A DNA stretch of 64,000 bases from Acinetobacter sp. XS-4 (GTDB taxonomy: Bacteria > Pseudomonadota > Gammaproteobacteria > Pseudomonadales > Moraxellaceae), in contig NZ_CP094657.1 of the NCBI RefSeq assembly GCF_023920705.1, forward strand, positions 496,001 through 560,000, written 5' to 3'. The translations under genes and the position numbers were made by a program. This document shows, in pieces, positions 1 through 64,000 of the stretch (positions are counted from its first letter, which is position 1; every line of letters begins with the position of its first letter). The notes beneath the pieces were generated by a model. The model made no database searches. It was given only the letters and a program-made list of their open reading frames with translations, and was not told the origin of the DNA.

Positions 1-352
<352 letters not shown>

Positions 353-411
353 ACGAAAGATTGACGATTGGTAAGAATCCACAACAAGTTGTTCTTCATA
401 GATGTATCTGA

Positions 412-488
<77 letters not shown>

Positions 489-544
489 TGACTTTGACTG
501 GTTGAAGTTATAGAAAAGAAGATACAGAACTGATGATGTAAGCT

Positions 545-620
545 GGGGACTTAGCTTAGTTGGTAGAGCGCCTGCTTTGCACGCAGGAGGTCAGGAGTTC
601 GACTCTCCTAGTCTCCACCA
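545..620 (+). tRNA. tRNA-Ala (UGC)
   Basis: A 76-nt tRNA in the 16S-23S spacer, 56 nt after tRNA-Ile. The anticodon loop TTTGCAC gives UGC. The acceptor GGGGACT pairs with AGTCTCC with one G-U pair, and CCA is encoded. Confidence 0.96.
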
Positions 621-971
621 GAACTTAAGAGAAGTTCGGATTACAGAAATTAGTAAATAGAGATTTAGATCTTAGTTTATTAACTTCTGTGATTTAAGTA
701 TCACGGTATTAAGCATGACCTGACGAAGGCGTGTTTATTCATTAACAGATTGGCAAAATTGAGTCTGAAATAAATTGTTCACTCAAGAGTTTAGATTAAG
801 CAATTGATCTAAATGAATTGAGAACTAGCAAATTAACTGAATCAAGCGTTTTGGTATATGAATTAGATTGAAGCTGTACAGTGTTTAAGTACACAGGCAA
901 CAGATAGTAGCGATGAAGAATCGCACGGACAACACTCACTTGTAGGTGTTGACGACTGTTTGGGGTTGTAT
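621..971 (+). other. spacer between tRNA-Ala and 23S rRNA
   Basis: A 351-nt transcribed spacer with no gene. It contains a local hairpin near 930-951. Its end (955-979) is almost perfectly complementary to 3856-3880 just past the 23S 3' end, so the two sides can form the long stem typical of RNase III processing of pre-23S rRNA. Confidence 0.7.
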
Positions 972-3865
<2,894 letters not shown>

Positions 3866-4041
3866 CAACACCCAAGCAGTTGTATATAAAGCATCAATCG
3901 ATTCATTAATGTACAAAGCAACTTGATTTAGTTATATGCTTAGCTAAAATGAACAAATAAAGTAAGATTCAATCAGCCCATCTGTAAAGTTTTGGAAAAC
4001 GCATCGGCACATTAAGACCAATGCAAGTATCCATACCAGTT

Positions 4042-4158
4042 GTGCTGGCGACCATAGCAAGAGTGAACCACCTGATCCCTTCCCGAACTCAGAAGTGAAA
4101 CCTCTTAGCGCTGATGGTAGTGTGGGGTTTCCCATGTGAGAGTAAGTCATCGCCAGCT
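4042..4158 (+). rRNA. rrf: 5S rRNA
   Basis: A gene of about 115 nt whose terminal helix is GCTGGCGA paired with TCGCCAGC. The CCGAACTCAGAAGTGAAA block is typical of 5S. It lies about 175 nt after the 23S gene. Exact ends are uncertain by 1-3 nt. Confidence 0.93.
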
Positions 4159-4167
4159 CATTATTCT

Positions 4168-4203
4168 AAACACCCCCTACTTAATCGTTGGGGGTGTTTT
4201 TTT
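4168..4203 (+). terminator. rRNA operon terminator
   Basis: Hairpin AACACCCCC / GGGGGTGTT followed by a run of T. It lies directly downstream of 5S. The same hairpin follows the second operon at 39613-39648. Confidence 0.9.
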
Positions 4204-4310
4204 GTGCGCGGAATTAATTTTGTATCCCTAATTCTTTAGACATTAAAATTAATTCAGTTTATAAAGAAATAAAGCTGCTCTAAAATTATTTACCTATTTA
4301 GAAATCTACT

Positions 4311-4706
4311 ATGCAATGGATCTTAGTTAAAACTTTCTCGTTTCCTTATGAGGCGCAAATTGCAAAAACTCAATTAGAGGCTTTTGGAATTCCTGCACGT
4401 ATTGAAAATGAACATACAATTAATATGGACTGGTTTTATTCAAATGCATTGGGTGGAGTTCGTTTATTAGTATTGGAAAAGGATATTGATGATGCAAATG
4501 CTCTTCTTGAAAAAGATTTTAGTGAAGAGTTAGAGCAAGAGTTTGGAAAAAATAAAGACCAATGCCCTAACTGTGGAAGTTATGATATTGAAGCCTACAC
4601 AAAAGGAAAAAAATCAGCCTTTCTGGCTTTCATGTTCTTAGGTTTGCCTTTATTTTCTTTTACAAATGGTAATAGATGTAAACAGTGTCAATATTTTTGG
4701 AACTAA
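4311..4706 (+). CDS. DUF2007 domain protein with C-terminal zinc ribbon
   Basis: 131 residues, start ATG. Residues about 1-70 look like the DUF2007 (putative signal-transducing) domain: a ferredoxin-like fold with 'F..P.EA.I.K..LE..GI.ARIE' and a 'V..L.V...D...A..LL' helix end. The C-terminus has two CxxC pairs (CPNC and CKQC) that could hold one zinc ion. A hydrophobic stretch (AFLAFMFLGLPLF) lies between them. The partners are unknown. It is the first gene after the rRNA operon and is followed in the same direction by two other small genes at loose spacing, so co-transcription is not certain. The family call rests on pattern recognition. Confidence 0.75.
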   Translation: MQWILVKTFSFPYEAQIAKTQLEAFGIPARIENEHTINMDWFYSNALGGVRLLVLEKDIDDANALLEKDFSEELEQEFGKNKDQCPNCGSYDIEAYTKGKKSAFLAFMFLGLPLFSFTNGNRCKQCQYFWN

Positions 4707-4835
4707 TGATTTGACATTATTTTAATTGTTTAGAGTCAGTTATGAATGAAAGGCTGAAATCTATAATAAGATTGAAAATTGATCCATAATAGAAAATATT
4801 ATAAAACTATAAAAAATTATAAAGGGAAGAATGTC

Positions 4836-5186
4836 ATGGGATATAAAGGAAGTTGTCATTGTGGTCAGATTAAATTTGTAGCTGAAGGAGAGCTCTTAGA
4901 GGTTTTATCTTGCAATTGTTCCATTTGTCAAAAGAAAGGTTCTTTACTTTGGTTCTTAGCAAGTAAGCAAGTTGAAATTTCTTTAGAAAATCCTGATATT
5001 TTAGAGAGTTATACTTTTAATAAACATGTGATTAATCATTACTTTTGTAAAAAATGTGGTATTCATCCTTATGCCCAAGGTCTAGATGCAGAAGGTAATT
5101 CTATCTTTGCTATTAATGTTCGATGTATAGATGACATAGATTTAGAAAAAATAAAAATAAATTATTTTGATGGACGTTCAGTTTAA
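4836..5186 (+). CDS. GFA-family (glutathione-dependent formaldehyde-activating enzyme-like) zinc protein
   Basis: 116 residues from an ATG preceded by AAGGGAAG at 4822-4829. An upstream TTG would add 19 Lys/Tyr/Asn-rich residues that do not look like the family. The cysteine pattern of the Mss4-like GFA/CENP-V fold is complete: GSCHCG near the start, CNCSIC in the middle and FCKKCG later, which should bind two zinc ions. Members were named after a glutathione-formaldehyde adduct-forming enzyme, but most are of unknown substrate, so formaldehyde detoxification should not be assumed. The next gene starts 20 bp downstream. Confidence 0.85.
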   Translation: MGYKGSCHCGQIKFVAEGELLEVLSCNCSICQKKGSLLWFLASKQVEISLENPDILESYTFNKHVINHYFCKKCGIHPYAQGLDAEGNSIFAINVRCIDDIDLEKIKINYFDGRSV

Positions 5187-5206
5187 TAAATATAAGGATT
5201 TATTTA

Positions 5207-5770
5207 ATGACAGCAAAAAAGCAACTAGCTCCAAAGCAGATAGAAGTTTTAGTTGAGACATTAAAAGATAGGTTCGAAAAGAATCCACATCGTCATAAAG
5301 AAATAGATTGGTCCAATGTACAAACTAAACTAATTAAATCTCCTGAAAAATTATGGTCATTGCAAGAAATGGAGAGTACAGGAGGAGAGCCTGACATTGT
5401 GGCTTATGATCAGTTGAAAGATGAATATTTGTTTGTGGATTGCTCTCCTGAGACACCCAAAGGCCGTAGAAGTCTTTGTTATGATCGAGAAGCTTTGGTC
5501 GCTAGAAAAGATCACCCTCCTAAGAATAGTGCAATAGATATAGCTAAAGAAATGGGAGCCGAGCTTCTCACAGAAGAGCAATACCATGAATTACAAAATT
5601 TAGGAGAGTTTGATCTTAAAACATCGAGTTGGCTCAAAACCCCAGATGAGATTCGACAGTTAGATGGAGCAATTTTTGCTGACCGACGTTATGGTCGGGT
5701 CTTTATTTATCATAATGGAGCACAATCTTATTATGCTGCTCGTGGATTTCGGTGCTTTCTAAGAATTTAG
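5207..5770 (+). CDS. DUF4256 family protein
   Basis: 187 residues, ATG start with AAGG about 12 nt upstream. I recognise it as DUF4256: an N-terminal 'L...F..NPHRH..I.W' block, a central 'MESTGGEPD' block, 'CSPETPKGRRSLCYD', and the C-terminal 'W..TP..IR.LGGAIF.DRRYGRVF..HNGA.SYY..RGFR' block. The family is widely distributed but has no assigned reaction. No signal peptide or membrane segment is visible, so it is probably cytoplasmic. It lies 20 bp after the GFA-family gene and probably shares its transcript. Confidence 0.8.
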   Translation: MTAKKQLAPKQIEVLVETLKDRFEKNPHRHKEIDWSNVQTKLIKSPEKLWSLQEMESTGGEPDIVAYDQLKDEYLFVDCSPETPKGRRSLCYDREALVARKDHPPKNSAIDIAKEMGAELLTEEQYHELQNLGEFDLKTSSWLKTPDEIRQLDGAIFADRRYGRVFIYHNGAQSYYAARGFRCFLRI

Positions 5771-5906
5771 ACTTTATAGTTTCATGAGAATTATTAGGTT
5801 TGATCTTTTATGCCAAGAAATTGGAGCTTCTTGCAACTTTTGATTAACCGTAAACATGACAAGATAGATGCTGGATTTAAATAAAAACATCAGGACATCT
5901 TTAAAA

Positions 5907-7070
5907 ATGCAACCCAATCCAATTTATTATAATGAACAACATATTGCTTTTGCTGATAATGTTCGTCGATTTGTACAAAAAGAAATTGCACCCTTCGTTA
6001 ATGAGTGGGATGAAGCTGAGACATTTCCAAGAGAACTTTATAAAAAAGCTGCTGAGATTGGTTTATTAGGGTTAGGATTCTCTGATGAATATGGTGGTAT
6101 TCCAGATGCTGATCCATTCTATTCATTACTGGCTGGTATAGAAATGGCAAAGGCAGGTTCGGGTGGTGTACATATCTCGTTGATGGTACATACGATTGGT
6201 GCTCCGCCAATTCAATACTTTGGAAGTGAGGAGCTAAAAGCAAAAGTTCTCCCAAGTATTATTTCCGGTGACAAAATTTCTGCTTTAGCAATTACAGAAC
6301 CAGCTGGTGGGTCGGATGTAGCTGCATTACAAACTAAAGCCGTTCGTGATGGTGATTATTATATTGTCTCGGGCGAGAAGACATTTATCACATCGGGAAT
6401 TCGTGCAGATTACTATACAGTTGCAGTGCGTACAGACCCAACTAAAACAGGTGCAGAAGGCATTTCAATGTTGTTAATTGATGCCCACAGTGAAGGAATT
6501 ACTAAAACACCTTTAAAAAAAATGGGATGGTGGGCTTCTGATACAGCTCATTTGCATTTTGATCAAGTACGAGTACCCGCATCAAATCTGCTCGGTAAAG
6601 AAAACGCTGGTTTTAAAGTTATTATGAATAACTTTAATATGGAACGTTTTTTCTTAGGTGTAGTGGCTTATGGGTATGCATTAGTCTGTTATGAAGAAGC
6701 TTTAGACTGGGCGCAACAACGGGAAACTTTTGGTAAGTGTTTAATTGATCATCAAGTGGTTCGTCATAAATTGGTAGATATGGCAACGCAATTGACTTCA
6801 ACACGGGCATTACTTGAAGAAACTGCATGGAAAATGACTCAGCCACAATTACAAGGCCCAGAGTTAGTTGCACAGATTTCAATGCTTAAAAATGTTGCGA
6901 CTCGCACTATGCAATTTTGTGCTGATGCCGCTGTGCAAACATTAGGTGGCATGGGCTTTATGCGAGGTACCAAGTCTGAACGTATTTATCGTGAGGTGAA
7001 GGTGAATATGATTGGTGGTGGTGCTGAAGAAATTATGAAAGATTTAATTAGTAAGCAGTTGGGTTATTGA
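5907..7070 (+). CDS. acyl-CoA dehydrogenase (atu-associated)
   Basis: 387 residues from ATG 5907, which has AGGA 11 nt upstream. An in-frame ATG at 5868 would add 13 residues unlike the family. It is an FAD flavoprotein that introduces an alpha-beta double bond into an acyl-CoA. The family pattern is clear: N-terminal helical domain, 'ALAITEPAGGSDVAALQT' flavin/substrate region, and C-terminal 'QTLGGMGFMRG...RIYREVKV..IGGGAEEIM', where a Glu in GGGAEEI is the expected base. It converges on atuR and sits next to atuABCDEF, so a role in citronellyl-CoA or a later beta-oxidation-like step is likely. Two dehydrogenases here could share or divide the AtuD role. The substrate is inferred from context. 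Confidence 0.88.
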   Translation: MQPNPIYYNEQHIAFADNVRRFVQKEIAPFVNEWDEAETFPRELYKKAAEIGLLGLGFSDEYGGIPDADPFYSLLAGIEMAKAGSGGVHISLMVHTIGAPPIQYFGSEELKAKVLPSIISGDKISALAITEPAGGSDVAALQTKAVRDGDYYIVSGEKTFITSGIRADYYTVAVRTDPTKTGAEGISMLLIDAHSEGITKTPLKKMGWWASDTAHLHFDQVRVPASNLLGKENAGFKVIMNNFNMERFFLGVVAYGYALVCYEEALDWAQQRETFGKCLIDHQVVRHKLVDMATQLTSTRALLEETAWKMTQPQLQGPELVAQISMLKNVATRTMQFCADAAVQTLGGMGFMRGTKSERIYREVKVNMIGGGAEEIMKDLISKQLGY

Positions 7071-7077
7071 TTTTTGT

Positions 7078-7103
7078 AAGGTGGTCATTGAGCCACCTTT
7101 TTT
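7078..7103 (+). terminator. terminator after the acyl-CoA dehydrogenase gene
   Basis: Stem AAGGTGG / CCACCTT with loop TCATTGAG, followed by a T run on the + strand. It reaches the stop codon of the convergent atuR gene. Confidence 0.8.
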
Positions 7104-7701
7104 ATTTCAAAGCCATCTCCCAGACCATTTCGGTTAACTCATCAATTTTGACTTTACCCTCAGCCTTATACCAAGTTACGGTCCACGAAATTGCACCACC
7201 AACTAATCTTCGCCAAATAAAAGCATCATGTTTTACCTTGGCTTGGGTACGTAACTTTTCAATAACATCTAACCAGATTTGCTCATACTCATTACGCATT
7301 TTTAAAAGATAATCTTGTTTTTCTTTTGACAGGGCAAACCATTCATAAACCAAAACAGCCATGGCTGCACCTGTATCTCCAGTAATTGAAATGAGTTCAG
7401 CTTTAATAAGAGCACGTAATTGTTGTTCTGGATCGGTAGATTGAGCGGCTGCATCTTCTAAACGAGCAAGATTGTAAATAATGGTTTCTTCCATTACATG
7501 AGCGAGGATGTCATCCTTACTTTTGAAGTGATGAAATAAGCTACCTGATTGAATTCCAATAAATTGAGCAAGTTCGCGTACAGTGGTTTTATCATAGCCT
7601 TGTTTGTGAAATAGGTAGGCAGCCCCCCGTAATAAACGACCACGTGGGCTATCATCAAAACAAGAAATATTTGGAATCTGTTCAATTGAAGTAGCAATCA
7701 T
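7102..7701 (-). CDS. atuR: TetR-family repressor of the atu genes
   Basis: 199 residues. The N-terminal helix-turn-helix runs over about residues 18-66, with the typical 'AAYLFHKQGYDKTTVRELAQFIGIQSGSLFHHFKSKDDIL' arrangement. The rest is a helical ligand-binding domain. It is divergent from atuA with a 170-185 bp shared intergenic region, the arrangement of AtuR in Pseudomonas aeruginosa, where AtuR represses atuA by binding inverted repeats in that region. The dyad at 7828-7845 is the obvious operator. The effector is presumably a pathway acyl-CoA (inference). The symbol is given on context plus family. Confidence 0.85.
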   Translation of the reverse strand: MIATSIEQIPNISCFDDSPRGRLLRGAAYLFHKQGYDKTTVRELAQFIGIQSGSLFHHFKSKDDILAHVMEETIIYNLARLEDAAAQSTDPEQQLRALIKAELISITGDTGAAMAVLVYEWFALSKEKQDYLLKMRNEYEQIWLDVIEKLRTQAKVKHDAFIWRRLVGGAISWTVTWYKAEGKVKIDELTEMVWEMALK

Positions 7702-7820
7702 GCGAAAGCTGGATCCTTTATATAAAAATACTTAACAGAAAAGTTTGCCCAATCTCATCATGTTTTAGCTGAGCTGTCGAGTTTGGCAGTTTTGGTCAAT
7801 TTCACAATAACATTTTGCTC

Positions 7821-7850
7821 TTTACAAACCAAGCGCTTGCTTGGTAATGT
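7821..7850 (+). promoter_or_regulatory. probable atuA promoter
   Basis: A TTTACA (-35) box and a weak TAATGT (-10) box are separated by 18 bp, and the spacer is filled by the inverted repeat. A second possible -10, TGTAAT at 7855-7860, lacks a well-placed -35. The predicted start lies shortly before the atuA start codon. Confidence 0.45.
7828..7845. promoter_or_regulatory. AtuR operator candidate (inverted repeat)
   Basis: Perfect dyad ACCAAGC-GCTT-GCTTGGT. It is the strongest palindrome in the atuR-atuA intergenic region and lies over the likely atuA core promoter. Size and symmetry suit a TetR-family dimer. Only one clear copy was found, whereas P. aeruginosa AtuR is reported to use two. 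Confidence 0.7.
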
Positions 7851-7886
7851 TGAGTGTAATTTTTAAACAAAATAATGAGAAATAAG

Positions 7887-9692
7887 ATGGCAAGTAATCA
7901 ACTGGATGATGAGCGTGTCGTAAAAATAGGTTGTGCCTCAGGTTTTTGGGGAGACACCAATACTGCCGCTTTCCAATTAGTACATCTAACTGATATTAAT
8001 TATTTAGTTTTTGATTATTTGTCAGAGATCACCATGTCGATTATGGCAAAAGCGAAGATGGTGGAACCAAAACATGGCTATGCTCTGGATTTTGTTAGCC
8101 GAGTGATGGCACCTTTACTTAAAAAAATTGCTGAAAAAAAGATTAAGGTGATTAGCAATGCAGGTGGTGTTAATCCATTGGCTTGTCGAGATGCTTTGCA
8201 AAAATTAATTAAAGAATATGGTCTAGATCTAAAAGTTGCTGTGGTTTTGGGTGATGATCTTTTAGCACAACATGAGCAACTCAAGCAGAAAAATATTCGG
8301 GAAATGTTTAGCGGCGAAGCTTTGCCAGAACAGGTGGCGAGCAGTAATGCTTATTTAGGTGCGGTGGCTATTCGTGATGCTTTAAATTTAGGCGCAGATA
8401 TTGTGATTACTGGCCGTGTTGTTGACTCTGCTGTGGTGCTTGCACCGTTATTGTATGAGTATCAATGGTCGCTTGATGACTATGACAAATTGGCACAAGG
8501 TTCATTAGCAGGCCATGTGATTGAATGTGGTGCGCAGTGTACGGGCGGTAACTTTACTGATTGGCAATTGGTACAAGGCTTTGACAACATGGGATTTCCT
8601 GTGGTTGAAGTTAGTGAGGATGGTTCATTTGTTGTGACTAAACCACAGGGGACAGGTGGTCTGGTATCTATAGCAACAGTTGCTGAGCAAATCGTTTATG
8701 AAATTGGTAATCCTCAAGCATATTTATTACCAGATGTGATTGCTGATTTTAGTCAGGTGCATTTAGAGCAAATCGGGGAGCATCGAGTCCGTGTGACTGG
8801 TGCCACGGGACAAGCACCTACTGCGCAATATAAAGTTAGTGCAACTTATCCTGATGGTTATCGGGTTTTAGTGAGTTTCTTAATTGCAGGACGTGAGGCA
8901 CCACAAAAAGCGCAAGTGATTGCAGATGCGATTTTGACTAAATGTGAGCGTGTTTTAGCAATGCGCTCAGTGCCACTGTTTAGTGAAAAGTCGGTTGAAA
9001 TCTTAGGTATTGAAAGTACCTATGGAGCACATGCTCAAGTTTTAAACAGTCGTGAAGTTGTAGTAAAAATAGCTGTAAAACACATGTTCAAAGAAGCATG
9101 TATGTTTTTTGCATCAGAAATTGCTCAGGCCTCTACAGGCATGGCTCCAGCTTTGGCTGGTATTGTTGGTGGACGACCTAAAGCATCTCCAGTCATTAAA
9201 TTATTTTCATTTTTAATTGATAAAAATCCGCTTAATGTTGAAATCGATTTTGAGGGGAATCGTTATCTGGTTGAGATTCCTCGGAACACTTCTACAGAGC
9301 AATTCAATACTTTAGCAGCGGGTGAAAGTGCGGTTTATGAAGGGAATGAAATAGAAGTTCCTTTGATTGAAATTGCCCATGCCCGCAGTGGTGATAAAGG
9401 TAATCATAGCAATATCGGCGTGATTGCGCGTAAAGCAGAATATTTACCGTGGATTCGTGCAGCACTGACTGAACAGGCTGTTGCAAGCTATATGCAACAT
9501 GTTTTGGATGCTGAAAAGGGGCGTGTAATTCGTTATGAGTTACCAGGTTTAAATGCACTGAATTTTATGCTGGAGAATGCCTTGGGTGGAGGTGGTGTTG
9601 CAAGCCTACGTATAGATCCGCAAGGTAAAGCATTTGCACAACAATTATTGGATATGCCTGTAAAAGTTCCGGCACATCTTTTAGAAAAATAA
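7887..9692 (+). CDS. atuA: AtuA, DUF1446 acyclic terpene utilisation protein
   Basis: 601 residues from ATG 7887, preceded by TGAGAAATAAG. An ATG at 7875 would add four residues and lacks a ribosome site. The N-terminal DUF1446 region has the signature 'IGCASGFWGDT', 'ITGRVVDSAVVLAPL' and 'HVIECGAQCTGGNFTDW'. A C-terminal AtuA-like domain begins near residue 490 with 'ARSGDKGNHSNIGVIAR'. AtuA is required for growth on citronellol or geraniol in Pseudomonas; its exact reaction is not settled. It is the first gene of atuABCDEF and only 5 bp precede atuB. This gene separates the cluster from the related leucine (liu) pathway. Confidence 0.9.
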   Translation: MASNQLDDERVVKIGCASGFWGDTNTAAFQLVHLTDINYLVFDYLSEITMSIMAKAKMVEPKHGYALDFVSRVMAPLLKKIAEKKIKVISNAGGVNPLACRDALQKLIKEYGLDLKVAVVLGDDLLAQHEQLKQKNIREMFSGEALPEQVASSNAYLGAVAIRDALNLGADIVITGRVVDSAVVLAPLLYEYQWSLDDYDKLAQGSLAGHVIECGAQCTGGNFTDWQLVQGFDNMGFPVVEVSEDGSFVVTKPQGTGGLVSIATVAEQIVYEIGNPQAYLLPDVIADFSQVHLEQIGEHRVRVTGATGQAPTAQYKVSATYPDGYRVLVSFLIAGREAPQKAQVIADAILTKCERVLAMRSVPLFSEKSVEILGIESTYGAHAQVLNSREVVVKIAVKHMFKEACMFFASEIAQASTGMAPALAGIVGGRPKASPVIKLFSFLIDKNPLNVEIDFEGNRYLVEIPRNTSTEQFNTLAAGESAVYEGNEIEVPLIEIAHARSGDKGNHSNIGVIARKAEYLPWIRAALTEQAVASYMQHVLDAEKGRVIRYELPGLNALNFMLENALGGGGVASLRIDPQGKAFAQQLLDMPVKVPAHLLEK

Positions 9693-9697
9693 AATGA

Positions 9698-10600
9698 ATG
9701 GATGAAACAAAGATGAGTTATCAATCAATTTTTAGACCAGATGCTTTCGCTAATAAAGTCATCATTGTGACAGGTGGCGGCTCAGGAATTGGTCGTTGTA
9801 CTGCACATGAGCTTGCTGCCCTTGGTGCTCAAGTGGTGATTACAGGACGCAAAATTGAGAAATTAGAGAAAGTAAGCCAAGAAATTATAGAAGATGGTGG
9901 CCAGGTTCATTTCATTGGTTGTGATAACCGTGAAGAAGAACAAGTGAAAAATATGATTGCTGAGGTGATTGATAAATTCGGCAAACTCGATGGTCTGGTA
10001 AATAATGCAGGCGGCCAATTTCCATCAGCTTTAGAAAATATTTCTGCGAATGGTTTTGATGCAGTCGTACGTAATAATCTACATTCAACTTTCTATTTAA
10101 TGCGCGAAGCTTATAACCAATGGATGGCAAAACATGGTGGCAGTATTGTCAACATGACTGCCGATATGTGGGGCGGCATGCCGGGAATGGGGCATTCTGG
10201 TGCTGCGCGTTCAGGAGTTGATAACTTAACAAAAACAGCATCGGTTGAATGGGGGAAATCAGGTGTTCGTGTAAATGCGGTTGCACCGGGATGGATTGTT
10301 TCATCAGGTATGGATAATTATAGTGGGGATTTTGCCAAAGTCATCATTCCAAGCCTTGCTGGCAATGTGCCCTTAAAACGTATGGGAACTGAGTCGGAAG
10401 TCTCATCGGCGATTTGTTATTTACTGTCCGATGCTGCGGCTTTTGTGTCAGGTGTAACTTTGCGTATTGATGGCGCTGCATCGCAAGGGACACGAATGTA
10501 TCCACTAAGCGAAGCGACAAATAGTCAGTCTTATAATGGTTTTCATCGTGCATTTATTCCTGAAATTTTTCAGAAAAAGACTGAGGCTGAGGAGGAGTAA
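9698..10600 (+). CDS. atuB: AtuB, short-chain dehydrogenase/reductase with atypical active site
   Basis: 300 residues. The Rossmann motif TGGGSGIG is at residues 25-32 and the NNAG motif near 103. A second ATG at 9713 (MSYQ...) is also possible; neither has a strong ribosome site. The usual SDR catalytic YxxxK is not present: the aligned segment reads HSGAARSGVDNLTK, with His for Tyr and Arg for Lys. This is the arrangement I recall in peroxisomal trans-2-enoyl-CoA reductase-like SDRs. A redox step on a terpenoid-derived acyl-CoA or alcohol/aldehyde is likely, but which one is not visible. The atuC ribosome site GGAGGAG lies inside its last codons. Confidence 0.85.
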   Translation: MDETKMSYQSIFRPDAFANKVIIVTGGGSGIGRCTAHELAALGAQVVITGRKIEKLEKVSQEIIEDGGQVHFIGCDNREEEQVKNMIAEVIDKFGKLDGLVNNAGGQFPSALENISANGFDAVVRNNLHSTFYLMREAYNQWMAKHGGSIVNMTADMWGGMPGMGHSGAARSGVDNLTKTASVEWGKSGVRVNAVAPGWIVSSGMDNYSGDFAKVIIPSLAGNVPLKRMGTESEVSSAICYLLSDAAAFVSGVTLRIDGAASQGTRMYPLSEATNSQSYNGFHRAFIPEIFQKKTEAEEE

Positions 10601-10602
10601 CA

Positions 10603-12216
10603 GTGACTATTCTCCAATCCGAAATTGCTGTTGGCAGCGAACAGTATCAAAAGAATAAAGAGGTACTGCTTACTCAACTGAGTGAAGTCCGTGCAATTCA
10701 GCAAAAAAGCATTGATAAATCGTATGCTGCCAAACCGAAGTTCGATAAAAAGGGCAAGATTTTACCACATGAGCGGGTGCGATTATTGCTCGATGCTGAT
10801 TCGCCTTTTATCGAACTATGCGGTTTGGTTGGCTACAACATGCATGATGATAAAGATGGTTCAGAAGCGGGTGGTGGAGTAATCGCAGGCATTGGTTTTG
10901 TCAGTGGTGTGCGTTGTTTAGTTTCTGCAAGTAATAGTGCAATCAAAGGTGGGACGATGTCACCCATGGGCGTGCAGAAAACCTTACGCCTGCAAAAAAT
11001 TGCCTTAGAACAGAAACTCCCGTTAATTACACTGACTGAAAGTGGTGGCGCTAACTTAAATTATGCGGCAGAAGTATTTACCTATGGCGGTATGACCTTT
11101 GCCAATCAAGCACGTCTTTCAGCGGCTGGTATTCCTCAACTTGCAGTTGTACATGGTAATGCAACGGCTGGAGGTGCTTATCAACCAGGACTTTCAGATT
11201 ATGTCATTGCTGTACGCAAACAAACCGAAATGCTTCTTGCAGGCCCACCTTTACTTTTAGCTGCGACTGGTGAAGTAGCAACAGCTGAAGAGTTGGGTGG
11301 GGCAGAAATGCATGCACAGATTGCTGGAACAGCAGAATACTTAGCTGAAAATGATGCTGATGGTATTCGGCTTGCACGTGAAATATTTGAGCATCTGAAC
11401 TGGAAAGAGCAAATCAAACCCGTTGATGAGGCTTATAAAGAACCTCGTTACGATACTGAGGAACTGTTGGGTGTGATTCCAAACGACCCCAAACAACCAC
11501 TGAATATGAAAGAAGTGGTTGCCAGAATTGTTGATGATTCAGACTTTCTAGAATTTAAACAGGAATATGATGATTTAACGGTATGTGGCTGGGCAAAAAT
11601 TGGAGGCTTGCATATTGGTATTATTACCAATAATGGTCCGATTACGCCTCAAGGAGCGGCTAAAACGGCTCAGTTTATTCATCTGTGTGAACAGACCAAG
11701 CGTCCGTTATTGTTCTTGCACAACACCACAGGTTTTATGGTGGGAACTGATGCAGAGCAAAATGGCATTATCAAACATGGCTCAAAACTGATTCAGGCTG
11801 TTGCCAATTGTACTGTACCTAAAATTTCGATTGTTGTAGCAGGGTCATATGGTGCAGGGAACTACGCGATGTGCGGTCGGAGCCTCTCGCCAGATTTTAT
11901 TTTTGCTTGGCCAAATTCGCATGTTGCCGTAATGGGTGCTGCTCAAGCCGGAAAGGTGCTACGCATTGTGGCTGAAGGAAAGCAAAAAGCTTCCGGTCAG
12001 GAACCTAATCCGCAAATGCTCGATTTTCTTGAGCAGAGTACGACCATGAAATTAGAGCAGCAATCTACCGCGCTTTTCAATACGGCGATGCTACATGACG
12101 ATGGCATTATTGACCCGCGAGATAGCCGAAAATTATTAATTTTCCTTTTACAAACAATTTATGAAGCACAGCAACGAGAGCTAAATCCAACTCGTTTTGG
12201 CGTGTCTCGTTTTTAA
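10603..12216 (+). CDS. atuC: geranyl-CoA carboxylase, carboxyltransferase (beta) subunit
   Basis: 537 residues with a GTG start; GGAGGAG lies 5 nt upstream and only 2 bp separate it from atuB. It is a biotin-dependent acyl-CoA carboxyltransferase with N- and C-terminal crotonase-like halves: 'TLTESGGANLNYAAEVF', 'GNATAGGAYQPGLSDYVIAV' in the first and 'TGFMVGTDAEQNGIIKHGSKL', 'VAGSYGAGNYAMCGR' in the second. It transfers carboxyl from biotin on AtuF to the substrate, geranyl-CoA in P. aeruginosa. The methylcrotonyl-CoA carboxylase beta subunit is a close homologue; the atuA and atuB neighbours favour the geranyl enzyme. Confidence 0.9.
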   Translation: MTILQSEIAVGSEQYQKNKEVLLTQLSEVRAIQQKSIDKSYAAKPKFDKKGKILPHERVRLLLDADSPFIELCGLVGYNMHDDKDGSEAGGGVIAGIGFVSGVRCLVSASNSAIKGGTMSPMGVQKTLRLQKIALEQKLPLITLTESGGANLNYAAEVFTYGGMTFANQARLSAAGIPQLAVVHGNATAGGAYQPGLSDYVIAVRKQTEMLLAGPPLLLAATGEVATAEELGGAEMHAQIAGTAEYLAENDADGIRLAREIFEHLNWKEQIKPVDEAYKEPRYDTEELLGVIPNDPKQPLNMKEVVARIVDDSDFLEFKQEYDDLTVCGWAKIGGLHIGIITNNGPITPQGAAKTAQFIHLCEQTKRPLLFLHNTTGFMVGTDAEQNGIIKHGSKLIQAVANCTVPKISIVVAGSYGAGNYAMCGRSLSPDFIFAWPNSHVAVMGAAQAGKVLRIVAEGKQKASGQEPNPQMLDFLEQSTTMKLEQQSTALFNTAMLHDDGIIDPRDSRKLLIFLLQTIYEAQQRELNPTRFGVSRF

Positions 12217-12257
12217 TCAACCTTTACCGCAATTAAAAAAATTAATAGGAAAACACA

Positions 12258-13415
12258 ATGAAATTTACTGCCGAACACGAAGCATTACGCCGCACAGCTC
12301 GCCAATTTGTTCAAAATGAGCTGAACCCACATATTCCAGAATGGGAGGATGCCGGGAAATTTCCAATCCACGACGTATTTAAAAAAATGGGTGATCTTGG
12401 TTTATTAGGGATTTGTAAGCCAGAAGAAAATGGTGGTTTAGCTTTAGATTATTCTTATAACCTTGTGGTTGCTGAAGAAATTGGGCACGCAGCTTGTGGA
12501 GGAGTGCCTTTAGCCATTGGTGTTCAAACTGATATGGCAACACCTGCTTTGGCTCGTTTTGGCAGTAAAGAATTACGTGATGAGTTTTTAACACCAGCGA
12601 TTGCTGGAGAATATGTCGCATCCATTGCAGTATCAGAAGTGCATGCCGGTTCGGATGTGGCAGCCATTAAAACGACTGCTAAAAAAGATGGTGATGACTA
12701 TGTTATTAACGGCAGCAAAATGTGGATTACCAACTCATTGCAGGCCGATTTCTTTTGCCTTTTAGCCAATACTTCTGATGATAAGCCCCATGTTAATAAG
12801 TCGATGATTATCGTGCCAGCAAAAACCAAAGGCATCAGTTTTTCTGAACCACTTAATAAATTGGGAATGCGTTCAACCACCACAGCACAAGTTTATTTAG
12901 ACAACGTGCGTGTACCACAGCATAACTTGGTGGGTGTTGAAGGTATGGGCTTTATGATGCAAATGATGCAATTTCAGGAAGAGCGGTTATGGGCATGTGC
13001 TAACTCGATTGGCGGGTTGGAAAATTTAATCCAAAAGACTATCGACTATACCAAAGAGCGTAGCACTTTTGGTCAGTCCCTCATTAATAACCAATATATC
13101 CATTTCCGTTTTGCCGAGCTCATGACCGAAGTGGAAGCACTTAAAGCATTAACATACCAAGCGTGTGAACAGCATATTGCGGGTGAAGATGTTACTAAGC
13201 TGGCATCTATGGCAAAACTAAAAGCAGGCCGCTTAAGCCGTGAAGTAGCCGATAGTTGCTTACAATATTGGGGCGGCAATGGCTTTATGTGGGATAACCC
13301 TGCCTCACAGCTGTATCGTGATGGCCGTTTAGGATCTATTGGTGGTGGTGCAGATGAGATTATGTTGGGGATTATCTGTAAGTTAATGGACATTTTGCCT
13401 AAAAAACAGAAATAA
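12258..13415 (+). CDS. atuD: acyl-CoA dehydrogenase, citronellyl-CoA type
   Basis: 385 residues, ATG start after AATAGGAAAACACA. It is a full-length acyl-CoA dehydrogenase with 'SIAVSEVHAGSDVAAIKTTA' (FAD and substrate loop) and C-terminal 'CLQYWGGNGFMWDNPASQLYRDGRLGSIGGGADEIML', with the probable catalytic acid in GGGADEI. In P. aeruginosa AtuD oxidises citronellyl-CoA to geranyl-CoA, supplying the carboxylase. Position between atuC and atuE matches that operon order. It is clearly different in sequence from the second dehydrogenase at 5907-7070. Confidence 0.88.
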   Translation: MKFTAEHEALRRTARQFVQNELNPHIPEWEDAGKFPIHDVFKKMGDLGLLGICKPEENGGLALDYSYNLVVAEEIGHAACGGVPLAIGVQTDMATPALARFGSKELRDEFLTPAIAGEYVASIAVSEVHAGSDVAAIKTTAKKDGDDYVINGSKMWITNSLQADFFCLLANTSDDKPHVNKSMIIVPAKTKGISFSEPLNKLGMRSTTTAQVYLDNVRVPQHNLVGVEGMGFMMQMMQFQEERLWACANSIGGLENLIQKTIDYTKERSTFGQSLINNQYIHFRFAELMTEVEALKALTYQACEQHIAGEDVTKLASMAKLKAGRLSREVADSCLQYWGGNGFMWDNPASQLYRDGRLGSIGGGADEIMLGIICKLMDILPKKQK

Positions 13416-13430
13416 AATAAGGGATAAGCC

Positions 13431-14267
13431 ATGACGCTTTCAACATCTCTACAAGCTTTAGATCTTGATGACAGCATTCAATTAGAACAAGACGGCAGTA
13501 TTTTATATCTCTGGTTAAACAGACCAGAGAGCCGTAATGCCATGAATTTGAAGATGGTCAATGCCATTCAACAAGTCTTTGCTGCTATTCGCAATGATCT
13601 TTTGATTCGTGCAGTCATTATTCGTGGCGAAGGTGGATCTTTTTGTGCAGGTGGTGACATTAAAGACATGGCTGCTTTACGTGTTGAAGCGACCAATGTC
13701 GGTACCTTACAACCTTATGCTGATTTTAACCGTCGTTTTGGTGCCATGCTTGAGCAAGTTGAAGTTGCACCGCAAACGGTTGTGGTGATTTTAGAAGGTG
13801 CTGTTTTAGGTGGTGGTTTTGGTTTGGCATGTGTTTCCGATGTTGCCATCAGCCGTGACAATGCTAAGTTTGGTTTGCCTGAAACGGGACTTGGTGTGAT
13901 TCCTGCGCAAATTGCTCCTTTTGTGGTGAAGCGTATTGGCCTGACTCAGGCTCGTCGATTAGCTTTATTAGGCATGCGTTTTGAGGGCCATATAGCACTT
14001 AGTGTCGGAGTAGTCCATCAGATTGCTCATAATGAAATTGAACTAGAGCAAGCTTTAGAGGAAACGATTCAACACATTAAACGAGCAGCTCCCCAAGCTT
14101 CGCGTGTGACTAAAGTACTGTTACATCGAACGTTCAATGAGTCTTTGAGTGATTTGTTAGATGATGCTGCACAGCAGTTTGCTCAAGCAGTTGGTGGTGC
14201 CGAGGGACAAGAAGGAACGATGGCTTTTATCCAGAAACGCTTGCCAAACTGGGCTGATGAGTCATAA
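13431..14267 (+). CDS. atuE: isohexenylglutaconyl-CoA hydratase (enoyl-CoA hydratase family)
   Basis: 278 residues, ATG with AAGGGATAAG upstream, 15 bp after atuD. The crotonase fold is shown by the two oxyanion-hole segments 'GEGGSFCAGGDIKDMAA' and 'LEGAVLGGGFGLACVSD', followed by 'FGLPETGLGVIPAQIAPFVV'. By operon position it should hydrate the carboxylated product of AtuC/AtuF (3-isohexenylglutaconyl-CoA), as AtuE does in Pseudomonas. The LiuC hydratase of leucine breakdown is the alternative on sequence alone. Confidence 0.86.
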   Translation: MTLSTSLQALDLDDSIQLEQDGSILYLWLNRPESRNAMNLKMVNAIQQVFAAIRNDLLIRAVIIRGEGGSFCAGGDIKDMAALRVEATNVGTLQPYADFNRRFGAMLEQVEVAPQTVVVILEGAVLGGGFGLACVSDVAISRDNAKFGLPETGLGVIPAQIAPFVVKRIGLTQARRLALLGMRFEGHIALSVGVVHQIAHNEIELEQALEETIQHIKRAAPQASRVTKVLLHRTFNESLSDLLDDAAQQFAQAVGGAEGQEGTMAFIQKRLPNWADES

Positions 14268-14285
14268 GAGATAAGGATAAAAATA

Positions 14286-16226
14286 ATGAAATTTTCAAAA
14301 GTACTGGTTGCCAACCGTGGTGAAATTGCAGTTCGAGTCATGCAAACTGCTAAGGCAATGGGCTATCAAACCGTCGCAGTTTATTCTGATGCTGACCGTA
14401 ACGCTCGCCATGTGCAAGAAGCAGATGAAGCTGTTTACATTGGGCTATCAAAAGTATCTGAGTCTTATCTTTCAATTGCAAAAATTATAGATGCTTGTAA
14501 AAAAACAGGAGCAGATGCGGTTCATCCTGGTTATGGATTTTTGTCTGAAAATACCGATTTTGCACAGGCCTGTATCGACAACAAGATTACGTTTATTGGG
14601 CCAACAGCTTCTGCAATTGAGTTAATGGGAAGTAAGCGACTTTCAAAAATTACCATGATTGAAGCAGGTGTACCTTGTGTACCTGGTTATGAAGGCGATC
14701 GGCAAGACCTTGAATATTTAGCAGCTCAAGCAGAACAGGTTGGCTTTCCAATTATGGTCAAAGCCTCTGCGGGCGGTGGTGGCCGTGGTATGCGCTTGGT
14801 ACAGCAGTCGTCCGAGTTGATTGAAGCTTTGCAAACTGCACGTTCAGAGGCTGAAAATGCCTTTGGCTCAGGCGAACTTATTTTGGAAAAAGCAGTGATT
14901 GCTCCACGCCATGTCGAAATTCAGGTTTTTGGCGATACACACCGCAATTATGTTTATCTGTTTGAGCGTGATTGTTCGATTCAACGCCGTCACCAAAAGG
15001 TTGTTGAAGAAGCGCCATGTCCAATCATGATTCCTGAACTGCGTCAGCAAATGGGTGAGGCGGCTGTAGCAGCGGCTAAAGCATGTGCTTATGTCGGTGC
15101 AGGAACGGTTGAGTTTTTGCTTGATGCGTCGGGGACATTTTATTTTTTAGAAATGAATACCCGTTTGCAAGTAGAGCATCCGGTCACTGAGCTCATTACA
15201 GGACTAGATTTAGTTGAATGGCAGTTACGTATTGCGAATGGTGAACAATTGCCTTTGCAACAACATGAATTGACATTAAACGGCCATGCAATCGAAGTGC
15301 GCTTGTATGCCGAAGATCCGCGGCAAGATTTCTTGCCACAAACAGGTCAAGTGTTACGTTGGCAGCCAGCAATATTGCCAAATGTACGAATTGACCACGG
15401 CATGTTGACAACCGATGAGGTTAGCCCTTTCTATGACCCGATGGTGGCGAAGGTGATCGCATACGGTAAAACCCGTGAGGATGCGATTCGCTTACTTGCT
15501 CGTGCCGTAGATGATTGTGTTTTGCTGGGTGTAAACAGTAATAAACAATTTTTGGTCAATTTATTACGCCATCCTGTCTTTGTTGCTGGCGATACCAATA
15601 CTGCATTTATTCAACAGCATTTTCAAAACGACAACAGTCTACATAAGCCAGTTCTATGTTTGGAAACCTTAGCCATTGCGGCGGCATTGTTTAGTCAAAG
15701 TAAAGGTACTGTGGCGTGGCAAACTGGATTAGGTGTGCCATTACCGTTAAAGCTTAAATATGATGATCAACAAATTCAATTGCAGCTTTCATCTGTAAAT
15801 AACACGTTTACGGCACAGCTTTGTGATCAAACAGTTTGTATTGAAGTGCTTGAGAGAACACCAGAGCAATTAGTTTATTTAATTGATGGCGTACGCCGCC
15901 ATGTGCAATATGTATTAGATGGTGATCAGCTTTATTTAGATCGAGAGAATGGCAATGTTGTGATACGAAATATGACTTATGCTGCGCCAGAAATAGCTGA
16001 TGTGACTGGTGATGGCAAAATTCGTGCACCGATGGACGGTGCTGTAGTAAATATTTTGGTCAATAAAGGCGATCAAGTCGTGAAAGGGCAAACTTTATTA
16101 GTACTTGAAGCCATGAAAATTCAACAGCAGATTAAATCTGATGTGGATGGTGTAGTTGAAGATGTGTTAGGGCAACAGGGTCAACAAGTAAAAAAACGGC
16201 AAATGTTATTTAGTATTGTGGTCTAA
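14286..16226 (+). CDS. atuF: geranyl-CoA carboxylase, biotin carboxylase (alpha) subunit
   Basis: 646 residues, ATG after AGATAAGGAT. Order of domains: biotin carboxylase N-domain from residue 1 ('KVLVANRGEIAVRV'), ATP-grasp with 'KASAGGGGRGMR' and 'EMNTRLQVEHPVTE', a linker, and a C-terminal biotinyl domain. The biotin-accepting lysine is K611 in EAMKI, where most carriers read EAMKM. It carboxylates biotin with ATP and bicarbonate and hands the group to AtuC. It is the last gene of the operon and a strong hairpin follows directly. The homologues atuG and atuH are not present here. Confidence 0.9.
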   Translation: MKFSKVLVANRGEIAVRVMQTAKAMGYQTVAVYSDADRNARHVQEADEAVYIGLSKVSESYLSIAKIIDACKKTGADAVHPGYGFLSENTDFAQACIDNKITFIGPTASAIELMGSKRLSKITMIEAGVPCVPGYEGDRQDLEYLAAQAEQVGFPIMVKASAGGGGRGMRLVQQSSELIEALQTARSEAENAFGSGELILEKAVIAPRHVEIQVFGDTHRNYVYLFERDCSIQRRHQKVVEEAPCPIMIPELRQQMGEAAVAAAKACAYVGAGTVEFLLDASGTFYFLEMNTRLQVEHPVTELITGLDLVEWQLRIANGEQLPLQQHELTLNGHAIEVRLYAEDPRQDFLPQTGQVLRWQPAILPNVRIDHGMLTTDEVSPFYDPMVAKVIAYGKTREDAIRLLARAVDDCVLLGVNSNKQFLVNLLRHPVFVAGDTNTAFIQQHFQNDNSLHKPVLCLETLAIAAALFSQSKGTVAWQTGLGVPLPLKLKYDDQQIQLQLSSVNNTFTAQLCDQTVCIEVLERTPEQLVYLIDGVRRHVQYVLDGDQLYLDRENGNVVIRNMTYAAPEIADVTGDGKIRAPMDGAVVNILVNKGDQVVKGQTLLVLEAMKIQQQIKSDVDGVVEDVLGQQGQQVKKRQMLFSIVV

Positions 16227-16227
16227 T

Positions 16228-16262
16228 AATAAATGCCACCTTTTATGGGTGGCATTTATTTA
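16228..16262 (+). terminator. atu operon terminator
   Basis: A 13-bp stem AATAAATGCCACC / GGTGGCATTTATT with a 7-nt loop starts 2 nt after the atuF stop codon. The T content after it is modest. It may also serve the convergent Roadblock operon. Confidence 0.8.
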
Positions 16263-16278
16263 AATGAAGACTTGTAAT

Positions 16279-16698
16279 TTATTCTCCATCGGCCTCTGCA
16301 ATCAACTGACTTGCTTTTTTTAGGCTATAAAGTAACTGTCCCAAAAGAACCTCTTTATTACTTAAAGTGACCATCACCATAGGGTGATGAACTGCTGGAA
16401 TAGCCGTCAGAATGGCCTTGCCATTATCTGCATCTAAGGTAATGTTATTACAGCCAGTGAGTTGAATCTCTTTTAAAAATGCAGTGACCATTGCCAAAAT
16501 TGAGCTACTCACCGCTGCTAATTTGGTGGTGTTATGATAGTTTTTATGACTTACTATCGCCAATTCAAAACCATCAGAAGAGCAAATCATCACAAAATCT
16601 ACACCACGCGTATTCATTAAAATATTATAAGCTTCACTTTTTGCGAGTTGTAGCAATTGCGTTGGTGCTGTTCGTTTTTGAACTGGAATACTAAGCAT
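16279..16698 (-). CDS. Roadblock/LC7-domain protein (second, distal)
   Basis: 139 residues. The Roadblock fold is suggested by 'GVDFVMICSSDGFELAIVS', the helix 'KLAAVSSSILAMVTAFLKEI' and the strand pair 'NNITLDADNGKAILTAIP'. This pattern resembles MglB/CvnB proteins that act on Ras-like GTPases. No signal peptide or membrane segment is present. Its ATG overlaps the end of the GTPase gene by 8 nt, which implies translational coupling, so it is a likely GTPase-activating or scaffold partner. The family is fairly clear; the biological role is not known to me. Confidence 0.8.
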   Translation of the reverse strand: MLSIPVQKRTAPTQLLQLAKSEAYNILMNTRGVDFVMICSSDGFELAIVSHKNYHNTTKLAAVSSSILAMVTAFLKEIQLTGCNNITLDADNGKAILTAIPAVHHPMVMVTLSNKEVLLGQLLYSLKKASQLIAEADGE

Positions 16699-17251
16699 GA
16701 TTGTTCCCCTGAGATGTTAAGCCTACTTTTACTTCAAGCGAGGCAATTAATGACTCAACCATCATTAAAATTTGTTCTTGCTCTCGCGCATCAATGAAAA
16801 ATAATGGATAAGTTAATTCATTTGCTTTTATCCAGTTACGATATTGCTGAAGAGAAGATTCTTTATTTTCATCAACATGAGTAATGCCAATTGCAATATT
16901 ATCATTATAATTTTTAAAGGTTTCTAAGTAGCTTTCTAGCTCGGCAATTGGATTAGCACTATTATGATCTAATAATAAAATAATACCGATTGCACCTTCA
17001 CAAATGACCGACCATATAAAATCAAAACGGCTTTGTCCGGGTGTTCCATAGAGTCCAATTTTGACTCCATCATCTAATGTAATTTCACCATAATCAATGC
17101 CTACAGTGGTTTGGGTTTTCTGGTGGCTTTGTACATCGGTATTAAATGCTTCAGTTCCCAAAATTGGAATTTCAGATAGCGATTTAATCGCTTCTGTTTT
17201 ACCTGCCCCCATACTACCTGCAAAGACAATTTTGTATTGCTGTATAATCAT
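16691..17251 (-). CDS. small Ras-like GTPase (COG2229/CvnD-like)
   Basis: 186 residues. P-loop GSMGAGKT at residues 12-19. The switch II region reads YGTPGQSRF (68-76), with the TPGQ form in place of DxxGQ. The base-recognition motif is THVD (124-127) rather than NKxD. TPGQ and THxD are what I expect of COG2229 GTPases, the group that includes the CvnD proteins of Streptomyces conservons. It is a cytoplasmic molecular switch without a visible lipid anchor. It lies 8 bp after the 321-residue gene and overlaps the next Roadblock gene, so the three are translated as a block. The process it controls is unknown. Confidence 0.85.
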   Translation of the reverse strand: MIIQQYKIVFAGSMGAGKTEAIKSLSEIPILGTEAFNTDVQSHQKTQTTVGIDYGEITLDDGVKIGLYGTPGQSRFDFIWSVICEGAIGIILLLDHNSANPIAELESYLETFKNYNDNIAIGITHVDENKESSLQQYRNWIKANELTYPLFFIDAREQEQILMMVESLIASLEVKVGLTSQGNNHA

Positions 17252-17259
17252 AACTTACC

Positions 17260-18225
17260 TTAAAGACCAAAACGCCGTCTAATCTTCCCTATAAAATTTT
17301 TAAAAAAATGATTATCTATATTTGAATTTTCTAAATGAGAATTGGGTTCGTAAGAACATTTATTTGCCGAAACAAATCTTCCATTATTGGCTATTAAACA
17401 AGCTGTAACGAAGCATAAGACGTCATCAACTGATAAGTTAAGCTGTTTAGCCACCTCATGAATTTTTGCTCCCTGTATAAAACATGCAGAGAGTTGTAGG
17501 CTCACTTTTCTATATTCTTTTTGGTAGGGCTGTGGCCAATGATCAATTTTAAAATATCTATCCGCTGTAGCTAGATTTTCAAAGTTTTTTGAATGCCAAA
17601 TCAGATTCCACAACCAGTCCTGTAAATAGTAGTTTTTTTTACGAGACACTTTGGTGAAGTCGGAGGTTTTAGCAAAAGTGAAATCAAAGCTTTGATTAGT
17701 TCGTGTGAGTTGGCGTGATGGTTCTAACCACGCAATTTGCGTCCTATTATCAATAATAGCGAGAGTACCTTTGTCATCAAAGATGTGTAGTCTGGCATTT
17801 TCTGGACTGTGCAAATTTCTTATAAAATGATCATCAATGAGTAGGGGCTCATTTGGTAAATCTGAAACTACAGTAGTGCTCTTCTGGTTTAAATACGATA
17901 ATAGGTTTATTTGTAGCCAGTCTAATAGAGATTCTACTTTTTCTAGCGGTAGATGCAGGGTATGTTCATCAAGTTGATATCCATTTTGTGAAGGAGTTTT
18001 AGTAATTTTTAAATAAGGACATTTTTTCTTTTGAAGAATATTTTGAATATTATCTGAATCAAAAAAGCTTTCGTTAATTAATAATAAATCAATATGAGTA
18101 TTAGAAATATTAACCCAATTAATACCATACTGATGAGATATTAAATTTCTGATTAAAGTTTTTAATTCATCTAGAACTTTCAAACTTAAACCAGAAGTGG
18201 CAATATTTATGCAATTCCTATCCAT
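17260..18225 (-). CDS. unknown protein of the Roadblock-GTPase module
   Basis: 321 residues; no named family recognised. Residues about 1-110 alternate strands and helices in a way that could be a degenerate receiver-like fold ('THIDLLLINESFF', later 'LHLPLEKVESLLDWL'), but no phosphorylatable Asp pocket is evident. A middle part has 'RLHIFDDKGTLAIIDNRTQIAWLEPSR'. Residues about 235-285 ('FIQGAKIHEVAKQLNLSVDDVLCFVTACLIANNGRF') read like a winged-helix-type domain, recalling the CvnC/DUF742 partner of conservon GTPases. The C-terminus is basic (KIRRRFGL). It is located 8 bp before the GTPase gene and 83 bp after the first Roadblock gene. Confidence 0.7.
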   Translation of the reverse strand: MDRNCINIATSGLSLKVLDELKTLIRNLISHQYGINWVNISNTHIDLLLINESFFDSDNIQNILQKKKCPYLKITKTPSQNGYQLDEHTLHLPLEKVESLLDWLQINLLSYLNQKSTTVVSDLPNEPLLIDDHFIRNLHSPENARLHIFDDKGTLAIIDNRTQIAWLEPSRQLTRTNQSFDFTFAKTSDFTKVSRKKNYYLQDWLWNLIWHSKNFENLATADRYFKIDHWPQPYQKEYRKVSLQLSACFIQGAKIHEVAKQLNLSVDDVLCFVTACLIANNGRFVSANKCSYEPNSHLENSNIDNHFFKNFIGKIRRRFGL

Positions 18226-18308
18226 AGTATCACATTAAATTTTATTGAATAACATAATAGTTTTAATGTGCTTTTTATAATAAATATAAAAAGCACATCT
18301 TAGATTAG

Positions 18309-18668
18309 TTAGCTAAAGTCTAGCTCTTTTTCAAATGACTTTAACTCATGACGAGCCATAGCCAAATTCGATTTGGTACGATCAAGCACTAAGTAAAGGA
18401 ACAAATTATTATTACTTTCTAGGGGGCGAATTAGGTGGTAAGCCTTACCTAAGGTAATTAAAATATCTTCAATATTATCATTTAAATTCAAAGCATTAGC
18501 GATATTTCGCTTTGCGCGAATTACTTCTGTATTTCCAGCAGCAGCCAATTCTAAATCAATTTCCCCACCACCTTGTGTTGCAAGTGATAACCCACTTTCT
18601 GAATCAACAAGTGCAGAAGCAATAAAACCATCAATTTCAGTTAAGCTATCTAAAGAAAGTTTAGCCAT
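18309..18668 (-). CDS. Roadblock/LC7-domain protein (first, promoter-proximal)
   Basis: 119 residues from the ATG ending at 18668, preceded by a CAGAGAGAT ribosome site. A longer frame starting at 18746 was rejected because that ATG lies upstream of the predicted transcript start. The protein shows the Roadblock pattern '[21 protein letters not shown]', a central helix with '[17 protein letters not shown]', and '[16 protein letters not shown]...LFLYLVLDR'. It is short and all cytoplasmic, like MglB. It is the first gene of the module and follows a strong promoter; the 82-bp gap to the next gene may allow a higher level of this subunit than of the GTPase. Confidence 0.8.
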
Positions 18669-18701
18669 GTTTTTATCTCTCTGGATTCTAAAATTATATT
18701 T

Positions 18702-18721
18702 ACTACTTTTTAAAAAGTAGT
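18702..18721. promoter_or_regulatory. 20-bp palindrome at the module's transcript start
   Basis: ACTACTTTTTAAAAAGTAGT is a perfect 20-bp palindrome. It starts about 9 bp downstream of the -10 box of the promoter at 18730-18757, so it covers the expected transcription start. That suits a repressor site; as RNA it could also form a weak 5' hairpin. Confidence 0.55.
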
Positions 18722-18729
18722 TGAAATTC

Positions 18730-18757
18730 ATTATATTTCTGAACAAATTGAAGTCAA
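18730..18757 (-). promoter_or_regulatory. promoter of the Roadblock-GTPase module
   Basis: Read on the minus strand: TTGACT, 16-bp spacer, TATAAT. This is close to the sigma-70 consensus and places the start near 18723, about 55 nt before the chosen start codon. Confidence 0.7.
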
Positions 18758-18962
18758 TTCATCAAGTAAAGTACTAGGTTTTAGTTTTGGGAAATAAGTG
18801 ACAGAAAATGTCAGACTATAAAAGACATTATAAGATTAGTCTTGCATTATACTTTTAATACTGTGCTGAGGTTTACATTATATATTTTAAAATTTAGATA
18901 AGATAATTGTAATAGAATATTAATACAATATTGATTAATAAAATATACTAATTTTAATCAAT

Positions 18963-18993
18963 AAAAAGGGGAATATTTAATTCCCCCTTTTTT
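18963..18993 (-). terminator. terminator of the sspA-sspB operon
   Basis: Stem with arms GGGGAAT / ATTCCCC (one bulged C), flanked by A and T runs on both sides. It lies 16-46 nt past the stop of the tail-anchored protein gene, and ends that transcript on the minus strand. Confidence 0.75.
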
Positions 18994-19008
18994 ATAATAA
19001 TGATCAAA

Positions 19009-19665
19009 CTAAACGAGCTGTGTATAAATACAATAGAGGTAACCCAAAATTGCTAAAGCAACAACAGGGGCAATAATCTTTGACCATGTAGGTACAGAAA
19101 CCTCGGCAGCTTGTTCGTCAATATGCAGATCATCATGATGAGGTTGGGCTTGGTGAACCATTTGGTTGAACTCCTTCATTGTTGTATCCAATGATAGCTC
19201 TTCTTGTTCCACAGGTTTAGAACCAATTAACTCATTTAGGTGGTTTGTTGACCAAACCCAATCTTCTGCCTGACCTGATAAATGTTCTACTTGACCTAAA
19301 ATTAATTCTTTTAAGCCATTATGCCCAAAGCCACCTGTTTCATCGAGTTGGTTAAGTTCTGCTAACTGCAAAGTTAAAATTTCAGAAATACTCTGTTCGA
19401 GTTCTGCATTTTTTAAAGTCGACTGATTATGCTTAGATGTTGTTAAATGGCGAGCAACTTCCTGAATATAAAGCGGATCTGCAGCTTTGATTTCATGATA
19501 AATCTTATTATCATCTTGGCGCCACAAACTAATCAGTTTTCCAAGCGTAAGAATATTTACTTCATCAATCAGTTTATTTTTTTCATTAACTGGATATTGA
19601 TTTAAAAGCTGAGGCTTTTGAATTTTTATCTGCTCAGCAAAGTATTGGACTAAATCAAATGCCAT
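19009..19665 (-). CDS. tail-anchored protein of unknown function, sspA-sspB operon
   Basis: 218 residues; I do not recognise the family. The N-terminal 150 residues are rich in helices ('LIDEVNILTLGKLISLWRQDD', 'LEQSISEILTLQLAELNQL'). A Glu/Gln/His-rich linker follows, and residues about 193-215 (WSKIIAPVVALAILGYLYCIYTQ) form one hydrophobic segment at the extreme C-terminus, with no N-terminal signal. This is the layout of a tail-anchored inner-membrane protein with a cytoplasmic body. It begins 17 bp after sspB and ends at the operon terminator, so it is probably expressed with the stringent starvation proteins. Confidence 0.7.
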   Translation of the reverse strand: MAFDLVQYFAEQIKIQKPQLLNQYPVNEKNKLIDEVNILTLGKLISLWRQDDNKIYHEIKAADPLYIQEVARHLTTSKHNQSTLKNAELEQSISEILTLQLAELNQLDETGGFGHNGLKELILGQVEHLSGQAEDWVWSTNHLNELIGSKPVEQEELSLDTTMKEFNQMVHQAQPHHDDLHIDEQAAEVSVPTWSKIIAPVVALAILGYLYCIYTQLV

Positions 19666-19682
19666 GCTTTCTTCCTCTAAAT

Positions 19683-20117
19683 TTAATCTAAAATTCTTAA
19701 CGTTGGTTTTTTCTTGGTCGATGTTGTTTCAATAGCTTCTTGTACTTCTGACTCTACTGTATTTTCTACAGGCACTACATTGGCATATTCTTCAGGATCA
19801 AAGAATAAACCTTGTCCATTTTCACGTGCATAAATACCTAAAACAGCCTGAATAGGTACATAAATATCTTTTGACGCCCCCCCGAAACGGGCAGAAAAAG
19901 TAATGGCTTCATTTCCGATAATAAGTTGATGAACAGCATGAGGTACGATATTCAAAACGATTTGGCCATCTTTAACAAATTGCTGTGGAACATCGGTATG
20001 TGGCTGTGTCGCATCCACTAATAGATAAGGAGTAAGCTGGTTATCACAAATCCATTCATAGATTGCACGAGCAAGATAAGGACGTGTAGGGGTTAAATCA
20101 ATAGTTTGCTCAGACAT
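19683..20117 (-). CDS. sspB: ClpXP adaptor / stringent starvation protein B
   Basis: 144 residues. The SspB substrate-binding domain covers about residues 8-110: 'RPYLARAIYEWICDNQLTPYLLVDA', 'IVLNIVPHAVHQLIIGNEAITFSARFGG', 'PIQAVLGIYARENGQGLFF'. The C-terminal tail ends in TLRILD, resembling the short ClpX-docking tail of E. coli SspB. It tethers ssrA-tagged, ribosome-rescued proteins to ClpXP. It follows sspA by 6 bp, the standard order. Confidence 0.95.
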   Translation of the reverse strand: MSEQTIDLTPTRPYLARAIYEWICDNQLTPYLLVDATQPHTDVPQQFVKDGQIVLNIVPHAVHQLIIGNEAITFSARFGGASKDIYVPIQAVLGIYARENGQGLFFDPEEYANVVPVENTVESEVQEAIETTSTKKKPTLRILD

Positions 20118-20123
20118 ATCACA

Positions 20124-20777
20124 CTATTCCATATTTAATAGTTCATTGTAACGGTTTTTCTCTTGAGCCGTCATTGATTTAGCAAAAGAAGGCCTCTCAA
20201 AGATACGTTTACAATACAAAAGTATCGGCCGGCAGTGCTGTTTAGGTAAATCGATTCCCATGCTATTTAATCTTAAAAAGATAGGGGCAAGCATACAGTC
20301 CAAGATTGTGAAATGCTCAGACATAAAATAGGGAAAATGCTGAAATAAGGGAGTAAGTGAAATTAAAGTTTCACGTAATTCTTTTTGTGCTTTTTGCTTT
20401 TGTTCTACATTTAAAGAATCAGCATGTTTTAACATGTGATCTGCTAACTTGAACCAGTCATTCTCAAGTCTCCATATATATTGACGCTGCTCTGCACGCA
20501 TCATTGGAGCATCTGCGTAAAGCTTACTTTGGCGATAACGATCATCTAAATATTCAGCAATAATCGGTGCTGAAAATAGTTTAAGATTTTGCTCGACCAA
20601 CATCGGCAATTGGTTATATGGATTTAAACTTGCCAAATCTTCGTCTTCATGGTCAGTTACGATCAATTGATATTTGATTTGCTTTTCTGCTAATAAGAAA
20701 CGAATCCAGTGAGAACGGAAATCATCAGCATGACTGTAAAGGGTAATCCCCTGAATAGAGGTGTTTTCGACCGACAT
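20124..20777 (-). CDS. sspA: stringent starvation protein A (RNA-polymerase-associated GST-fold protein)
   Basis: 217 residues with an N-terminal thioredoxin-like domain ('ITLYSHADDFRSHWIRFLLAEKQIKY', 'NPYNQLPMLVEQNLKLFSAPIIAEYLDDRY') and a C-terminal all-helical GST domain. As in E. coli SspA, the GST catalytic residue is not expected to work; the protein binds RNA polymerase and affects stress and late-gene transcription. First gene of the sspA-sspB-unknown operon, lying downstream of rpsI in the same direction. Confidence 0.93.
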   Translation of the reverse strand: MSVENTSIQGITLYSHADDFRSHWIRFLLAEKQIKYQLIVTDHEDEDLASLNPYNQLPMLVEQNLKLFSAPIIAEYLDDRYRQSKLYADAPMMRAEQRQYIWRLENDWFKLADHMLKHADSLNVEQKQKAQKELRETLISLTPLFQHFPYFMSEHFTILDCMLAPIFLRLNSMGIDLPKQHCRPILLYCKRIFERPSFAKSMTAQEKNRYNELLNME

Positions 20778-20901
20778 ATCACAAGACGACGTGGTTGAGT
20801 GAATCGATTAGGATACTAAAAATGCTCTCGGAAATCACGGTTCTAACGAGATAGTTTGTTTATATTTATAAGTTTGCATTTTATTGTTCGATTTTCATAA
20901 T

Positions 20902-20932
20902 AAAAAAGCCTTGGAAAAATCCAAGGCTTTTT
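20902..20932 (-). terminator. rplM-rpsI terminator
   Basis: Stem AAAAGCCTTGG / CCAAGGCTTTT with loop AAAAAT, 20 nt after the rpsI stop on the minus strand and followed by a T run. Confidence 0.9.
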
Positions 20933-20951
20933 GTCCAACTCGGTAAACGAA

Positions 20952-21338
20952 TTAACGTTTAGAGAATTGAGGACGCTTACGAGCTTTACGTAAACCAAGT
21001 TTCTTACGTTCAACTTCACGAGCATCACGAGTAACGAAACCAGCTTGACGAAGAACAGGTTTTAAAGTTTCGTCAGCAGCGATAAGTGCACGAGTAATAC
21101 CGTGACGGATCGCGCCAGCTTGACCACCAATACCACCACCTTTAACAGTGATGTAAAGGTCAAACTTTTCAGTAACTTCTAAAAGTTCTAAAGGTTGACG
21201 AACAACCATACGAGCAGTTTCACGACCGAAATATTGCTCTAAAGTACGGTTGTTAATAACGAGTTTGCCTGTACCAGCTGACAAGAAAACACGTGCAGTT
21301 GCGGTCTTACGGCGACCTGTACCATAATTAGTAGCCAT
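20952..21338 (-). CDS. rpsI: 30S ribosomal protein S9
   Basis: 128 residues. The sequence opens with '[15 protein letters not shown]' and ends in the basic tail '[12 protein letters not shown]', which reaches the ribosomal P site. '[19 protein letters not shown]' is the diagnostic centre. It follows rplM by 12 bp and shares its regulated promoter. Confidence 0.98.
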
Positions 21339-21350
21339 GTGCTGTATCCC

Positions 21351-21779
21351 TTAGATGTCCAAAACTTGTGGCTGTTGAGCAGCATGCGGATGCTCAGTAC
21401 CAGCGTACACTTTCATTTTTTTGATCATTGCATAACCAAGAGGACCTTTTGGTAACATGCCTTTAACTGCTTTTTCAAGAACAGCTTCAGGCTTGTGAGC
21501 AATTAACTTCTCGAAGTTAGTCTCACGGATACCACCAGGGAAACCAGTATGGCGATAATATTTCTTATCAAGCGCTTTTTTACCAGTCACTTGAACTTGT
21601 TCAGCATTAATCACAACGATGTAATCGCCAGTGTCAACGTGAGGAGTATAAGAAGTTTTGTGCTTACCGCGTAAACGACGAGCGATTTCAGTCGCAAGGC
21701 GACCTAAAGTTTTGCCAGAAGCATCAACAACATACCAGTCATGTTGAACTTCAGCTGGCTTAGCGCTGAGAGTTTTCAT
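21351..21779 (-). CDS. rplM: 50S ribosomal protein L13
   Basis: 142 residues, full length: '[27 protein letters not shown]', '[21 protein letters not shown]', '[33 protein letters not shown]'. First gene of rplM-rpsI. In E. coli the operon is autoregulated by L13 through its leader. The leader here (21780-21835) can form two exclusive hairpins, one next to the start codon, and would be a natural place for the same control. Confidence 0.98.
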
Positions 21780-21780
21780 T

Positions 21781-21828
21781 AAACCACTACCTATTATAGT
21801 TGGTTTGGACTATGGAATCTGTCCAAAC
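21781..21828 (-). promoter_or_regulatory. rplM leader with two mutually exclusive hairpins
   Basis: Minus-strand reading: GTTTGGAC (21828-21821) pairs with GTCCAAAC (21810-21803). The overlapping AAACCA (21806-21801) can instead pair with TGGTTT (21786-21781), which ends 1 nt before the ATG and encloses the ribosome site. The shared bases make the two hairpins exclusive. An L13-controlled switch is an inference. Confidence 0.5.
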
Positions 21829-21841
21829 AAAAGGAGCGAGC

Positions 21842-21870
21842 ATTCTAAACGAGTTTGTTCAAAGTCACAA
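21842..21870 (-). promoter_or_regulatory. rplM promoter
   Basis: Minus strand: TTGTGA, 17-bp spacer, TAGAAT, then a G+C-rich segment. The predicted start near 21835 gives a leader of about 56 nt. Confidence 0.65.
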
Positions 21871-21952
21871 GAAAAATCCAGTTTAAGCCACATAATTTAA
21901 TCCATAAACCGATGAATGCGGGATATGTTAAAATCAAATAAATTTTCATTAT

Positions 21953-22936
21953 GTGTCTGGGGTGATTGTGCTGCCTTTATATGTCACTTCCGGTGAGCCG
22001 GCTGGTATTGGTCCAGATATTTGCTTGAGCTTGGCTAAGCGAGTTGATGAGCGCCCTGTTGTTATTTTGGGTGACCGAAATTTATTAGAACAACGTGCCC
22101 AAAAACTCGGGATAAATATTCAACTTGTAGAATATACGGGACAAGCTGAATCATCGGTTTTGGGTGAGCTTTATATAGAGCATGTGCCTTTAGAAACAGC
22201 AGTTATTGATGGCCAGTTAAACTCAGCTAATGCGGCTTATGTTTTAGAACAATTACGTCGTTCAGCTGATTATGCAATGTCTGGTAAAAGTGTTGGGGTG
22301 GCTACGGCACCAGTGCAAAAGTCCGTCATTAATGATGCAGGCATTTTGTTTAGTGGTCACACTGAATATTATCAGGAGTTTGCAGGGGTAGAGCGCGTCG
22401 TCATGATGCTTGCAACCAAAACTCTGCGTGTTGCCTTAGCAACTACACATTTGCCTTTAAGGGATGTTGCCGATGCAATTACCAAAGAGCGGTTACATCA
22501 AGTCATTGATATTTTAATACATGATTTAAAAACTAAATTTAAGATTACTGATCCGCGCATATTAGTGTGTGGCTTAAATCCTCACGCGGGCGAAGATGGC
22601 TATTTAGGGCATGAAGAGATTGATACCATTAATCCGGTACTCGAAACTTATCGGGCTCAAAGAGTTAAAATGAGCCTAAGCTTACCTGCAGATACCTTAT
22701 TTACCCCTGAGCATCTTAAAAATGCTGATGCTGTACTTGCGATGTACCATGATCAAGGTTTACCTGTGTTAAAATCGCAAGGGTTTGGTGAGGCCATCAA
22801 TATTACATTGGGTTTGCCGTTTATCCGAACTTCGGTCGATCATGGCACTGCATTGTCTTTGGCTGGGACCGGCTTGGCAAAAAGCTCAAGTTTAAATGTC
22901 GCTGTCGATTTAGCTTTATCTTTAGCAGCGAGCTAA
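21953..22936 (+). CDS. pdxA: 4-hydroxythreonine-4-phosphate dehydrogenase
   Basis: 327 residues from GTG 21953. Other in-frame GTG codons at 21962 and 21968 could be the true start, since the family usually begins near 'LPLYVTSGEPAGIGPD'. PdxA makes the amino-ketone used by PdxJ in pyridoxal phosphate synthesis. The metal-binding histidines are in 'FSGHTEYY', 'CGLNPHAGEDG' and 'MYHDQGLPVLK'; 'RTSVDHGTALSLAGTG' closes the active site. It is followed 23 bp later by rsmA and then apaH, the common gammaproteobacterial order. Confidence 0.95.
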   Translation: MSGVIVLPLYVTSGEPAGIGPDICLSLAKRVDERPVVILGDRNLLEQRAQKLGINIQLVEYTGQAESSVLGELYIEHVPLETAVIDGQLNSANAAYVLEQLRRSADYAMSGKSVGVATAPVQKSVINDAGILFSGHTEYYQEFAGVERVVMMLATKTLRVALATTHLPLRDVADAITKERLHQVIDILIHDLKTKFKITDPRILVCGLNPHAGEDGYLGHEEIDTINPVLETYRAQRVKMSLSLPADTLFTPEHLKNADAVLAMYHDQGLPVLKSQGFGEAINITLGLPFIRTSVDHGTALSLAGTGLAKSSSLNVAVDLALSLAAS

Positions 22937-22959
22937 ATTTTTCATGTTGGAAATGTTAT

Positions 22960-23772
22960 ATGTATCAAATTAATGCCCTAAACCCGAAAGATGAAGGGCA
23001 TAAAGCTCGTAAACGTTTTGGTCAAAACTTCTTACATGATCAGCGAGTCATTGCCAAAATCGTGCGCTCGGTGAATCCGCGTGCGGGTGAAAATGTTGTT
23101 GAAATTGGTCCTGGTTTGGCTGCTTTAACTTCTCCTTTAATTGGAGAGTGTGATGCATTAACAGTGGTTGAGCTAGATCGTGATTTAGCGGCAGGCTTAC
23201 CAGAACGCGTTCCACATCCTGAACGTTTAACTATTATAGAAGCTGACGCATTAAAATATGATTTTAACGAGCTGGTAAAAGATGGTCGACCATTACGTGT
23301 GGTTGGTAATTTACCTTATAACATTTCAACTCCATTACTTTTTCATCTCTTGGAATTTGGCAGCAAAGTTAAAGACATGCACTTTATGCTGCAAAAAGAG
23401 GTAGTTGAACGTATTACTGCCGAACCAAATACAAAAGAATATGGTCGCTTGTCGGTAATGATTCAGTACTATTGCCAACCTACGTTTTTATTTGAAGTGC
23501 CAGCTGGCGCATTTAATCCGCCACCTAAAGTAACGAGTGCTGTTTTCCGCCTTGTTCCATATGAACAGAAACCAATTATTGCAAAAGATGAAAAAGCTTT
23601 AGCTCGGTTGGTTGGTCATGTATTTACTCAACGTCGTAAAACCCTAAGAAATAGTCTTAAAGGTATGATCGCCGAAGATGGTTTTGAAAAAGCAGGTGTT
23701 GATCCGATGGCTCGTCCTGAAACTTTAACACTTGCTCAATTTGTTGCTTTAGCCGATCAAATGGTGGGATAA
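22960..23772 (+). CDS. rsmA: 16S rRNA dimethyladenosine transferase (KsgA)
   Basis: 270 residues. S-adenosylmethionine motif 'VVEIGPGLAALTSPL' follows the N-terminal 'RKRFGQNFLHD'. The catalytic motif NLPYNIS and the 'FTQRRKTLRNSL' segment are present. It dimethylates the two adjacent adenines in 16S helix 45, a late step of 30S assembly. Its TAA is immediately followed by the apaH ATG. Confidence 0.96.
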   Translation: MYQINALNPKDEGHKARKRFGQNFLHDQRVIAKIVRSVNPRAGENVVEIGPGLAALTSPLIGECDALTVVELDRDLAAGLPERVPHPERLTIIEADALKYDFNELVKDGRPLRVVGNLPYNISTPLLFHLLEFGSKVKDMHFMLQKEVVERITAEPNTKEYGRLSVMIQYYCQPTFLFEVPAGAFNPPPKVTSAVFRLVPYEQKPIIAKDEKALARLVGHVFTQRRKTLRNSLKGMIAEDGFEKAGVDPMARPETLTLAQFVALADQMVG

Positions 23773-24615
23773 ATGACTAAACGTTTTAATTATGTGATTG
23801 GCGATGTACAAGGGTGTTTTGAAGCTCTGAAAGCCTTACTTAAAGAAATACGTTTTGATCCAGACCAAGATTTTTTGTGGTTTGCAGGTGATTTGGTTGC
23901 TCGTGGTGAAAACTCAGTAGGTGCCTTACGTTTTGTTAAAAAACTTGCTGATCGTGGTGCTGCTGCAACTGTACTCGGAAATCATGATCTGACTTTAGTT
24001 GCTGGCGCGCGTGGTTTAAAAGAGATTAAAGAAAAAGATCGCACACAGGACGTTATTGATGCAATTGATGGCGATGAGTTAATCGACTGGTTGCGTAAAC
24101 AACCTTTATGTTTATTCCCGAACGAACACACAATTCTTACTCATGCAGGTATACCTTGCATTTGGGATGCCCAAAAAACTGCAACGCTTGCAAAAGAGGT
24201 TGAAGCAGTACTCTCACATCAAGATCTATCTGTATTGGATGCCTTTTTGGCAGAAATGTATGGCTCAAAACCAGATTTGTGGGAAGACGACTTAACGGGT
24301 TCAGCTCGTTTACGTTGTATTACTAATTATTTGACCCGCATGCGTTTAACCAACGCAGAAGGGGCTTTAGAGTTCAGCTTTAAAGATGCTCTAGATGCGC
24401 CAATGCCAGAAGGCTATTTACCTTGGTTCGAATTTCCAAGTAAAGCTGCTGAGACTCATCAGATTATTTTTGGTCATTGGGCTGCACTAGAAGGTAGAAG
24501 CATCAATGAGCAAATCCAGAATATTGATGGCGGCTGTGTTTGGGGCAGAAAGTTAATGGCTTATCGTCTTGAAGATAAGGAAATTTTTGCTGTCGATAAT
24601 CCTGCGCAAATGTAA
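23773..24615 (+). CDS. apaH: diadenosine tetraphosphatase
   Basis: 280 residues of the calcineurin-type phosphoesterase fold: 'VIGDVQGCFEALKALL', 'FAGDLVARGENSVGAL', 'VLGNHDLTLVAG' and the late 'IFGHWAALEG'. It splits Ap4A symmetrically into two ADP. It starts directly after the rsmA stop codon and ends at a strong terminator, so it closes the pdxA-rsmA-apaH operon. Confidence 0.96.
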   Translation: MTKRFNYVIGDVQGCFEALKALLKEIRFDPDQDFLWFAGDLVARGENSVGALRFVKKLADRGAAATVLGNHDLTLVAGARGLKEIKEKDRTQDVIDAIDGDELIDWLRKQPLCLFPNEHTILTHAGIPCIWDAQKTATLAKEVEAVLSHQDLSVLDAFLAEMYGSKPDLWEDDLTGSARLRCITNYLTRMRLTNAEGALEFSFKDALDAPMPEGYLPWFEFPSKAAETHQIIFGHWAALEGRSINEQIQNIDGGCVWGRKLMAYRLEDKEIFAVDNPAQM

Positions 24616-24641
24616 AAGCAATGCTTTTCATGAGTGAAAAT

Positions 24642-24669
24642 AAAAAAGCCGCATAAGCGGCTTTTTTTA
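24642..24669. terminator. bidirectional terminator between apaH and the DUF2147 gene
   Basis: AAAAAAGCCGC / GCGGCTTTTTT stem with loop ATAA, flanked by A and T runs on both sides. The two converging genes stop 26 and 1-2 nt from it. Confidence 0.9.
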
Positions 24670-24670
24670 A

Positions 24671-25114
24671 CTATTCTACACGTATCCATATTTGGTTACG
24701 GCCTAATGCTGAAACCCCAAGGTATCCACGCAGATGGAGAAGTTTACCACTTGCGTTAAGTTTTGCTTTAAGTCCATAAACTTTACCAGTATTAGGATCT
24801 AAAATTTTCCCACCTGTGTAATTAGAACCATCTGTTCGCTTTAAACCCGTTGCAATATCCAATCCTAAAATTGGTTTATTGCTATATGGTGTTGGGCAAT
24901 TATCACAAATCTCTTTAGGGGTATAACCCGGACGAGGGGTAACTTTAACGATTTTTCCAGCATAGGTTCCATTTGCTTCTTTTCGTATTTCTACCTGTGC
25001 TTTTGGAGCACTTGTCTTATCATCAATTGTTTGCCAAAGACCTGTAATATCTGCTGCAAATGTAGCAGTATTAATCCCTAATAAGAGCATAGCTCCAATA
25101 AAAACTTTCCCCAT
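24671..25114 (-). CDS. DUF2147 secreted protein
   Basis: 147 residues with an N-terminal signal peptide (about residues 1-20, ending TFAADITG). The mature part has the DUF2147 pattern: 'GLWQTIDDKTSAPKAQVEIRKEANGTYAGKIVKV', a CDNC pair (likely disulfide), 'GLDIATGLKR', 'GGKILDPNTGKVYGLKAKL' and 'LRGYLGVSALGRNQIWIR'. DUF2147 proteins are periplasmic or exported beta-rich proteins without a proven role. It is a single gene with its own terminator. Confidence 0.88.
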   Translation of the reverse strand: MGKVFIGAMLLLGINTATFAADITGLWQTIDDKTSAPKAQVEIRKEANGTYAGKIVKVTPRPGYTPKEICDNCPTPYSNKPILGLDIATGLKRTDGSNYTGGKILDPNTGKVYGLKAKLNASGKLLHLRGYLGVSALGRNQIWIRVE

Positions 25115-25196
25115 AATTAAAAATCCCTTTAACTTTGAAAGATCATCTTATTTCTAATTGTTAACTGGTTCAATGTTTATTTAAACTACTTTTTAA

Positions 25197-25871
25197 TCAA
25201 TGTATTCCAAAAGATAACATGAATGTCGGCAGCCAAATTGCAGTAAATACACCATTTAATGCCATACCAAATGCAGCGTAGCGACCTGCAACTGGTCCGC
25301 GTTGCCAAGCTTGAGCTGTTCCTATGGCATGCGCAGCTAAACCTAAGGCTAAACCTGATGCTCTTTCATCATGAATATGTTTAAGTAAAAATGGTGAAAA
25401 CGCTGCTCCAATAACGCCAGATAAAATAACAATAAGAGTTACCAGCGTTTCAGGAGCATGCAATAACGTTGCGATATTCAGGGCGATTGGAGTGGTTACC
25501 GCACGGGTTGCAAATGCAAGAATTGTAGGTTCCGACATATGCAATAAATAAGCAAGGCCCATAGGCAAAGCTACGGCGCTAATACTTGCAAAAAGTAAAA
25601 TACCAATGACTGATTTAATTGGAAGGTCATCGTAACGCATTGCAGCTAAAGGAATGGCTAAGGCTACAGTCACATACCCCAATAAATGACCAAATAAGTC
25701 ATTCACATAAAGGCGGTACTGTTCATAAGGAACTTGTAAAACTGAAAGTAATGCAATGACAATGAACATGCCGAAAACTAAAAGTGGAACTTGTGGAAAA
25801 CGTCGGTTTAAAGGTTTTGCACACAGATAACCAATGAGTGTAATCAAAAAACCATAGAAAATCGTAAACAT
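25197..25871 (-). CDS. LrgB/CidB-family membrane protein
   Basis: 224 residues from the ATG ending at 25871, which has AAGGAG 7 nt upstream. A longer frame to 25910 was rejected because it overlaps the upstream gene without a ribosome site. About seven hydrophobic segments are visible, with the family motifs 'RAVTTPIALNIA' and 'GLAAHAIGTAQAWQRG'. LrgB/CidB proteins work with a holin-like CidA/LrgA partner in murein hydrolase control and pyruvate or small-metabolite transport in Gram-positives. In Acinetobacter the role is not established. It directly follows the CidA-like gene by 10 bp. Confidence 0.9.
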   Translation of the reverse strand: MFTIFYGFLITLIGYLCAKPLNRRFPQVPLLVFGMFIVIALLSVLQVPYEQYRLYVNDLFGHLLGYVTVALAIPLAAMRYDDLPIKSVIGILLFASISAVALPMGLAYLLHMSEPTILAFATRAVTTPIALNIATLLHAPETLVTLIVILSGVIGAAFSPFLLKHIHDERASGLALGLAAHAIGTAQAWQRGPVAGRYAAFGMALNGVFTAIWLPTFMLSFGIH

Positions 25872-25881
25872 TTTATTCTCC

Positions 25882-26253
25882 TTATAACCAACGTTTTGCC
25901 ATTTTTGCATAGACCCACAAAGGTATAAGGGTGCTGACCACTAAAACAAAAAGGAATAGTGGAATTTCTTTTCCCATATGCACCAACATGATTAAGGAGC
26001 CGGCACAAACAGGTAAAAAAGCAAAACCACTTTCTTTCATGATTTTATTATTCGTATCAACTATTCGAAGAGGGATTTTTTTGAACTTTCTCCAAATAAT
26101 CAAAACAGTGAGTAAGCTGATTAACCCGACCAGATTACCTAATTCTGGATGACCAAAAGCACGCATGACGATGACAGAGCCTTCACGAAAACCAATAATG
26201 AGTAGTAATGTTGCTACCCATGCTGTCCAGTCTATACTTTTGATCTTATCCAT
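25882..26253 (-). CDS. CidA/LrgA-family holin-like membrane protein
   Basis: 123 residues with four hydrophobic segments and the motifs 'PELGNLVGLISLLTVLI' and 'GFAFLPVCAGSLIMLVHMG', which mark the CidA/LrgA family. It is the first gene of a two-gene operon with the LrgB-family gene. No LysR-type regulator is next to it, unlike many cidAB loci. Confidence 0.87.
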   Translation of the reverse strand: MDKIKSIDWTAWVATLLLIIGFREGSVIVMRAFGHPELGNLVGLISLLTVLIIWRKFKKIPLRIVDTNNKIMKESGFAFLPVCAGSLIMLVHMGKEIPLFLFVLVVSTLIPLWVYAKMAKRWL

Positions 26254-26286
26254 ATTTTTTATCTCTAAAAGTTTACTTATCGAGTT

Positions 26287-27630
26287 TTAACTGATCTCGC
26301 CCTTGATTTCAAACTCTTCCAATGGTCGCTTAAATTGATTAGCGTGTTCTCCCAAGATTTCTTCTAAGGGCAGTTTTGCTTGGCGAATAAGCTTTTCTAG
26401 CTTATGTGGTGCAATACGTACATCAATATGTAATAAGCCTGCATCATCGTAGTGTTCAGACTCAATTACATTTAAGGCATAAAGCTGTGTGCGAAATTTG
26501 CCATAAGCAGGTTTAAGAATTAGAGAAAACTTTTGAATTTGCCCCATTAAACATTCTTGTACTGCTTTTTGAAGTAACTCTAGACCAAGGTCAGCGTGAG
26601 CCGAAACATAAACTCGATCTGGTACATGTGGCTCAGCATAAACAATTTTGGCCTCTTCACCACTCAGGTCAATTTTGTTGTACACCCGAAGTACTGGAGC
26701 ATCTGCACCAATCTCTTTTAATACCCCTTCAACTGCTTCAATTTGATCAAGCATGTCATGACTATTACTATCAATGACATGTAGTAAAAGTGTGGCTTCT
26801 AGGGTTTCTTCAAGTGTTGCTTTGAATGATTCAATTAAATCATGCTGTAAGTTTCGTACAAAACCTACTGTATCTGCTAACACAACAGTACCAATACCAT
26901 CCCATTCCAAACGGCGTAATGTTGGGTCGAGTGTTGCAAATAGTTGGTCGGCTGCGTAGACATCACTTTTCGCTAAAATATTAAATAGAGTTGATTTTCC
27001 AGCATTGGTATAGCCTACGAGTGACACAGTTGGAATGGCTGCCTTTTGTCTTGCAGCCCGTCCTTGTATACGCGTTTGATGTACTTTTTCTAATTTATCT
27101 TTTAATTGGGCAATACGCACACGAATGAGACGACGATCTGTTTCTAGTTGCGTTTCACCGGGTCCACGTAAGCCAATACCACCTTTTTGTTGTTCAAAGT
27201 CGGCAGACCAACCACGAATAAGACGGGTGGATAAATGCTTCAGCTGTGCAAGTTCGACTTGTAATTTACCTTCATGCGTGCGGGCACGCAGCGCAAAAAT
27301 ATCTAAAATTAATCCTGTACGATCAATGACTCGGCATTTTAATATTCTTTCTAAATTCCGTTCTTGAGCGGGTGATAAAGCATGATCAAAAATCACCAGG
27401 CTTGCTTCTAGTTCCTGAACTTGCTCTGCAATTTCTTCGACTTTTCCTGAACCAATAAAAAATTTAGGATTGGGTTTATTTCGCTGAACCTTAATATGTT
27501 CAAGGATATCTGCACCAGCAGACTGTGCAAGTAGAGCAAACTCTTCGGCATCCAGATCATCTAATAATTGTACTGAAACACTCACTAAAATTGTGCGTTC
27601 ACCGCCTTGATGCCGATCAACATATTCCAC
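26287..27630 (-). CDS. hflX: ribosome-associated GTPase HflX
   Basis: 447 residues. N-terminal HflX domain with 'VIFDHALSPAQERNLE' and 'RTGLILDIFALRARTHEGKLQVELAQL'; glycine-rich linker 'GGIGLRGPGETQLETDRRL'; then the G domain with P-loop GYTNAGKST, 'DTVGFVRNLQHDLIESF', and NKIDL. HflX splits stalled or stress-damaged 70S ribosomes. In Enterobacteria it follows hfq; here hfq is not adjacent and the gene seems to stand alone. Confidence 0.95.
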   Translation of the reverse strand: MEYVDRHQGGERTILVSVSVQLLDDLDAEEFALLAQSAGADILEHIKVQRNKPNPKFFIGSGKVEEIAEQVQELEASLVIFDHALSPAQERNLERILKCRVIDRTGLILDIFALRARTHEGKLQVELAQLKHLSTRLIRGWSADFEQQKGGIGLRGPGETQLETDRRLIRVRIAQLKDKLEKVHQTRIQGRAARQKAAIPTVSLVGYTNAGKSTLFNILAKSDVYAADQLFATLDPTLRRLEWDGIGTVVLADTVGFVRNLQHDLIESFKATLEETLEATLLLHVIDSNSHDMLDQIEAVEGVLKEIGADAPVLRVYNKIDLSGEEAKIVYAEPHVPDRVYVSAHADLGLELLQKAVQECLMGQIQKFSLILKPAYGKFRTQLYALNVIESEHYDDAGLLHIDVRIAPHKLEKLIRQAKLPLEEILGEHANQFKRPLEEFEIKGEIS

Positions 27631-27844
27631 GTGGTTGTAAATCCTGAAAATGGGAAAACTTTATTCTAGATGAAACTTATACAAAAGGGGAAAGCGTTTG
27701 TTCTTATCCTTTAGATTAGTTAAATGCTGTTAGAGGTGTCTGAATTTATTTTTTCGCCGTTCTTTATCATCAATGCAAGTTTATTCTGAAACGTATAGAA
27801 TGCTCGAGATGGGTATAACAATGATTGATCGTTAGTGAAATTTT

Positions 27845-28654
27845 ATGGCTCAAACGCAAAGTATAGTTAATTCAACGTTAAAGAAATTATCAAAAATAGG
27901 TTTGTACGGAAAAAAAGTCACTTCGGCTACCGCCGCAATTAGTGAAGGTTTTTATTTAGTTTATCGACACGGCCTTTATAAAGATCCTAATAATCCGGTC
28001 AATACACGCTACGTTCAATATTTTTGCCGCCGTTTATGTCAGGTTTTTAACTTAGATGTAGAAGTACACGGAACAATTCCTCGAGAACCTGCTTTATGGG
28101 TAAGTAATCACATTTCTTGGCTCGATGTTGCTGTTTTAGGTTCAGGAGCTCGTGTTTTCTTTCTTGCCAAAGCTGAAATTGAAAATTGGCCCATTTTAGG
28201 CAATTTAGCTAAAGGTGGTGGAACTTTATTTATTAAGCGTGGGTCTGGTGATTCCGTTAAAATTCGTGAGCAGATTACCGAATTTTTAAAACAAAATATT
28301 CCCGTACTATTTTTCCCTGAAGCCACGACCACAGATGGGCATTCTGTCAAGAAAGTACATGGTCGTTTACTTGGTGCCGCTATTGAGGCTCAACGTCCAG
28401 TGCAGGTCTGTTTAATTTGTTACGTAAACCGTCATGGACAATTAGATACTGTTGCGCCATTTATTGGTGACATGTCATTTGCTGAACATATTCAGCGTGT
28501 ACTTGAAATGCCGAAAGTAACAGCTCATTTGTTAACTTTGCCACCAATTTCTGTGGAAGGGCATGATGTGAAGAGTTTAACGCGTGAAGTTCAAGAAAAA
28601 ATGGTAGAAGGCTTGGCTCAACTACATCAAAAAGTACTTAAGCCAAAAAATTAA
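27845..28654 (+). CDS. lysophospholipid / 1-acylglycerol-3-phosphate acyltransferase (PlsC family)
   Basis: 269 residues. The acyltransferase signature NHISWLD (the NHx4D catalytic pair) lies near residue 91, followed by 'FLAKAEIENWPILGNLAKGGGTLFIKRG' and 'FFPEATTTDG'. It should acylate a lyso-phospholipid or glycerol-phosphate intermediate at the inner membrane. An ornithine-lipid O-acyltransferase (OlsA-like) role is a possible alternative. Its stop codon directly abuts that of the convergent phospholipase-D-family gene, with no terminator between them. Confidence 0.88.
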   Translation: MAQTQSIVNSTLKKLSKIGLYGKKVTSATAAISEGFYLVYRHGLYKDPNNPVNTRYVQYFCRRLCQVFNLDVEVHGTIPREPALWVSNHISWLDVAVLGSGARVFFLAKAEIENWPILGNLAKGGGTLFIKRGSGDSVKIREQITEFLKQNIPVLFFPEATTTDGHSVKKVHGRLLGAAIEAQRPVQVCLICYVNRHGQLDTVAPFIGDMSFAEHIQRVLEMPKVTAHLLTLPPISVEGHDVKSLTREVQEKMVEGLAQLHQKVLKPKN

Positions 28655-30280
28655 TTACATAAATCCTTCAAGAGGCAGCCATGAAAGAAATTTCATGCCT
28701 GCTTTTTGCCACCATTTCATCTCGGGTTCTTGTCTATAAATTAAAGGACCATTGGGCGTTTCTTGCTGCCAATAAATATGATTATTAGAGTCAAGCTTTA
28801 GCTTATAAGCATATTTATTTAAATTCTCATCCATCGTATGGTGAATTGTCTTAGCCAGCGACGGGCTATCTAAAATTACGCCAATTTCTGTATTCAAATA
28901 AGCTGAGCGTGGATCAAAATTAAATGAACCAATAAAAACCTGTTCATCTAATGCCATCAGTTTTGTATGTAAACTTGAGCGGCTTAATCCTTTCATGTTT
29001 ACTTTCGCTTTAGTGGCAAGCTCATCAGTATTTTTATTTAAATCTCTTTTATCGGGGGTAGGTAAAAACTCATAAAGTTGTACGCCGTTCTTAAGAAGTT
29101 CTTTACGGTACTTCCCATAAAAGGCATGCACAACGGCAACGTCATTTGCTTTAAACGAGTTAGTTAAAACACGTACCTCGACGCCTTCTTTAGCAAGTGT
29201 GCTTAAAATTTTAGCACCTTGTTTTTCAGGAATAAAATAAGCTGAAATTAAATCAACGTTGCTTTCTGGTTTTTCTAGATGGTTAATTAACTGGAAATTT
29301 AGGTGCTCTTCTTTTTTAGCCTTTGATTTGATTTTATCAGGCGAGTCTTTTACGACTTCTGCTTTGACCCAGTCGAATTGAATGCTGCGATTTAACCATT
29401 GATCAAATGCATGTGATTTTGCGGTGAGGTTTAAAAAGTTTTGAACAGTTGCTAGTTGGTAGTGAGCTTCGAGTTGCTCTTTTAATCCTTCATAACGTAG
29501 ACGATGTTGCTCAGGACTTACGATACTTTGAACTGAATAGGCATATTCATGGTTCCAGTAATCATCAAACGAATTCACAATGTCATCAACAGCAGCACCA
29601 ACTAACATTACATCAACATCAGAAAATTGATAACTATCGCTTACATTGTAATATTGATTTGTCATGTTGCGTCCGCCAATAAGAGCAACCTCATTGTCAG
29701 CAATAAAACTTTTATTATGCATACGGCGATTGATACGTTTTAAGTCAAGAACCATATCCATCGCACGATATTTACGAAAACGGTACGGGTTAAAAAGCTT
29801 CACTTCAATATTTTTATGTTGAGAGAGAGCGAGCAAAATCCCTTCTATTTTTTTTGCATTATTGTCATCAATAAGAAGTCGGACTTTTACCCCGCGATCA
29901 GCTGCCCGAATAATCGCGTGCAAGGCTAAAGCACCAACTTTGTCATTGTCCCAAATGTAATATTGTAAATCTAAAGTCTTTTCGGCTTTATCAATTAATC
30001 TTAGGCGGGCTGCTAGAGCCTCCAATGGATCATTTAAGACATGGTAACCCGTTAGCTTGGGATTTTGCTGACGTAAGGGCGTGACAATTTGAGCAAGTGA
30101 AGTCTCCGATGTATCGATATCATTTGCATATTCTAATGGCTCAGCACTATGTTTTGGCAGAGTACTACATCCTGTCAAACCCACAGCAAAACTAGAACAT
30201 AGGACTAAAGAAGCTTTTATCAAAAAGCCTTTAGCTTGTTGATTCGTTTGAAGCTGTTTGGAATGAGAGGATTGTGCCAT
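28655..30280 (-). CDS. phospholipase D-family lipoprotein (cardiolipin synthase-like)
   Basis: 541 residues with a lipoprotein signal ending in LTGC near residue 38. Two HKD motifs are intact: 'HNKSFIADN' near residue 187 followed by GGRN, and 'HTKLMALDEQVFIGSFNFDPRS' near residue 437. A pair of HKD motifs builds one active site that moves or cleaves a phosphatidyl group. Candidates are a ClsC-type cardiolipin synthase or a phospholipase D; the lipobox puts it in the periplasm, anchored to a membrane. It is opposite to, and touches, the acyltransferase gene, so both may act on phospholipids. Confidence 0.87.
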   Translation of the reverse strand: MAQSSHSKQLQTNQQAKGFLIKASLVLCSSFAVGLTGCSTLPKHSAEPLEYANDIDTSETSLAQIVTPLRQQNPKLTGYHVLNDPLEALAARLRLIDKAEKTLDLQYYIWDNDKVGALALHAIIRAADRGVKVRLLIDDNNAKKIEGILLALSQHKNIEVKLFNPYRFRKYRAMDMVLDLKRINRRMHNKSFIADNEVALIGGRNMTNQYYNVSDSYQFSDVDVMLVGAAVDDIVNSFDDYWNHEYAYSVQSIVSPEQHRLRYEGLKEQLEAHYQLATVQNFLNLTAKSHAFDQWLNRSIQFDWVKAEVVKDSPDKIKSKAKKEEHLNFQLINHLEKPESNVDLISAYFIPEKQGAKILSTLAKEGVEVRVLTNSFKANDVAVVHAFYGKYRKELLKNGVQLYEFLPTPDKRDLNKNTDELATKAKVNMKGLSRSSLHTKLMALDEQVFIGSFNFDPRSAYLNTEIGVILDSPSLAKTIHHTMDENLNKYAYKLKLDSNNHIYWQQETPNGPLIYRQEPEMKWWQKAGMKFLSWLPLEGFM

Positions 30281-30386
30281 AATCAGTACATACGATAACG
30301 TGAGCTAGAGTATAATTCGTGCATATTGAAAGATAAATATTGAATTTGATTACTAGCAATCAATAGAAGATAAGTCGAGAGTCGTA

Positions 30387-31397
30387 ATGTGGAATCCAAA
30401 TTCAATTATTTTTTGTTTTTACTTTATTTTTTCAATACTTGCTCTATGGGGAATTTCTGAGGCTTGGATTCATCAATCTCGGACCGAGACGATTCATCCA
30501 TTTAAAGCTTTTGTGCATTTACTCGCATTTTATCTCTCTTATTTACTTATTCCGCTCTGGTTTTTTAATTTATATGCTGCTTGGATTGGTTACTACTCAA
30601 TTCATCAAGGTATTTTTATCTTTTTCTTAAGTGGCGTTTTAATTTACGCTCGATTTATTGAACCTCATCTAGTACGTGTTGATACTCATCAATATCGCTT
30701 AAATCCAGATCGTAGTTTTACTAAACCTGTAAAAGTAGCCTTAATTGCAGATTTACATATTGGTTTGTTTTCTGGACATGAGCGCCAGTTAAAAACAATA
30801 GTTAAAAAATTAAATGAGCAACAACCAGATTTAGTGGTTGTGGCAGGTGACTGGACCTATGAGCCAGAAGATAGGCTGATTCAAGAATTGAGTGTTTTAA
30901 AAGAAATTCAGGCACCTGTTTACTCTGTCCCTGGTAATCATGATGAGCAATATCCTGGACCACCTATTCAACAATTATTAAAAGATGCCTTGTTTTATAA
31001 TGAAGTTGTCGACATTGAAGGCAAAATAGTTGATTTTGAAGAATTTCGTTTGATTGGTATTGGTGATCTTTGGGCTGGAAAAACAGATATGCGTTCTATG
31101 CCAGATTTACCCCAAGACAAACCTTGGTTAATTTTGTCTCATAATCCAGATACGGTCGATATGGTGCCTAAATTACCAAATCGTCCTTTAATGTTGTCAG
31201 GACACACACATGGAGGGCAGGTGGAGCTTCCATGGTTAACTAACTATATTATGAAAAAAGTATCAATTTTAGGTCACAAACGCGGATTTTACTCTCACGA
31301 ACATGCGGACGTCTTTGTTACCGTTGGCACGGGAATGGTTGGAATTCCTTTACGTTTTAGAGTACCGCCAACCATTGATATTATTGAATTAGTTTAA
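30387..31397 (+). CDS. membrane-bound metallophosphoesterase (YaeI-like)
   Basis: 336 residues. Three hydrophobic segments occupy about residues 5-100. The catalytic domain follows with the di-metal signature: 'ALIADLHIGLFSGHERQL', 'VVAGDWTYEPED', 'PGNHDEQYPG', 'ILSHNPDTVDM' and 'LSGHTHGGQV'. Proteins of this type include phosphodiesterases and UDP-2,3-diacylglucosamine hydrolase-like enzymes; YaeI is a known relative, but the substrate is not given by sequence. It ends in a long shared terminator with the yfi operon. Confidence 0.87.
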   Translation: MWNPNSIIFCFYFIFSILALWGISEAWIHQSRTETIHPFKAFVHLLAFYLSYLLIPLWFFNLYAAWIGYYSIHQGIFIFFLSGVLIYARFIEPHLVRVDTHQYRLNPDRSFTKPVKVALIADLHIGLFSGHERQLKTIVKKLNEQQPDLVVVAGDWTYEPEDRLIQELSVLKEIQAPVYSVPGNHDEQYPGPPIQQLLKDALFYNEVVDIEGKIVDFEEFRLIGIGDLWAGKTDMRSMPDLPQDKPWLILSHNPDTVDMVPKLPNRPLMLSGHTHGGQVELPWLTNYIMKKVSILGHKRGFYSHEHADVFVTVGTGMVGIPLRFRVPPTIDIIELV

Positions 31398-31446
31398 TTC
31401 ATAAAAAAGCCAATCACAGAGGATTGGCTTTTTTATGAATTAAACT
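31391..31446. terminator. long bidirectional terminator
   Basis: A perfect 25-bp inverted repeat (31391-31415 with 31422-31446) around the 6-nt loop ACAGAG. Its core GCCAATC/GATTGGC is flanked by A6 and T6. The left arm includes the stop codon of the metallophosphoesterase gene. It should stop transcription from both sides, since the yfi operon ends just beyond it. Confidence 0.92.
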
Positions 31447-31449
31447 TAC

Positions 31450-31929
31450 TTATGGAATAACGACAATGGCAACACGTCGGTTAATCGCACGATTTTCATT
31501 GGTTGTATTTGGAACATAAGGTTGCGTTGAACCACGACCAATCACATAGATATTTTCTTTCTTAAACCCGCGAGCTAAGAAAAGATTTGCCACACTTTGT
31601 GCACGTTCTTCAGACAGCTTTTGATTATAAGCTGCATCACCAACATCATCAGTATGACCAACAATTTTCAATTTATTCAGATCATATTTATTCAATTGAT
31701 TTGCTAGACGTACTAACTCAGCTTCATGGCTCTGTTTTAACTCTGCATTATTAAAGTCAAATAACAAACGTTCAGGTAAACCCAGAGTCCATCCTTCATT
31801 AGTAAGAACAAAACCTTCTTTCTTAAGCAATTTTACCTGACGATATTTTAATGGACCAAAACTCAGGCACCCTGCAAGAGTAATGCATAGCAATGCAATA
31901 AAGGAGAGTTTTAACGATCTTGTATTCAT
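31450..31929 (-). CDS. yfiB: YfiB-like OmpA-family lipoprotein
   Basis: 159 residues. Signal peptide with lipobox LAGC, so Cys21 should be lipidated. Residues about 50-159 form an OmpA C-terminal peptidoglycan-binding domain: 'FDFNNAELKQSHEAEL', 'KIVGHTDDVGDAAYNQKLSEERAQSVANLFL', 'NENRAINRRVAIVV'. In P. aeruginosa YfiB sits in the outer membrane and sequesters YfiR, which releases the cyclase YfiN. Here it is the last gene of yfiR-yfiN-yfiB, 14 bp after yfiN. Confidence 0.87.
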   Translation of the reverse strand: MNTRSLKLSFIALLCITLAGCLSFGPLKYRQVKLLKKEGFVLTNEGWTLGLPERLLFDFNNAELKQSHEAELVRLANQLNKYDLNKLKIVGHTDDVGDAAYNQKLSEERAQSVANLFLARGFKKENIYVIGRGSTQPYVPNTTNENRAINRRVAIVVIP

Positions 31930-31943
31930 AGATTAGCCTAAAT

Positions 31944-33167
31944 TTAATTTTCAGGTTTATAGATAAACCAGTGTTCATCCGAAGTTTTAGCCTTATACAT
32001 TGCCTGATCTGCTTGCATAATGAAATCTTCGGGGCTAGATGCAAATTGTGATAAAGCAATACCTACACTAAAACTGAAGTAAATGGTTTGACCATTCAGA
32101 TGCAAAGGTTCTTTACAGCTTTCGAGTAAATTTTCAGCAATAGATATTAAATGATCAGCATGACTAATGGAATGCAAAATGACAGCAAATTCGTCGCCAC
32201 CTAAACGCGCAATAAAATCTTGATGGCGTAGACGAGTTTGCAGACGATTCGCCATTTCTTTTAAAACTTCATCACCAGCTAAATGGCCAAACTGATCATT
32301 AATCGATTTGAAGTTATTGTTATCTATGAATAATAACGCAGACTTATTGTCAAAACCCTTATCTTCAAACATGTCTAAGAGAATCTGATAGAAATAATGT
32401 CTATTAGGCAACAAGGTGAGTTGGTCATGATGAGCCTGAAAAGATAATTTACGATTTTCCTTTTGTAGCTGGTTATCCCATATCTGAATTTCTTCAAGTA
32501 ACTCGTTAAAAACGGTATTTAAATCTTGAAATTCTTTAATTCGATTATAAGGAAAACGAAGATTATAAGCTTTTTGTTCACTTACAATTTGAGCAATATT
32601 GGTAAGTGGATAAATAGCTTGCATAATTTGACGATAAGTTAAGTTTACTGACCACCACAAAGCGCAAACGATAAACAACATCGCAATTGCCAGCCCTACC
32701 ATAATCATTTTGAGGAACTGCAATATTTTTTCGGAACTACCAAAAAGGGTGAGTTCACCTACATTTTGTTCATGATGGTAAATCGTAAGATGAACGGGTT
32801 CATTTAAAAACCAATGATCAAACCAACCCTCCAAAATTGAAGTTTGACTTGATAATTTAAAACTTTGTGCAATTAAATGATGTTCTGAATCATAAATATG
32901 AATAGTACGAATTGAATGATCATTCGTATATTCATTCAAAATTTGCTCTATCGTAATTTTATCATTAAATACAACTGCGGGCTGAATACGCTCTAGTAGT
33001 GTATGGCTAAGCAATTGCAAATTTTGTTTGGCGTAAGTTTCCATTGTAAAAACAGAAATCGATACAAACGTAAAAGAACAGATAAAAAAAGTAATTGCAA
33101 AAATAGTAAATTGAGATTTTCTAAATAAAGCATGCAATGAAGTGGACTGATACAACTTTGATATCAT
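31944..33167 (-). CDS. yfiN: YfiN-like membrane diguanylate cyclase
   Basis: 407 residues. Transmembrane segments at about 18-42 and 152-175 bracket a periplasmic sensor region; then a HAMP-like linker and a GGDEF domain from about residue 240. The active-site motif GGDEF is intact at 323-327, and the product-inhibition site RHQD stands five residues before it. The protein should make cyclic-di-GMP from GTP when relieved of YfiR repression. It is flanked by yfiR (5 bp upstream) and yfiB. The symbol rests on the three-gene context more than on sequence identity. Confidence 0.88.
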   Translation of the reverse strand: MISKLYQSTSLHALFRKSQFTIFAITFFICSFTFVSISVFTMETYAKQNLQLLSHTLLERIQPAVVFNDKITIEQILNEYTNDHSIRTIHIYDSEHHLIAQSFKLSSQTSILEGWFDHWFLNEPVHLTIYHHEQNVGELTLFGSSEKILQFLKMIMVGLAIAMLFIVCALWWSVNLTYRQIMQAIYPLTNIAQIVSEQKAYNLRFPYNRIKEFQDLNTVFNELLEEIQIWDNQLQKENRKLSFQAHHDQLTLLPNRHYFYQILLDMFEDKGFDNKSALLFIDNNNFKSINDQFGHLAGDEVLKEMANRLQTRLRHQDFIARLGGDEFAVILHSISHADHLISIAENLLESCKEPLHLNGQTIYFSFSVGIALSQFASSPEDFIMQADQAMYKAKTSDEHWFIYKPEN

Positions 33168-33172
33168 GGCCC

Positions 33173-33676
33173 TTACTCCGCATTCTTAGCCAAGAGCAAT
33201 ACTCTCGGATCAATATGAACTTTGGAGTGACTTAAAGCATCTAAGTTAACTTTAAAGGTAGTGTAATTATTTTGATTATATAAACAAAAGATACTTCCTA
33301 TTTCGCACTCTGGATTATTAATGCTTAAAGAAAGTAAAGAACGGTAAGGATAGTTCTGAATAAGACTTTGTTGTTGCTGTGGCGTAGTAGTAGAGAAATA
33401 AACAGCCTGACAATGTGACCGAGCAAAATCTTTCGCGTTTACAGTTTGAACACGATAATTATAAGACATTTGCTGGATATAAGATTGAAAGGTAGATGTA
33501 ATGGAGGGATTATCAATAACACAAAGGGTAGGAGTATTTACATTCTCCCATTTACTGTAGCTTAGAATAGATAAAGTAAGCACATAGAAGTTATGTTTTG
33601 AATTGGCATAACAAGGCCCACTCGTAGCAAACACTACAAGTATGCAAACAAATACTTTTTTAGCGAACTGCCACAT
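33173..33676 (-). CDS. yfiR: YfiR-like periplasmic repressor of YfiN (DUF4154)
   Basis: 167 residues with a signal peptide (cleavage near residue 24). Four cysteines in the mature part at 52, 89, 124 and 131 have almost the spacing of the disulfide cysteines of P. aeruginosa YfiR (71, 110, 145, 152), and 'NNPECEIGSIFC' carries the closely spaced pair. The family usually shows low sequence identity, so the cysteine spacing and gene order carry the call. Reducing conditions misfold YfiR in Pseudomonas and raise cyclic-di-GMP. First gene of the operon. Confidence 0.82.
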   Translation of the reverse strand: MWQFAKKVFVCILVVFATSGPCYANSKHNFYVLTLSILSYSKWENVNTPTLCVIDNPSITSTFQSYIQQMSYNYRVQTVNAKDFARSHCQAVYFSTTTPQQQQSLIQNYPYRSLLSLSINNPECEIGSIFCLYNQNNYTTFKVNLDALSHSKVHIDPRVLLLAKNAE

Positions 33677-33856
33677 GGTGAGTTAATGCCAAACTATTGC
33701 ACGAATAATCTATTCTACATGAAGTTGATTAAGTAAAAAAAGTTTAATATCTCATCTCAAGTCGACTAAAACGCCTAAAAAAAAGGCATATATATCACTT
33801 TTTCTTAGAAATAGAAGAAAAAATCGGCACTCGATAGAAAAAGGCAGAAATACCCC

Positions 33857-33884
33857 TTGCAAAGGGTTATTAATCCTCTATAAT
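33857..33884 (+). promoter_or_regulatory. rRNA promoter P1
   Basis: TTGCAA, 16-bp spacer, TATAAT, preceded by an A+T-rich upstream element. Confidence 0.8.
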
Positions 33885-34019
33885 GCACATCCATCGGCGG
33901 TGATGCAGATAAGAACTTGTTGAAAAACAGTTACTTGGAATTAAGTTGATTACTTTAGGTAGTGAATTTGATGAGAAGTTGGTTTTGAGAATAAGTTTTG
34001 AAAATATCGAAATTACCTG

Positions 34020-34047
34020 TTGACTTTTAAGAGATTAAGAGTAATAT
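34020..34047 (+). promoter_or_regulatory. rRNA promoter P2
   Basis: TTGACT, 16-bp spacer, TAATAT, about 160 bp downstream of P1 and 210 bp before the 16S gene. Confidence 0.75.
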
Positions 34048-34259
34048 AGCCGACCTAGCTTGCTGGTGACGAACCAGGAAGAAGATCATTAAGAAATTAT
34101 GAAGAACAACTTGTGTGGATTTTTACTGATTGATTGATCGAAATATTATCATTGATTGATTGGTTTAAATTACTCGAAGTTTATTTGAGCGAAATTTAAG
34201 TCAGAAAATTGATGAGCCAGAATTGGCACCTTGTCTTTAATAAGGTGCAAAATGATTTT

Positions 34260-35797
<1,538 letters not shown>

Positions 35798-35856
35798 ACG
35801 AAAGATTGACGATTGGTAAGAATCCACAACAAGTTGTTCTTCATAGATGTATCTGA

Positions 35857-35933
<77 letters not shown>

Positions 35934-35989
35934 TGACTTTGACTGGTTGAAGTTATAGAAAAGAAGATACAGAACTGATGATGTAAGCT

Positions 35990-36065
35990 GGGGACTTAGC
36001 TTAGTTGGTAGAGCGCCTGCTTTGCACGCAGGAGGTCAGGAGTTCGACTCTCCTAGTCTCCACCA
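35990..36065 (+). tRNA. tRNA-Ala (UGC), second copy
   Basis: Same sequence as the copy at 545-620. Anticodon UGC; encoded CCA. Confidence 0.96.
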
Positions 36066-36416
36066 GAACTTAAGAGAAGTTCGGATTACAGAAATTAGTA
36101 AATAGAGATTTAGATCTTAGTTTATTAACTTCTGTGATTTAAGTATCACGGTATTAAGCATGACCTGACGAAGGCGTGTTTATTCATTAACAGATTGGCA
36201 AAATTGAGTCTGAAATAAATTGTTCACTCAAGAGTTTAGATTAAGCAATTGATCTAAATGAATTGAGAACTAGCAAATTAACTGAATCAAGCGTTTTGGT
36301 ATATGAATTAGATTGAAGCTGTACAGTGTTTAAGTACACAGGCAACAGATAGTAGCGATGAAGAATCGCACGGACAACACTCACTTGTAGGTGTTGACGA
36401 CTGTTTGGGGTTGTAT
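36066..36416 (+). other. spacer between tRNA-Ala and 23S rRNA, second copy
   Basis: 351 nt, same as 621-971. No gene is present; its end contributes the 5' strand of the 23S processing stem. Confidence 0.7.
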
Positions 36417-39310
<2,894 letters not shown>

Positions 39311-39486
39311 CAACACCCAAGCAGTTGTATATAAAGCATCAATCGATTCATTAATGTACAAAGCAACTTGATTTAGTTATATGCTTAGCTAAAATGAACA
39401 AATAAAGTAAGATTCAATCAGCCCATCTGTAAAGTTTTGGAAAACGCATCGGCACATTAAGACCAATGCAAGTATCCATACCAGTT

Positions 39487-39603
39487 GTGCTGGCGACCAT
39501 AGCAAGAGTGAACCACCTGATCCCTTCCCGAACTCAGAAGTGAAACCTCTTAGCGCTGATGGTAGTGTGGGGTTTCCCATGTGAGAGTAAGTCATCGCCA
39601 GCT
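39487..39603 (+). rRNA. rrf: 5S rRNA, second copy
   Basis: Same sequence as 4042-4158. Confidence 0.93.
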
Positions 39604-39612
39604 CATTATTCT

Positions 39613-39648
39613 AAACACCCCCTACTTAATCGTTGGGGGTGTTTTTTT
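39613..39648 (+). terminator. rRNA operon terminator, second copy
   Basis: AACACCCCC / GGGGGTGTT hairpin plus T run, as at 4168-4203. Confidence 0.9.
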
Positions 39649-39788
39649 GTGCGCGGAAATTAATGAATTAAGTACGCTGATTTTATATAAAAATTTCATC
39701 AAAAAGATGAAAAAATAGGCAAAATATGAAAGTATAAACCAATAAATAATATCTTAATTTCCTTTTATAATTTTAATTTAGGTATTTT

Positions 39789-40230
39789 ATGAGAATAATA
39801 GTTTTTTATTTGCTTGTTTTGCTTTTAATAGTTATTCAGCTGAATCTATTGATGAACAATTAGTTTTAAATCTTTTAAAAAAGAAAAAACATCAGTACAA
39901 AACAAGGAAATAATGAGCTTTATGGCCTTATTGTCAGAAGATTTTTTGGGTTCTAAGAAGGATGGTACACCTCTCACTAAAGATAGTTATAAAGAGGGAA
40001 TAATGATAACTTTTATTAATGCTTCCAAAATTCTTCATAATGTTAAGATCAGATCTCTCTATATATCTGAAAATAAGCAGTCAGCAGAAGTAGTGTTAGA
40101 AAGTGAAACTAAGTTTTTGTTAGAAAGAGGAAATTATAAAGAAGTGGTTACAAGCAATAGTGTAACGAAATCTACATTAATATTAGAAAATGGTACATTA
40201 AAATATAAAAATTCTAGTTATATCAAATGA
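39789..40230 (+). pseudogene. secreted protein gene broken by two frameshifts
   Basis: An intact ATG at 39789 opens a signal-peptide-like sequence (MRIIVFYLLV), but the reading frame must shift at TTTT near 39817-39820 to continue as AFNSYSAES-IDEQLVLNLLKK, and again at the A6 run near 39877-39882 to join the frame of residues TSVQNKEIM-SFMALLSEDFLG. The last 105 codons (39913-40230) are uninterrupted. Each break is repaired by adding one base in a homopolymer, giving a secreted protein of about 147 residues. I do not recognise the family; a small NTF2-like fold is possible. The breaks are real decay or homopolymer sequencing errors. Confidence 0.65.
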
Positions 40231-40456
40231 TTAATTGTAGATATCTGCATGCATAAATAAAAAAATTGATTATTTATACTTTAGTCCCTCATAGAAGAAG
40301 TTTTATTATCTTAAAAATATAAATTTTTCTAAAATTTAATATTTCCTACTTTCCTGTTTAGCTGGCAGACCTATAAGGATTCAGAATTATTCCGAATCTA
40401 ATAAGGACATAACACTCTAGCTAATCAACAAAGATATCTAATTGATGAAATTATAT

Positions 40457-41833
40457 TTATAACTGTCGGCGAGCATGTTTTAAAGCAGTGCGAAGACCTT
40501 CTTCTAGAGTCGGGTGATAGAAAGGCTTCTCTAGAATGTCATTTAAAGTCAATTCCTCGCCTATTATCCAGCTTAATAGATGAGCCATATGCTCTGTAGC
40601 TTCTGTAAATAACTCAGCACCGAGAAGCTTTTGACTTTCTTTATCTATATAAACTTCAATACCTCCCTGGTTTTTCCCAAGAACTATAGCTCTTCCTTGC
40701 CGTTCATAAGAGGCTTCACCTGTAATAAAGTCTATACCGTTATCTTTTAGTTGTTTATAACTTTGCCCGACGATTGCCATTTCAGGATGACTAAATACAA
40801 TCCCCAATGGAGTAAGTGTTTTAACTGAATTAACTTGTGGATAATTCAAACAGTTATGAACAACTTTTTTTCCTTCATGTGCTGCTTCATGTTGTAATGG
40901 TGTTGAAGTATAAGCATCACCAACAATAAAAATTGGATATGTATCTAACTGCTTGGTTTTTGCATTTATAGGTAATAACTTAGTATCTTTAAAAGAGTTA
41001 TCAATATTTTCTAGTTTTAAAGTATCAAGTAAACTTGTACGACCTGTTGCCGCTAAAACATATTCAACTTTGAGAGTTTTCTCTACTTCATTAAGCTGGT
41101 AAGTTAATAAAGCATTTTCATGACTGCATTTAACTTCATTGGGGAGAGTTTCGAATAGAATTTTTAACTCTTTGCTTAGCTCTCTTTGTGCAAGCTGTTG
41201 AAGTTTTGAGCTAGTAAGTACCCCAATTCTTTTACTGCGAGCGAAGATTGTAGTTTCTACACCTAAACGATGCATTGCTTGAGCAATCTCAAGGGCAATT
41301 ACACCACTACCAATGACAGCAATAGATTTTGGGAGTGTTTGTAACTCAAATATTTGATCTGTTGTTATAAGCCGATTACCAAGTTCTTCCTTCCAATTTT
41401 TATCATAATTGGGTGTGGAGCCAACAGCTAGAATAAAACTTTTTGATTGGTACTGTTGACCATTAACTTCTACAGTTTGTGAATCAATAAAATGTGCTTT
41501 ACCAGAAATTTTATGTTCAGAAGGCCATTGTTCTACATCTTTTAAAGTTGCTTGCGTAAAACGATCACGTAAGGTTTGTACGTGCTGCATCACTTGATCT
41601 GTATTAATTTTTGCAGATATCTCCAAAGCAACCTCTTGAGCATTTTGAATGTCAAACATACGGTTTGCTGTAGAGATGAGAACTTTACTTGGCATACAGC
41701 CTACACGAGCACAAGTGGTATCCCATGGTCCATCATTTATAATTAAAATATTATTGGTATGTTTAACGGCTTCTTTATATGCGCTGATACCAGCAGTACC
41801 TGCGCCAATGATAATAATATCGAACATTTTCAT
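40457..41833 (-). CDS. dihydrolipoamide dehydrogenase-like flavoprotein disulfide reductase
   Basis: 458 residues. N-terminal FAD site 'DIIIIGAGTAGISAYKEA', redox-active disulfide in CARVGCMPSK (two Cys four residues apart), NAD(P) site 'IAVIGSGVIALEIAQAMHRLG', a second FAD block 'TYPIFIVGDAYTSTPLQHEA', and the C-terminal 'YHPTLEEGL' with the catalytic His-Glu. All class I disulfide reductase parts are there, so it should be active; the substrate (lipoyl, mercuric, glutathione-like or other) cannot be told. It is not linked to 2-oxoacid dehydrogenase genes, which argues against the housekeeping Lpd. The start could be either of two nearby ATG codons. Confidence 0.88.
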   Translation of the reverse strand: MKMFDIIIIGAGTAGISAYKEAVKHTNNILIINDGPWDTTCARVGCMPSKVLISTANRMFDIQNAQEVALEISAKINTDQVMQHVQTLRDRFTQATLKDVEQWPSEHKISGKAHFIDSQTVEVNGQQYQSKSFILAVGSTPNYDKNWKEELGNRLITTDQIFELQTLPKSIAVIGSGVIALEIAQAMHRLGVETTIFARSKRIGVLTSSKLQQLAQRELSKELKILFETLPNEVKCSHENALLTYQLNEVEKTLKVEYVLAATGRTSLLDTLKLENIDNSFKDTKLLPINAKTKQLDTYPIFIVGDAYTSTPLQHEAAHEGKKVVHNCLNYPQVNSVKTLTPLGIVFSHPEMAIVGQSYKQLKDNGIDFITGEASYERQGRAIVLGKNQGGIEVYIDKESQKLLGAELFTEATEHMAHLLSWIIGEELTLNDILEKPFYHPTLEEGLRTALKHARRQL

Positions 41834-41870
41834 TAAGCTATTTTATTTAATAGATATTTAGAATATATAG

Positions 41871-41900
41871 AAAAACCCTCTTGAACAGAGGGTTTGATTC
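41871..41900 (-). terminator. terminator of the 399-residue lipoprotein gene
   Basis: AAACCCTC / GAGGGTTT stem with 7-nt loop; on the minus strand it is followed by a T run. It lies 18-40 nt after the lipoprotein stop. Confidence 0.82.
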
Positions 41901-41913
41901 TAATTATTTAGCT

Positions 41914-43113
41914 TTAAAATGTAAAATTTTGCGTAAAAGGTGTTTTTAAAGTGGTTGAAACAGTCCCATTTTGATTAGTAGACTGACCTTCGATGCTTAT
42001 ACCATTAATGACATGCTTAAAGTTTAGTGTAGTTCCATTCAAACTTTGCTTAAAAGTAAAAATATTTTGTCCTTCTAAATAAATACTGCCATTAAATTTT
42101 TGTGCGTTTGTTGTTGATGGCTCATTCTCAACGCGACTTCCTTCAAGGCTAGTAATACTTGGTAGACTTAATATTTGCTGATTACCTGATTTTACTTTGT
42201 ATGTCGCATTGTTCGTATTGCCTGGAGTTGAGTTCACAACAAATGAAATTGGCTCTGCAAAAGGAACATTAGGGTTATCATTAATAAGTACGTTGAAGCC
42301 AGAACCACCTTGAACTACGTAGAGATCACCATCAATTGATGTATTATCTTTATATACACTCATTGCACCGGTAGTAACTTCTTTTTCAGTCGGTTGGCCT
42401 GTCTCTGGATCTTGAACAACAGTCGTTGTAGTGATTTTATAGTCACTTGTTGTTGAATTAATTAATACGAATCTTTTTTGCTTGGTTTGTTCAAGTCCCC
42501 ATGACTGTTGGAATGGATACGCAAAGGCTCCAGTAATTGTCACATCTTGGAAGTTTTTATCATTATTTTCATTTTGAAAAATATAAATTCTGGTATTTGA
42601 TTGATAGTCCTCTAAATTCGGAGATATATTGTCGTTCGCCAGTTTAATATTTTTTAAATCATCTGCCGTAATATCAAAGTCCCAGTCACTATAATCAGTG
42701 AGTAAAGTTTTAATTTCTTCACCTTTAAATACATAGCAGGCGCGGTAGTCTGTAGTGCTCTTAATAAAGCATTTTTCACGATAGTGGTCGGAGTACTTGG
42801 TAAGATCTACTTTTCGAATATCTAATGTTAACTTGAGTGGACCTTGGGCAAAGGTATCTAATGCGTGATCAATGTAACCTTTTGATAGCTTTTCATTATT
42901 AATATCATAGGCACCAAATAAATATTTTCCTTCTTGCTTTACGCTATTTAAAACAGAAGTAGCCAACTCTTGATCTGTTGATGGTGTGGTTGGAGTTGTT
43001 GTAGAGCCAGAATCTGAATTTTGGTTATAGTAGCCATCACCGCCACCTCCACCACAAGCTGTCAAAAAAGCAGCCAAAGTAATCCCACATACCCCATGAG
43101 TAAGTTTCATCAT
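41914..43113 (-). CDS. large lipoprotein of unknown function
   Basis: 399 residues from the ATG ending at 43113 (GGGGAT lies just upstream; an earlier TTG start is unlikely). Signal peptide with lipobox LTAC, Cys20 lipidated, directly followed by five Gly and a Ser/Thr/Pro-rich linker (residues about 21-50), a typical outer-membrane lipoprotein tether. The body is rich in strands and Asn/Thr ('LYVVQGGSGFNVLINDNPNVPF', 'INGISIEGQSTNQNGTVSTTLKTPF'), suggesting a beta-rich surface or periplasmic domain. A pair of Cys (near residues 114 and 125) might form a disulfide. No family recognised. Confidence 0.8.
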   Translation of the reverse strand: MMKLTHGVCGITLAAFLTACGGGGGDGYYNQNSDSGSTTTPTTPSTDQELATSVLNSVKQEGKYLFGAYDINNEKLSKGYIDHALDTFAQGPLKLTLDIRKVDLTKYSDHYREKCFIKSTTDYRACYVFKGEEIKTLLTDYSDWDFDITADDLKNIKLANDNISPNLEDYQSNTRIYIFQNENNDKNFQDVTITGAFAYPFQQSWGLEQTKQKRFVLINSTTSDYKITTTTVVQDPETGQPTEKEVTTGAMSVYKDNTSIDGDLYVVQGGSGFNVLINDNPNVPFAEPISFVVNSTPGNTNNATYKVKSGNQQILSLPSITSLEGSRVENEPSTTNAQKFNGSIYLEGQNIFTFKQSLNGTTLNFKHVINGISIEGQSTNQNGTVSTTLKTPFTQNFTF

Positions 43114-43216
43114 TATCCCCAATTAAAATGATAAGTTATTTAAAATAATTTTTTAGATTTATAAAATAACATATATTTCATGAGGTTGCTCATTATATTT
43201 ATGAGCGGTTAGCTAA

Positions 43217-43321
43217 TTAAATTCTTGTACCCATAGTTACTCCAACTGTAGGTTTTACTTGCATTGAAGAGCACGCTGTAAGAATTAAACAGCTTAAAAG
43301 AGCGAATATAAATTTATTCAT
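43217..43321 (-). CDS. small lipoprotein, 34 residues
   Basis: An ATG-to-TAA frame of 34 codons that encodes a signal peptide (MNKFIFALLSCLILTAC) with lipobox LTAC at residues 14-17, then SSM and a short mature tail with 'VGVTMG'. No strong ribosome site was found, but the match to an entire lipoprotein signal followed at once by a stop is hard to explain by chance. It sits between the large lipoprotein gene and the DUF442 gene, all on the same strand. Bacterial tiny lipoproteins of this kind are often missed by annotation. Function unknown. Confidence 0.6.
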   Translation of the reverse strand: MNKFIFALLSCLILTACSSMQVKPTVGVTMGTRI

Positions 43322-43419
43322 AAAAATTAATAAATGAGTCAAAAAGATTTAAATACTTTAGATCAATATTATTTTTAGTTCTGTTGAATTCGTGCAGAGA
43401 TATGCAAAATAATTTATCA

Positions 43420-43451
43420 AAAACCCTATTTAAAAGAAGAAATAGGGTTTT
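43420..43451 (-). terminator. terminator of the DUF442 gene
   Basis: AAAACCCTATT / AATAGGGTTTT stem (11 bp) with loop TAAAAGAAGA, T run on the minus strand. The DUF442 stop is 23 nt upstream. Confidence 0.85.
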
Positions 43452-43473
43452 ATAGAATATTAATTTATTAAAC

Positions 43474-43809
43474 TTAGTCGTCTAATAAGTCCATCTGTTT
43501 TGCTAATTGATATAGATTATTTGAACGGTTTCCTGTGCGGCAGAACATAAGGATAGGTTTTGGCAACTCATTGTAATGATTAGCAAAAGTACGTACATCG
43601 AGTTCCGTAATTTGGCCAGCTACAACTGGTTGATAAACATAGTCTAAATCTGCTTGGCGTGCTGCTTCTTCAATTTGAGCACTTGTAGGCTGTTCTGGGC
43701 CGCCTTCCATATCTGGTCGATTATTAATAATCGATTTAAATCCTTTTTCTACAACTTGGCCAACATGCTCTGGACCAATTTGACCTGCGAAACCAACATT
43801 ATCTGACAT
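43474..43809 (-). CDS. DUF442 / TIGR01244 phosphatase-like protein
   Basis: 111 residues. The loop CRTGNRS at residues 90-96, with Cys90 and Arg95, is a phosphatase or rhodanese-type anion-binding loop. N-terminal 'GFAGQIGPEHVGQVVEKGFKSIINNRPDMEGGPEQP' matches the DUF442 family. Homologues are often misnamed 'beta-lactamase hydrolase-like'; nothing here suggests an antibiotic function. In some bacteria DUF442 domains accompany sulfide-oxidising or biofilm genes; no such genes are next to it here. Confidence 0.87.
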   Translation of the reverse strand: MSDNVGFAGQIGPEHVGQVVEKGFKSIINNRPDMEGGPEQPTSAQIEEAARQADLDYVYQPVVAGQITELDVRTFANHYNELPKPILMFCRTGNRSNNLYQLAKQMDLLDD

Positions 43810-43998
43810 TTCGTCACTCCAAAATTTAACAAAACCTCTTATGCTGTATCATAGCATTAAGCTTAACCTGAGATACAAGACACTCTTGTGTTGTTCTGAC
43901 TGAGAAAGTTATGTCTTATAGCTAAGTTATAAATTTTAAAAATGATCATCACGCTATTTTAAAATTGGTTATTCATATTCTATTTCAACGGAGCACAT

Positions 43999-44895
43999 AT
44001 GCACGCTTATACGGTTGAGCCTTTATATGTTCCATGTGGTCAGGAAACGATCGCAGCTGATTTTTATATTCCTAAAACAAATAAGAAATCTGCCGTAATT
44101 ATTATGGCCCATGGTTTTGCTGCGTTGCGTCAATTTAAACTAATCCAATATGCTCAGCGGTTCGCTCAAGCAGGTTATGCTGTTATTTTGTTTGATTATC
44201 GATATTGGGGGGGGAGTACTGGCAAGCCTAGAGAAATGGTCTCAATCAATTCCCAGTTAGAAGATTGGAAGACTGTTATTCAATATGCTTCGACCTGTAA
44301 GCTTGTAGATAACCGAAGGATTGTGCTGTGGGGAACTTCTTTAAGTGGGGGATATGCGCTAAGCCTAGCTTCTGAATTAAAGAATATTCAGGCAATTTTA
44401 GTACAAATTCCTTATGTAGATGGTGCTGAAACTGCCAAGCTCTATCCTTTGCAACGCTATCCTCAAGCATTGAAGTTATCAAGTCAGGATTATATGGGAT
44501 CAAAAATGGGGCTTAATCCCAAAAGATTACCTGTCGTCGATCAACATAATTTATGCTTTATGCCTACAGCAGATAGTTATTATGGCTATCTATCGATTGT
44601 AAACCCTGACTATTATTGGAGTGGTGAAGTCCCGGCTCGTGTCTTTTTTAATTTGATGCGATACCGTCCAATTCAGGTTGTACGTCAGATTAATATTCCG
44701 GTTTTATTTATTGCAGCCCAAAAAGATTCACTTATTCCTATTGAGTCCAGTCGCGAAGCTGCGACAAATATTGCACCTTTTGTGAGTTATCATGAATGGG
44801 ATATGAAACATTTTGATATTTATCATGGTTCATGGTTTGAAAAAGCAGTGATAACCCAATTAGAATTTTTACATCAGCATATAGGAGTGATGTAA
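43999..44895 (+). CDS. alpha/beta hydrolase (peptidase S9-like esterase)
   Basis: 298 residues, ATG with CGGAG 7 nt upstream. Hydrolase fold with 'VIIMAHGFAALRQFKLIQYAQRFAQAGYAVILFDYRYWGGSTG', nucleophile Ser114 in the elbow WGTSLSGG, an Asp in 'FIAAQKDSLIP', and His in 'WDMKHFDIYHG'. No signal peptide, so cytoplasmic. Its stop is directly followed by the trxC ATG, so both come from one transcript. The substrate is not predictable. Confidence 0.85.
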   Translation: MHAYTVEPLYVPCGQETIAADFYIPKTNKKSAVIIMAHGFAALRQFKLIQYAQRFAQAGYAVILFDYRYWGGSTGKPREMVSINSQLEDWKTVIQYASTCKLVDNRRIVLWGTSLSGGYALSLASELKNIQAILVQIPYVDGAETAKLYPLQRYPQALKLSSQDYMGSKMGLNPKRLPVVDQHNLCFMPTADSYYGYLSIVNPDYYWSGEVPARVFFNLMRYRPIQVVRQINIPVLFIAAQKDSLIPIESSREAATNIAPFVSYHEWDMKHFDIYHGSWFEKAVITQLEFLHQHIGVM

Positions 44896-45333
44896 ATGAT
44901 TATTGTATGTGCATCGTGCGGTGCAAAAAACCGAGTTCCGGAAGAAAAACTTCCTGAGCAACCAAGCTGTGGGCAATGTCATCAGCCATTACTACCGCTA
45001 GCACCTATTGAACTAAATGAGCAAAATTTTAGTAACTACATCACGAATAGTGATTTACCTATTCTCATAGACTTATGGGCAGAATGGTGCGGACCCTGTA
45101 AAATGATGGCTCCACATTTTGCGCAGGTCGCAAAACAGAATCCAGGCGTTATTTTTGCCAAGATTGATACCGAAGAATCTCCTCGCTTGAGCCAAGCTTT
45201 TCATGTGAGAAGTATTCCGACACTTGTCTTAATGAATAAAACGACAGAGGTCGCGCGTATTAGCGGTGCATTACGTGCGCCTGAATTGCAGCAGTGGCTG
45301 GATCAACAACTTCAAACGAATTTCGGGAGCTAA
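44896..45333 (+). CDS. trxC: thioredoxin 2 (zinc-containing)
   Basis: 145 residues. N-terminal zinc module with two CxxC pairs (C5/C8 and C25/C28), then a thioredoxin domain with WCGPC at 64-68. 'VRSIPTLVLMNK' gives the cis-proline. This form reduces disulfides in the cytoplasm and in E. coli is induced by OxyR under oxidative stress. It is coupled to the hydrolase gene upstream and overlaps the ribosome site of the thioesterase gene downstream. Confidence 0.93.
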   Translation: MIIVCASCGAKNRVPEEKLPEQPSCGQCHQPLLPLAPIELNEQNFSNYITNSDLPILIDLWAEWCGPCKMMAPHFAQVAKQNPGVIFAKIDTEESPRLSQAFHVRSIPTLVLMNKTTEVARISGALRAPELQQWLDQQLQTNFGS

Positions 45334-45334
45334 G

Positions 45335-45751
45335 GTGTCAGAAGCTTATACCAAACCAGAAGGAATTTTGTCCTTACAAACGATTGCCATGCCAGCAGAT
45401 ACAAACTGGAGTGGTGATGTCTTTGGTGGATGGATTGTGTCACAAATGGACTTGGCTGGAGCAATTCACGCAGAACGTTTCAGTCGTGGCCGCTGTGCTA
45501 CGATTTCCATTAATCAAATGACCTTTTTGGTTCCGGTAAAGGTTGGCTTTGTTATTAGCTGCTATACCAAAATCTTAAAAGTTGGAAATACTTCTATTCA
45601 GATGCAAATTGAAGTTTGGGATAGTCATGATGACTCTCGTGAGCCAATACGTATTACTGAAGGAGTCTTTACCTTTGTAGCAGTGGATGTAAAAGGTAAT
45701 AAGCGTCAAATACCCGAAGAAGCAAGACAAAAGTTTTTAGATATTCAATAA
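45335..45751 (+). CDS. YciA-like acyl-CoA thioesterase
   Basis: 138 residues from GTG 45335, which has GGGAG 5 nt upstream and only 1 bp after the trxC stop. A frame opening at 45266 was rejected because it reads through trxC. Hot-dog fold with the family motif 'NWSGDVFGGWIVSQMDLAGAIHAER' and 'CATISINQMTFLVPVKVG', which places an Asp-containing catalytic helix. It splits acyl-CoA to free acid and CoA, with broad substrate use in YciA. The three genes from 43999 form one operon with a terminator at 45759-45786. Confidence 0.9.
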   Translation: MSEAYTKPEGILSLQTIAMPADTNWSGDVFGGWIVSQMDLAGAIHAERFSRGRCATISINQMTFLVPVKVGFVISCYTKILKVGNTSIQMQIEVWDSHDDSREPIRITEGVFTFVAVDVKGNKRQIPEEARQKFLDIQ

Positions 45752-45758
45752 AACGTAT

Positions 45759-45791
45759 AAAGCCTGAATATTCGTATTCAGGCTTTAATTT
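45759..45791. terminator. terminator after the trxC operon
   Basis: 12-bp stem AAAGCCTGAATA / TATTCAGGCTTT with a TTCG tetraloop. The flanking T content is modest; the SnoaL-like gene converges from the other side. Confidence 0.8.
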
Positions 45792-45814
45792 AGACGAAGA
45801 ACTCATTTTTAGAA

Positions 45815-46321
45815 TCAAAACATCGTATTTGTATTTTTGCTTTGCTCTGGAATATTTTGTATCACATCCCAATGCTCTACGATTTTTCCATTTTCGACAC
45901 GAAAGATATCAATAATTGCTCTTCCTCGATCTTTTTCATTTTCAGTGGAATGAACGTGTAAAACGACAAGATTACCTTCAGCAATCGCACGTTTAATTTC
46001 ATTTTTAGCTTGTGGGTTCTTTTGGAATTTTTCAGTGAAGAAATTAACAAAGGGTGCTTTTCCATCTGGCACATTAGGATTGTGCTGAATGTATTGTTGA
46101 CCAATATAGCGGTCTGCATATTCTTTGACTTTATGTTTTAAAAAGACGCCTTCATAAAAGTCGATGACTATTCTTTTGTTTTGAGCACTTACTTTATCTA
46201 TAGCTTCAGATTTGGTCGAAGTTACTTTACTGGTTTTAAGATTAGGTTCATTCGCGTGAGTCGTTATTGTTGTAAATATTAAGCTGGTAAATAAAGAGGA
46301 AAGAATCAGTATTTTTTTCAT
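45815..46321 (-). CDS. exported SnoaL-like (NTF2-fold) protein
   Basis: 168 residues from the ATG ending at 46321, with TTGAGG upstream; six extra residues to 46339 have no ribosome site. Signal peptide of about 23 residues ending THA-NE. The mature part shows the SnoaL pattern 'FYEGVFLKHKVKEYADRYIGQQYIQHNPNVPDG', 'AEGNLVVLHVHS' and 'IDIFRVENGKIVEHWDVIQ'. The family is a frequent small-molecule-binding or isomerase fold; no reaction can be assigned. Its secretion is unusual, as many SnoaL proteins are cytoplasmic. Confidence 0.85.
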   Translation of the reverse strand: MKKILILSSLFTSLIFTTITTHANEPNLKTSKVTSTKSEAIDKVSAQNKRIVIDFYEGVFLKHKVKEYADRYIGQQYIQHNPNVPDGKAPFVNFFTEKFQKNPQAKNEIKRAIAEGNLVVLHVHSTENEKDRGRAIIDIFRVENGKIVEHWDVIQNIPEQSKNTNTMF

Positions 46322-46396
46322 TTTGACCTCAAGATACAAAAAATAATTTTTATATCTTGAGGTAAATAAAAATCTAAAAGTACTTTAGATTAGTTA

Positions 46397-46891
46397 TTAT
46401 TTCTTACGTTTAGGTAACCATGCCCACAGCATTTGGCATTGGATTGGTTCATTGCCTGCATCATCAATAACAGTAACCGGAATCACAAGTTCACCTTTTT
46501 CATTATCTGCAATAAACTTTTGCTGTTCAGCAGATAGTGTTGCTGTAGCAGTCAAACCGCCTTCAACCACTTTTAAATAATCTACATGCAATGATTTGAT
46601 TAATAAAATGCGGTTATCAGGAATATGTAAACCCGTTAGAAAACCCGTTGCAGTTTCTGCTAAAAGAGCCATCGCCGCTGCATGGACTCCTTTAATATGA
46701 TTCTGCATATTTTTCTGGTTTTCTAGGCGGACAGTAACATGGTTTGAGTCTACTTCCAGATAGCGAATATTTGCTGTACCGACCATTGGTACGATGCGAC
46801 CAAACGCCTTGCTCCAAAGCGTACTCCGAATACCCTTAGGGAATTTTGAAGTCGCTTTTACCAGTTTTGATAGACGATTGGATTGAGACAT
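46397..46891 (-). CDS. DUF4442 hot-dog-fold protein (putative thioesterase)
   Basis: 164 residues with the DUF4442 signature 'NHIKGVHAAAMALLAETATGFL' and the later 'KSLHVDYLKVVEGGLTATATL'. The domain is related to PaaI-type thioesterases, so acyl-CoA hydrolysis is likely but not demonstrated. Single gene, separated from yajQ by 35 bp and from the SnoaL-like gene by 75 bp, all in the same direction. Confidence 0.85.
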   Translation of the reverse strand: MSQSNRLSKLVKATSKFPKGIRSTLWSKAFGRIVPMVGTANIRYLEVDSNHVTVRLENQKNMQNHIKGVHAAAMALLAETATGFLTGLHIPDNRILLIKSLHVDYLKVVEGGLTATATLSAEQQKFIADNEKGELVIPVTVIDDAGNEPIQCQMLWAWLPKRKK

Positions 46892-46926
46892 GGAATTACC
46901 TTAGCTTTGACTGTCACGACAAGAGA

Positions 46927-47415
46927 TTAGTCTTTAAAGTTATTAAACTGTAATGGCACACCAAATTGTTGTTCACGTAAAAAATTCATGACTTGTTGTA
47001 AAGTGTCACGCTTTTTATCTGTTACACGAATTTTGTCACCTTGGATAGAAGATTGCACTTTAACGCCACTTTCTTTAATGGCTTTATTAATTTTTTTTGC
47101 AGTATCTGAGTCAAGACCGTCTTTAAGTTTAATCACTTGTACAAAATTTTTGCCTGAAGCAGCAGCTTTTTGTGGATCAAGTGCTTGTACATCAATTTTA
47201 CGTTTATAAAAATGATTTTCTAACATGTTGTAAACTTGTTCACACTGGAAATCACTTTCGGTACTGATTTTAATTTCTTTATTTTTTTCGTTTATTTCGA
47301 CTGAAACATCATGACCACGAAAGTCAAAACGTGTTGCAATCTCTTTTTGTGTGTTCTGTACAGCGTGATTAACTTCAAAAATCTCTAATTCAGAGACAAT
47401 ATCGAAAGAAGGCAT
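46927..47415 (-). CDS. yajQ: YajQ-family nucleotide-binding protein
   Basis: 162 residues, full length for the family: 'MPSFDIVSELEIFEVNHAVQNTQKEIATRFDFRGHDVSVE' and 'VKVQSSIQGDKIRVTDKKRDTLQQVMNFLREQQFGVPLQFNNFKD'. It has two ferredoxin-like domains. YajQ proteins bind tRNA and nucleotides, and a Xanthomonas/Pseudomonas member is a cyclic-di-GMP receptor that controls virulence. Whether it reads the cyclic-di-GMP made by the YfiN of this window is unknown. Confidence 0.94.
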   Translation of the reverse strand: MPSFDIVSELEIFEVNHAVQNTQKEIATRFDFRGHDVSVEINEKNKEIKISTESDFQCEQVYNMLENHFYKRKIDVQALDPQKAAASGKNFVQVIKLKDGLDSDTAKKINKAIKESGVKVQSSIQGDKIRVTDKKRDTLQQVMNFLREQQFGVPLQFNNFKD

Positions 47416-47506
47416 AGTTTAGACCTTTACAAAGGGAAAGAATATTTGAGATGCTAAGAGGGTTTTCTTCATTTGCCAAGTGTTGTTTACATCAAAGGAG
47501 TGCACA

Positions 47507-47821
47507 ATGATCCGTAAACAAGAAATTACAACATTTGAATTCCCAGAAAATGCTGTTATCTGGGATGTCCGTGATACAAATGCTTATGCAGAAGGGCATG
47601 TTAAAGGTGCGGTAAATCGCCCGATTAATGATTTGAATGCTGATATTTTGAACCAGGTCTCTGCGGGTCAGCCGATTTATATTTTATGTGGTGGTGGTAG
47701 CAAAGCTCCTCGTGCAGCTGAGACACTAGAAGGATTGGATGCCTCGCGTGAATATGTCGTGCTGATGGGGGGGACACGTGCAGCTCGTGATGCTGGCTTG
47801 CCTCTAGAGCAGGGCGCATAA
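47507..47821 (+). CDS. single-domain rhodanese-like protein
   Basis: 104 residues from ATG 47507, with AAAGGAG 7 nt upstream; an earlier ATG at 47480 has no ribosome site. 'VIWDVRDTNAYAEGHVKGAVNRPINDL' and the Cys61 loop 'ILCGGGSKAPRAAETL' match rhodanese (sulfurtransferase) domains. The Cys loop is longer in glycines than usual. It might carry persulfide sulfur, for example to tRNA or detoxification reactions. It is divergent from yajQ and has its own terminator. Confidence 0.85.
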   Translation: MIRKQEITTFEFPENAVIWDVRDTNAYAEGHVKGAVNRPINDLNADILNQVSAGQPIYILCGGGSKAPRAAETLEGLDASREYVVLMGGTRAARDAGLPLEQGA

Positions 47822-47847
47822 AAAAAAGCACCTTAGGGTGCTTTTTT
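47821..47847. terminator. bidirectional terminator, rhodanese / mnmC
   Basis: AAAAAAGCACC / GGTGCTTTTTT stem with TTAG loop. It is shared by converging genes: the rhodanese gene ends in it and mnmC stops 12 nt beyond. Confidence 0.9.
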
Positions 47848-47858
47848 ATTGAAGAGAA

Positions 47859-49760
47859 CTACTGTGGTTTGAAATACGGCTTTTTAGGTTTTACTTTTTT
47901 TTGGAATCTTTGAGGATTCAACTTTTGTAATAAGCTGTCTGGTACAGGACAAGCTTCTCCTAACATCTTGGCAACTAAGATCTCACTGCATAGCGGAGCA
48001 AATAGAAAGCCCTTTGAACCAAGACCGGCAAAAGTAGCAATTCGGCTATTTTCCTGCATTTTTCCTAACAACGGAAAATAATCTAAGCTTTGTGCGCGAA
48101 TAGATGCACGGCCTTGCCATGTCGAAGGTGATGGTAACTTTTCTGCATATGCAGGGAATACGCTGTGGATTAATTCAAAGTTATGCACATGGTCTTCGGG
48201 AAGTACATCTTGATCTTCACGATTTGGATAAAAAGACGCACCTAAAATCATCTGTGAAGCATCAAGTTGCATGCAATACCCACCATAGCTATAAGCTTCA
48301 TTTAACGGCAGGGGAGCAAATGTATTATCAACCCAGCTTACTTGTCCGCGTATTGGTTTTAACTGTGGATAGTTTTCAAAAAAAGTCGCGCTTTGACGTG
48401 CACAGCACACAACAACATGGTCTGCTTCCGCAATAACCTCATTACCAGCCTGCAACTGAACTTTATTTTCAAAAGGAAACAGTGCTGTGACATGGGCAAT
48501 TTTGAGATCAATTAAAGGATGTTGCAAAATTTCATCACGTAGTTGATGTGGTGAAACAGAGCCCGCTTTGGTCAGTGAAATACTTGAATATGTAGTTTCA
48601 AGTGAGTTTGCAGAATGGGTAACAACATCAGTTGGATATTGATTTACAAGATCGAGAAACTCATCTGCATTTTTCAATGCGATTTGTTGTATTTGAAGTG
48701 GACGGAATGCTTGAAAATTTTTATAAAAATTTAAGGCATGTTGCCAACTTAAAGTCATGAGATGTTCATGGCTTTGTTCAATTGGACATAGTTTTGGATT
48801 AAGCAATGCCAAAGGATTTCCTGAAGCACCAGATAATGAGGCTGTTTGCTCATATAGGGTTACTTGGTGCCCGCGAGCTGCAAATGCCCACGCCGTAGTT
48901 AAACCTGCTATACCGGCCCCAATTATCGCAATATGCTGTTGTCCGTTACCCAATGGCTGAACTTGGTTTAATGAGGGCTCATCATCAGATTGAGGTGGAT
49001 TCCAGATTGCTTTGAGCATTTCCCGTTTATGCCGAAAACCACGTGGACGTGAAATACGAATACCATGCGCTTTAAGCCCACGTTTTAAAACACCTGCGAC
49101 ACTAAAAGAGGAAAATGTGCTGCCATAGTCAGATAGACGGACAATATGGTTTAAAACGTTTTGTTCCCACATGTCTGGATTGCAAGAAGGTGCAAAGCCA
49201 TCTAAAAACCAAGCATTTACTGTCTTAGTTTTAGCCATGCTTGGGAAAATTTCTTGTGCATCTCCTATCCATAAGTCGATGCTAAAACGCTCGTTAGGAA
49301 AAGTTAAGCGATGACACCCTGCAATAGGGAGCGGATATTGTTCAATTAACTGCTCTGCAAGTGGTTTAAGCTCATGCCAGACATTTAAAGCACGAATCAG
49401 GTCAGCTTTACTTAATGGAAATTTTTCAACACTAATTGCATGTAAATGACTTTGATTGTCTGGACGGACTTGTTGCCAAAGTTGCCAGAGTGCAAGAATA
49501 TTTAAACCAGTACCAAAACCAGTTTCTCCTACGCTGAAATATTCAAAATCTTTTAGATTGGCTAAGCGTTCTGATAAGTCATTACCATTTAGAAAAACAT
49601 GTCGTGTTTCAAGTAAGCCATTATCTTTAGAGAAATAGACATCACCAAATTGTTTGGAAACGGGAACCTCGATACCATCGATGAGTTCCCAGTCCAGTTC
49701 TGCTGTTTGAATACGGTTTGATACGGTCATTTGGTTTAATAAGTTGCTTGAATTTACCAC
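47859..49760 (-). CDS. mnmC: bifunctional tRNA modification enzyme MnmC
   Basis: 633 residues, a fusion. Residues about 1-260 form the methyltransferase half, with the S-adenosylmethionine site 'SVGETGFGTGLNILALWQLW' and 'NAWFLDGFAPSCNPDMW'. Residues about 275-633 form the FAD oxidoreductase half, with 'IAIIGAGIAGLTTAWAFAARGHQVTLYEQT' and 'YFPLLG'. Together they convert cmnm5(s2)U34 to mnm5(s2)U34 in tRNA wobble positions. The start overlaps the end of the upstream membrane-protein gene by 7 nt. Confidence 0.95.
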   Translation of the reverse strand: MVNSSNLLNQMTVSNRIQTAELDWELIDGIEVPVSKQFGDVYFSKDNGLLETRHVFLNGNDLSERLANLKDFEYFSVGETGFGTGLNILALWQLWQQVRPDNQSHLHAISVEKFPLSKADLIRALNVWHELKPLAEQLIEQYPLPIAGCHRLTFPNERFSIDLWIGDAQEIFPSMAKTKTVNAWFLDGFAPSCNPDMWEQNVLNHIVRLSDYGSTFSSFSVAGVLKRGLKAHGIRISRPRGFRHKREMLKAIWNPPQSDDEPSLNQVQPLGNGQQHIAIIGAGIAGLTTAWAFAARGHQVTLYEQTASLSGASGNPLALLNPKLCPIEQSHEHLMTLSWQHALNFYKNFQAFRPLQIQQIALKNADEFLDLVNQYPTDVVTHSANSLETTYSSISLTKAGSVSPHQLRDEILQHPLIDLKIAHVTALFPFENKVQLQAGNEVIAEADHVVVCCARQSATFFENYPQLKPIRGQVSWVDNTFAPLPLNEAYSYGGYCMQLDASQMILGASFYPNREDQDVLPEDHVHNFELIHSVFPAYAEKLPSPSTWQGRASIRAQSLDYFPLLGKMQENSRIATFAGLGSKGFLFAPLCSEILVAKMLGEACPVPDSLLQKLNPQRFQKKVKPKKPYFKPQ

Positions 49761-50224
49761 TGGCGTCGACGTTTTGTATGAATATAACTAGCGATAAAAA
49801 ATCCTAGCAATACGCCACCAGCTAAGGTAACAGCACCATATAAAAACATTTGCGCGCTGCGTTCGCTTTGTAAGACTTGAACCTGAACAGAGAGGCTATC
49901 ATTTTTTAACTGTAACTCTTGGTTCTGAGCCAGAGCCTCAAGATTGGCATGTTCTAACTGTTTTAAACGAGATGCCTGATCTTGAACCAAAGCTTTGATT
50001 TTCGCATCTTGCTGTTGTTTATTCTTTACAAGCTGTTCAGCTGTAAGTGGCTGAGCTGTAGTCGCTGTTTTTACAACTGTTGGTGCTGCTGTAGGAGCGG
50101 GTTTAGTGGCCGGAGTTGAAGGCACACTTGGAGGAGGTGTTGCTGGTGTTGCAGCAGGTTCAACTGCTCCAGCAGTTGAACATATCAAACACAAGCCAAG
50201 AAAGCTTTTGATTGCAGGCTGCAT
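49754..50224 (-). CDS. exported protein with coiled coil and C-terminal membrane anchor
   Basis: 156 residues; no family recognised with certainty. Signal peptide (MQPAIKSFLGLCLICSTAGAVEP), then a Pro/Ala/Thr-rich linker (residues about 22-57), a coiled coil (about 62-118; 'SRLKQLEHANLEALAQNQELQLKNDSLSVQVQVLQ'), and one hydrophobic segment (about 125-149) followed by basic KRRRQW. This gives a periplasmic coiled coil anchored in the inner membrane, similar in layout to the C-terminus of TIGR04211-type proteins. It overlaps mnmC by 7 nt and may be co-translated with it. Confidence 0.75.
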   Translation of the reverse strand: MQPAIKSFLGLCLICSTAGAVEPAATPATPPPSVPSTPATKPAPTAAPTVVKTATTAQPLTAEQLVKNKQQQDAKIKALVQDQASRLKQLEHANLEALAQNQELQLKNDSLSVQVQVLQSERSAQMFLYGAVTLAGGVLLGFFIASYIHTKRRRQW

Positions 50225-50228
50225 GCGA

Positions 50229-50531
50229 TTACCCTTTTGGAAATGCTTTATTAAACGGTTTTACATCAATATGGGCATAAATGCCTTCTTTGAGAAATGG
50301 TTCTTCTTTTAACCATTCATCTAATGCTTCGCGACTGTCGAATTCAACAATCATGGTGCTGCCATAGAAACCTGCTTGAGGATCATTTGGGTCTTTTGGC
50401 ATAGCTCCCGCTGTAACAAGGCGACCTTCATCATCAAGTTTTTGCAAACGTTCAATATGCTGAGGGCGTACTGCTAAGCGCTTCTCTAGAGTTCCTTCGT
50501 TATCGGTACAGCTTAGAACAAAAAAAGGCAT
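50229..50531 (-). CDS. YciI-family protein
   Basis: 100 residues, matching YciI: 'FFVLSCTDNEGTLEKRLAVRPQHIERLQKLDDEGRLVTAGAMP', 'GSTMIVEFDSREALDEWLKEEPFLKEGIYAHIDVKPF'. The fold is ferredoxin-like with a conserved His (HIERL). The function of YciI in E. coli is not settled. It lies 4 bp upstream of the coiled-coil gene and 34 bp after YciB; YciB, YciI and Rnm (YciV) also lie near one another in E. coli. Confidence 0.9.
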   Translation of the reverse strand: MPFFVLSCTDNEGTLEKRLAVRPQHIERLQKLDDEGRLVTAGAMPKDPNDPQAGFYGSTMIVEFDSREALDEWLKEEPFLKEGIYAHIDVKPFNKAFPKG

Positions 50532-50565
50532 GTAATCGTATCTCTATAATCAATCAGGAACCACT

Positions 50566-51180
50566 TTAAGCGTCTGGTGACTTAAAATGCTTACGTAAAA
50601 TAATGAACTGAATAATGATAAATGAAAACATCACAATCATGTCACCAAATGCAGTAAATTCGCCCCAATATTTTCCGCCGTGAAATAAAAATGCAAAGAA
50701 CACGTGCAAACAAGACATTACTACAAACATGGCAGCCCAAGCGAAGTTTAGATTTTTCCAACCTTTTTCACTTAACTCTAAAATAGGATCAAATAAACGT
50801 CGTATGAGTGGCTTACGATCTTTACCAAACCAAGGTGAAACCAAGAATGCGCCTGCAAAAACTAAATTTAAAATCGCAGCTTTTAGACGAATGTAGAAAT
50901 CATCACTTAGCATGAGGGTGATGCCACCAAAAATGACAGTCATAAACAACACAAACCACTGTTGTTTATCTAGACGGAATTTTTGGAAAACAAATAGGGC
51001 ACCATATACCACGAGCATTGAAATAATTAGACCAGTAGTTGCTACAAGAATATTATTATTATCGACACCACCAGTAGACCCGATCAGTTTAAGTAAAGGA
51101 TGCTGTGCGTTAGCTGGATCAACTGTTTTATATAAATAGAAGAAAATAATTAATGGAACAAAGTCCAGAAGTGCTTTCAT
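50566..51180 (-). CDS. yciB: inner-membrane septation protein YciB (IspA)
   Basis: 204 residues from the ATG ending at 51180; the longer frame to 51249 would run across the start of the divergent gene and adds residues without a ribosome site. Five or six hydrophobic segments with the family motifs 'ALLDFVPLIIFFYLYK', 'KPTI-like' regions replaced here by 'GKDRKPLIRRLFDPILELSEKGWKNLNFAWAAMF' and 'NFAWAAMFVVMSCLHVFFAF'. YciB affects cell envelope integrity and septation in Shigella/E. coli. Co-oriented with the YciI gene. Confidence 0.9.
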   Translation of the reverse strand: MKALLDFVPLIIFFYLYKTVDPANAQHPLLKLIGSTGGVDNNNILVATTGLIISMLVVYGALFVFQKFRLDKQQWFVLFMTVIFGGITLMLSDDFYIRLKAAILNLVFAGAFLVSPWFGKDRKPLIRRLFDPILELSEKGWKNLNFAWAAMFVVMSCLHVFFAFLFHGGKYWGEFTAFGDMIVMFSFIIIQFIILRKHFKSPDA

Positions 51181-51224
51181 GTTAGAGTATCTGATCAGGT
51201 TTGGTGAATGGCATAGTATAAAAG

Positions 51225-52076
51225 ATGCAAGGCATAGATTTACATACACATAGCAATATTTCTGATGGAACTTTGTCTCCGGAATTACTGGTGCAAGCTG
51301 CTATCGATGTGAATCTGCATACTCTGGCTTTAACTGATCACGATACAATGGATGGGTTGCAGCGAGCTAGAATTGCTGCACAAGGTCATGATTTAAAAAT
51401 CATTTCTGGTACAGAGATTTCTAGTCAATGGTCACGTCCAACAACTAAAAAGAGTTATGGCGTACATATCGTTGCTTTAAATATGCAAGATGAAGCACCA
51501 ATTTTAGAAGCATTAGAACAACAAAAAAGAATACGAGCTCAAAGAGCTAAAGTCATTTGCGATTTATTAGAAAAATGTATTGGTTTTCAGATTTATGAAG
51601 ATGTACTGGCCAAAGTAGAAGATCAGGCCGATCGAGTGACAAGAACTCACATTGCTAAAACACTGGTCGAAAAGAAAGTTGTAACCCGTCCTCAACAAGC
51701 ATTTGATCGTTTCTTAAAAGAGGGAAGACGTGCTTTTGTAAAGTTTGAAGGATTAGGGTTAAAAGAAACAATTGATGTGATTCATGAAAGTAAGGGGCTG
51801 GCAGTTTTAGCTCATCCAACCCGTTATGATTTATCTGCAACTAACGTACGCTATTTAATTGAATTGTTCGCAACTTCAGGTGGAGACGCAATTGAGCTAC
51901 CTCCGCCCATGGAAACCTTATCTACTCGCCAGATGGTTGATCGAATGATTGAGCAATATCAATTAGCTGTATCGATTGGCAGTGATTTTCATGGTGAAAA
52001 TATGCCATGGATTAAATTGGGAAATACACCTAAACCAACGGCTAATCAGCAAGGTGTTTGGGAGCGTTTTCTCTAA
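51225..52076 (+). CDS. rnm: PHP-domain 3'-5' nucleotidase / 5'-3' exoribonuclease (RNase AM, YciV)
   Basis: 283 residues. PHP-fold metal sites: 'IDLHTHSNISDGT', 'TLALTDHDTMDGL', 'ISGTEIS', 'GLAVLAHPTRYD' and 'SIGSDFHGENMPW'. E. coli YciV (Rnm) trims 5' ends of rRNA precursors and cleaves 3',5'-nucleoside bisphosphates. It starts only 45 bp from yciB, on the other strand, so their promoters overlap. The stop is 9 bp from the bestrophin gene. Confidence 0.93.
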   Translation: MQGIDLHTHSNISDGTLSPELLVQAAIDVNLHTLALTDHDTMDGLQRARIAAQGHDLKIISGTEISSQWSRPTTKKSYGVHIVALNMQDEAPILEALEQQKRIRAQRAKVICDLLEKCIGFQIYEDVLAKVEDQADRVTRTHIAKTLVEKKVVTRPQQAFDRFLKEGRRAFVKFEGLGLKETIDVIHESKGLAVLAHPTRYDLSATNVRYLIELFATSGGDAIELPPPMETLSTRQMVDRMIEQYQLAVSIGSDFHGENMPWIKLGNTPKPTANQQGVWERFL

Positions 52077-52085
52077 ATAGTGCCT

Positions 52086-52997
52086 TTAGAGCAAGTTGTT
52101 ATCTTGAGCTTGAATTGGAGGAGGTGTAGGTTTCCCCAAAGTTCCTAAAAGTTCAATTTCGATACTACGTACCATGGCATCTAAAGGTAAATCATTGCTT
52201 TGAGTACCAAAAGGCTCTTCAATTTCCGAGCTTAGTGCATCAAGTCCTAAGAATGTATATGCCAAAATTCCAACCAGTAAAGGTGTTGCTAAACCAAGCA
52301 ATGAACCAAGACTAAACGGCAACATAAAACAGAAAAAATAAACAGTGCGATTGAGCAAAACTGAATAGGCAAATGGAATTGGCGTATTGGCGATTCGGTC
52401 ACAGCCAGTTTGTACTACACTTAAATCTGAAACATTTTTATTCATCTGTGCATAGATGATGTCAGAGATTTCACCTTCTTTAAGTGCTTGTAATAATTCC
52501 CAGTGAATAAGGCTCAGCGTGTATTGAGGGGCATTATTTTGCTGATAGAGTTGGGTGAGTGCTTGCTGGCTCATACCACTAGTTTGTATTAACTCAGTTG
52601 GGTTGGCTGTCTGACGACGTAAACGGTCACGTAACACATTGGCAAAAACAATCACATGTTGAATGACACGTTCACGGCGGGCCTGAGTCAAAATCCGACA
52701 GTCACGATCAAAATGGCGTGAAGTTGCAATTAAAACGCCCCATAATTTTCGGGCTTCCCACCAACGGTCATAACAAGCAGTATTTTTAAATCCTAAGAAA
52801 ATAGAAAGAACGACACCAATCAGAGTAAAACCAACCAAAGGAATTTCTGGAAAGCGATAAAGGTTGATGTATTCCACGCCACCAATGATTGCTGAGATCA
52901 ACATAACAAACCCTAAGGAGGGGAGAATTTTGGGTAAAATCGTCCCTCGCCAAGAGAATAAAACTTTGAAAATACTAGGTTGATCACGAACAATCAT
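52086..52997 (-). CDS. bestrophin-family anion channel
   Basis: 303 residues of the bestrophin (UPF0187, YneE-like) family: 'SWRGTILPKILPSLGFVMLISAIIGG', 'PLVGFTLIGVVLSIFLGFKNTACYDRWWEARKLWGVLI' and 'PFAYSVLLNRTVYFFCFMLPFSLG'. About four membrane helices are visible. Bacterial relatives are pentameric ion channels, KpBest being sodium-selective. The physiological role here is open. It stands alone, convergent with rnm. Confidence 0.9.
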   Translation of the reverse strand: MIVRDQPSIFKVLFSWRGTILPKILPSLGFVMLISAIIGGVEYINLYRFPEIPLVGFTLIGVVLSIFLGFKNTACYDRWWEARKLWGVLIATSRHFDRDCRILTQARRERVIQHVIVFANVLRDRLRRQTANPTELIQTSGMSQQALTQLYQQNNAPQYTLSLIHWELLQALKEGEISDIIYAQMNKNVSDLSVVQTGCDRIANTPIPFAYSVLLNRTVYFFCFMLPFSLGSLLGLATPLLVGILAYTFLGLDALSSEIEEPFGTQSNDLPLDAMVRSIEIELLGTLGKPTPPPIQAQDNNLL

Positions 52998-53058
52998 TTT
53001 ATTTTAAGCATCACTATTTTTGTTTCGATATTCTAGGCTTAGTTAAGCTTTGTCAATA

Positions 53059-53766
53059 TTATTGAACTGATCTTGTAGTGGGGTTGAGCAGTTGTTGTTC
53101 AGCAAATGAAAAGCTTCCTTCTGGAGAGATAATAAAATGATCCAGCAGATGTATTTCGACAAGTTTGCATGCATGTTCTAGTTGTTGAGTTAGGGCAATA
53201 TCTTCAGCAGAAGGCTGTGCTGAACCAAATGGATGATTGTGTGCAATTACGAGCTGGCAAGCATATTGTTGTAAAGCGTAGCGTAAAGTTTGATTAACCG
53301 AGACCGCACAATGCTGCACTGAACCAAAAAATAGCTTTTTAAAATGGAGCTTTCTTAATTCTGGGTCTAGACACAGCACAGCAAAGACTTCTTGTTTTTC
53401 ACCTTTTAATTCATAGCGTAAATAATCCAAAACTAAATCAGAAGAGTGAAGACTAAGATTATTCTTCTGAAAGTGATGATCGAGATAACGCCGTCCAAGT
53501 TCTTTGACTGCCAGTAATTGAGAATATTTCGTTGCTCCAATTCCATTAAATTGAGTTAATTCGCTTAACGACGAATCAAATACTGCATTTAGGCTACCAA
53601 AATGTTGAATCAGTAAACGTGATAATTCGACTGCTGAATGTTGCCTTGAACCTGAGCGAAGAAAAATTGCTAATAGCTCTGCATCAGAGAGACTTTGAGG
53701 GCCTTGTTGTAATAACCGTTCTCTCGGCCGCTCTTGTTCGGGCCAATTTTTAATAGAAGTATTCAT
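53059..53766 (-). CDS. radC: RadC / JAB-domain protein
   Basis: 235 residues from the ATG ending at 53766; GGGGAAT precedes it, while the alternative start at 53778 has no ribosome site. N-terminal helix-hairpin-helix-like region 'LSDAELLAIFLRSG...FNGIGATKYSQLLAVKELGRR' and C-terminal JAB metalloprotease-like domain with 'VIAHNHPFGSAQPSAEDIALTQQL', giving the HxHx(7)SxxD metal site. Despite the name, RadC is not needed for DNA repair in E. coli. It is divergent from coaBC, as in many gammaproteobacteria. Confidence 0.94.
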   Translation of the reverse strand: MNTSIKNWPEQERPRERLLQQGPQSLSDAELLAIFLRSGSRQHSAVELSRLLIQHFGSLNAVFDSSLSELTQFNGIGATKYSQLLAVKELGRRYLDHHFQKNNLSLHSSDLVLDYLRYELKGEKQEVFAVLCLDPELRKLHFKKLFFGSVQHCAVSVNQTLRYALQQYACQLVIAHNHPFGSAQPSAEDIALTQQLEHACKLVEIHLLDHFIISPEGSFSFAEQQLLNPTTRSVQ

Positions 53767-53877
53767 ATTCCCCAGCATAATTCGCTTAAAATTTTATTTT
53801 GTTTGCCCAATCAATCTTGGGTCTGCGCGTATTTAATGCTATTGTGAGCGCCACTGCAACAGTAAGGTATCCTGTTC

Positions 53878-55131
53878 GTGAGCTTTGATCTAAGTGTTAT
53901 TCCTCATAAAAACATCGTTTTAGCTGTTACTGGCGGAATTGCTGCCTATAAAAGTGCCATTTTAGTCCGTCGCCTTAAAGATTATGGCTTTGACGTACGT
54001 GTAGTCATGACACATGGTGCTCAGGCATTTATTACCCCACTAACTTTTCAGGCTCTTTCTGGTAATCCTGTCCATACTGAACTTTTAGACCCTGCGGCTG
54101 AAGCTGGAATGGGACATATTGAATTAGCACGTTGGGCTGATTTATTACTGGTTGCGCCTGCAAGTTGCGATACTTTGGCAAAATTTGCGCATGGTTTAGC
54201 AGATGACTTGCTCAGTACAGTGTTTTTGGCAACAAAATCTCCTGTCTGGGTTGCACCTGCCATGAACCAGCAAATGTGGGCGGCTAAAGCAACACAACGA
54301 AATTTACAAACCTTGGTCGAAGATGGCGTGCATGTGATCATGCCAGACGCGGGTGAGCAGGCGTGTGGTGATGTTGGTTTAGGCCGAATGCCAGAGCCAG
54401 AAGAAATTGCAAGGCAAGTGGCTGGCTATTTCCACCAAGCTCAACGTGCAATCGCTGAAAAATTTGGGTTGCTGGCAGGTAAGCGAGTTGTGATTACCGC
54501 TGGGCCAACACGTGAAGCGATTGACCCTGTTCGTTATATCTCGAACCACAGTACCGGTAAGATGGGCTTTGCCTTAGCTGCTGCTTGTTACGCTGCTGGT
54601 GCACAAGTGACTCTGATTGCTGGACCTGTCAGTTTAGATACACCAAATGGTGTAAAAAGAGTAAATGTTGCCTCAGCACGACAAATGTTAGATATCAGTA
54701 TGGACTCGTTAGAGACAGGCTGCGATATCTTCATTGCAACCGCCGCAGTCGCAGACTATCGCGTAGCAGAAGTTGCCGAGCATAAAATTAAGAAGGCAGG
54801 GGATGAGTTGAATGTTTCCCTTGTAAAAAATCCGGATATTGTGGCAACTATTGCGGGTCAGGCAAAACGTCCATTTATGGTGGGCTTTGCAGCTGAAACA
54901 CAAAATGTTGAGGAATATGCGGCAGGAAAACTGGTTGCTAAAAAGCTAGACATGATTGCATGTAACGATGTGTCACGTGCAGATATTGGTTTTGCTTCTG
55001 ATGAAAATGCGATGACGGTTTTCTTTGCTGAAAACTATCACATGAAAAAGCGTGAGTTAGAGAAAGCATCTAAACAAGAAATCTCTCAACAATTGGTTGA
55101 AGCAATTTCGGATGCATTACGCCGTAAATAA
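53878..55131 (+). CDS. coaBC: bifunctional CoaBC (phosphopantothenoylcysteine synthetase/decarboxylase)
   Basis: 417 residues, GTG start. N-terminal flavin-dependent decarboxylase (CoaC, about 1-190): 'KNIVLAVTGGIAAYKS', 'VAPAMNQQMW', and the catalytic Cys in 'EQACGDVGLGRMPEP'. C-terminal synthetase (CoaB): 'VVITAGPTREAIDPVRYISNHSTGKMGFALA', and 'LVKNPDIVATIAGQAKRPFMVGFAAET'. It makes 4'-phosphopantetheine from phosphopantothenate, cysteine and CTP in coenzyme A synthesis. Followed by a strong terminator. Confidence 0.96.
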   Translation: MSFDLSVIPHKNIVLAVTGGIAAYKSAILVRRLKDYGFDVRVVMTHGAQAFITPLTFQALSGNPVHTELLDPAAEAGMGHIELARWADLLLVAPASCDTLAKFAHGLADDLLSTVFLATKSPVWVAPAMNQQMWAAKATQRNLQTLVEDGVHVIMPDAGEQACGDVGLGRMPEPEEIARQVAGYFHQAQRAIAEKFGLLAGKRVVITAGPTREAIDPVRYISNHSTGKMGFALAAACYAAGAQVTLIAGPVSLDTPNGVKRVNVASARQMLDISMDSLETGCDIFIATAAVADYRVAEVAEHKIKKAGDELNVSLVKNPDIVATIAGQAKRPFMVGFAAETQNVEEYAAGKLVAKKLDMIACNDVSRADIGFASDENAMTVFFAENYHMKKRELEKASKQEISQQLVEAISDALRRK

Positions 55132-55139
55132 TATGTTTT

Positions 55140-55178
55140 AAATAAAAAAACCGCGAATGAATCGCGGTTTTTTTATTT
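55140..55178. terminator. bidirectional terminator, coaBC / secF
   Basis: A 17-bp perfect stem with core CCGCGA / TCGCGG and A7/T7 arms around a 5-nt loop. It lies between the converging coaBC and secF genes. Confidence 0.93.
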
Positions 55179-55195
55179 GTCTTACGTTATCCAAC

Positions 55196-56161
55196 TTAAG
55201 GAATGTCATCTTCAAATTCAGGTTTAACCTGAACGATGAAGTCCTGACGGTTAAGACCACGCCATAAGGCAAACGCTGTACCGATATAAATTGAAGAGTA
55301 AGTACCCACAAAGACACCGACAAACATTGCAACAGCGAACCAGTGTAGACCATCACCACCTAAGAACATCATTGCTAGAACTACAAGCAATAAGGTCATT
55401 GATGTATGAATGGTACGACGTAAAGTTTCGGTTAAAGCAATATCGATGATTTCACGAGGAGTCGCACCGCGAATTTTACGGAAGTTTTCACGGATACGGT
55501 CTGATACTACAATGTTATCGTTCAGCGAGAAGCCAATAACAGCAAGTACCGCAGCTAAAACTGTAAGGTCAAACGGCCACTGGAATAATGCAAAAGCACC
55601 AATAATAATGATGATGTCGTGGAATAAAGACATCACGGCACCCATCGCAAGTTTAAACTCGAAACGGATCGTTACGTAAATCAACATTAAAATAAGTGCA
55701 AGTGCAACCGCACCAGCAGAACGAACATAAAGCTCATTACCAACTTGACCACCTACAGAGTCCACTTTATGAACTTCTGCGGCATTGTTTGGTAACTGTA
55801 CAGCCTTAGTAATCGCGTTATTAAGATCTTCAACCTTAACTTCTTGTACAGGCATGCGTACAAGTAAGTCTTTATTGCTACCAAGTGTTTGTACTACAGC
55901 ATCTTTAAAGCCAGCTTTGTCGAGTGCCTGAATGACTTCAGACTGGTTTGCTGGTTGAGCATAGTTAAGCTCAGCTGAAACACCACCTGTAAAGTCCAAA
56001 CCGAGGTTAAGACCTTTAGTTACAATAAAGAAAATACTCGCTAACGTAATCAGGATCGAGAAGATTGCCGCAGGTTTGGCAATCTTCATGAACGGGATGA
56101 TTTTTGCATCATCCGGACGTCCATATTGTTTTGAATCTTGTTGAGTCACTTTAGTCATCAT
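55196..56161 (-). CDS. secF: preprotein translocase subunit SecF
   Basis: 321 residues with six hydrophobic segments. Contains 'LNLGLDFTGGVSAEL' (the GLDFTGG motif), 'VIGFSLNDNIVVSDRIREN' and a late 'LRRTIHTSMTLLLVVLAMMFLGG'. Partner of SecD in the SecDF complex, which uses the proton gradient to pull exported proteins across the inner membrane. It starts 8 bp after secD. Confidence 0.97.
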   Translation of the reverse strand: MMTKVTQQDSKQYGRPDDAKIIPFMKIAKPAAIFSILITLASIFFIVTKGLNLGLDFTGGVSAELNYAQPANQSEVIQALDKAGFKDAVVQTLGSNKDLLVRMPVQEVKVEDLNNAITKAVQLPNNAAEVHKVDSVGGQVGNELYVRSAGAVALALILMLIYVTIRFEFKLAMGAVMSLFHDIIIIIGAFALFQWPFDLTVLAAVLAVIGFSLNDNIVVSDRIRENFRKIRGATPREIIDIALTETLRRTIHTSMTLLLVVLAMMFLGGDGLHWFAVAMFVGVFVGTYSSIYIGTAFALWRGLNRQDFIVQVKPEFEDDIP

Positions 56162-56169
56162 CGATCTCC

Positions 56170-58071
56170 TTAAATGCTCAACTTTTTCAAATTACGGCGT
56201 TTACCATAAATGAGTTGTACAATTGCGCGAGTCACTGTAATTGCAGTAAACATCGAACATACGATACCAATCATTAATGTTACGGCGAAACCTTTGATCG
56301 GGCCTGTACCAATTGCAAACAAAATGAAAGCAACGAGGAACGTTGTTAAGTTCGAGTCAAAAATGGTGTTATAAGCTCGATCATAACCGGCCACAATGGC
56401 CTGTTTGGGCGATGCTCCCCAGAGCATTTCTTCTCGAATACGCTCACATATCAATACGTTTGCATCGACGGCCATACCAATGGTAATAACGATACCCGCA
56501 ATACCTGGTAAGGTGAGGGAAGCCCCAATCCATGACATGACTGTTAAAATCATTGCCAAGTTAACCACAAGTGCAAAGTTAGCGATTAAACCGAATAGAC
56601 GGAAGAAAACCACCATCCAGATTGCAACAAGCAAGAAGCCGATTTGAGTTGATAATACGCCTTTATCAATGTTTTCTTGACCAAGACTTGGACCAACCAC
56701 ACGTTCTTCAACAAAATACATTGGCGCAGCCAAAGCACCTGCACGTAGCATTAATGCAAGTTCTGATGCTTCTTGAGGAGAACTTAAACCAGTAATACGG
56801 AAAGTTGAACCTAAAACGGCCTGAACTGTTGCAGCATTGATAACTACAGATTCAGTATATGGAGTACGAACTTCTGTTTGTGCACCAGTTTTAGGATCTG
56901 TGACATAAGTAATTTTTTGCTTATTTTCGATGAACAATACCGCCATGCGTTTACCAACAGCATTACGAGTTGCATCGGACATAAGCTTACCGCCAGCACT
57001 GTCGAGGGTAATGTTTACCTCGGCACCACCAGAGTCTTGGCTAAAGCCAGAACTTGCATTTTGAACACGCTCACCAGTCAAGATACGGTTACGTTGCAAC
57101 AAAAGTTGACGACCGCTATCTAAAGACTCATAAGCAAAAACTTCTGTGCCCGGAGGTAACGGTTGACCATTATATTTACCTGTATATGGGTCAATATATT
57201 GATCATTTGAGTCAGAAACCAAACGGAATTCGAGGTTTGCAGTACGGCCTAAAACACGTTTAGCTTCAGCTGTATCTTGCACACCCGGTAATTCAACAAC
57301 AATACGGTTGCTACCCTGACTTTGTACCAATGCTTCTGCAACACCAAGTTCGTTAATACGATTACGTAATGTTGTTAAGTTTTGGTTTACCGCATATGAC
57401 TGAATCTCTTGGCGACGTACATCAGTATAAGAAAGCTTTAAAGTAGAACCTGTAGAGCTTGCTAATGCCTGTTGGGTATATTCATTCCCATTACGACGTA
57501 AAAAATCCATTGCTGCATCACGGTCAGCATTGTCAGCAAATTGAACAGTGATTACATTGTTTGTTAATGCAAGGCTATTAAATTTGATCTTGTTTTCACG
57601 GAACTGACGACGCAAATCGGTGGCAGAGGTTTCCATACGTTGGGCAACGGCTTTGTCCATATCTACTTCAAGCAAGAAGTGGACACCACCACGTAAGTCC
57701 AAACCAAGTTTCATTGGTTTTGCGCCAATCTTTTGCAGCCATTCCGGTGTGGTTGGTGCAAGGTTTAGGGCGACAACATATTGATCACCTAAGTCGCGGC
57801 GTAATACTTCTTTTGCTTTCAACTGCGCTTCAGAAGAGCTGACACGCAAAAGGGCAGCATTATTTGTAAAAGTATTATCGTGACTTGCAATATTTGCTGT
57901 TTTTAAAATTTGCTCTGCTTTTTGCACCACACTTTGATCAATTTGGGTACCAGCTTTGGCACCGGAAATTTGAACGGCGGGCTCATCCGGATATAGACTA
58001 GGCAGTGCGTATAATGTACTGATTACCAGAACAACCAGAATCAGTAAATATTTCCATGCAGGGTAACGCAT
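56170..58071 (-). CDS. secD: preprotein translocase subunit SecD
   Basis: 633 residues, usual length. TM1 at the N-terminus (WKYLLILVVLVISTLYALPSLYP), a large periplasmic domain starting with 'KPMKLGLDLRGGVHFLLEVDM', then five membrane helices with 'AIWMVVFFRLFGLIAN', 'IAGIVITIGMAVDANVLICERIREE', which has the conserved Asp of the proton path. It works with SecF and YajC. The start follows an AAGAAG ribosome site. A terminator-like hairpin separates it from yajC. Confidence 0.97.
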   Translation of the reverse strand: MRYPAWKYLLILVVLVISTLYALPSLYPDEPAVQISGAKAGTQIDQSVVQKAEQILKTANIASHDNTFTNNAALLRVSSSEAQLKAKEVLRRDLGDQYVVALNLAPTTPEWLQKIGAKPMKLGLDLRGGVHFLLEVDMDKAVAQRMETSATDLRRQFRENKIKFNSLALTNNVITVQFADNADRDAAMDFLRRNGNEYTQQALASSTGSTLKLSYTDVRRQEIQSYAVNQNLTTLRNRINELGVAEALVQSQGSNRIVVELPGVQDTAEAKRVLGRTANLEFRLVSDSNDQYIDPYTGKYNGQPLPPGTEVFAYESLDSGRQLLLQRNRILTGERVQNASSGFSQDSGGAEVNITLDSAGGKLMSDATRNAVGKRMAVLFIENKQKITYVTDPKTGAQTEVRTPYTESVVINAATVQAVLGSTFRITGLSSPQEASELALMLRAGALAAPMYFVEERVVGPSLGQENIDKGVLSTQIGFLLVAIWMVVFFRLFGLIANFALVVNLAMILTVMSWIGASLTLPGIAGIVITIGMAVDANVLICERIREEMLWGASPKQAIVAGYDRAYNTIFDSNLTTFLVAFILFAIGTGPIKGFAVTLMIGIVCSMFTAITVTRAIVQLIYGKRRNLKKLSI

Positions 58072-58090
58072 TCGCTTTCTTCTTAAATGA

Positions 58091-58118
58091 AAAAGTCGTG
58101 CTAAAGCACGACTGTTTT
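58091..58118 (-). terminator. hairpin terminator between yajC and secD
   Basis: Minus strand: stem AGTCGTGC / GCACGACT, loop TTTA, followed by TTTTT. It lies 10 nt after the yajC stop and about 20 nt upstream of secD. It may act as a partial terminator inside the yajC-secD-secF operon. Confidence 0.7.
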
Positions 58119-58122
58119 ATGA

Positions 58123-58452
58123 TTAAAGGTTATTTAGAGTGCCTTCAGGTAATACTGAAATTACGCTAGCACGCTGAATTTTTACTTCTACACCACGGCT
58201 AAGTTCAACAACTGCATAGTCACCTTCAATTTTGGTCACTTTGCCCATTAAACCACCAGCGAACACAACTTCACTACCTACACCTAAGCTTTCGATTAAA
58301 GAACGGTGCTCTTTAGCACGCTTTGCTTGAGGGCGCCAAATTAAGAAATAAAAGATTGCAACGAATACGACAATCATCAAGATGTTTGGCAAAATACCTG
58401 TAGTTGGGCCAGCTGCCGGTGCTGCATGTGCAGCAGAAATTAAAAAGCTCAT
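58123..58452 (-). CDS. yajC: preprotein translocase subunit YajC
   Basis: 109 residues. One N-terminal transmembrane helix ('ILPNILMIVVFVAIFYFLIWRPQAKRAKEHRSLIESL') followed by the soluble 'SEVVFAGGLMGKVTKIEGDYAVVEL' region, diagnostic for YajC. It associates with SecD and SecF. Downstream of tgt by 97 bp, the usual order tgt-yajC-secD-secF. Confidence 0.95.
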   Translation of the reverse strand: MSFLISAAHAAPAAGPTTGILPNILMIVVFVAIFYFLIWRPQAKRAKEHRSLIESLGVGSEVVFAGGLMGKVTKIEGDYAVVELSRGVEVKIQRASVISVLPEGTLNNL

Positions 58453-58549
58453 TTTGATTTCCTAAAGTTAAAAATATGAGTCAGATACCTGACATAATCC
58501 TAATTCGTTTTGCAATTTACCTTGTCTTGAGGTTGAGCGCAAATCGGGC

Positions 58550-59683
<1,134 letters not shown>

Positions 59684-59834
59684 CTAAAAATCCTGAACAC
59701 GAGCAGAGGCGAAGAAACAGTTCGCTGCTAAAAAGAGAGCTATTTTCCTTGATTCTGCGATGTAGTTCTACTACTAAATGTAGCTGGCTATAAAATAGAT
59801 AAAATTTCCGACAGGTTAGGGGCTGTTTTTTCCC

Positions 59835-60407
59835 CTATTGAAAATTAGGTTTATAGTCAAAATTTTCATTAACAAGATTATCCTTAAAAGGACGAATCGC
59901 TTTCTTGGATAAAGTTAATGTATTGATGAGATTGTTAGGGAATACTTCAATCTGGTTGTTGAACAGCTCGACATTACGGTTAAAGATACTAATCGCAGCA
60001 CCCACATTTTCATTTTGTTCCTGAATATCGTCCATCATTTTGCTATAGAGCGAATCGGCTTTAAGCTCAGGGTAGTTTTCAACAACGACATTTAAGCTAC
60101 GAATCAGTTCTTTGCTCATTTTCTCGATTTGTTGGAGCTGAGAAATATCAGTGTTATTCACATTTAAGTTAAGAATTTGCTGACGTAATTCAGTGACTTT
60201 TTCTAATGTCGATTTTTCAAAACGAGTATATTGGTTAAGTGTTGTCTCAAGCGCTTCTAAAGTCTTTACTTTCTGACGCTCGAAATTGGCAACCTCAGCC
60301 CAAGCACGTTTAGTCGCATTAAAATAACGTACGATGGTATTACGGATGTGAACGCCCCAGACGATCAATACAACAAAAATCCCCAAGAAAATAAATAAAC
60401 CAGTCAT
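59835..60407 (-). CDS. LemA-family protein
   Basis: 190 residues. One N-terminal transmembrane helix ('LFIFLGIFVVLIVWGVHI') and a long helical bundle: 'RNTIVRYFNATKRAWAEVANFERQKVKTLEALE', 'LRSLNVVVENYPELKADSLYSKMMDDIQEQNENVGAAISIFNRNVELFNNQIEVFPNNLI' with the typical LemA YPxLKA and FNxxVxxFNxxIxxFPxN stretch. The function of LemA proteins is unsettled. The gene lies 84 bp after a DUF3137-like gene on the same strand, a common pairing. Confidence 0.92.
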   Translation of the reverse strand: MTGLFIFLGIFVVLIVWGVHIRNTIVRYFNATKRAWAEVANFERQKVKTLEALETTLNQYTRFEKSTLEKVTELRQQILNLNVNNTDISQLQQIEKMSKELIRSLNVVVENYPELKADSLYSKMMDDIQEQNENVGAAISIFNRNVELFNNQIEVFPNNLINTLTLSKKAIRPFKDNLVNENFDYKPNFQ

Positions 60408-60491
60408 GGTCTCTTCCTTATTGTTATTCCCTCAGTGTACTTTTTGGCTTCTCATTTTTTAATGGGTCGACAACGAAGTAATACGAGAGAT

Positions 60492-61520
60492 TTATTTAAT
60501 TAAGTTCAACATTAATTGCTGAAATTTTTCATATTGCGGCATGGTCATGGTACGTAAGTGTCCACGTAATGCTGAAACATCATGAATTTCACTTTGCTTA
60601 CTGGTGGTCTGAAAAAGATTTTGCTCACCCAGATAACACAAAATTTGTTCTTCGTGATGATAAATTAAATCACCCTTAAAGTGCTGAAAAAAATCATTTA
60701 ATTTTAAAGTTAAGCTTGGGCTAACCTCTTTGGCCAACTGGTGTTGATTAACTCCAAAAATATTAAGTTCTTGGTTAATTAAAATATCGCTACTTTGCCA
60801 TTTACTGCTGTAGGGGACAAAAAACCGAGAACGTTGATTGCTAACAGCAATACCCAAAGCTGGCATTTGAAATATAAAAGCGCCCCATAAATCTTTATGA
60901 ATTTCTTTTATAATTTTTTTATCGCTATTTTGGTCTTGAATAATAGGGATTTCATTAATGTAATGATATTGAAACAGCAAGACTTGATGATCGGTTACTC
61001 CATCGTTCCATGTAGCCGAAGCAAACTGAGTAATTTCGTTAGATTCAGTCCCTCGGTTAAACAGTGGGAAATACTGTTTTAATTTACTCAGAACTAAAAC
61101 TGGTTGAGCATGAATGGGAAGATAAGCGGGTAACTGCTGAAGCTGTAAACCGTAACGCAAAATCACCATACGCTGTTCTAGATAACGAATAACTTGTGTT
61201 AATGGTTCTTGAGATTGATAGAGTAAATATGCCAGAAACCCTGTTAAAAAGGCGCCTAAAAAGCTCCAGATATATTGAATATGTGGATGAAGAAAATAAC
61301 CAAAGCCTAATATTGTGATGCTGCAAATGGCAAGGAAATAGGGAAGCACATTAAAAAATCGAAGGTTGTGATCTTCGCGCCATGGATGTAAAGCATCTAA
61401 AAGATCTTGGGCTGAATGAGATTTTTGTCCAGCATTCCAAAGTCGAGCGATATTGCGAAAAACCTGTGTATTTTTTTTACGCCTTATATGAAGAGCTTCT
61501 TGTACAGTATCGATTGGCAT
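60492..61520 (-). CDS. DUF3137-like membrane protein
   Basis: 342 residues. Two transmembrane helices lie at about residues 60-100 ('FLAICSITILGFGYF' and 'YIWSFLGAFLTGFLAYLLY'), and the rest is a cytoplasmic domain with 'DLWGAFIFQMPALGIAVSNQRSRFFVPYSSKWQS'. The layout and position next to LemA fit the DUF3137 family, but similarity is not strong enough to be sure. It may act together with LemA at the membrane. No catalytic motif is visible. Confidence 0.72.
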   Translation of the reverse strand: MPIDTVQEALHIRRKKNTQVFRNIARLWNAGQKSHSAQDLLDALHPWREDHNLRFFNVLPYFLAICSITILGFGYFLHPHIQYIWSFLGAFLTGFLAYLLYQSQEPLTQVIRYLEQRMVILRYGLQLQQLPAYLPIHAQPVLVLSKLKQYFPLFNRGTESNEITQFASATWNDGVTDHQVLLFQYHYINEIPIIQDQNSDKKIIKEIHKDLWGAFIFQMPALGIAVSNQRSRFFVPYSSKWQSSDILINQELNIFGVNQHQLAKEVSPSLTLKLNDFFQHFKGDLIYHHEEQILCYLGEQNLFQTTSKQSEIHDVSALRGHLRTMTMPQYEKFQQLMLNLIK

Positions 61521-61700
61521 GGAAGTAATGAGTTCATTATCATAAAGAGCTATTTCTAGATTATCTTTTAAATTGAAAGAGATAAATACTTAATATTTCT
61601 AAATTTGGAATTTTTATTTAAAAAATTGATGCCTGAGTTTTATCGATAATTTTTTGCGAGACAAGGCTAGGTTCATTATTTCTTATTGTAAAAATTTGAG

Positions 61701-61740
61701 CTGGGTTAAACCTCGAATCAACTTATAAGGTTTAACCCAG
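61701..61740 (-). terminator. hairpin downstream of queA
   Basis: 12-bp perfect stem CTGGGTTAAACC / GGTTTAACCCAG with a 16-nt loop. A run of T lies about 8 nt further on the minus strand, so it is a possible terminator of queA. The queA stop is 10 nt upstream. Confidence 0.6.
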
Positions 61741-61749
61741 TCTTAGTTT

Positions 61750-62787
61750 TTAAACTTCTAATTTATCAACCAGCATTGCATCTCCATAACTAAAGAAACG
61801 ATAGCTGCTTTTAACTGCATGCTCATAGGCAGCCAAAATGTTGTCTCGATTTGATAGTGCTGATACCAACATGAGCAGAGTAGACTCTGGCAAATGGAAG
61901 TTAGTAATTAAACGATCTACGATGCAGAACTCATAGCCCGGATAGATAAAGATTTGTGTGTCGCCAGTCCAAGCCGCGATTTTTCCGCCGTGTGCTTGGG
62001 CTGCACTTTCTAAGGCACGTGTCGCAGTTGTACCAACGGCAATCACTTTATTGCCGCGTGCTTTAGTCGCCAAAATTAAATCAATGGTTTCTTGAGGTAC
62101 ATCACACCATTCACTGTGCATGATATGGTTGGTAATGTCATCAGTGCGAACTGGCATAAATGTGCCGGCTCCCACGTGTAAAGTCACAAAAGTTTTTTGA
62201 ACATTTTTTTGTTCTAATTTTTCTAAAAGTGTTTCATCAAAATGCAAGCTTGCAGTAGGTGCTGCAACACTGGCAATTTTTTCTGGGTTATGGAAAACCG
62301 TTTGATAGCGTTCAGTGTCAATTTCTTCTGCTTCACGGTTAAAGTAAGGCGGAATAGGTAGCTGACCATATTGCTCAAGTACAGGTAAAATAGGCTGTGA
62401 AAACTCAACCACAAATAAATTTTCATGACGACCACGTACAATTACAGGAATGTTATCGGCACCGACATAAAGCTCGGCACCCGCTTTAGGTGAGTTGCTC
62501 GATTTAATATGGCAATACGCTGTGGTGTGGTTCAGCATGCGCTCAACCAAAATCTCAATAGCACCGCCTGTAGAACGCTTTCCTTTAAGTCGCGCTTTCA
62601 TGACTTTAGTGTCATTGAGCACTAATAGATCACCTTCTTCGAACAGATCGATAATGTCTGTGAACATGTGATCGTGATATTGACCCTTTGAGTCTAGGTG
62701 CAACAACCTTGAAGCACTACGTGATTCGAGAGGGTAACGGGCAATAAGTTCATCAGGTAATTCAAAGGAAAAGTCGGACAGTTGCAT
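61750..62787 (-). CDS. queA: S-adenosylmethionine:tRNA ribosyltransferase-isomerase
   Basis: 345 residues from the ATG ending at 62787 ([11 protein letters not shown], the usual family start); a start at 62802 would add MFFLN without family support. Family blocks '[17 protein letters not shown]', '[11 protein letters not shown]', '[11 protein letters not shown]', '[16 protein letters not shown]', and '[20 protein letters not shown]' are present. QueA converts preQ1 in tRNA to epoxyqueuosine by transferring ribosyl from S-adenosylmethionine, following Tgt. Confidence 0.96.
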
Positions 62788-62802
62788 ATTTAAAAAAAAC
62801 AC

Positions 62803-62967
62803 CGCAAAAATTGGGCCTAGTATAAACTTTTTCGCTTTTTTATGGCTGTGCTTATGGCCTAAATCATGAAAAATGTTTAAGTGGTCTAAAAGTGAACGAT
62901 AATATTCACTTAGGGTTTGACAAGTTTTACAAACGCGCTAATATACGCAACACAAACATACTTCCTC
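62803..62967 (+). promoter_or_regulatory. intergenic region with the tRNA-Leu promoter and a dyad
   Basis: A region without genes. A dyad AAGTGAA / TTCACTT lies at 62890-62911 just upstream of the TTGACA box. It is not clear whether it is an operator or chance. Confidence 0.5.
62917..62944 (+). promoter_or_regulatory. tRNA-Leu promoter
   Basis: TTGACA, 16-bp spacer, TAATAT, 23 nt before the tRNA gene. The -35 box is a perfect consensus. Confidence 0.75.
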
Positions 62968-63055
62968 TCCCGAGGTGGTGAAATTGGTAGACGCGGCGGA
63001 CTCAAAATCCGCTGTCAGAGATGACGTGTCGGTTCGAGTCCGACCCTCGGGACCA
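62968..63055 (+). tRNA. tRNA-Leu (CAA)
   Basis: 88 nt with the long variable arm typical of leucine tRNA. Acceptor TCCCGAG pairs with CTCGGGA, anticodon loop CTCAAAA gives CAA, and CCA is encoded. It reads UUG codons. It is the likely integration site of the element that starts just beyond. Confidence 0.95.
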
Positions 63056-63079
63056 GATTCAGAATCGTAAGATTCTACG

Positions 63080-63112
63080 AAAACCCCTAAGCTAACGGCT
63101 TAGGGGTTTTTT
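63080..63112 (+). terminator. terminator after tRNA-Leu
   Basis: 13-bp stem AAAACCCCTAAGC / GCTTAGGGGTTTT with loop TAACG and a T run. It lies 25 nt past the tRNA gene. Confidence 0.9.
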
Positions 63113-63206
63113 GTTTTAGAAAACAAATATTTATACTCCATTAACTAATTGATTTATAAAGTTGCTCAAAGTTTTTCCTGAGAAATTACCCCTCTTGATA
63201 GAAATA

Positions 63207-63229
63207 ATAAACATCCATATAAACATCCA
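63207..63229 (+). repeat. two direct repeats ATAAACATCCA before the integrase gene
   Basis: Two perfect copies of ATAAACATCCA, with a 12-bp period, begin 53 bp before the integrase ATG. Arm-type sites for integrases often look like this; that reading is an inference. Confidence 0.4.
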
Positions 63230-63259
63230 GAACTTCTTTCACATATTAATGAAATCAGA

Positions 63260-64000
63260 ATGGCTAGGATTGTTAAACCTTTAACTGTTACTCAAATTGA
63301 TGCTTCACAACCTAAAGAAAAAGATTACAACTTATCTGATGGTGAAGGACTTTACTTACGTATAAGAACCTCAGGAACAAAAACGTGGATATTTCAATAT
63401 AAGAACCAGCAAGATGTTCGAGTAGTGATTACCGTAGGAAACTACCCACAATATAAATTAGCTTTAGCTCGTGAAAAGAAAAGAGATTACTTAAGTATCT
63501 TGGCAGAAGGTAAAGACCTTAAAGAATATTTAGACTCATTAAAAAAGAAGTCTACTCAAGAACTTTCACTTGAGGTCATAACACGTACATGGTTAGAACA
63601 ATATTCAGTTAAGAAGTCTCTAGATGAAGAAACTAAAAGGAAAAGAATTAGGAAATTTGAAAACCATATGTTTCCTTATATTGGGCATTTGCAAATAACA
63701 GATATTCGGTCCAGTGACCTAAGATTGTTATTAAATAAGATTTATGAGAAAAGTGCTGATAATGCACAACGGATACGTTCTGATCTAATTCTAATTTTTA
63801 GCTATGCTGTTCAATATGGCTATATTGAAGTCAATCATGCAAGAGAGATGGAGAGCCTTGATTTAACAGCCCCTAAAAAACATAGACCAGCTTTATCTTT
63901 AGAAAGATTACCTGAGTTAATACGGCGTATAAAAAGTGATACAGGGCAACCGTTAACCAAGTTTGGAATTCTATTAGGTCTACATATCTTTATACGTTCT
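63260..64000 (+). CDS. P4-type tyrosine integrase, 5' part (cut by window end)
   Basis: The first 247 codons, from ATG 63260, are open to the end of the window. The N-terminal DUF4102 arm-binding domain has 'YNLSDGEGLYLRIRTSGTKTWIFQYKN' and 'VTVGNYPQY.LALAR'-like residues. A core-binding region follows from about residue 110 ('LEVITRTWLEQYSVKKS...FENHMFPYIGHLQITDIRSSDLRLLL'). The window stops at 'GLLGLHIFIRS'-like residues, where the first catalytic Arg is found in this family. It reads away from tRNA-Leu(CAA), as integrases of tRNA-targeted islands do. Ribosome site weak. This gene is not complete. Confidence 0.9.
   Translation, partial: MARIVKPLTVTQIDASQPKEKDYNLSDGEGLYLRIRTSGTKTWIFQYKNQQDVRVVITVGNYPQYKLALAREKKRDYLSILAEGKDLKEYLDSLKKKSTQELSLEVITRTWLEQYSVKKSLDEETKRKRIRKFENHMFPYIGHLQITDIRSSDLRLLLNKIYEKSADNAQRIRSDLILIFSYAVQYGYIEVNHAREMESLDLTAPKKHRPALSLERLPELIRRIKSDTGQPLTKFGILLGLHIFIRS

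Follow-up and report, generated by a model that had tools for sequence, protein, structure and literature searches.

A Roadblock-GTPase gene cluster in Acinetobacter that resembles Group 3 MglA systems, with a third protein whose N-terminal domain is predicted to be exchangeable

Group 3 MglA systems were described computationally in 2014 by Wuichet and Sogaard-Andersen in beta- and gamma-proteobacteria (PMC4316618). In the accessible text of that paper, they combine an MglA homologue and one or two homologues of MglB with a conserved protein that is receiver-like at its N-terminus and has a winged helix (wHTH) at its C-terminus; the GTPase has a lysine-free G4 and DAR in G5, and it lacks an arginine finger. 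The same authors suggested that Group 3 systems regulate transcription, and the word Acinetobacter has 0 occurrences in the main text of their article (PMC4316618). Among the literature found, a Group 3 phenotype comes from a single mutant study in Snodgrassella, the mglA of which is assigned to Group 3 in the accessible text; a mutation in an orphan mglB was accompanied by flares on soft agar and by an advantage in a bee host other than the native one, and three Snodgrassella mglB genes are reported in that study to be beneficial according to Tn-seq data (PMC11112851). Here we describe a four-gene cluster of Acinetobacter that, judged by sequence and structure models, fits the Group 3 systems. 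The cluster belongs to a known, hardly studied class, and its gene arrangement is not new in itself.

The window, a stretch of 64,000 nucleotides from Acinetobacter sp. XS-4, had been described beforehand from its letters as carrying a Roadblock-GTPase signalling module of four adjacent genes on one transcript. All four open reading frames are present on the minus strand, roughly at the positions given at that time, and are transcribed in the order RoblA, 321-residue partner, GTPase and RoblB (Table 1). The module itself was borne out, for the GTPase and RoblB by sequence family and for the partner by its model, and the remark that no function is described in Acinetobacter agrees with our search, which found none for Roadblock-GTPase modules in the open literature. 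The single transcript is only a possibility: the genes of partner, GTPase and RoblB follow each other closely (8 nt between partner and GTPase, an overlap of 8 nt between the GTPase and RoblB genes), but RoblA is set off by an 83-nt gap containing a stable hairpin. This gap folds with z < -3 in 24 of 28 loci, our own included, and the folding gaps vary in length and sequence between loci. It can fairly be read as a leaky terminator or processing site, giving more RoblA than the rest, and the hairpin at the end of the module is likely the shared terminator of the convergent genes. The most likely start of RoblA is the ATG at 18668, with AGAGAG directly upstream; the TTG at 18746 was set aside in its favor. 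Promoter-like sites numbered 19 across the region against 13.4 expected, so that the one upstream of RoblA is weak taken alone. The neighbors scanned (13431-21779) encode ECH, a biotin carboxylase-type protein, an unknown 218-residue protein, SspB, a GST-like protein, S9 and L13, with no histidine kinase gene among them. Function could not be read from this sspB-type locus, as the surrounding genes are housekeeping genes and give no hint.

Table 1. Positions of the module genes, protein domains and nucleic acid signals in the window.
Feature	Coordinates	Strand	Basis and remarks
Promoter-like site TTGACT-16-TATAAT	18730..18757	-	upstream of RoblA; 11/12 consensus matches
RoblA, 119 aa, putative divergent Roadblock/LC7 (second MglB-like)	18309..18668	-	ORF; family comparison
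Hairpin, RoblA/partner intercistronic	18265..18299	-	-21.7 kcal/mol, z -5.6
321-aa partner (putative sensor/regulator)	17260..18225	-	ORF; structure model
Predicted pseudo-receiver (CheY-like) of partner	17869..18219	-	residues 3-119; N51 at phospho-Asp position; acidic pair absent
Predicted winged-helix domain of partner	17371..17520	-	residues 236-285; models, VIA, alignment
Basic C-terminal tail of partner	17263..17316	-	residues 304-321, DNHFFKNFIGKIRRRFGL
MglA-type small GTPase, 186 aa	16691..17251	-	Pfam, alignment; GSMGAGKT P-loop, TPGQ, THVD, DAR
RoblB, 139 aa, Roadblock/LC7 (MglB/CvnB-like)	16279..16698	-	Pfam 7e-6; profile matches
Hairpin between convergent genes, module end	16228..16260	-	-18.1 kcal/mol, z -6.25

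The GTPase had been recognized by its TPGQ and THVD motifs, and both are present, the first within LYGTPGQ; Pfam agrees, with matches to Ras (E=4e-6) and ATP_bind_1 (E=2e-8). In an alignment of 20 sequences, G3 carries T in 9, one of I/V/L/M/A/C in 11 and Asp in none; MglA carries Thr78 at this position according to the accessible text of PMC3000849. G4 lacks lysine in the window, and G5 in the same alignment has D in 19/20, R in 19/20 and the middle A in 10/20. The arginine finger beside the G2 threonine is absent from the window GTPase, where the sequence reads KTQTTV and Q47 precedes T48; one relative has R at position 46. Among the matches to solved structures in the PDB that were listed (60 of 187 and 60 of 522), most were of Rab type and none was an MglA.

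As for the two Roadblock proteins that had been claimed, RoblB was confirmed by its own Robl_LC7 match, and RoblA qualifies through its family only, having no Roadblock match in Pfam on its own at E<=1. The RoblB family profile matched the solved structures of cvnB5 (3leq, E=1e-12) and MglB (6h5b, E=2e-3), and RoblB has an Asp-Gly pair in which D42 is invariant and G43 nearly so; this pair is absent from RoblA. At E<=1, Robl_LC7 is matched by six of 21 RoblA relatives (best 2e-4) and the next-best Pfam family by two of 21 (best 0.04); searched against the PDB, the RoblA profile found one protein below E=0.1, of the Roadblock/LC7 kind (E=0.0024). Because of these matches of the relatives and the profile, RoblA is taken as a putative divergent Roadblock. 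A direct comparison of the RoblA and RoblB profiles was unconvincing (probability 7%).

The partner appears to be built of a pseudo-receiver, a middle domain, a winged helix and a basic tail. The winged-helix-like C-terminal part proposed in the preliminary description agrees with the AlphaFold2 model of this part (pLDDT 87); that account had left the N-terminal part unnamed, which has a receiver fold according to the model and a VIA alignment. In the window, N51 occupies the phospho-Asp position (D is found there in 3 of 40 sequences) and positions 9-12 read A-T-S-G, with the acidic pair missing. Going by these residues, the usual route of phosphorylation is closed to the receiver. A conserved W230-P231 sits just before the winged helix in the alignment. 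The nearest folds of the modelled winged helix in VIA were chains of the GATOR1/SEA complex, with DNA-binding regulators ranking lower; we treat this likeness as a lead only. Foldseek searches with models of the two halves of the partner returned no significant match (best E 0.012 and 0.17). A diverse partner profile searched against the PDB gave a designed TIM barrel as top match (0 stretches), which looks like chance, followed by generic HTH proteins, and was set aside. The recognition helix carries a mean of 0.62 K/R and none at all in 18 of 40 sequences. Helix 236-249, with which the winged-helix part opens, is basic (mean net charge +1.9) and could serve DNA or membrane. The last 18 residues have a net charge of at least +2 in all 31 selected partners, our own included (mean +4.0), compared to 11 of 158 GTPases, 14 of 160 RoblA and 30 of 143 RoblB proteins in a control set unfiltered for ORFs cut by locus ends. 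This charge is kept whichever N-terminal domain the partner has. The tail is modelled at low confidence, and its helical moment is not higher than that of shuffles (mean z 0.43).

Conservation was assessed in 99 Acinetobacter genomes. Partner matches were found in 62 of these, our own included; GTPase matches occur in exactly these 62, apart from a further weak one of 39 residues (Fisher p 3e-26, uncorrected for kinship); the remaining 37 genomes are without the module. Synteny had been named in advance as a point on which the idea of a module could fall, and the four genes are kept together in the order RoblA-partner-GTPase-RoblB in 28 of the 30 best loci, our own included, RoblA not being found in the other two. 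Because of this gene order and the joint occurrence of partner and GTPase in the same genomes, the cluster is more than a chance adjacency. Mean identity to the window proteins, calculated without our own locus, was 86% for RoblA (27 loci), the most conserved member, 76% for the GTPase (29 loci), 74% for RoblB (29 loci) and 53% for the partner (29 loci), the fastest-evolving one; the neighboring 218-residue protein reached 69% (29 loci). Many Acinetobacter genomes harbor further clusters, either of partner and GTPase alone (e.g. L032 and L051) or in the order GTPase-RoblB-partner-RoblA (L036, L040 and L046).

Beyond this genus, a distant GTPase query matched 33 of 293 Pseudomonadales genomes at E<=1e-8, and in 8 of 20 flanks examined the GTPase occurred together with both RoblA and RoblB and with a partner ORF. 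When named genomes were scanned with the RoblA profile, at least 556 relatives were confirmed, of which 80 were kept; these include Acinetobacter, Psychrobacter, Moraxella, Alkanindiges, Xanthomonas, Stenotrophomonas, Lysobacter, Dyella, Marinobacter, Variovorax, Ramlibacter and Myxococcota MAGs. Gene order differs between lineages, being RoblB-RoblA-partner-GTPase in Xanthomonadales (for example in L145, L154, L155 and L160-L162) and partner-GTPase-RoblB-RoblA in Burkholderiales (L180 and L182). Apparent partner-GTPase fusions in four Xanthomonas loci (L156-L159) were dismissed by eye, because the long ORFs extend upstream from the start of the GTPase in another frame. Some RoblA genes of Psychrobacter and Alkanindiges have no GTPase within about 4 kb, and these solitary loci sit among housekeeping genes, with gene names judged by eye.

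In three of the loci (L096, L097 and L099), the N-terminal part of the partner is a BLUF domain (Pfam E 4e-21, 5e-23 and 5e-11). L096 and L097 come from a Psychrobacter-like genus, the DNA of which is 74-77% identical to a stretch of Psychrobacter frigidicola in 6 of 6 genomes tested, and L099 belongs to another family of the order. The full-length combination of BLUF and winged helix was found in 22 of 80 genomes of the Psychrobacter-like genus; 78 of the 80 gave some match, mostly to the BLUF part alone. Across 20 BLUF-partner loci examined, some of them cut by contig ends, the GTPase adjoins in 20, RoblB in 19 and RoblA in 16. The N-terminal slot of the partner is, by these domain predictions, exchangeable and holds a pseudo-receiver or a BLUF domain.

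Alongside the observed gene content, motifs, domain make-up, N-terminal exchange, conserved tail and co-occurrence, we infer all of the biochemistry, which way regulation runs and what the output is. In the reading that we favor, with confidence evenly balanced, the cluster is a Group 3 MglA system in which the partner acts as a sensing regulator and the output is most likely type IV pili or another surface behavior. The Ras-like GTPase, being of the MglA kind, would alternate between GTP and GDP forms; RoblB would be the likely GAP because of its membership in the MglB family, and RoblA may have RoblB or several GTPases as binding partners. The partner would serve as input regulator because of its domain exchange and constant linkage, taking up a signal through the N-terminal slot, by way of the pseudo-receiver in Acinetobacter and the BLUF photoreceptor in the Psychrobacter-like relatives. 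Its W-P and winged-helix part would contact the complex of GTPase and Roadblock instead of DNA, and the basic tail would anchor it to the membrane or to a polar partner. Regarding output, the earlier guess of surface motility or polarity receives indirect support from the Snodgrassella mglB phenotype and from co-occurrence with PilT. A strong PilT match is present in all 33 GTPase-positive Pseudomonadales genomes, compared to 256 of all 293 (p 0.009), although the GTPase set includes C-terminally extended forms and may include MglA proteins of other groups, and at class level the match is present in 16 of 16 RoblA-positive genomes compared to 309 of 369 (p 0.055); both values are uncorrected for kinship, the genomes are non-independent and PilT is common, and the link is weak.

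Other explanations account for parts of the same data. The partner may be a transcription factor gated by the GTPase module, with a receiver-like input and a DNA-binding winged-helix output. A receiver followed by a wHTH is the classic response-regulator layout and helix 236-249 is basic, but the window receiver has neither phospho-acceptor Asp nor acidic pair, and we hold this explanation to be unlikely. DNA binding looks less likely because the receiver lacks the usual phosphorylation, the recognition helix is poor in K/R and GATOR1-type chains rank higher. Similarly doubtful is a GTPase switch with an output apart from pili, such as cell polarity, envelope or stress tolerance: the housekeeping nature of the neighbors in the window is compatible with it, yet none of the 33 GTPase-positive genomes in the order sample is without a strong PilT match.

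Patchiness, duplication and a fast-evolving partner could also mark an element that is selfish or directed against phages. A single Acinetobacter genome has up to 3 GTPase matches, 3 partner matches contain internal stops, and the partner lags behind the other three proteins in identity. Against this stand the same neighboring 218-residue gene in 30 of the 30 best loci, the very high conservation of RoblA, and PADLOC, which gave 0 matches at E<=0.01 for the four window proteins and one relative, so that a known defence system was rejected. We judge an element of this kind very improbable.

In the sensing-regulator reading, the BLUF-bearing versions are of practical value, since their signal can be switched by a lamp and control of the GTPase by the third protein thereby becomes directly testable. 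If the partner does control the GTPase, many genera, including Acinetobacter and Xanthomonas, would possess Ras-like switches that are gated by sensors and accept different inputs, and the resemblance of the winged helix to GATOR1 would be relevant to the origin of eukaryotic GTPase regulators. A bolder and rather unlikely proposal extends this to Group 3 as a whole, as sensor-gated GTPase switches whose modular third protein joins an exchangeable input, a GTPase-facing winged helix of the GATOR1 kind and a membrane- or pole-binding tail. If true, nature would have provided small GTPases under the control of light in the Psychrobacter-like versions, and the module of bacteria would be a minimal counterpart of the Rag/Ragulator/GATOR1 machine. 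New here are the pseudo-receiver without phospho-Asp, the BLUF exchange, the conserved basic tail and, as a lead, the GATOR1-like winged helix. Pseudo-receiver chemistry, BLUF versions, the conserved tail, the intercistronic hairpin and a GATOR1-like wHTH are absent from the accessible text of PMC4316618. In the open literature searched, we found neither a link of BLUF with Roadblock or MglA systems nor the pseudo-receiver chemistry, partner tail or winged-helix likeness.

Compared to known systems, the module shares with Group 3 MglA a host among the beta/gamma-proteobacteria, the Asp-free G3, the lysine-free G4 and the DxR-type G5, the presence of one or two MglB-like proteins (RoblB firm, RoblA weaker), the Asp-Gly pair in the coupled MglB (RoblB) and, going by the model and VIA alignment with Foldseek not significant, a receiver-like N-part and wHTH C-part in the partner. 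The preliminary description had compared it to the conservon (Cvn, Group 2 MglA of actinobacteria). Likenesses exist in the Roadblock, with the RoblB profile matching cvnB5 as above, and in a GTPase with deviant G4 and DAR-type G5. Unlike the conservon, the module has no kinase in the scanned neighbors, two Roadblocks, a proteobacterial host and no DUF742 match (the partner and seven relatives gave none in Pfam at E<=1, and the fold matches listed include none). The missing kinase, different third partner and two Roadblocks were therefore noted correctly, but the label of a kinase-less, reduced conservon was given up, as Group 3 fits better. With MglA/MglB of Myxococcus xanthus (Group 1), the module has in common a Ras-like GTPase, a putative Roadblock GAP and a possible link to type IV pili; it differs in having no arginine by the G2 threonine and a dedicated partner in the cluster. 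Acinetobacter BlsA shares the BLUF domain with the Psychrobacter-like partners, but BlsA-type proteins are short and without output domain, and the window partner has no BLUF. Acinetobacter BLUF proteins affect motility and biofilm, according to the accessible text of PMC3554667. Two BLUF genes lie outside the module in the genome of the window, and a link in trans to the module is only a thought. In the Rag-Ragulator-GATOR1 machinery, small GTPases are paired with Roadblock proteins. The GATOR1 regulators Npr2 and Npr3 carry wHTH domains, as stated in the accessible text of PMC3521125. The partner has no match to Pfam NPR2/NPR3 at E<=1 and no longin domain was seen in it. The two assemblies resemble each other in a small GTPase, Roadblock proteins and a regulator with a wHTH, which is predicted in the module; any homology would be hypothetical.

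The gene for a 218-aa protein adjoins the Roadblock-GTPase module in all 30 of the best Acinetobacter loci compared, that of the window included. This protein matched no Pfam family over the cut-off, and its C-terminal stretch appears hydrophobic by eye. Elsewhere in the window, two tRNA-Ile/tRNA-Ala pairs were found; since such pairs occur within rRNA operons, two of these operons, 35 kb apart, are probably present.

Coordinates of features in the window and in fetched loci
Feature	Location	Remark
tRNA-Ile/tRNA-Ala pair	window 412-620	
tRNA-Ile/tRNA-Ala pair	window 35857-36065	
218-aa protein gene	window 19009-19665	adjoins module
Long GTPase	L091 5320-6309	~320-330 aa
Long GTPase	L094 4805-5761	~320-330 aa
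Long GTPase	L102 5498-6496	~320-330 aa

Several fetched loci presented other arrangements. In an Acinetobacter-genus genome (L038, G031:C82, 1928-8530), a divergent MglA-type GTPase is clustered with a DSP phosphatase fused to an ABC ATPase, a globin domain fused to ferredoxin and Roadblock-like proteins (Pfam, some by eye); this makes an unusual, redox-flavoured GTPase cluster. A further GTPase cluster, found at L039 (G077, 272-5491) and L083 (G294), includes Roadblock and a PAS protein (Pfam) as well as, by eye, a protein resembling PhnD; the 432-aa partner there has a basic tail and, by eye, a receiver-like N-terminal end. By eye, a Myxococcales MAG (L170, 6368-7609) harbors a gene of the type of RoblA, the divergent Roadblock protein of the module, followed by one for a 413-aa protein whose N-terminal end resembles a P-loop GTPase.

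The G domain of the three long GTPases spans residues ~3-174, and their C-terminal extension looks Roadblock-like by eye. These proteins may possibly represent natural GTPase-Roadblock fusions.
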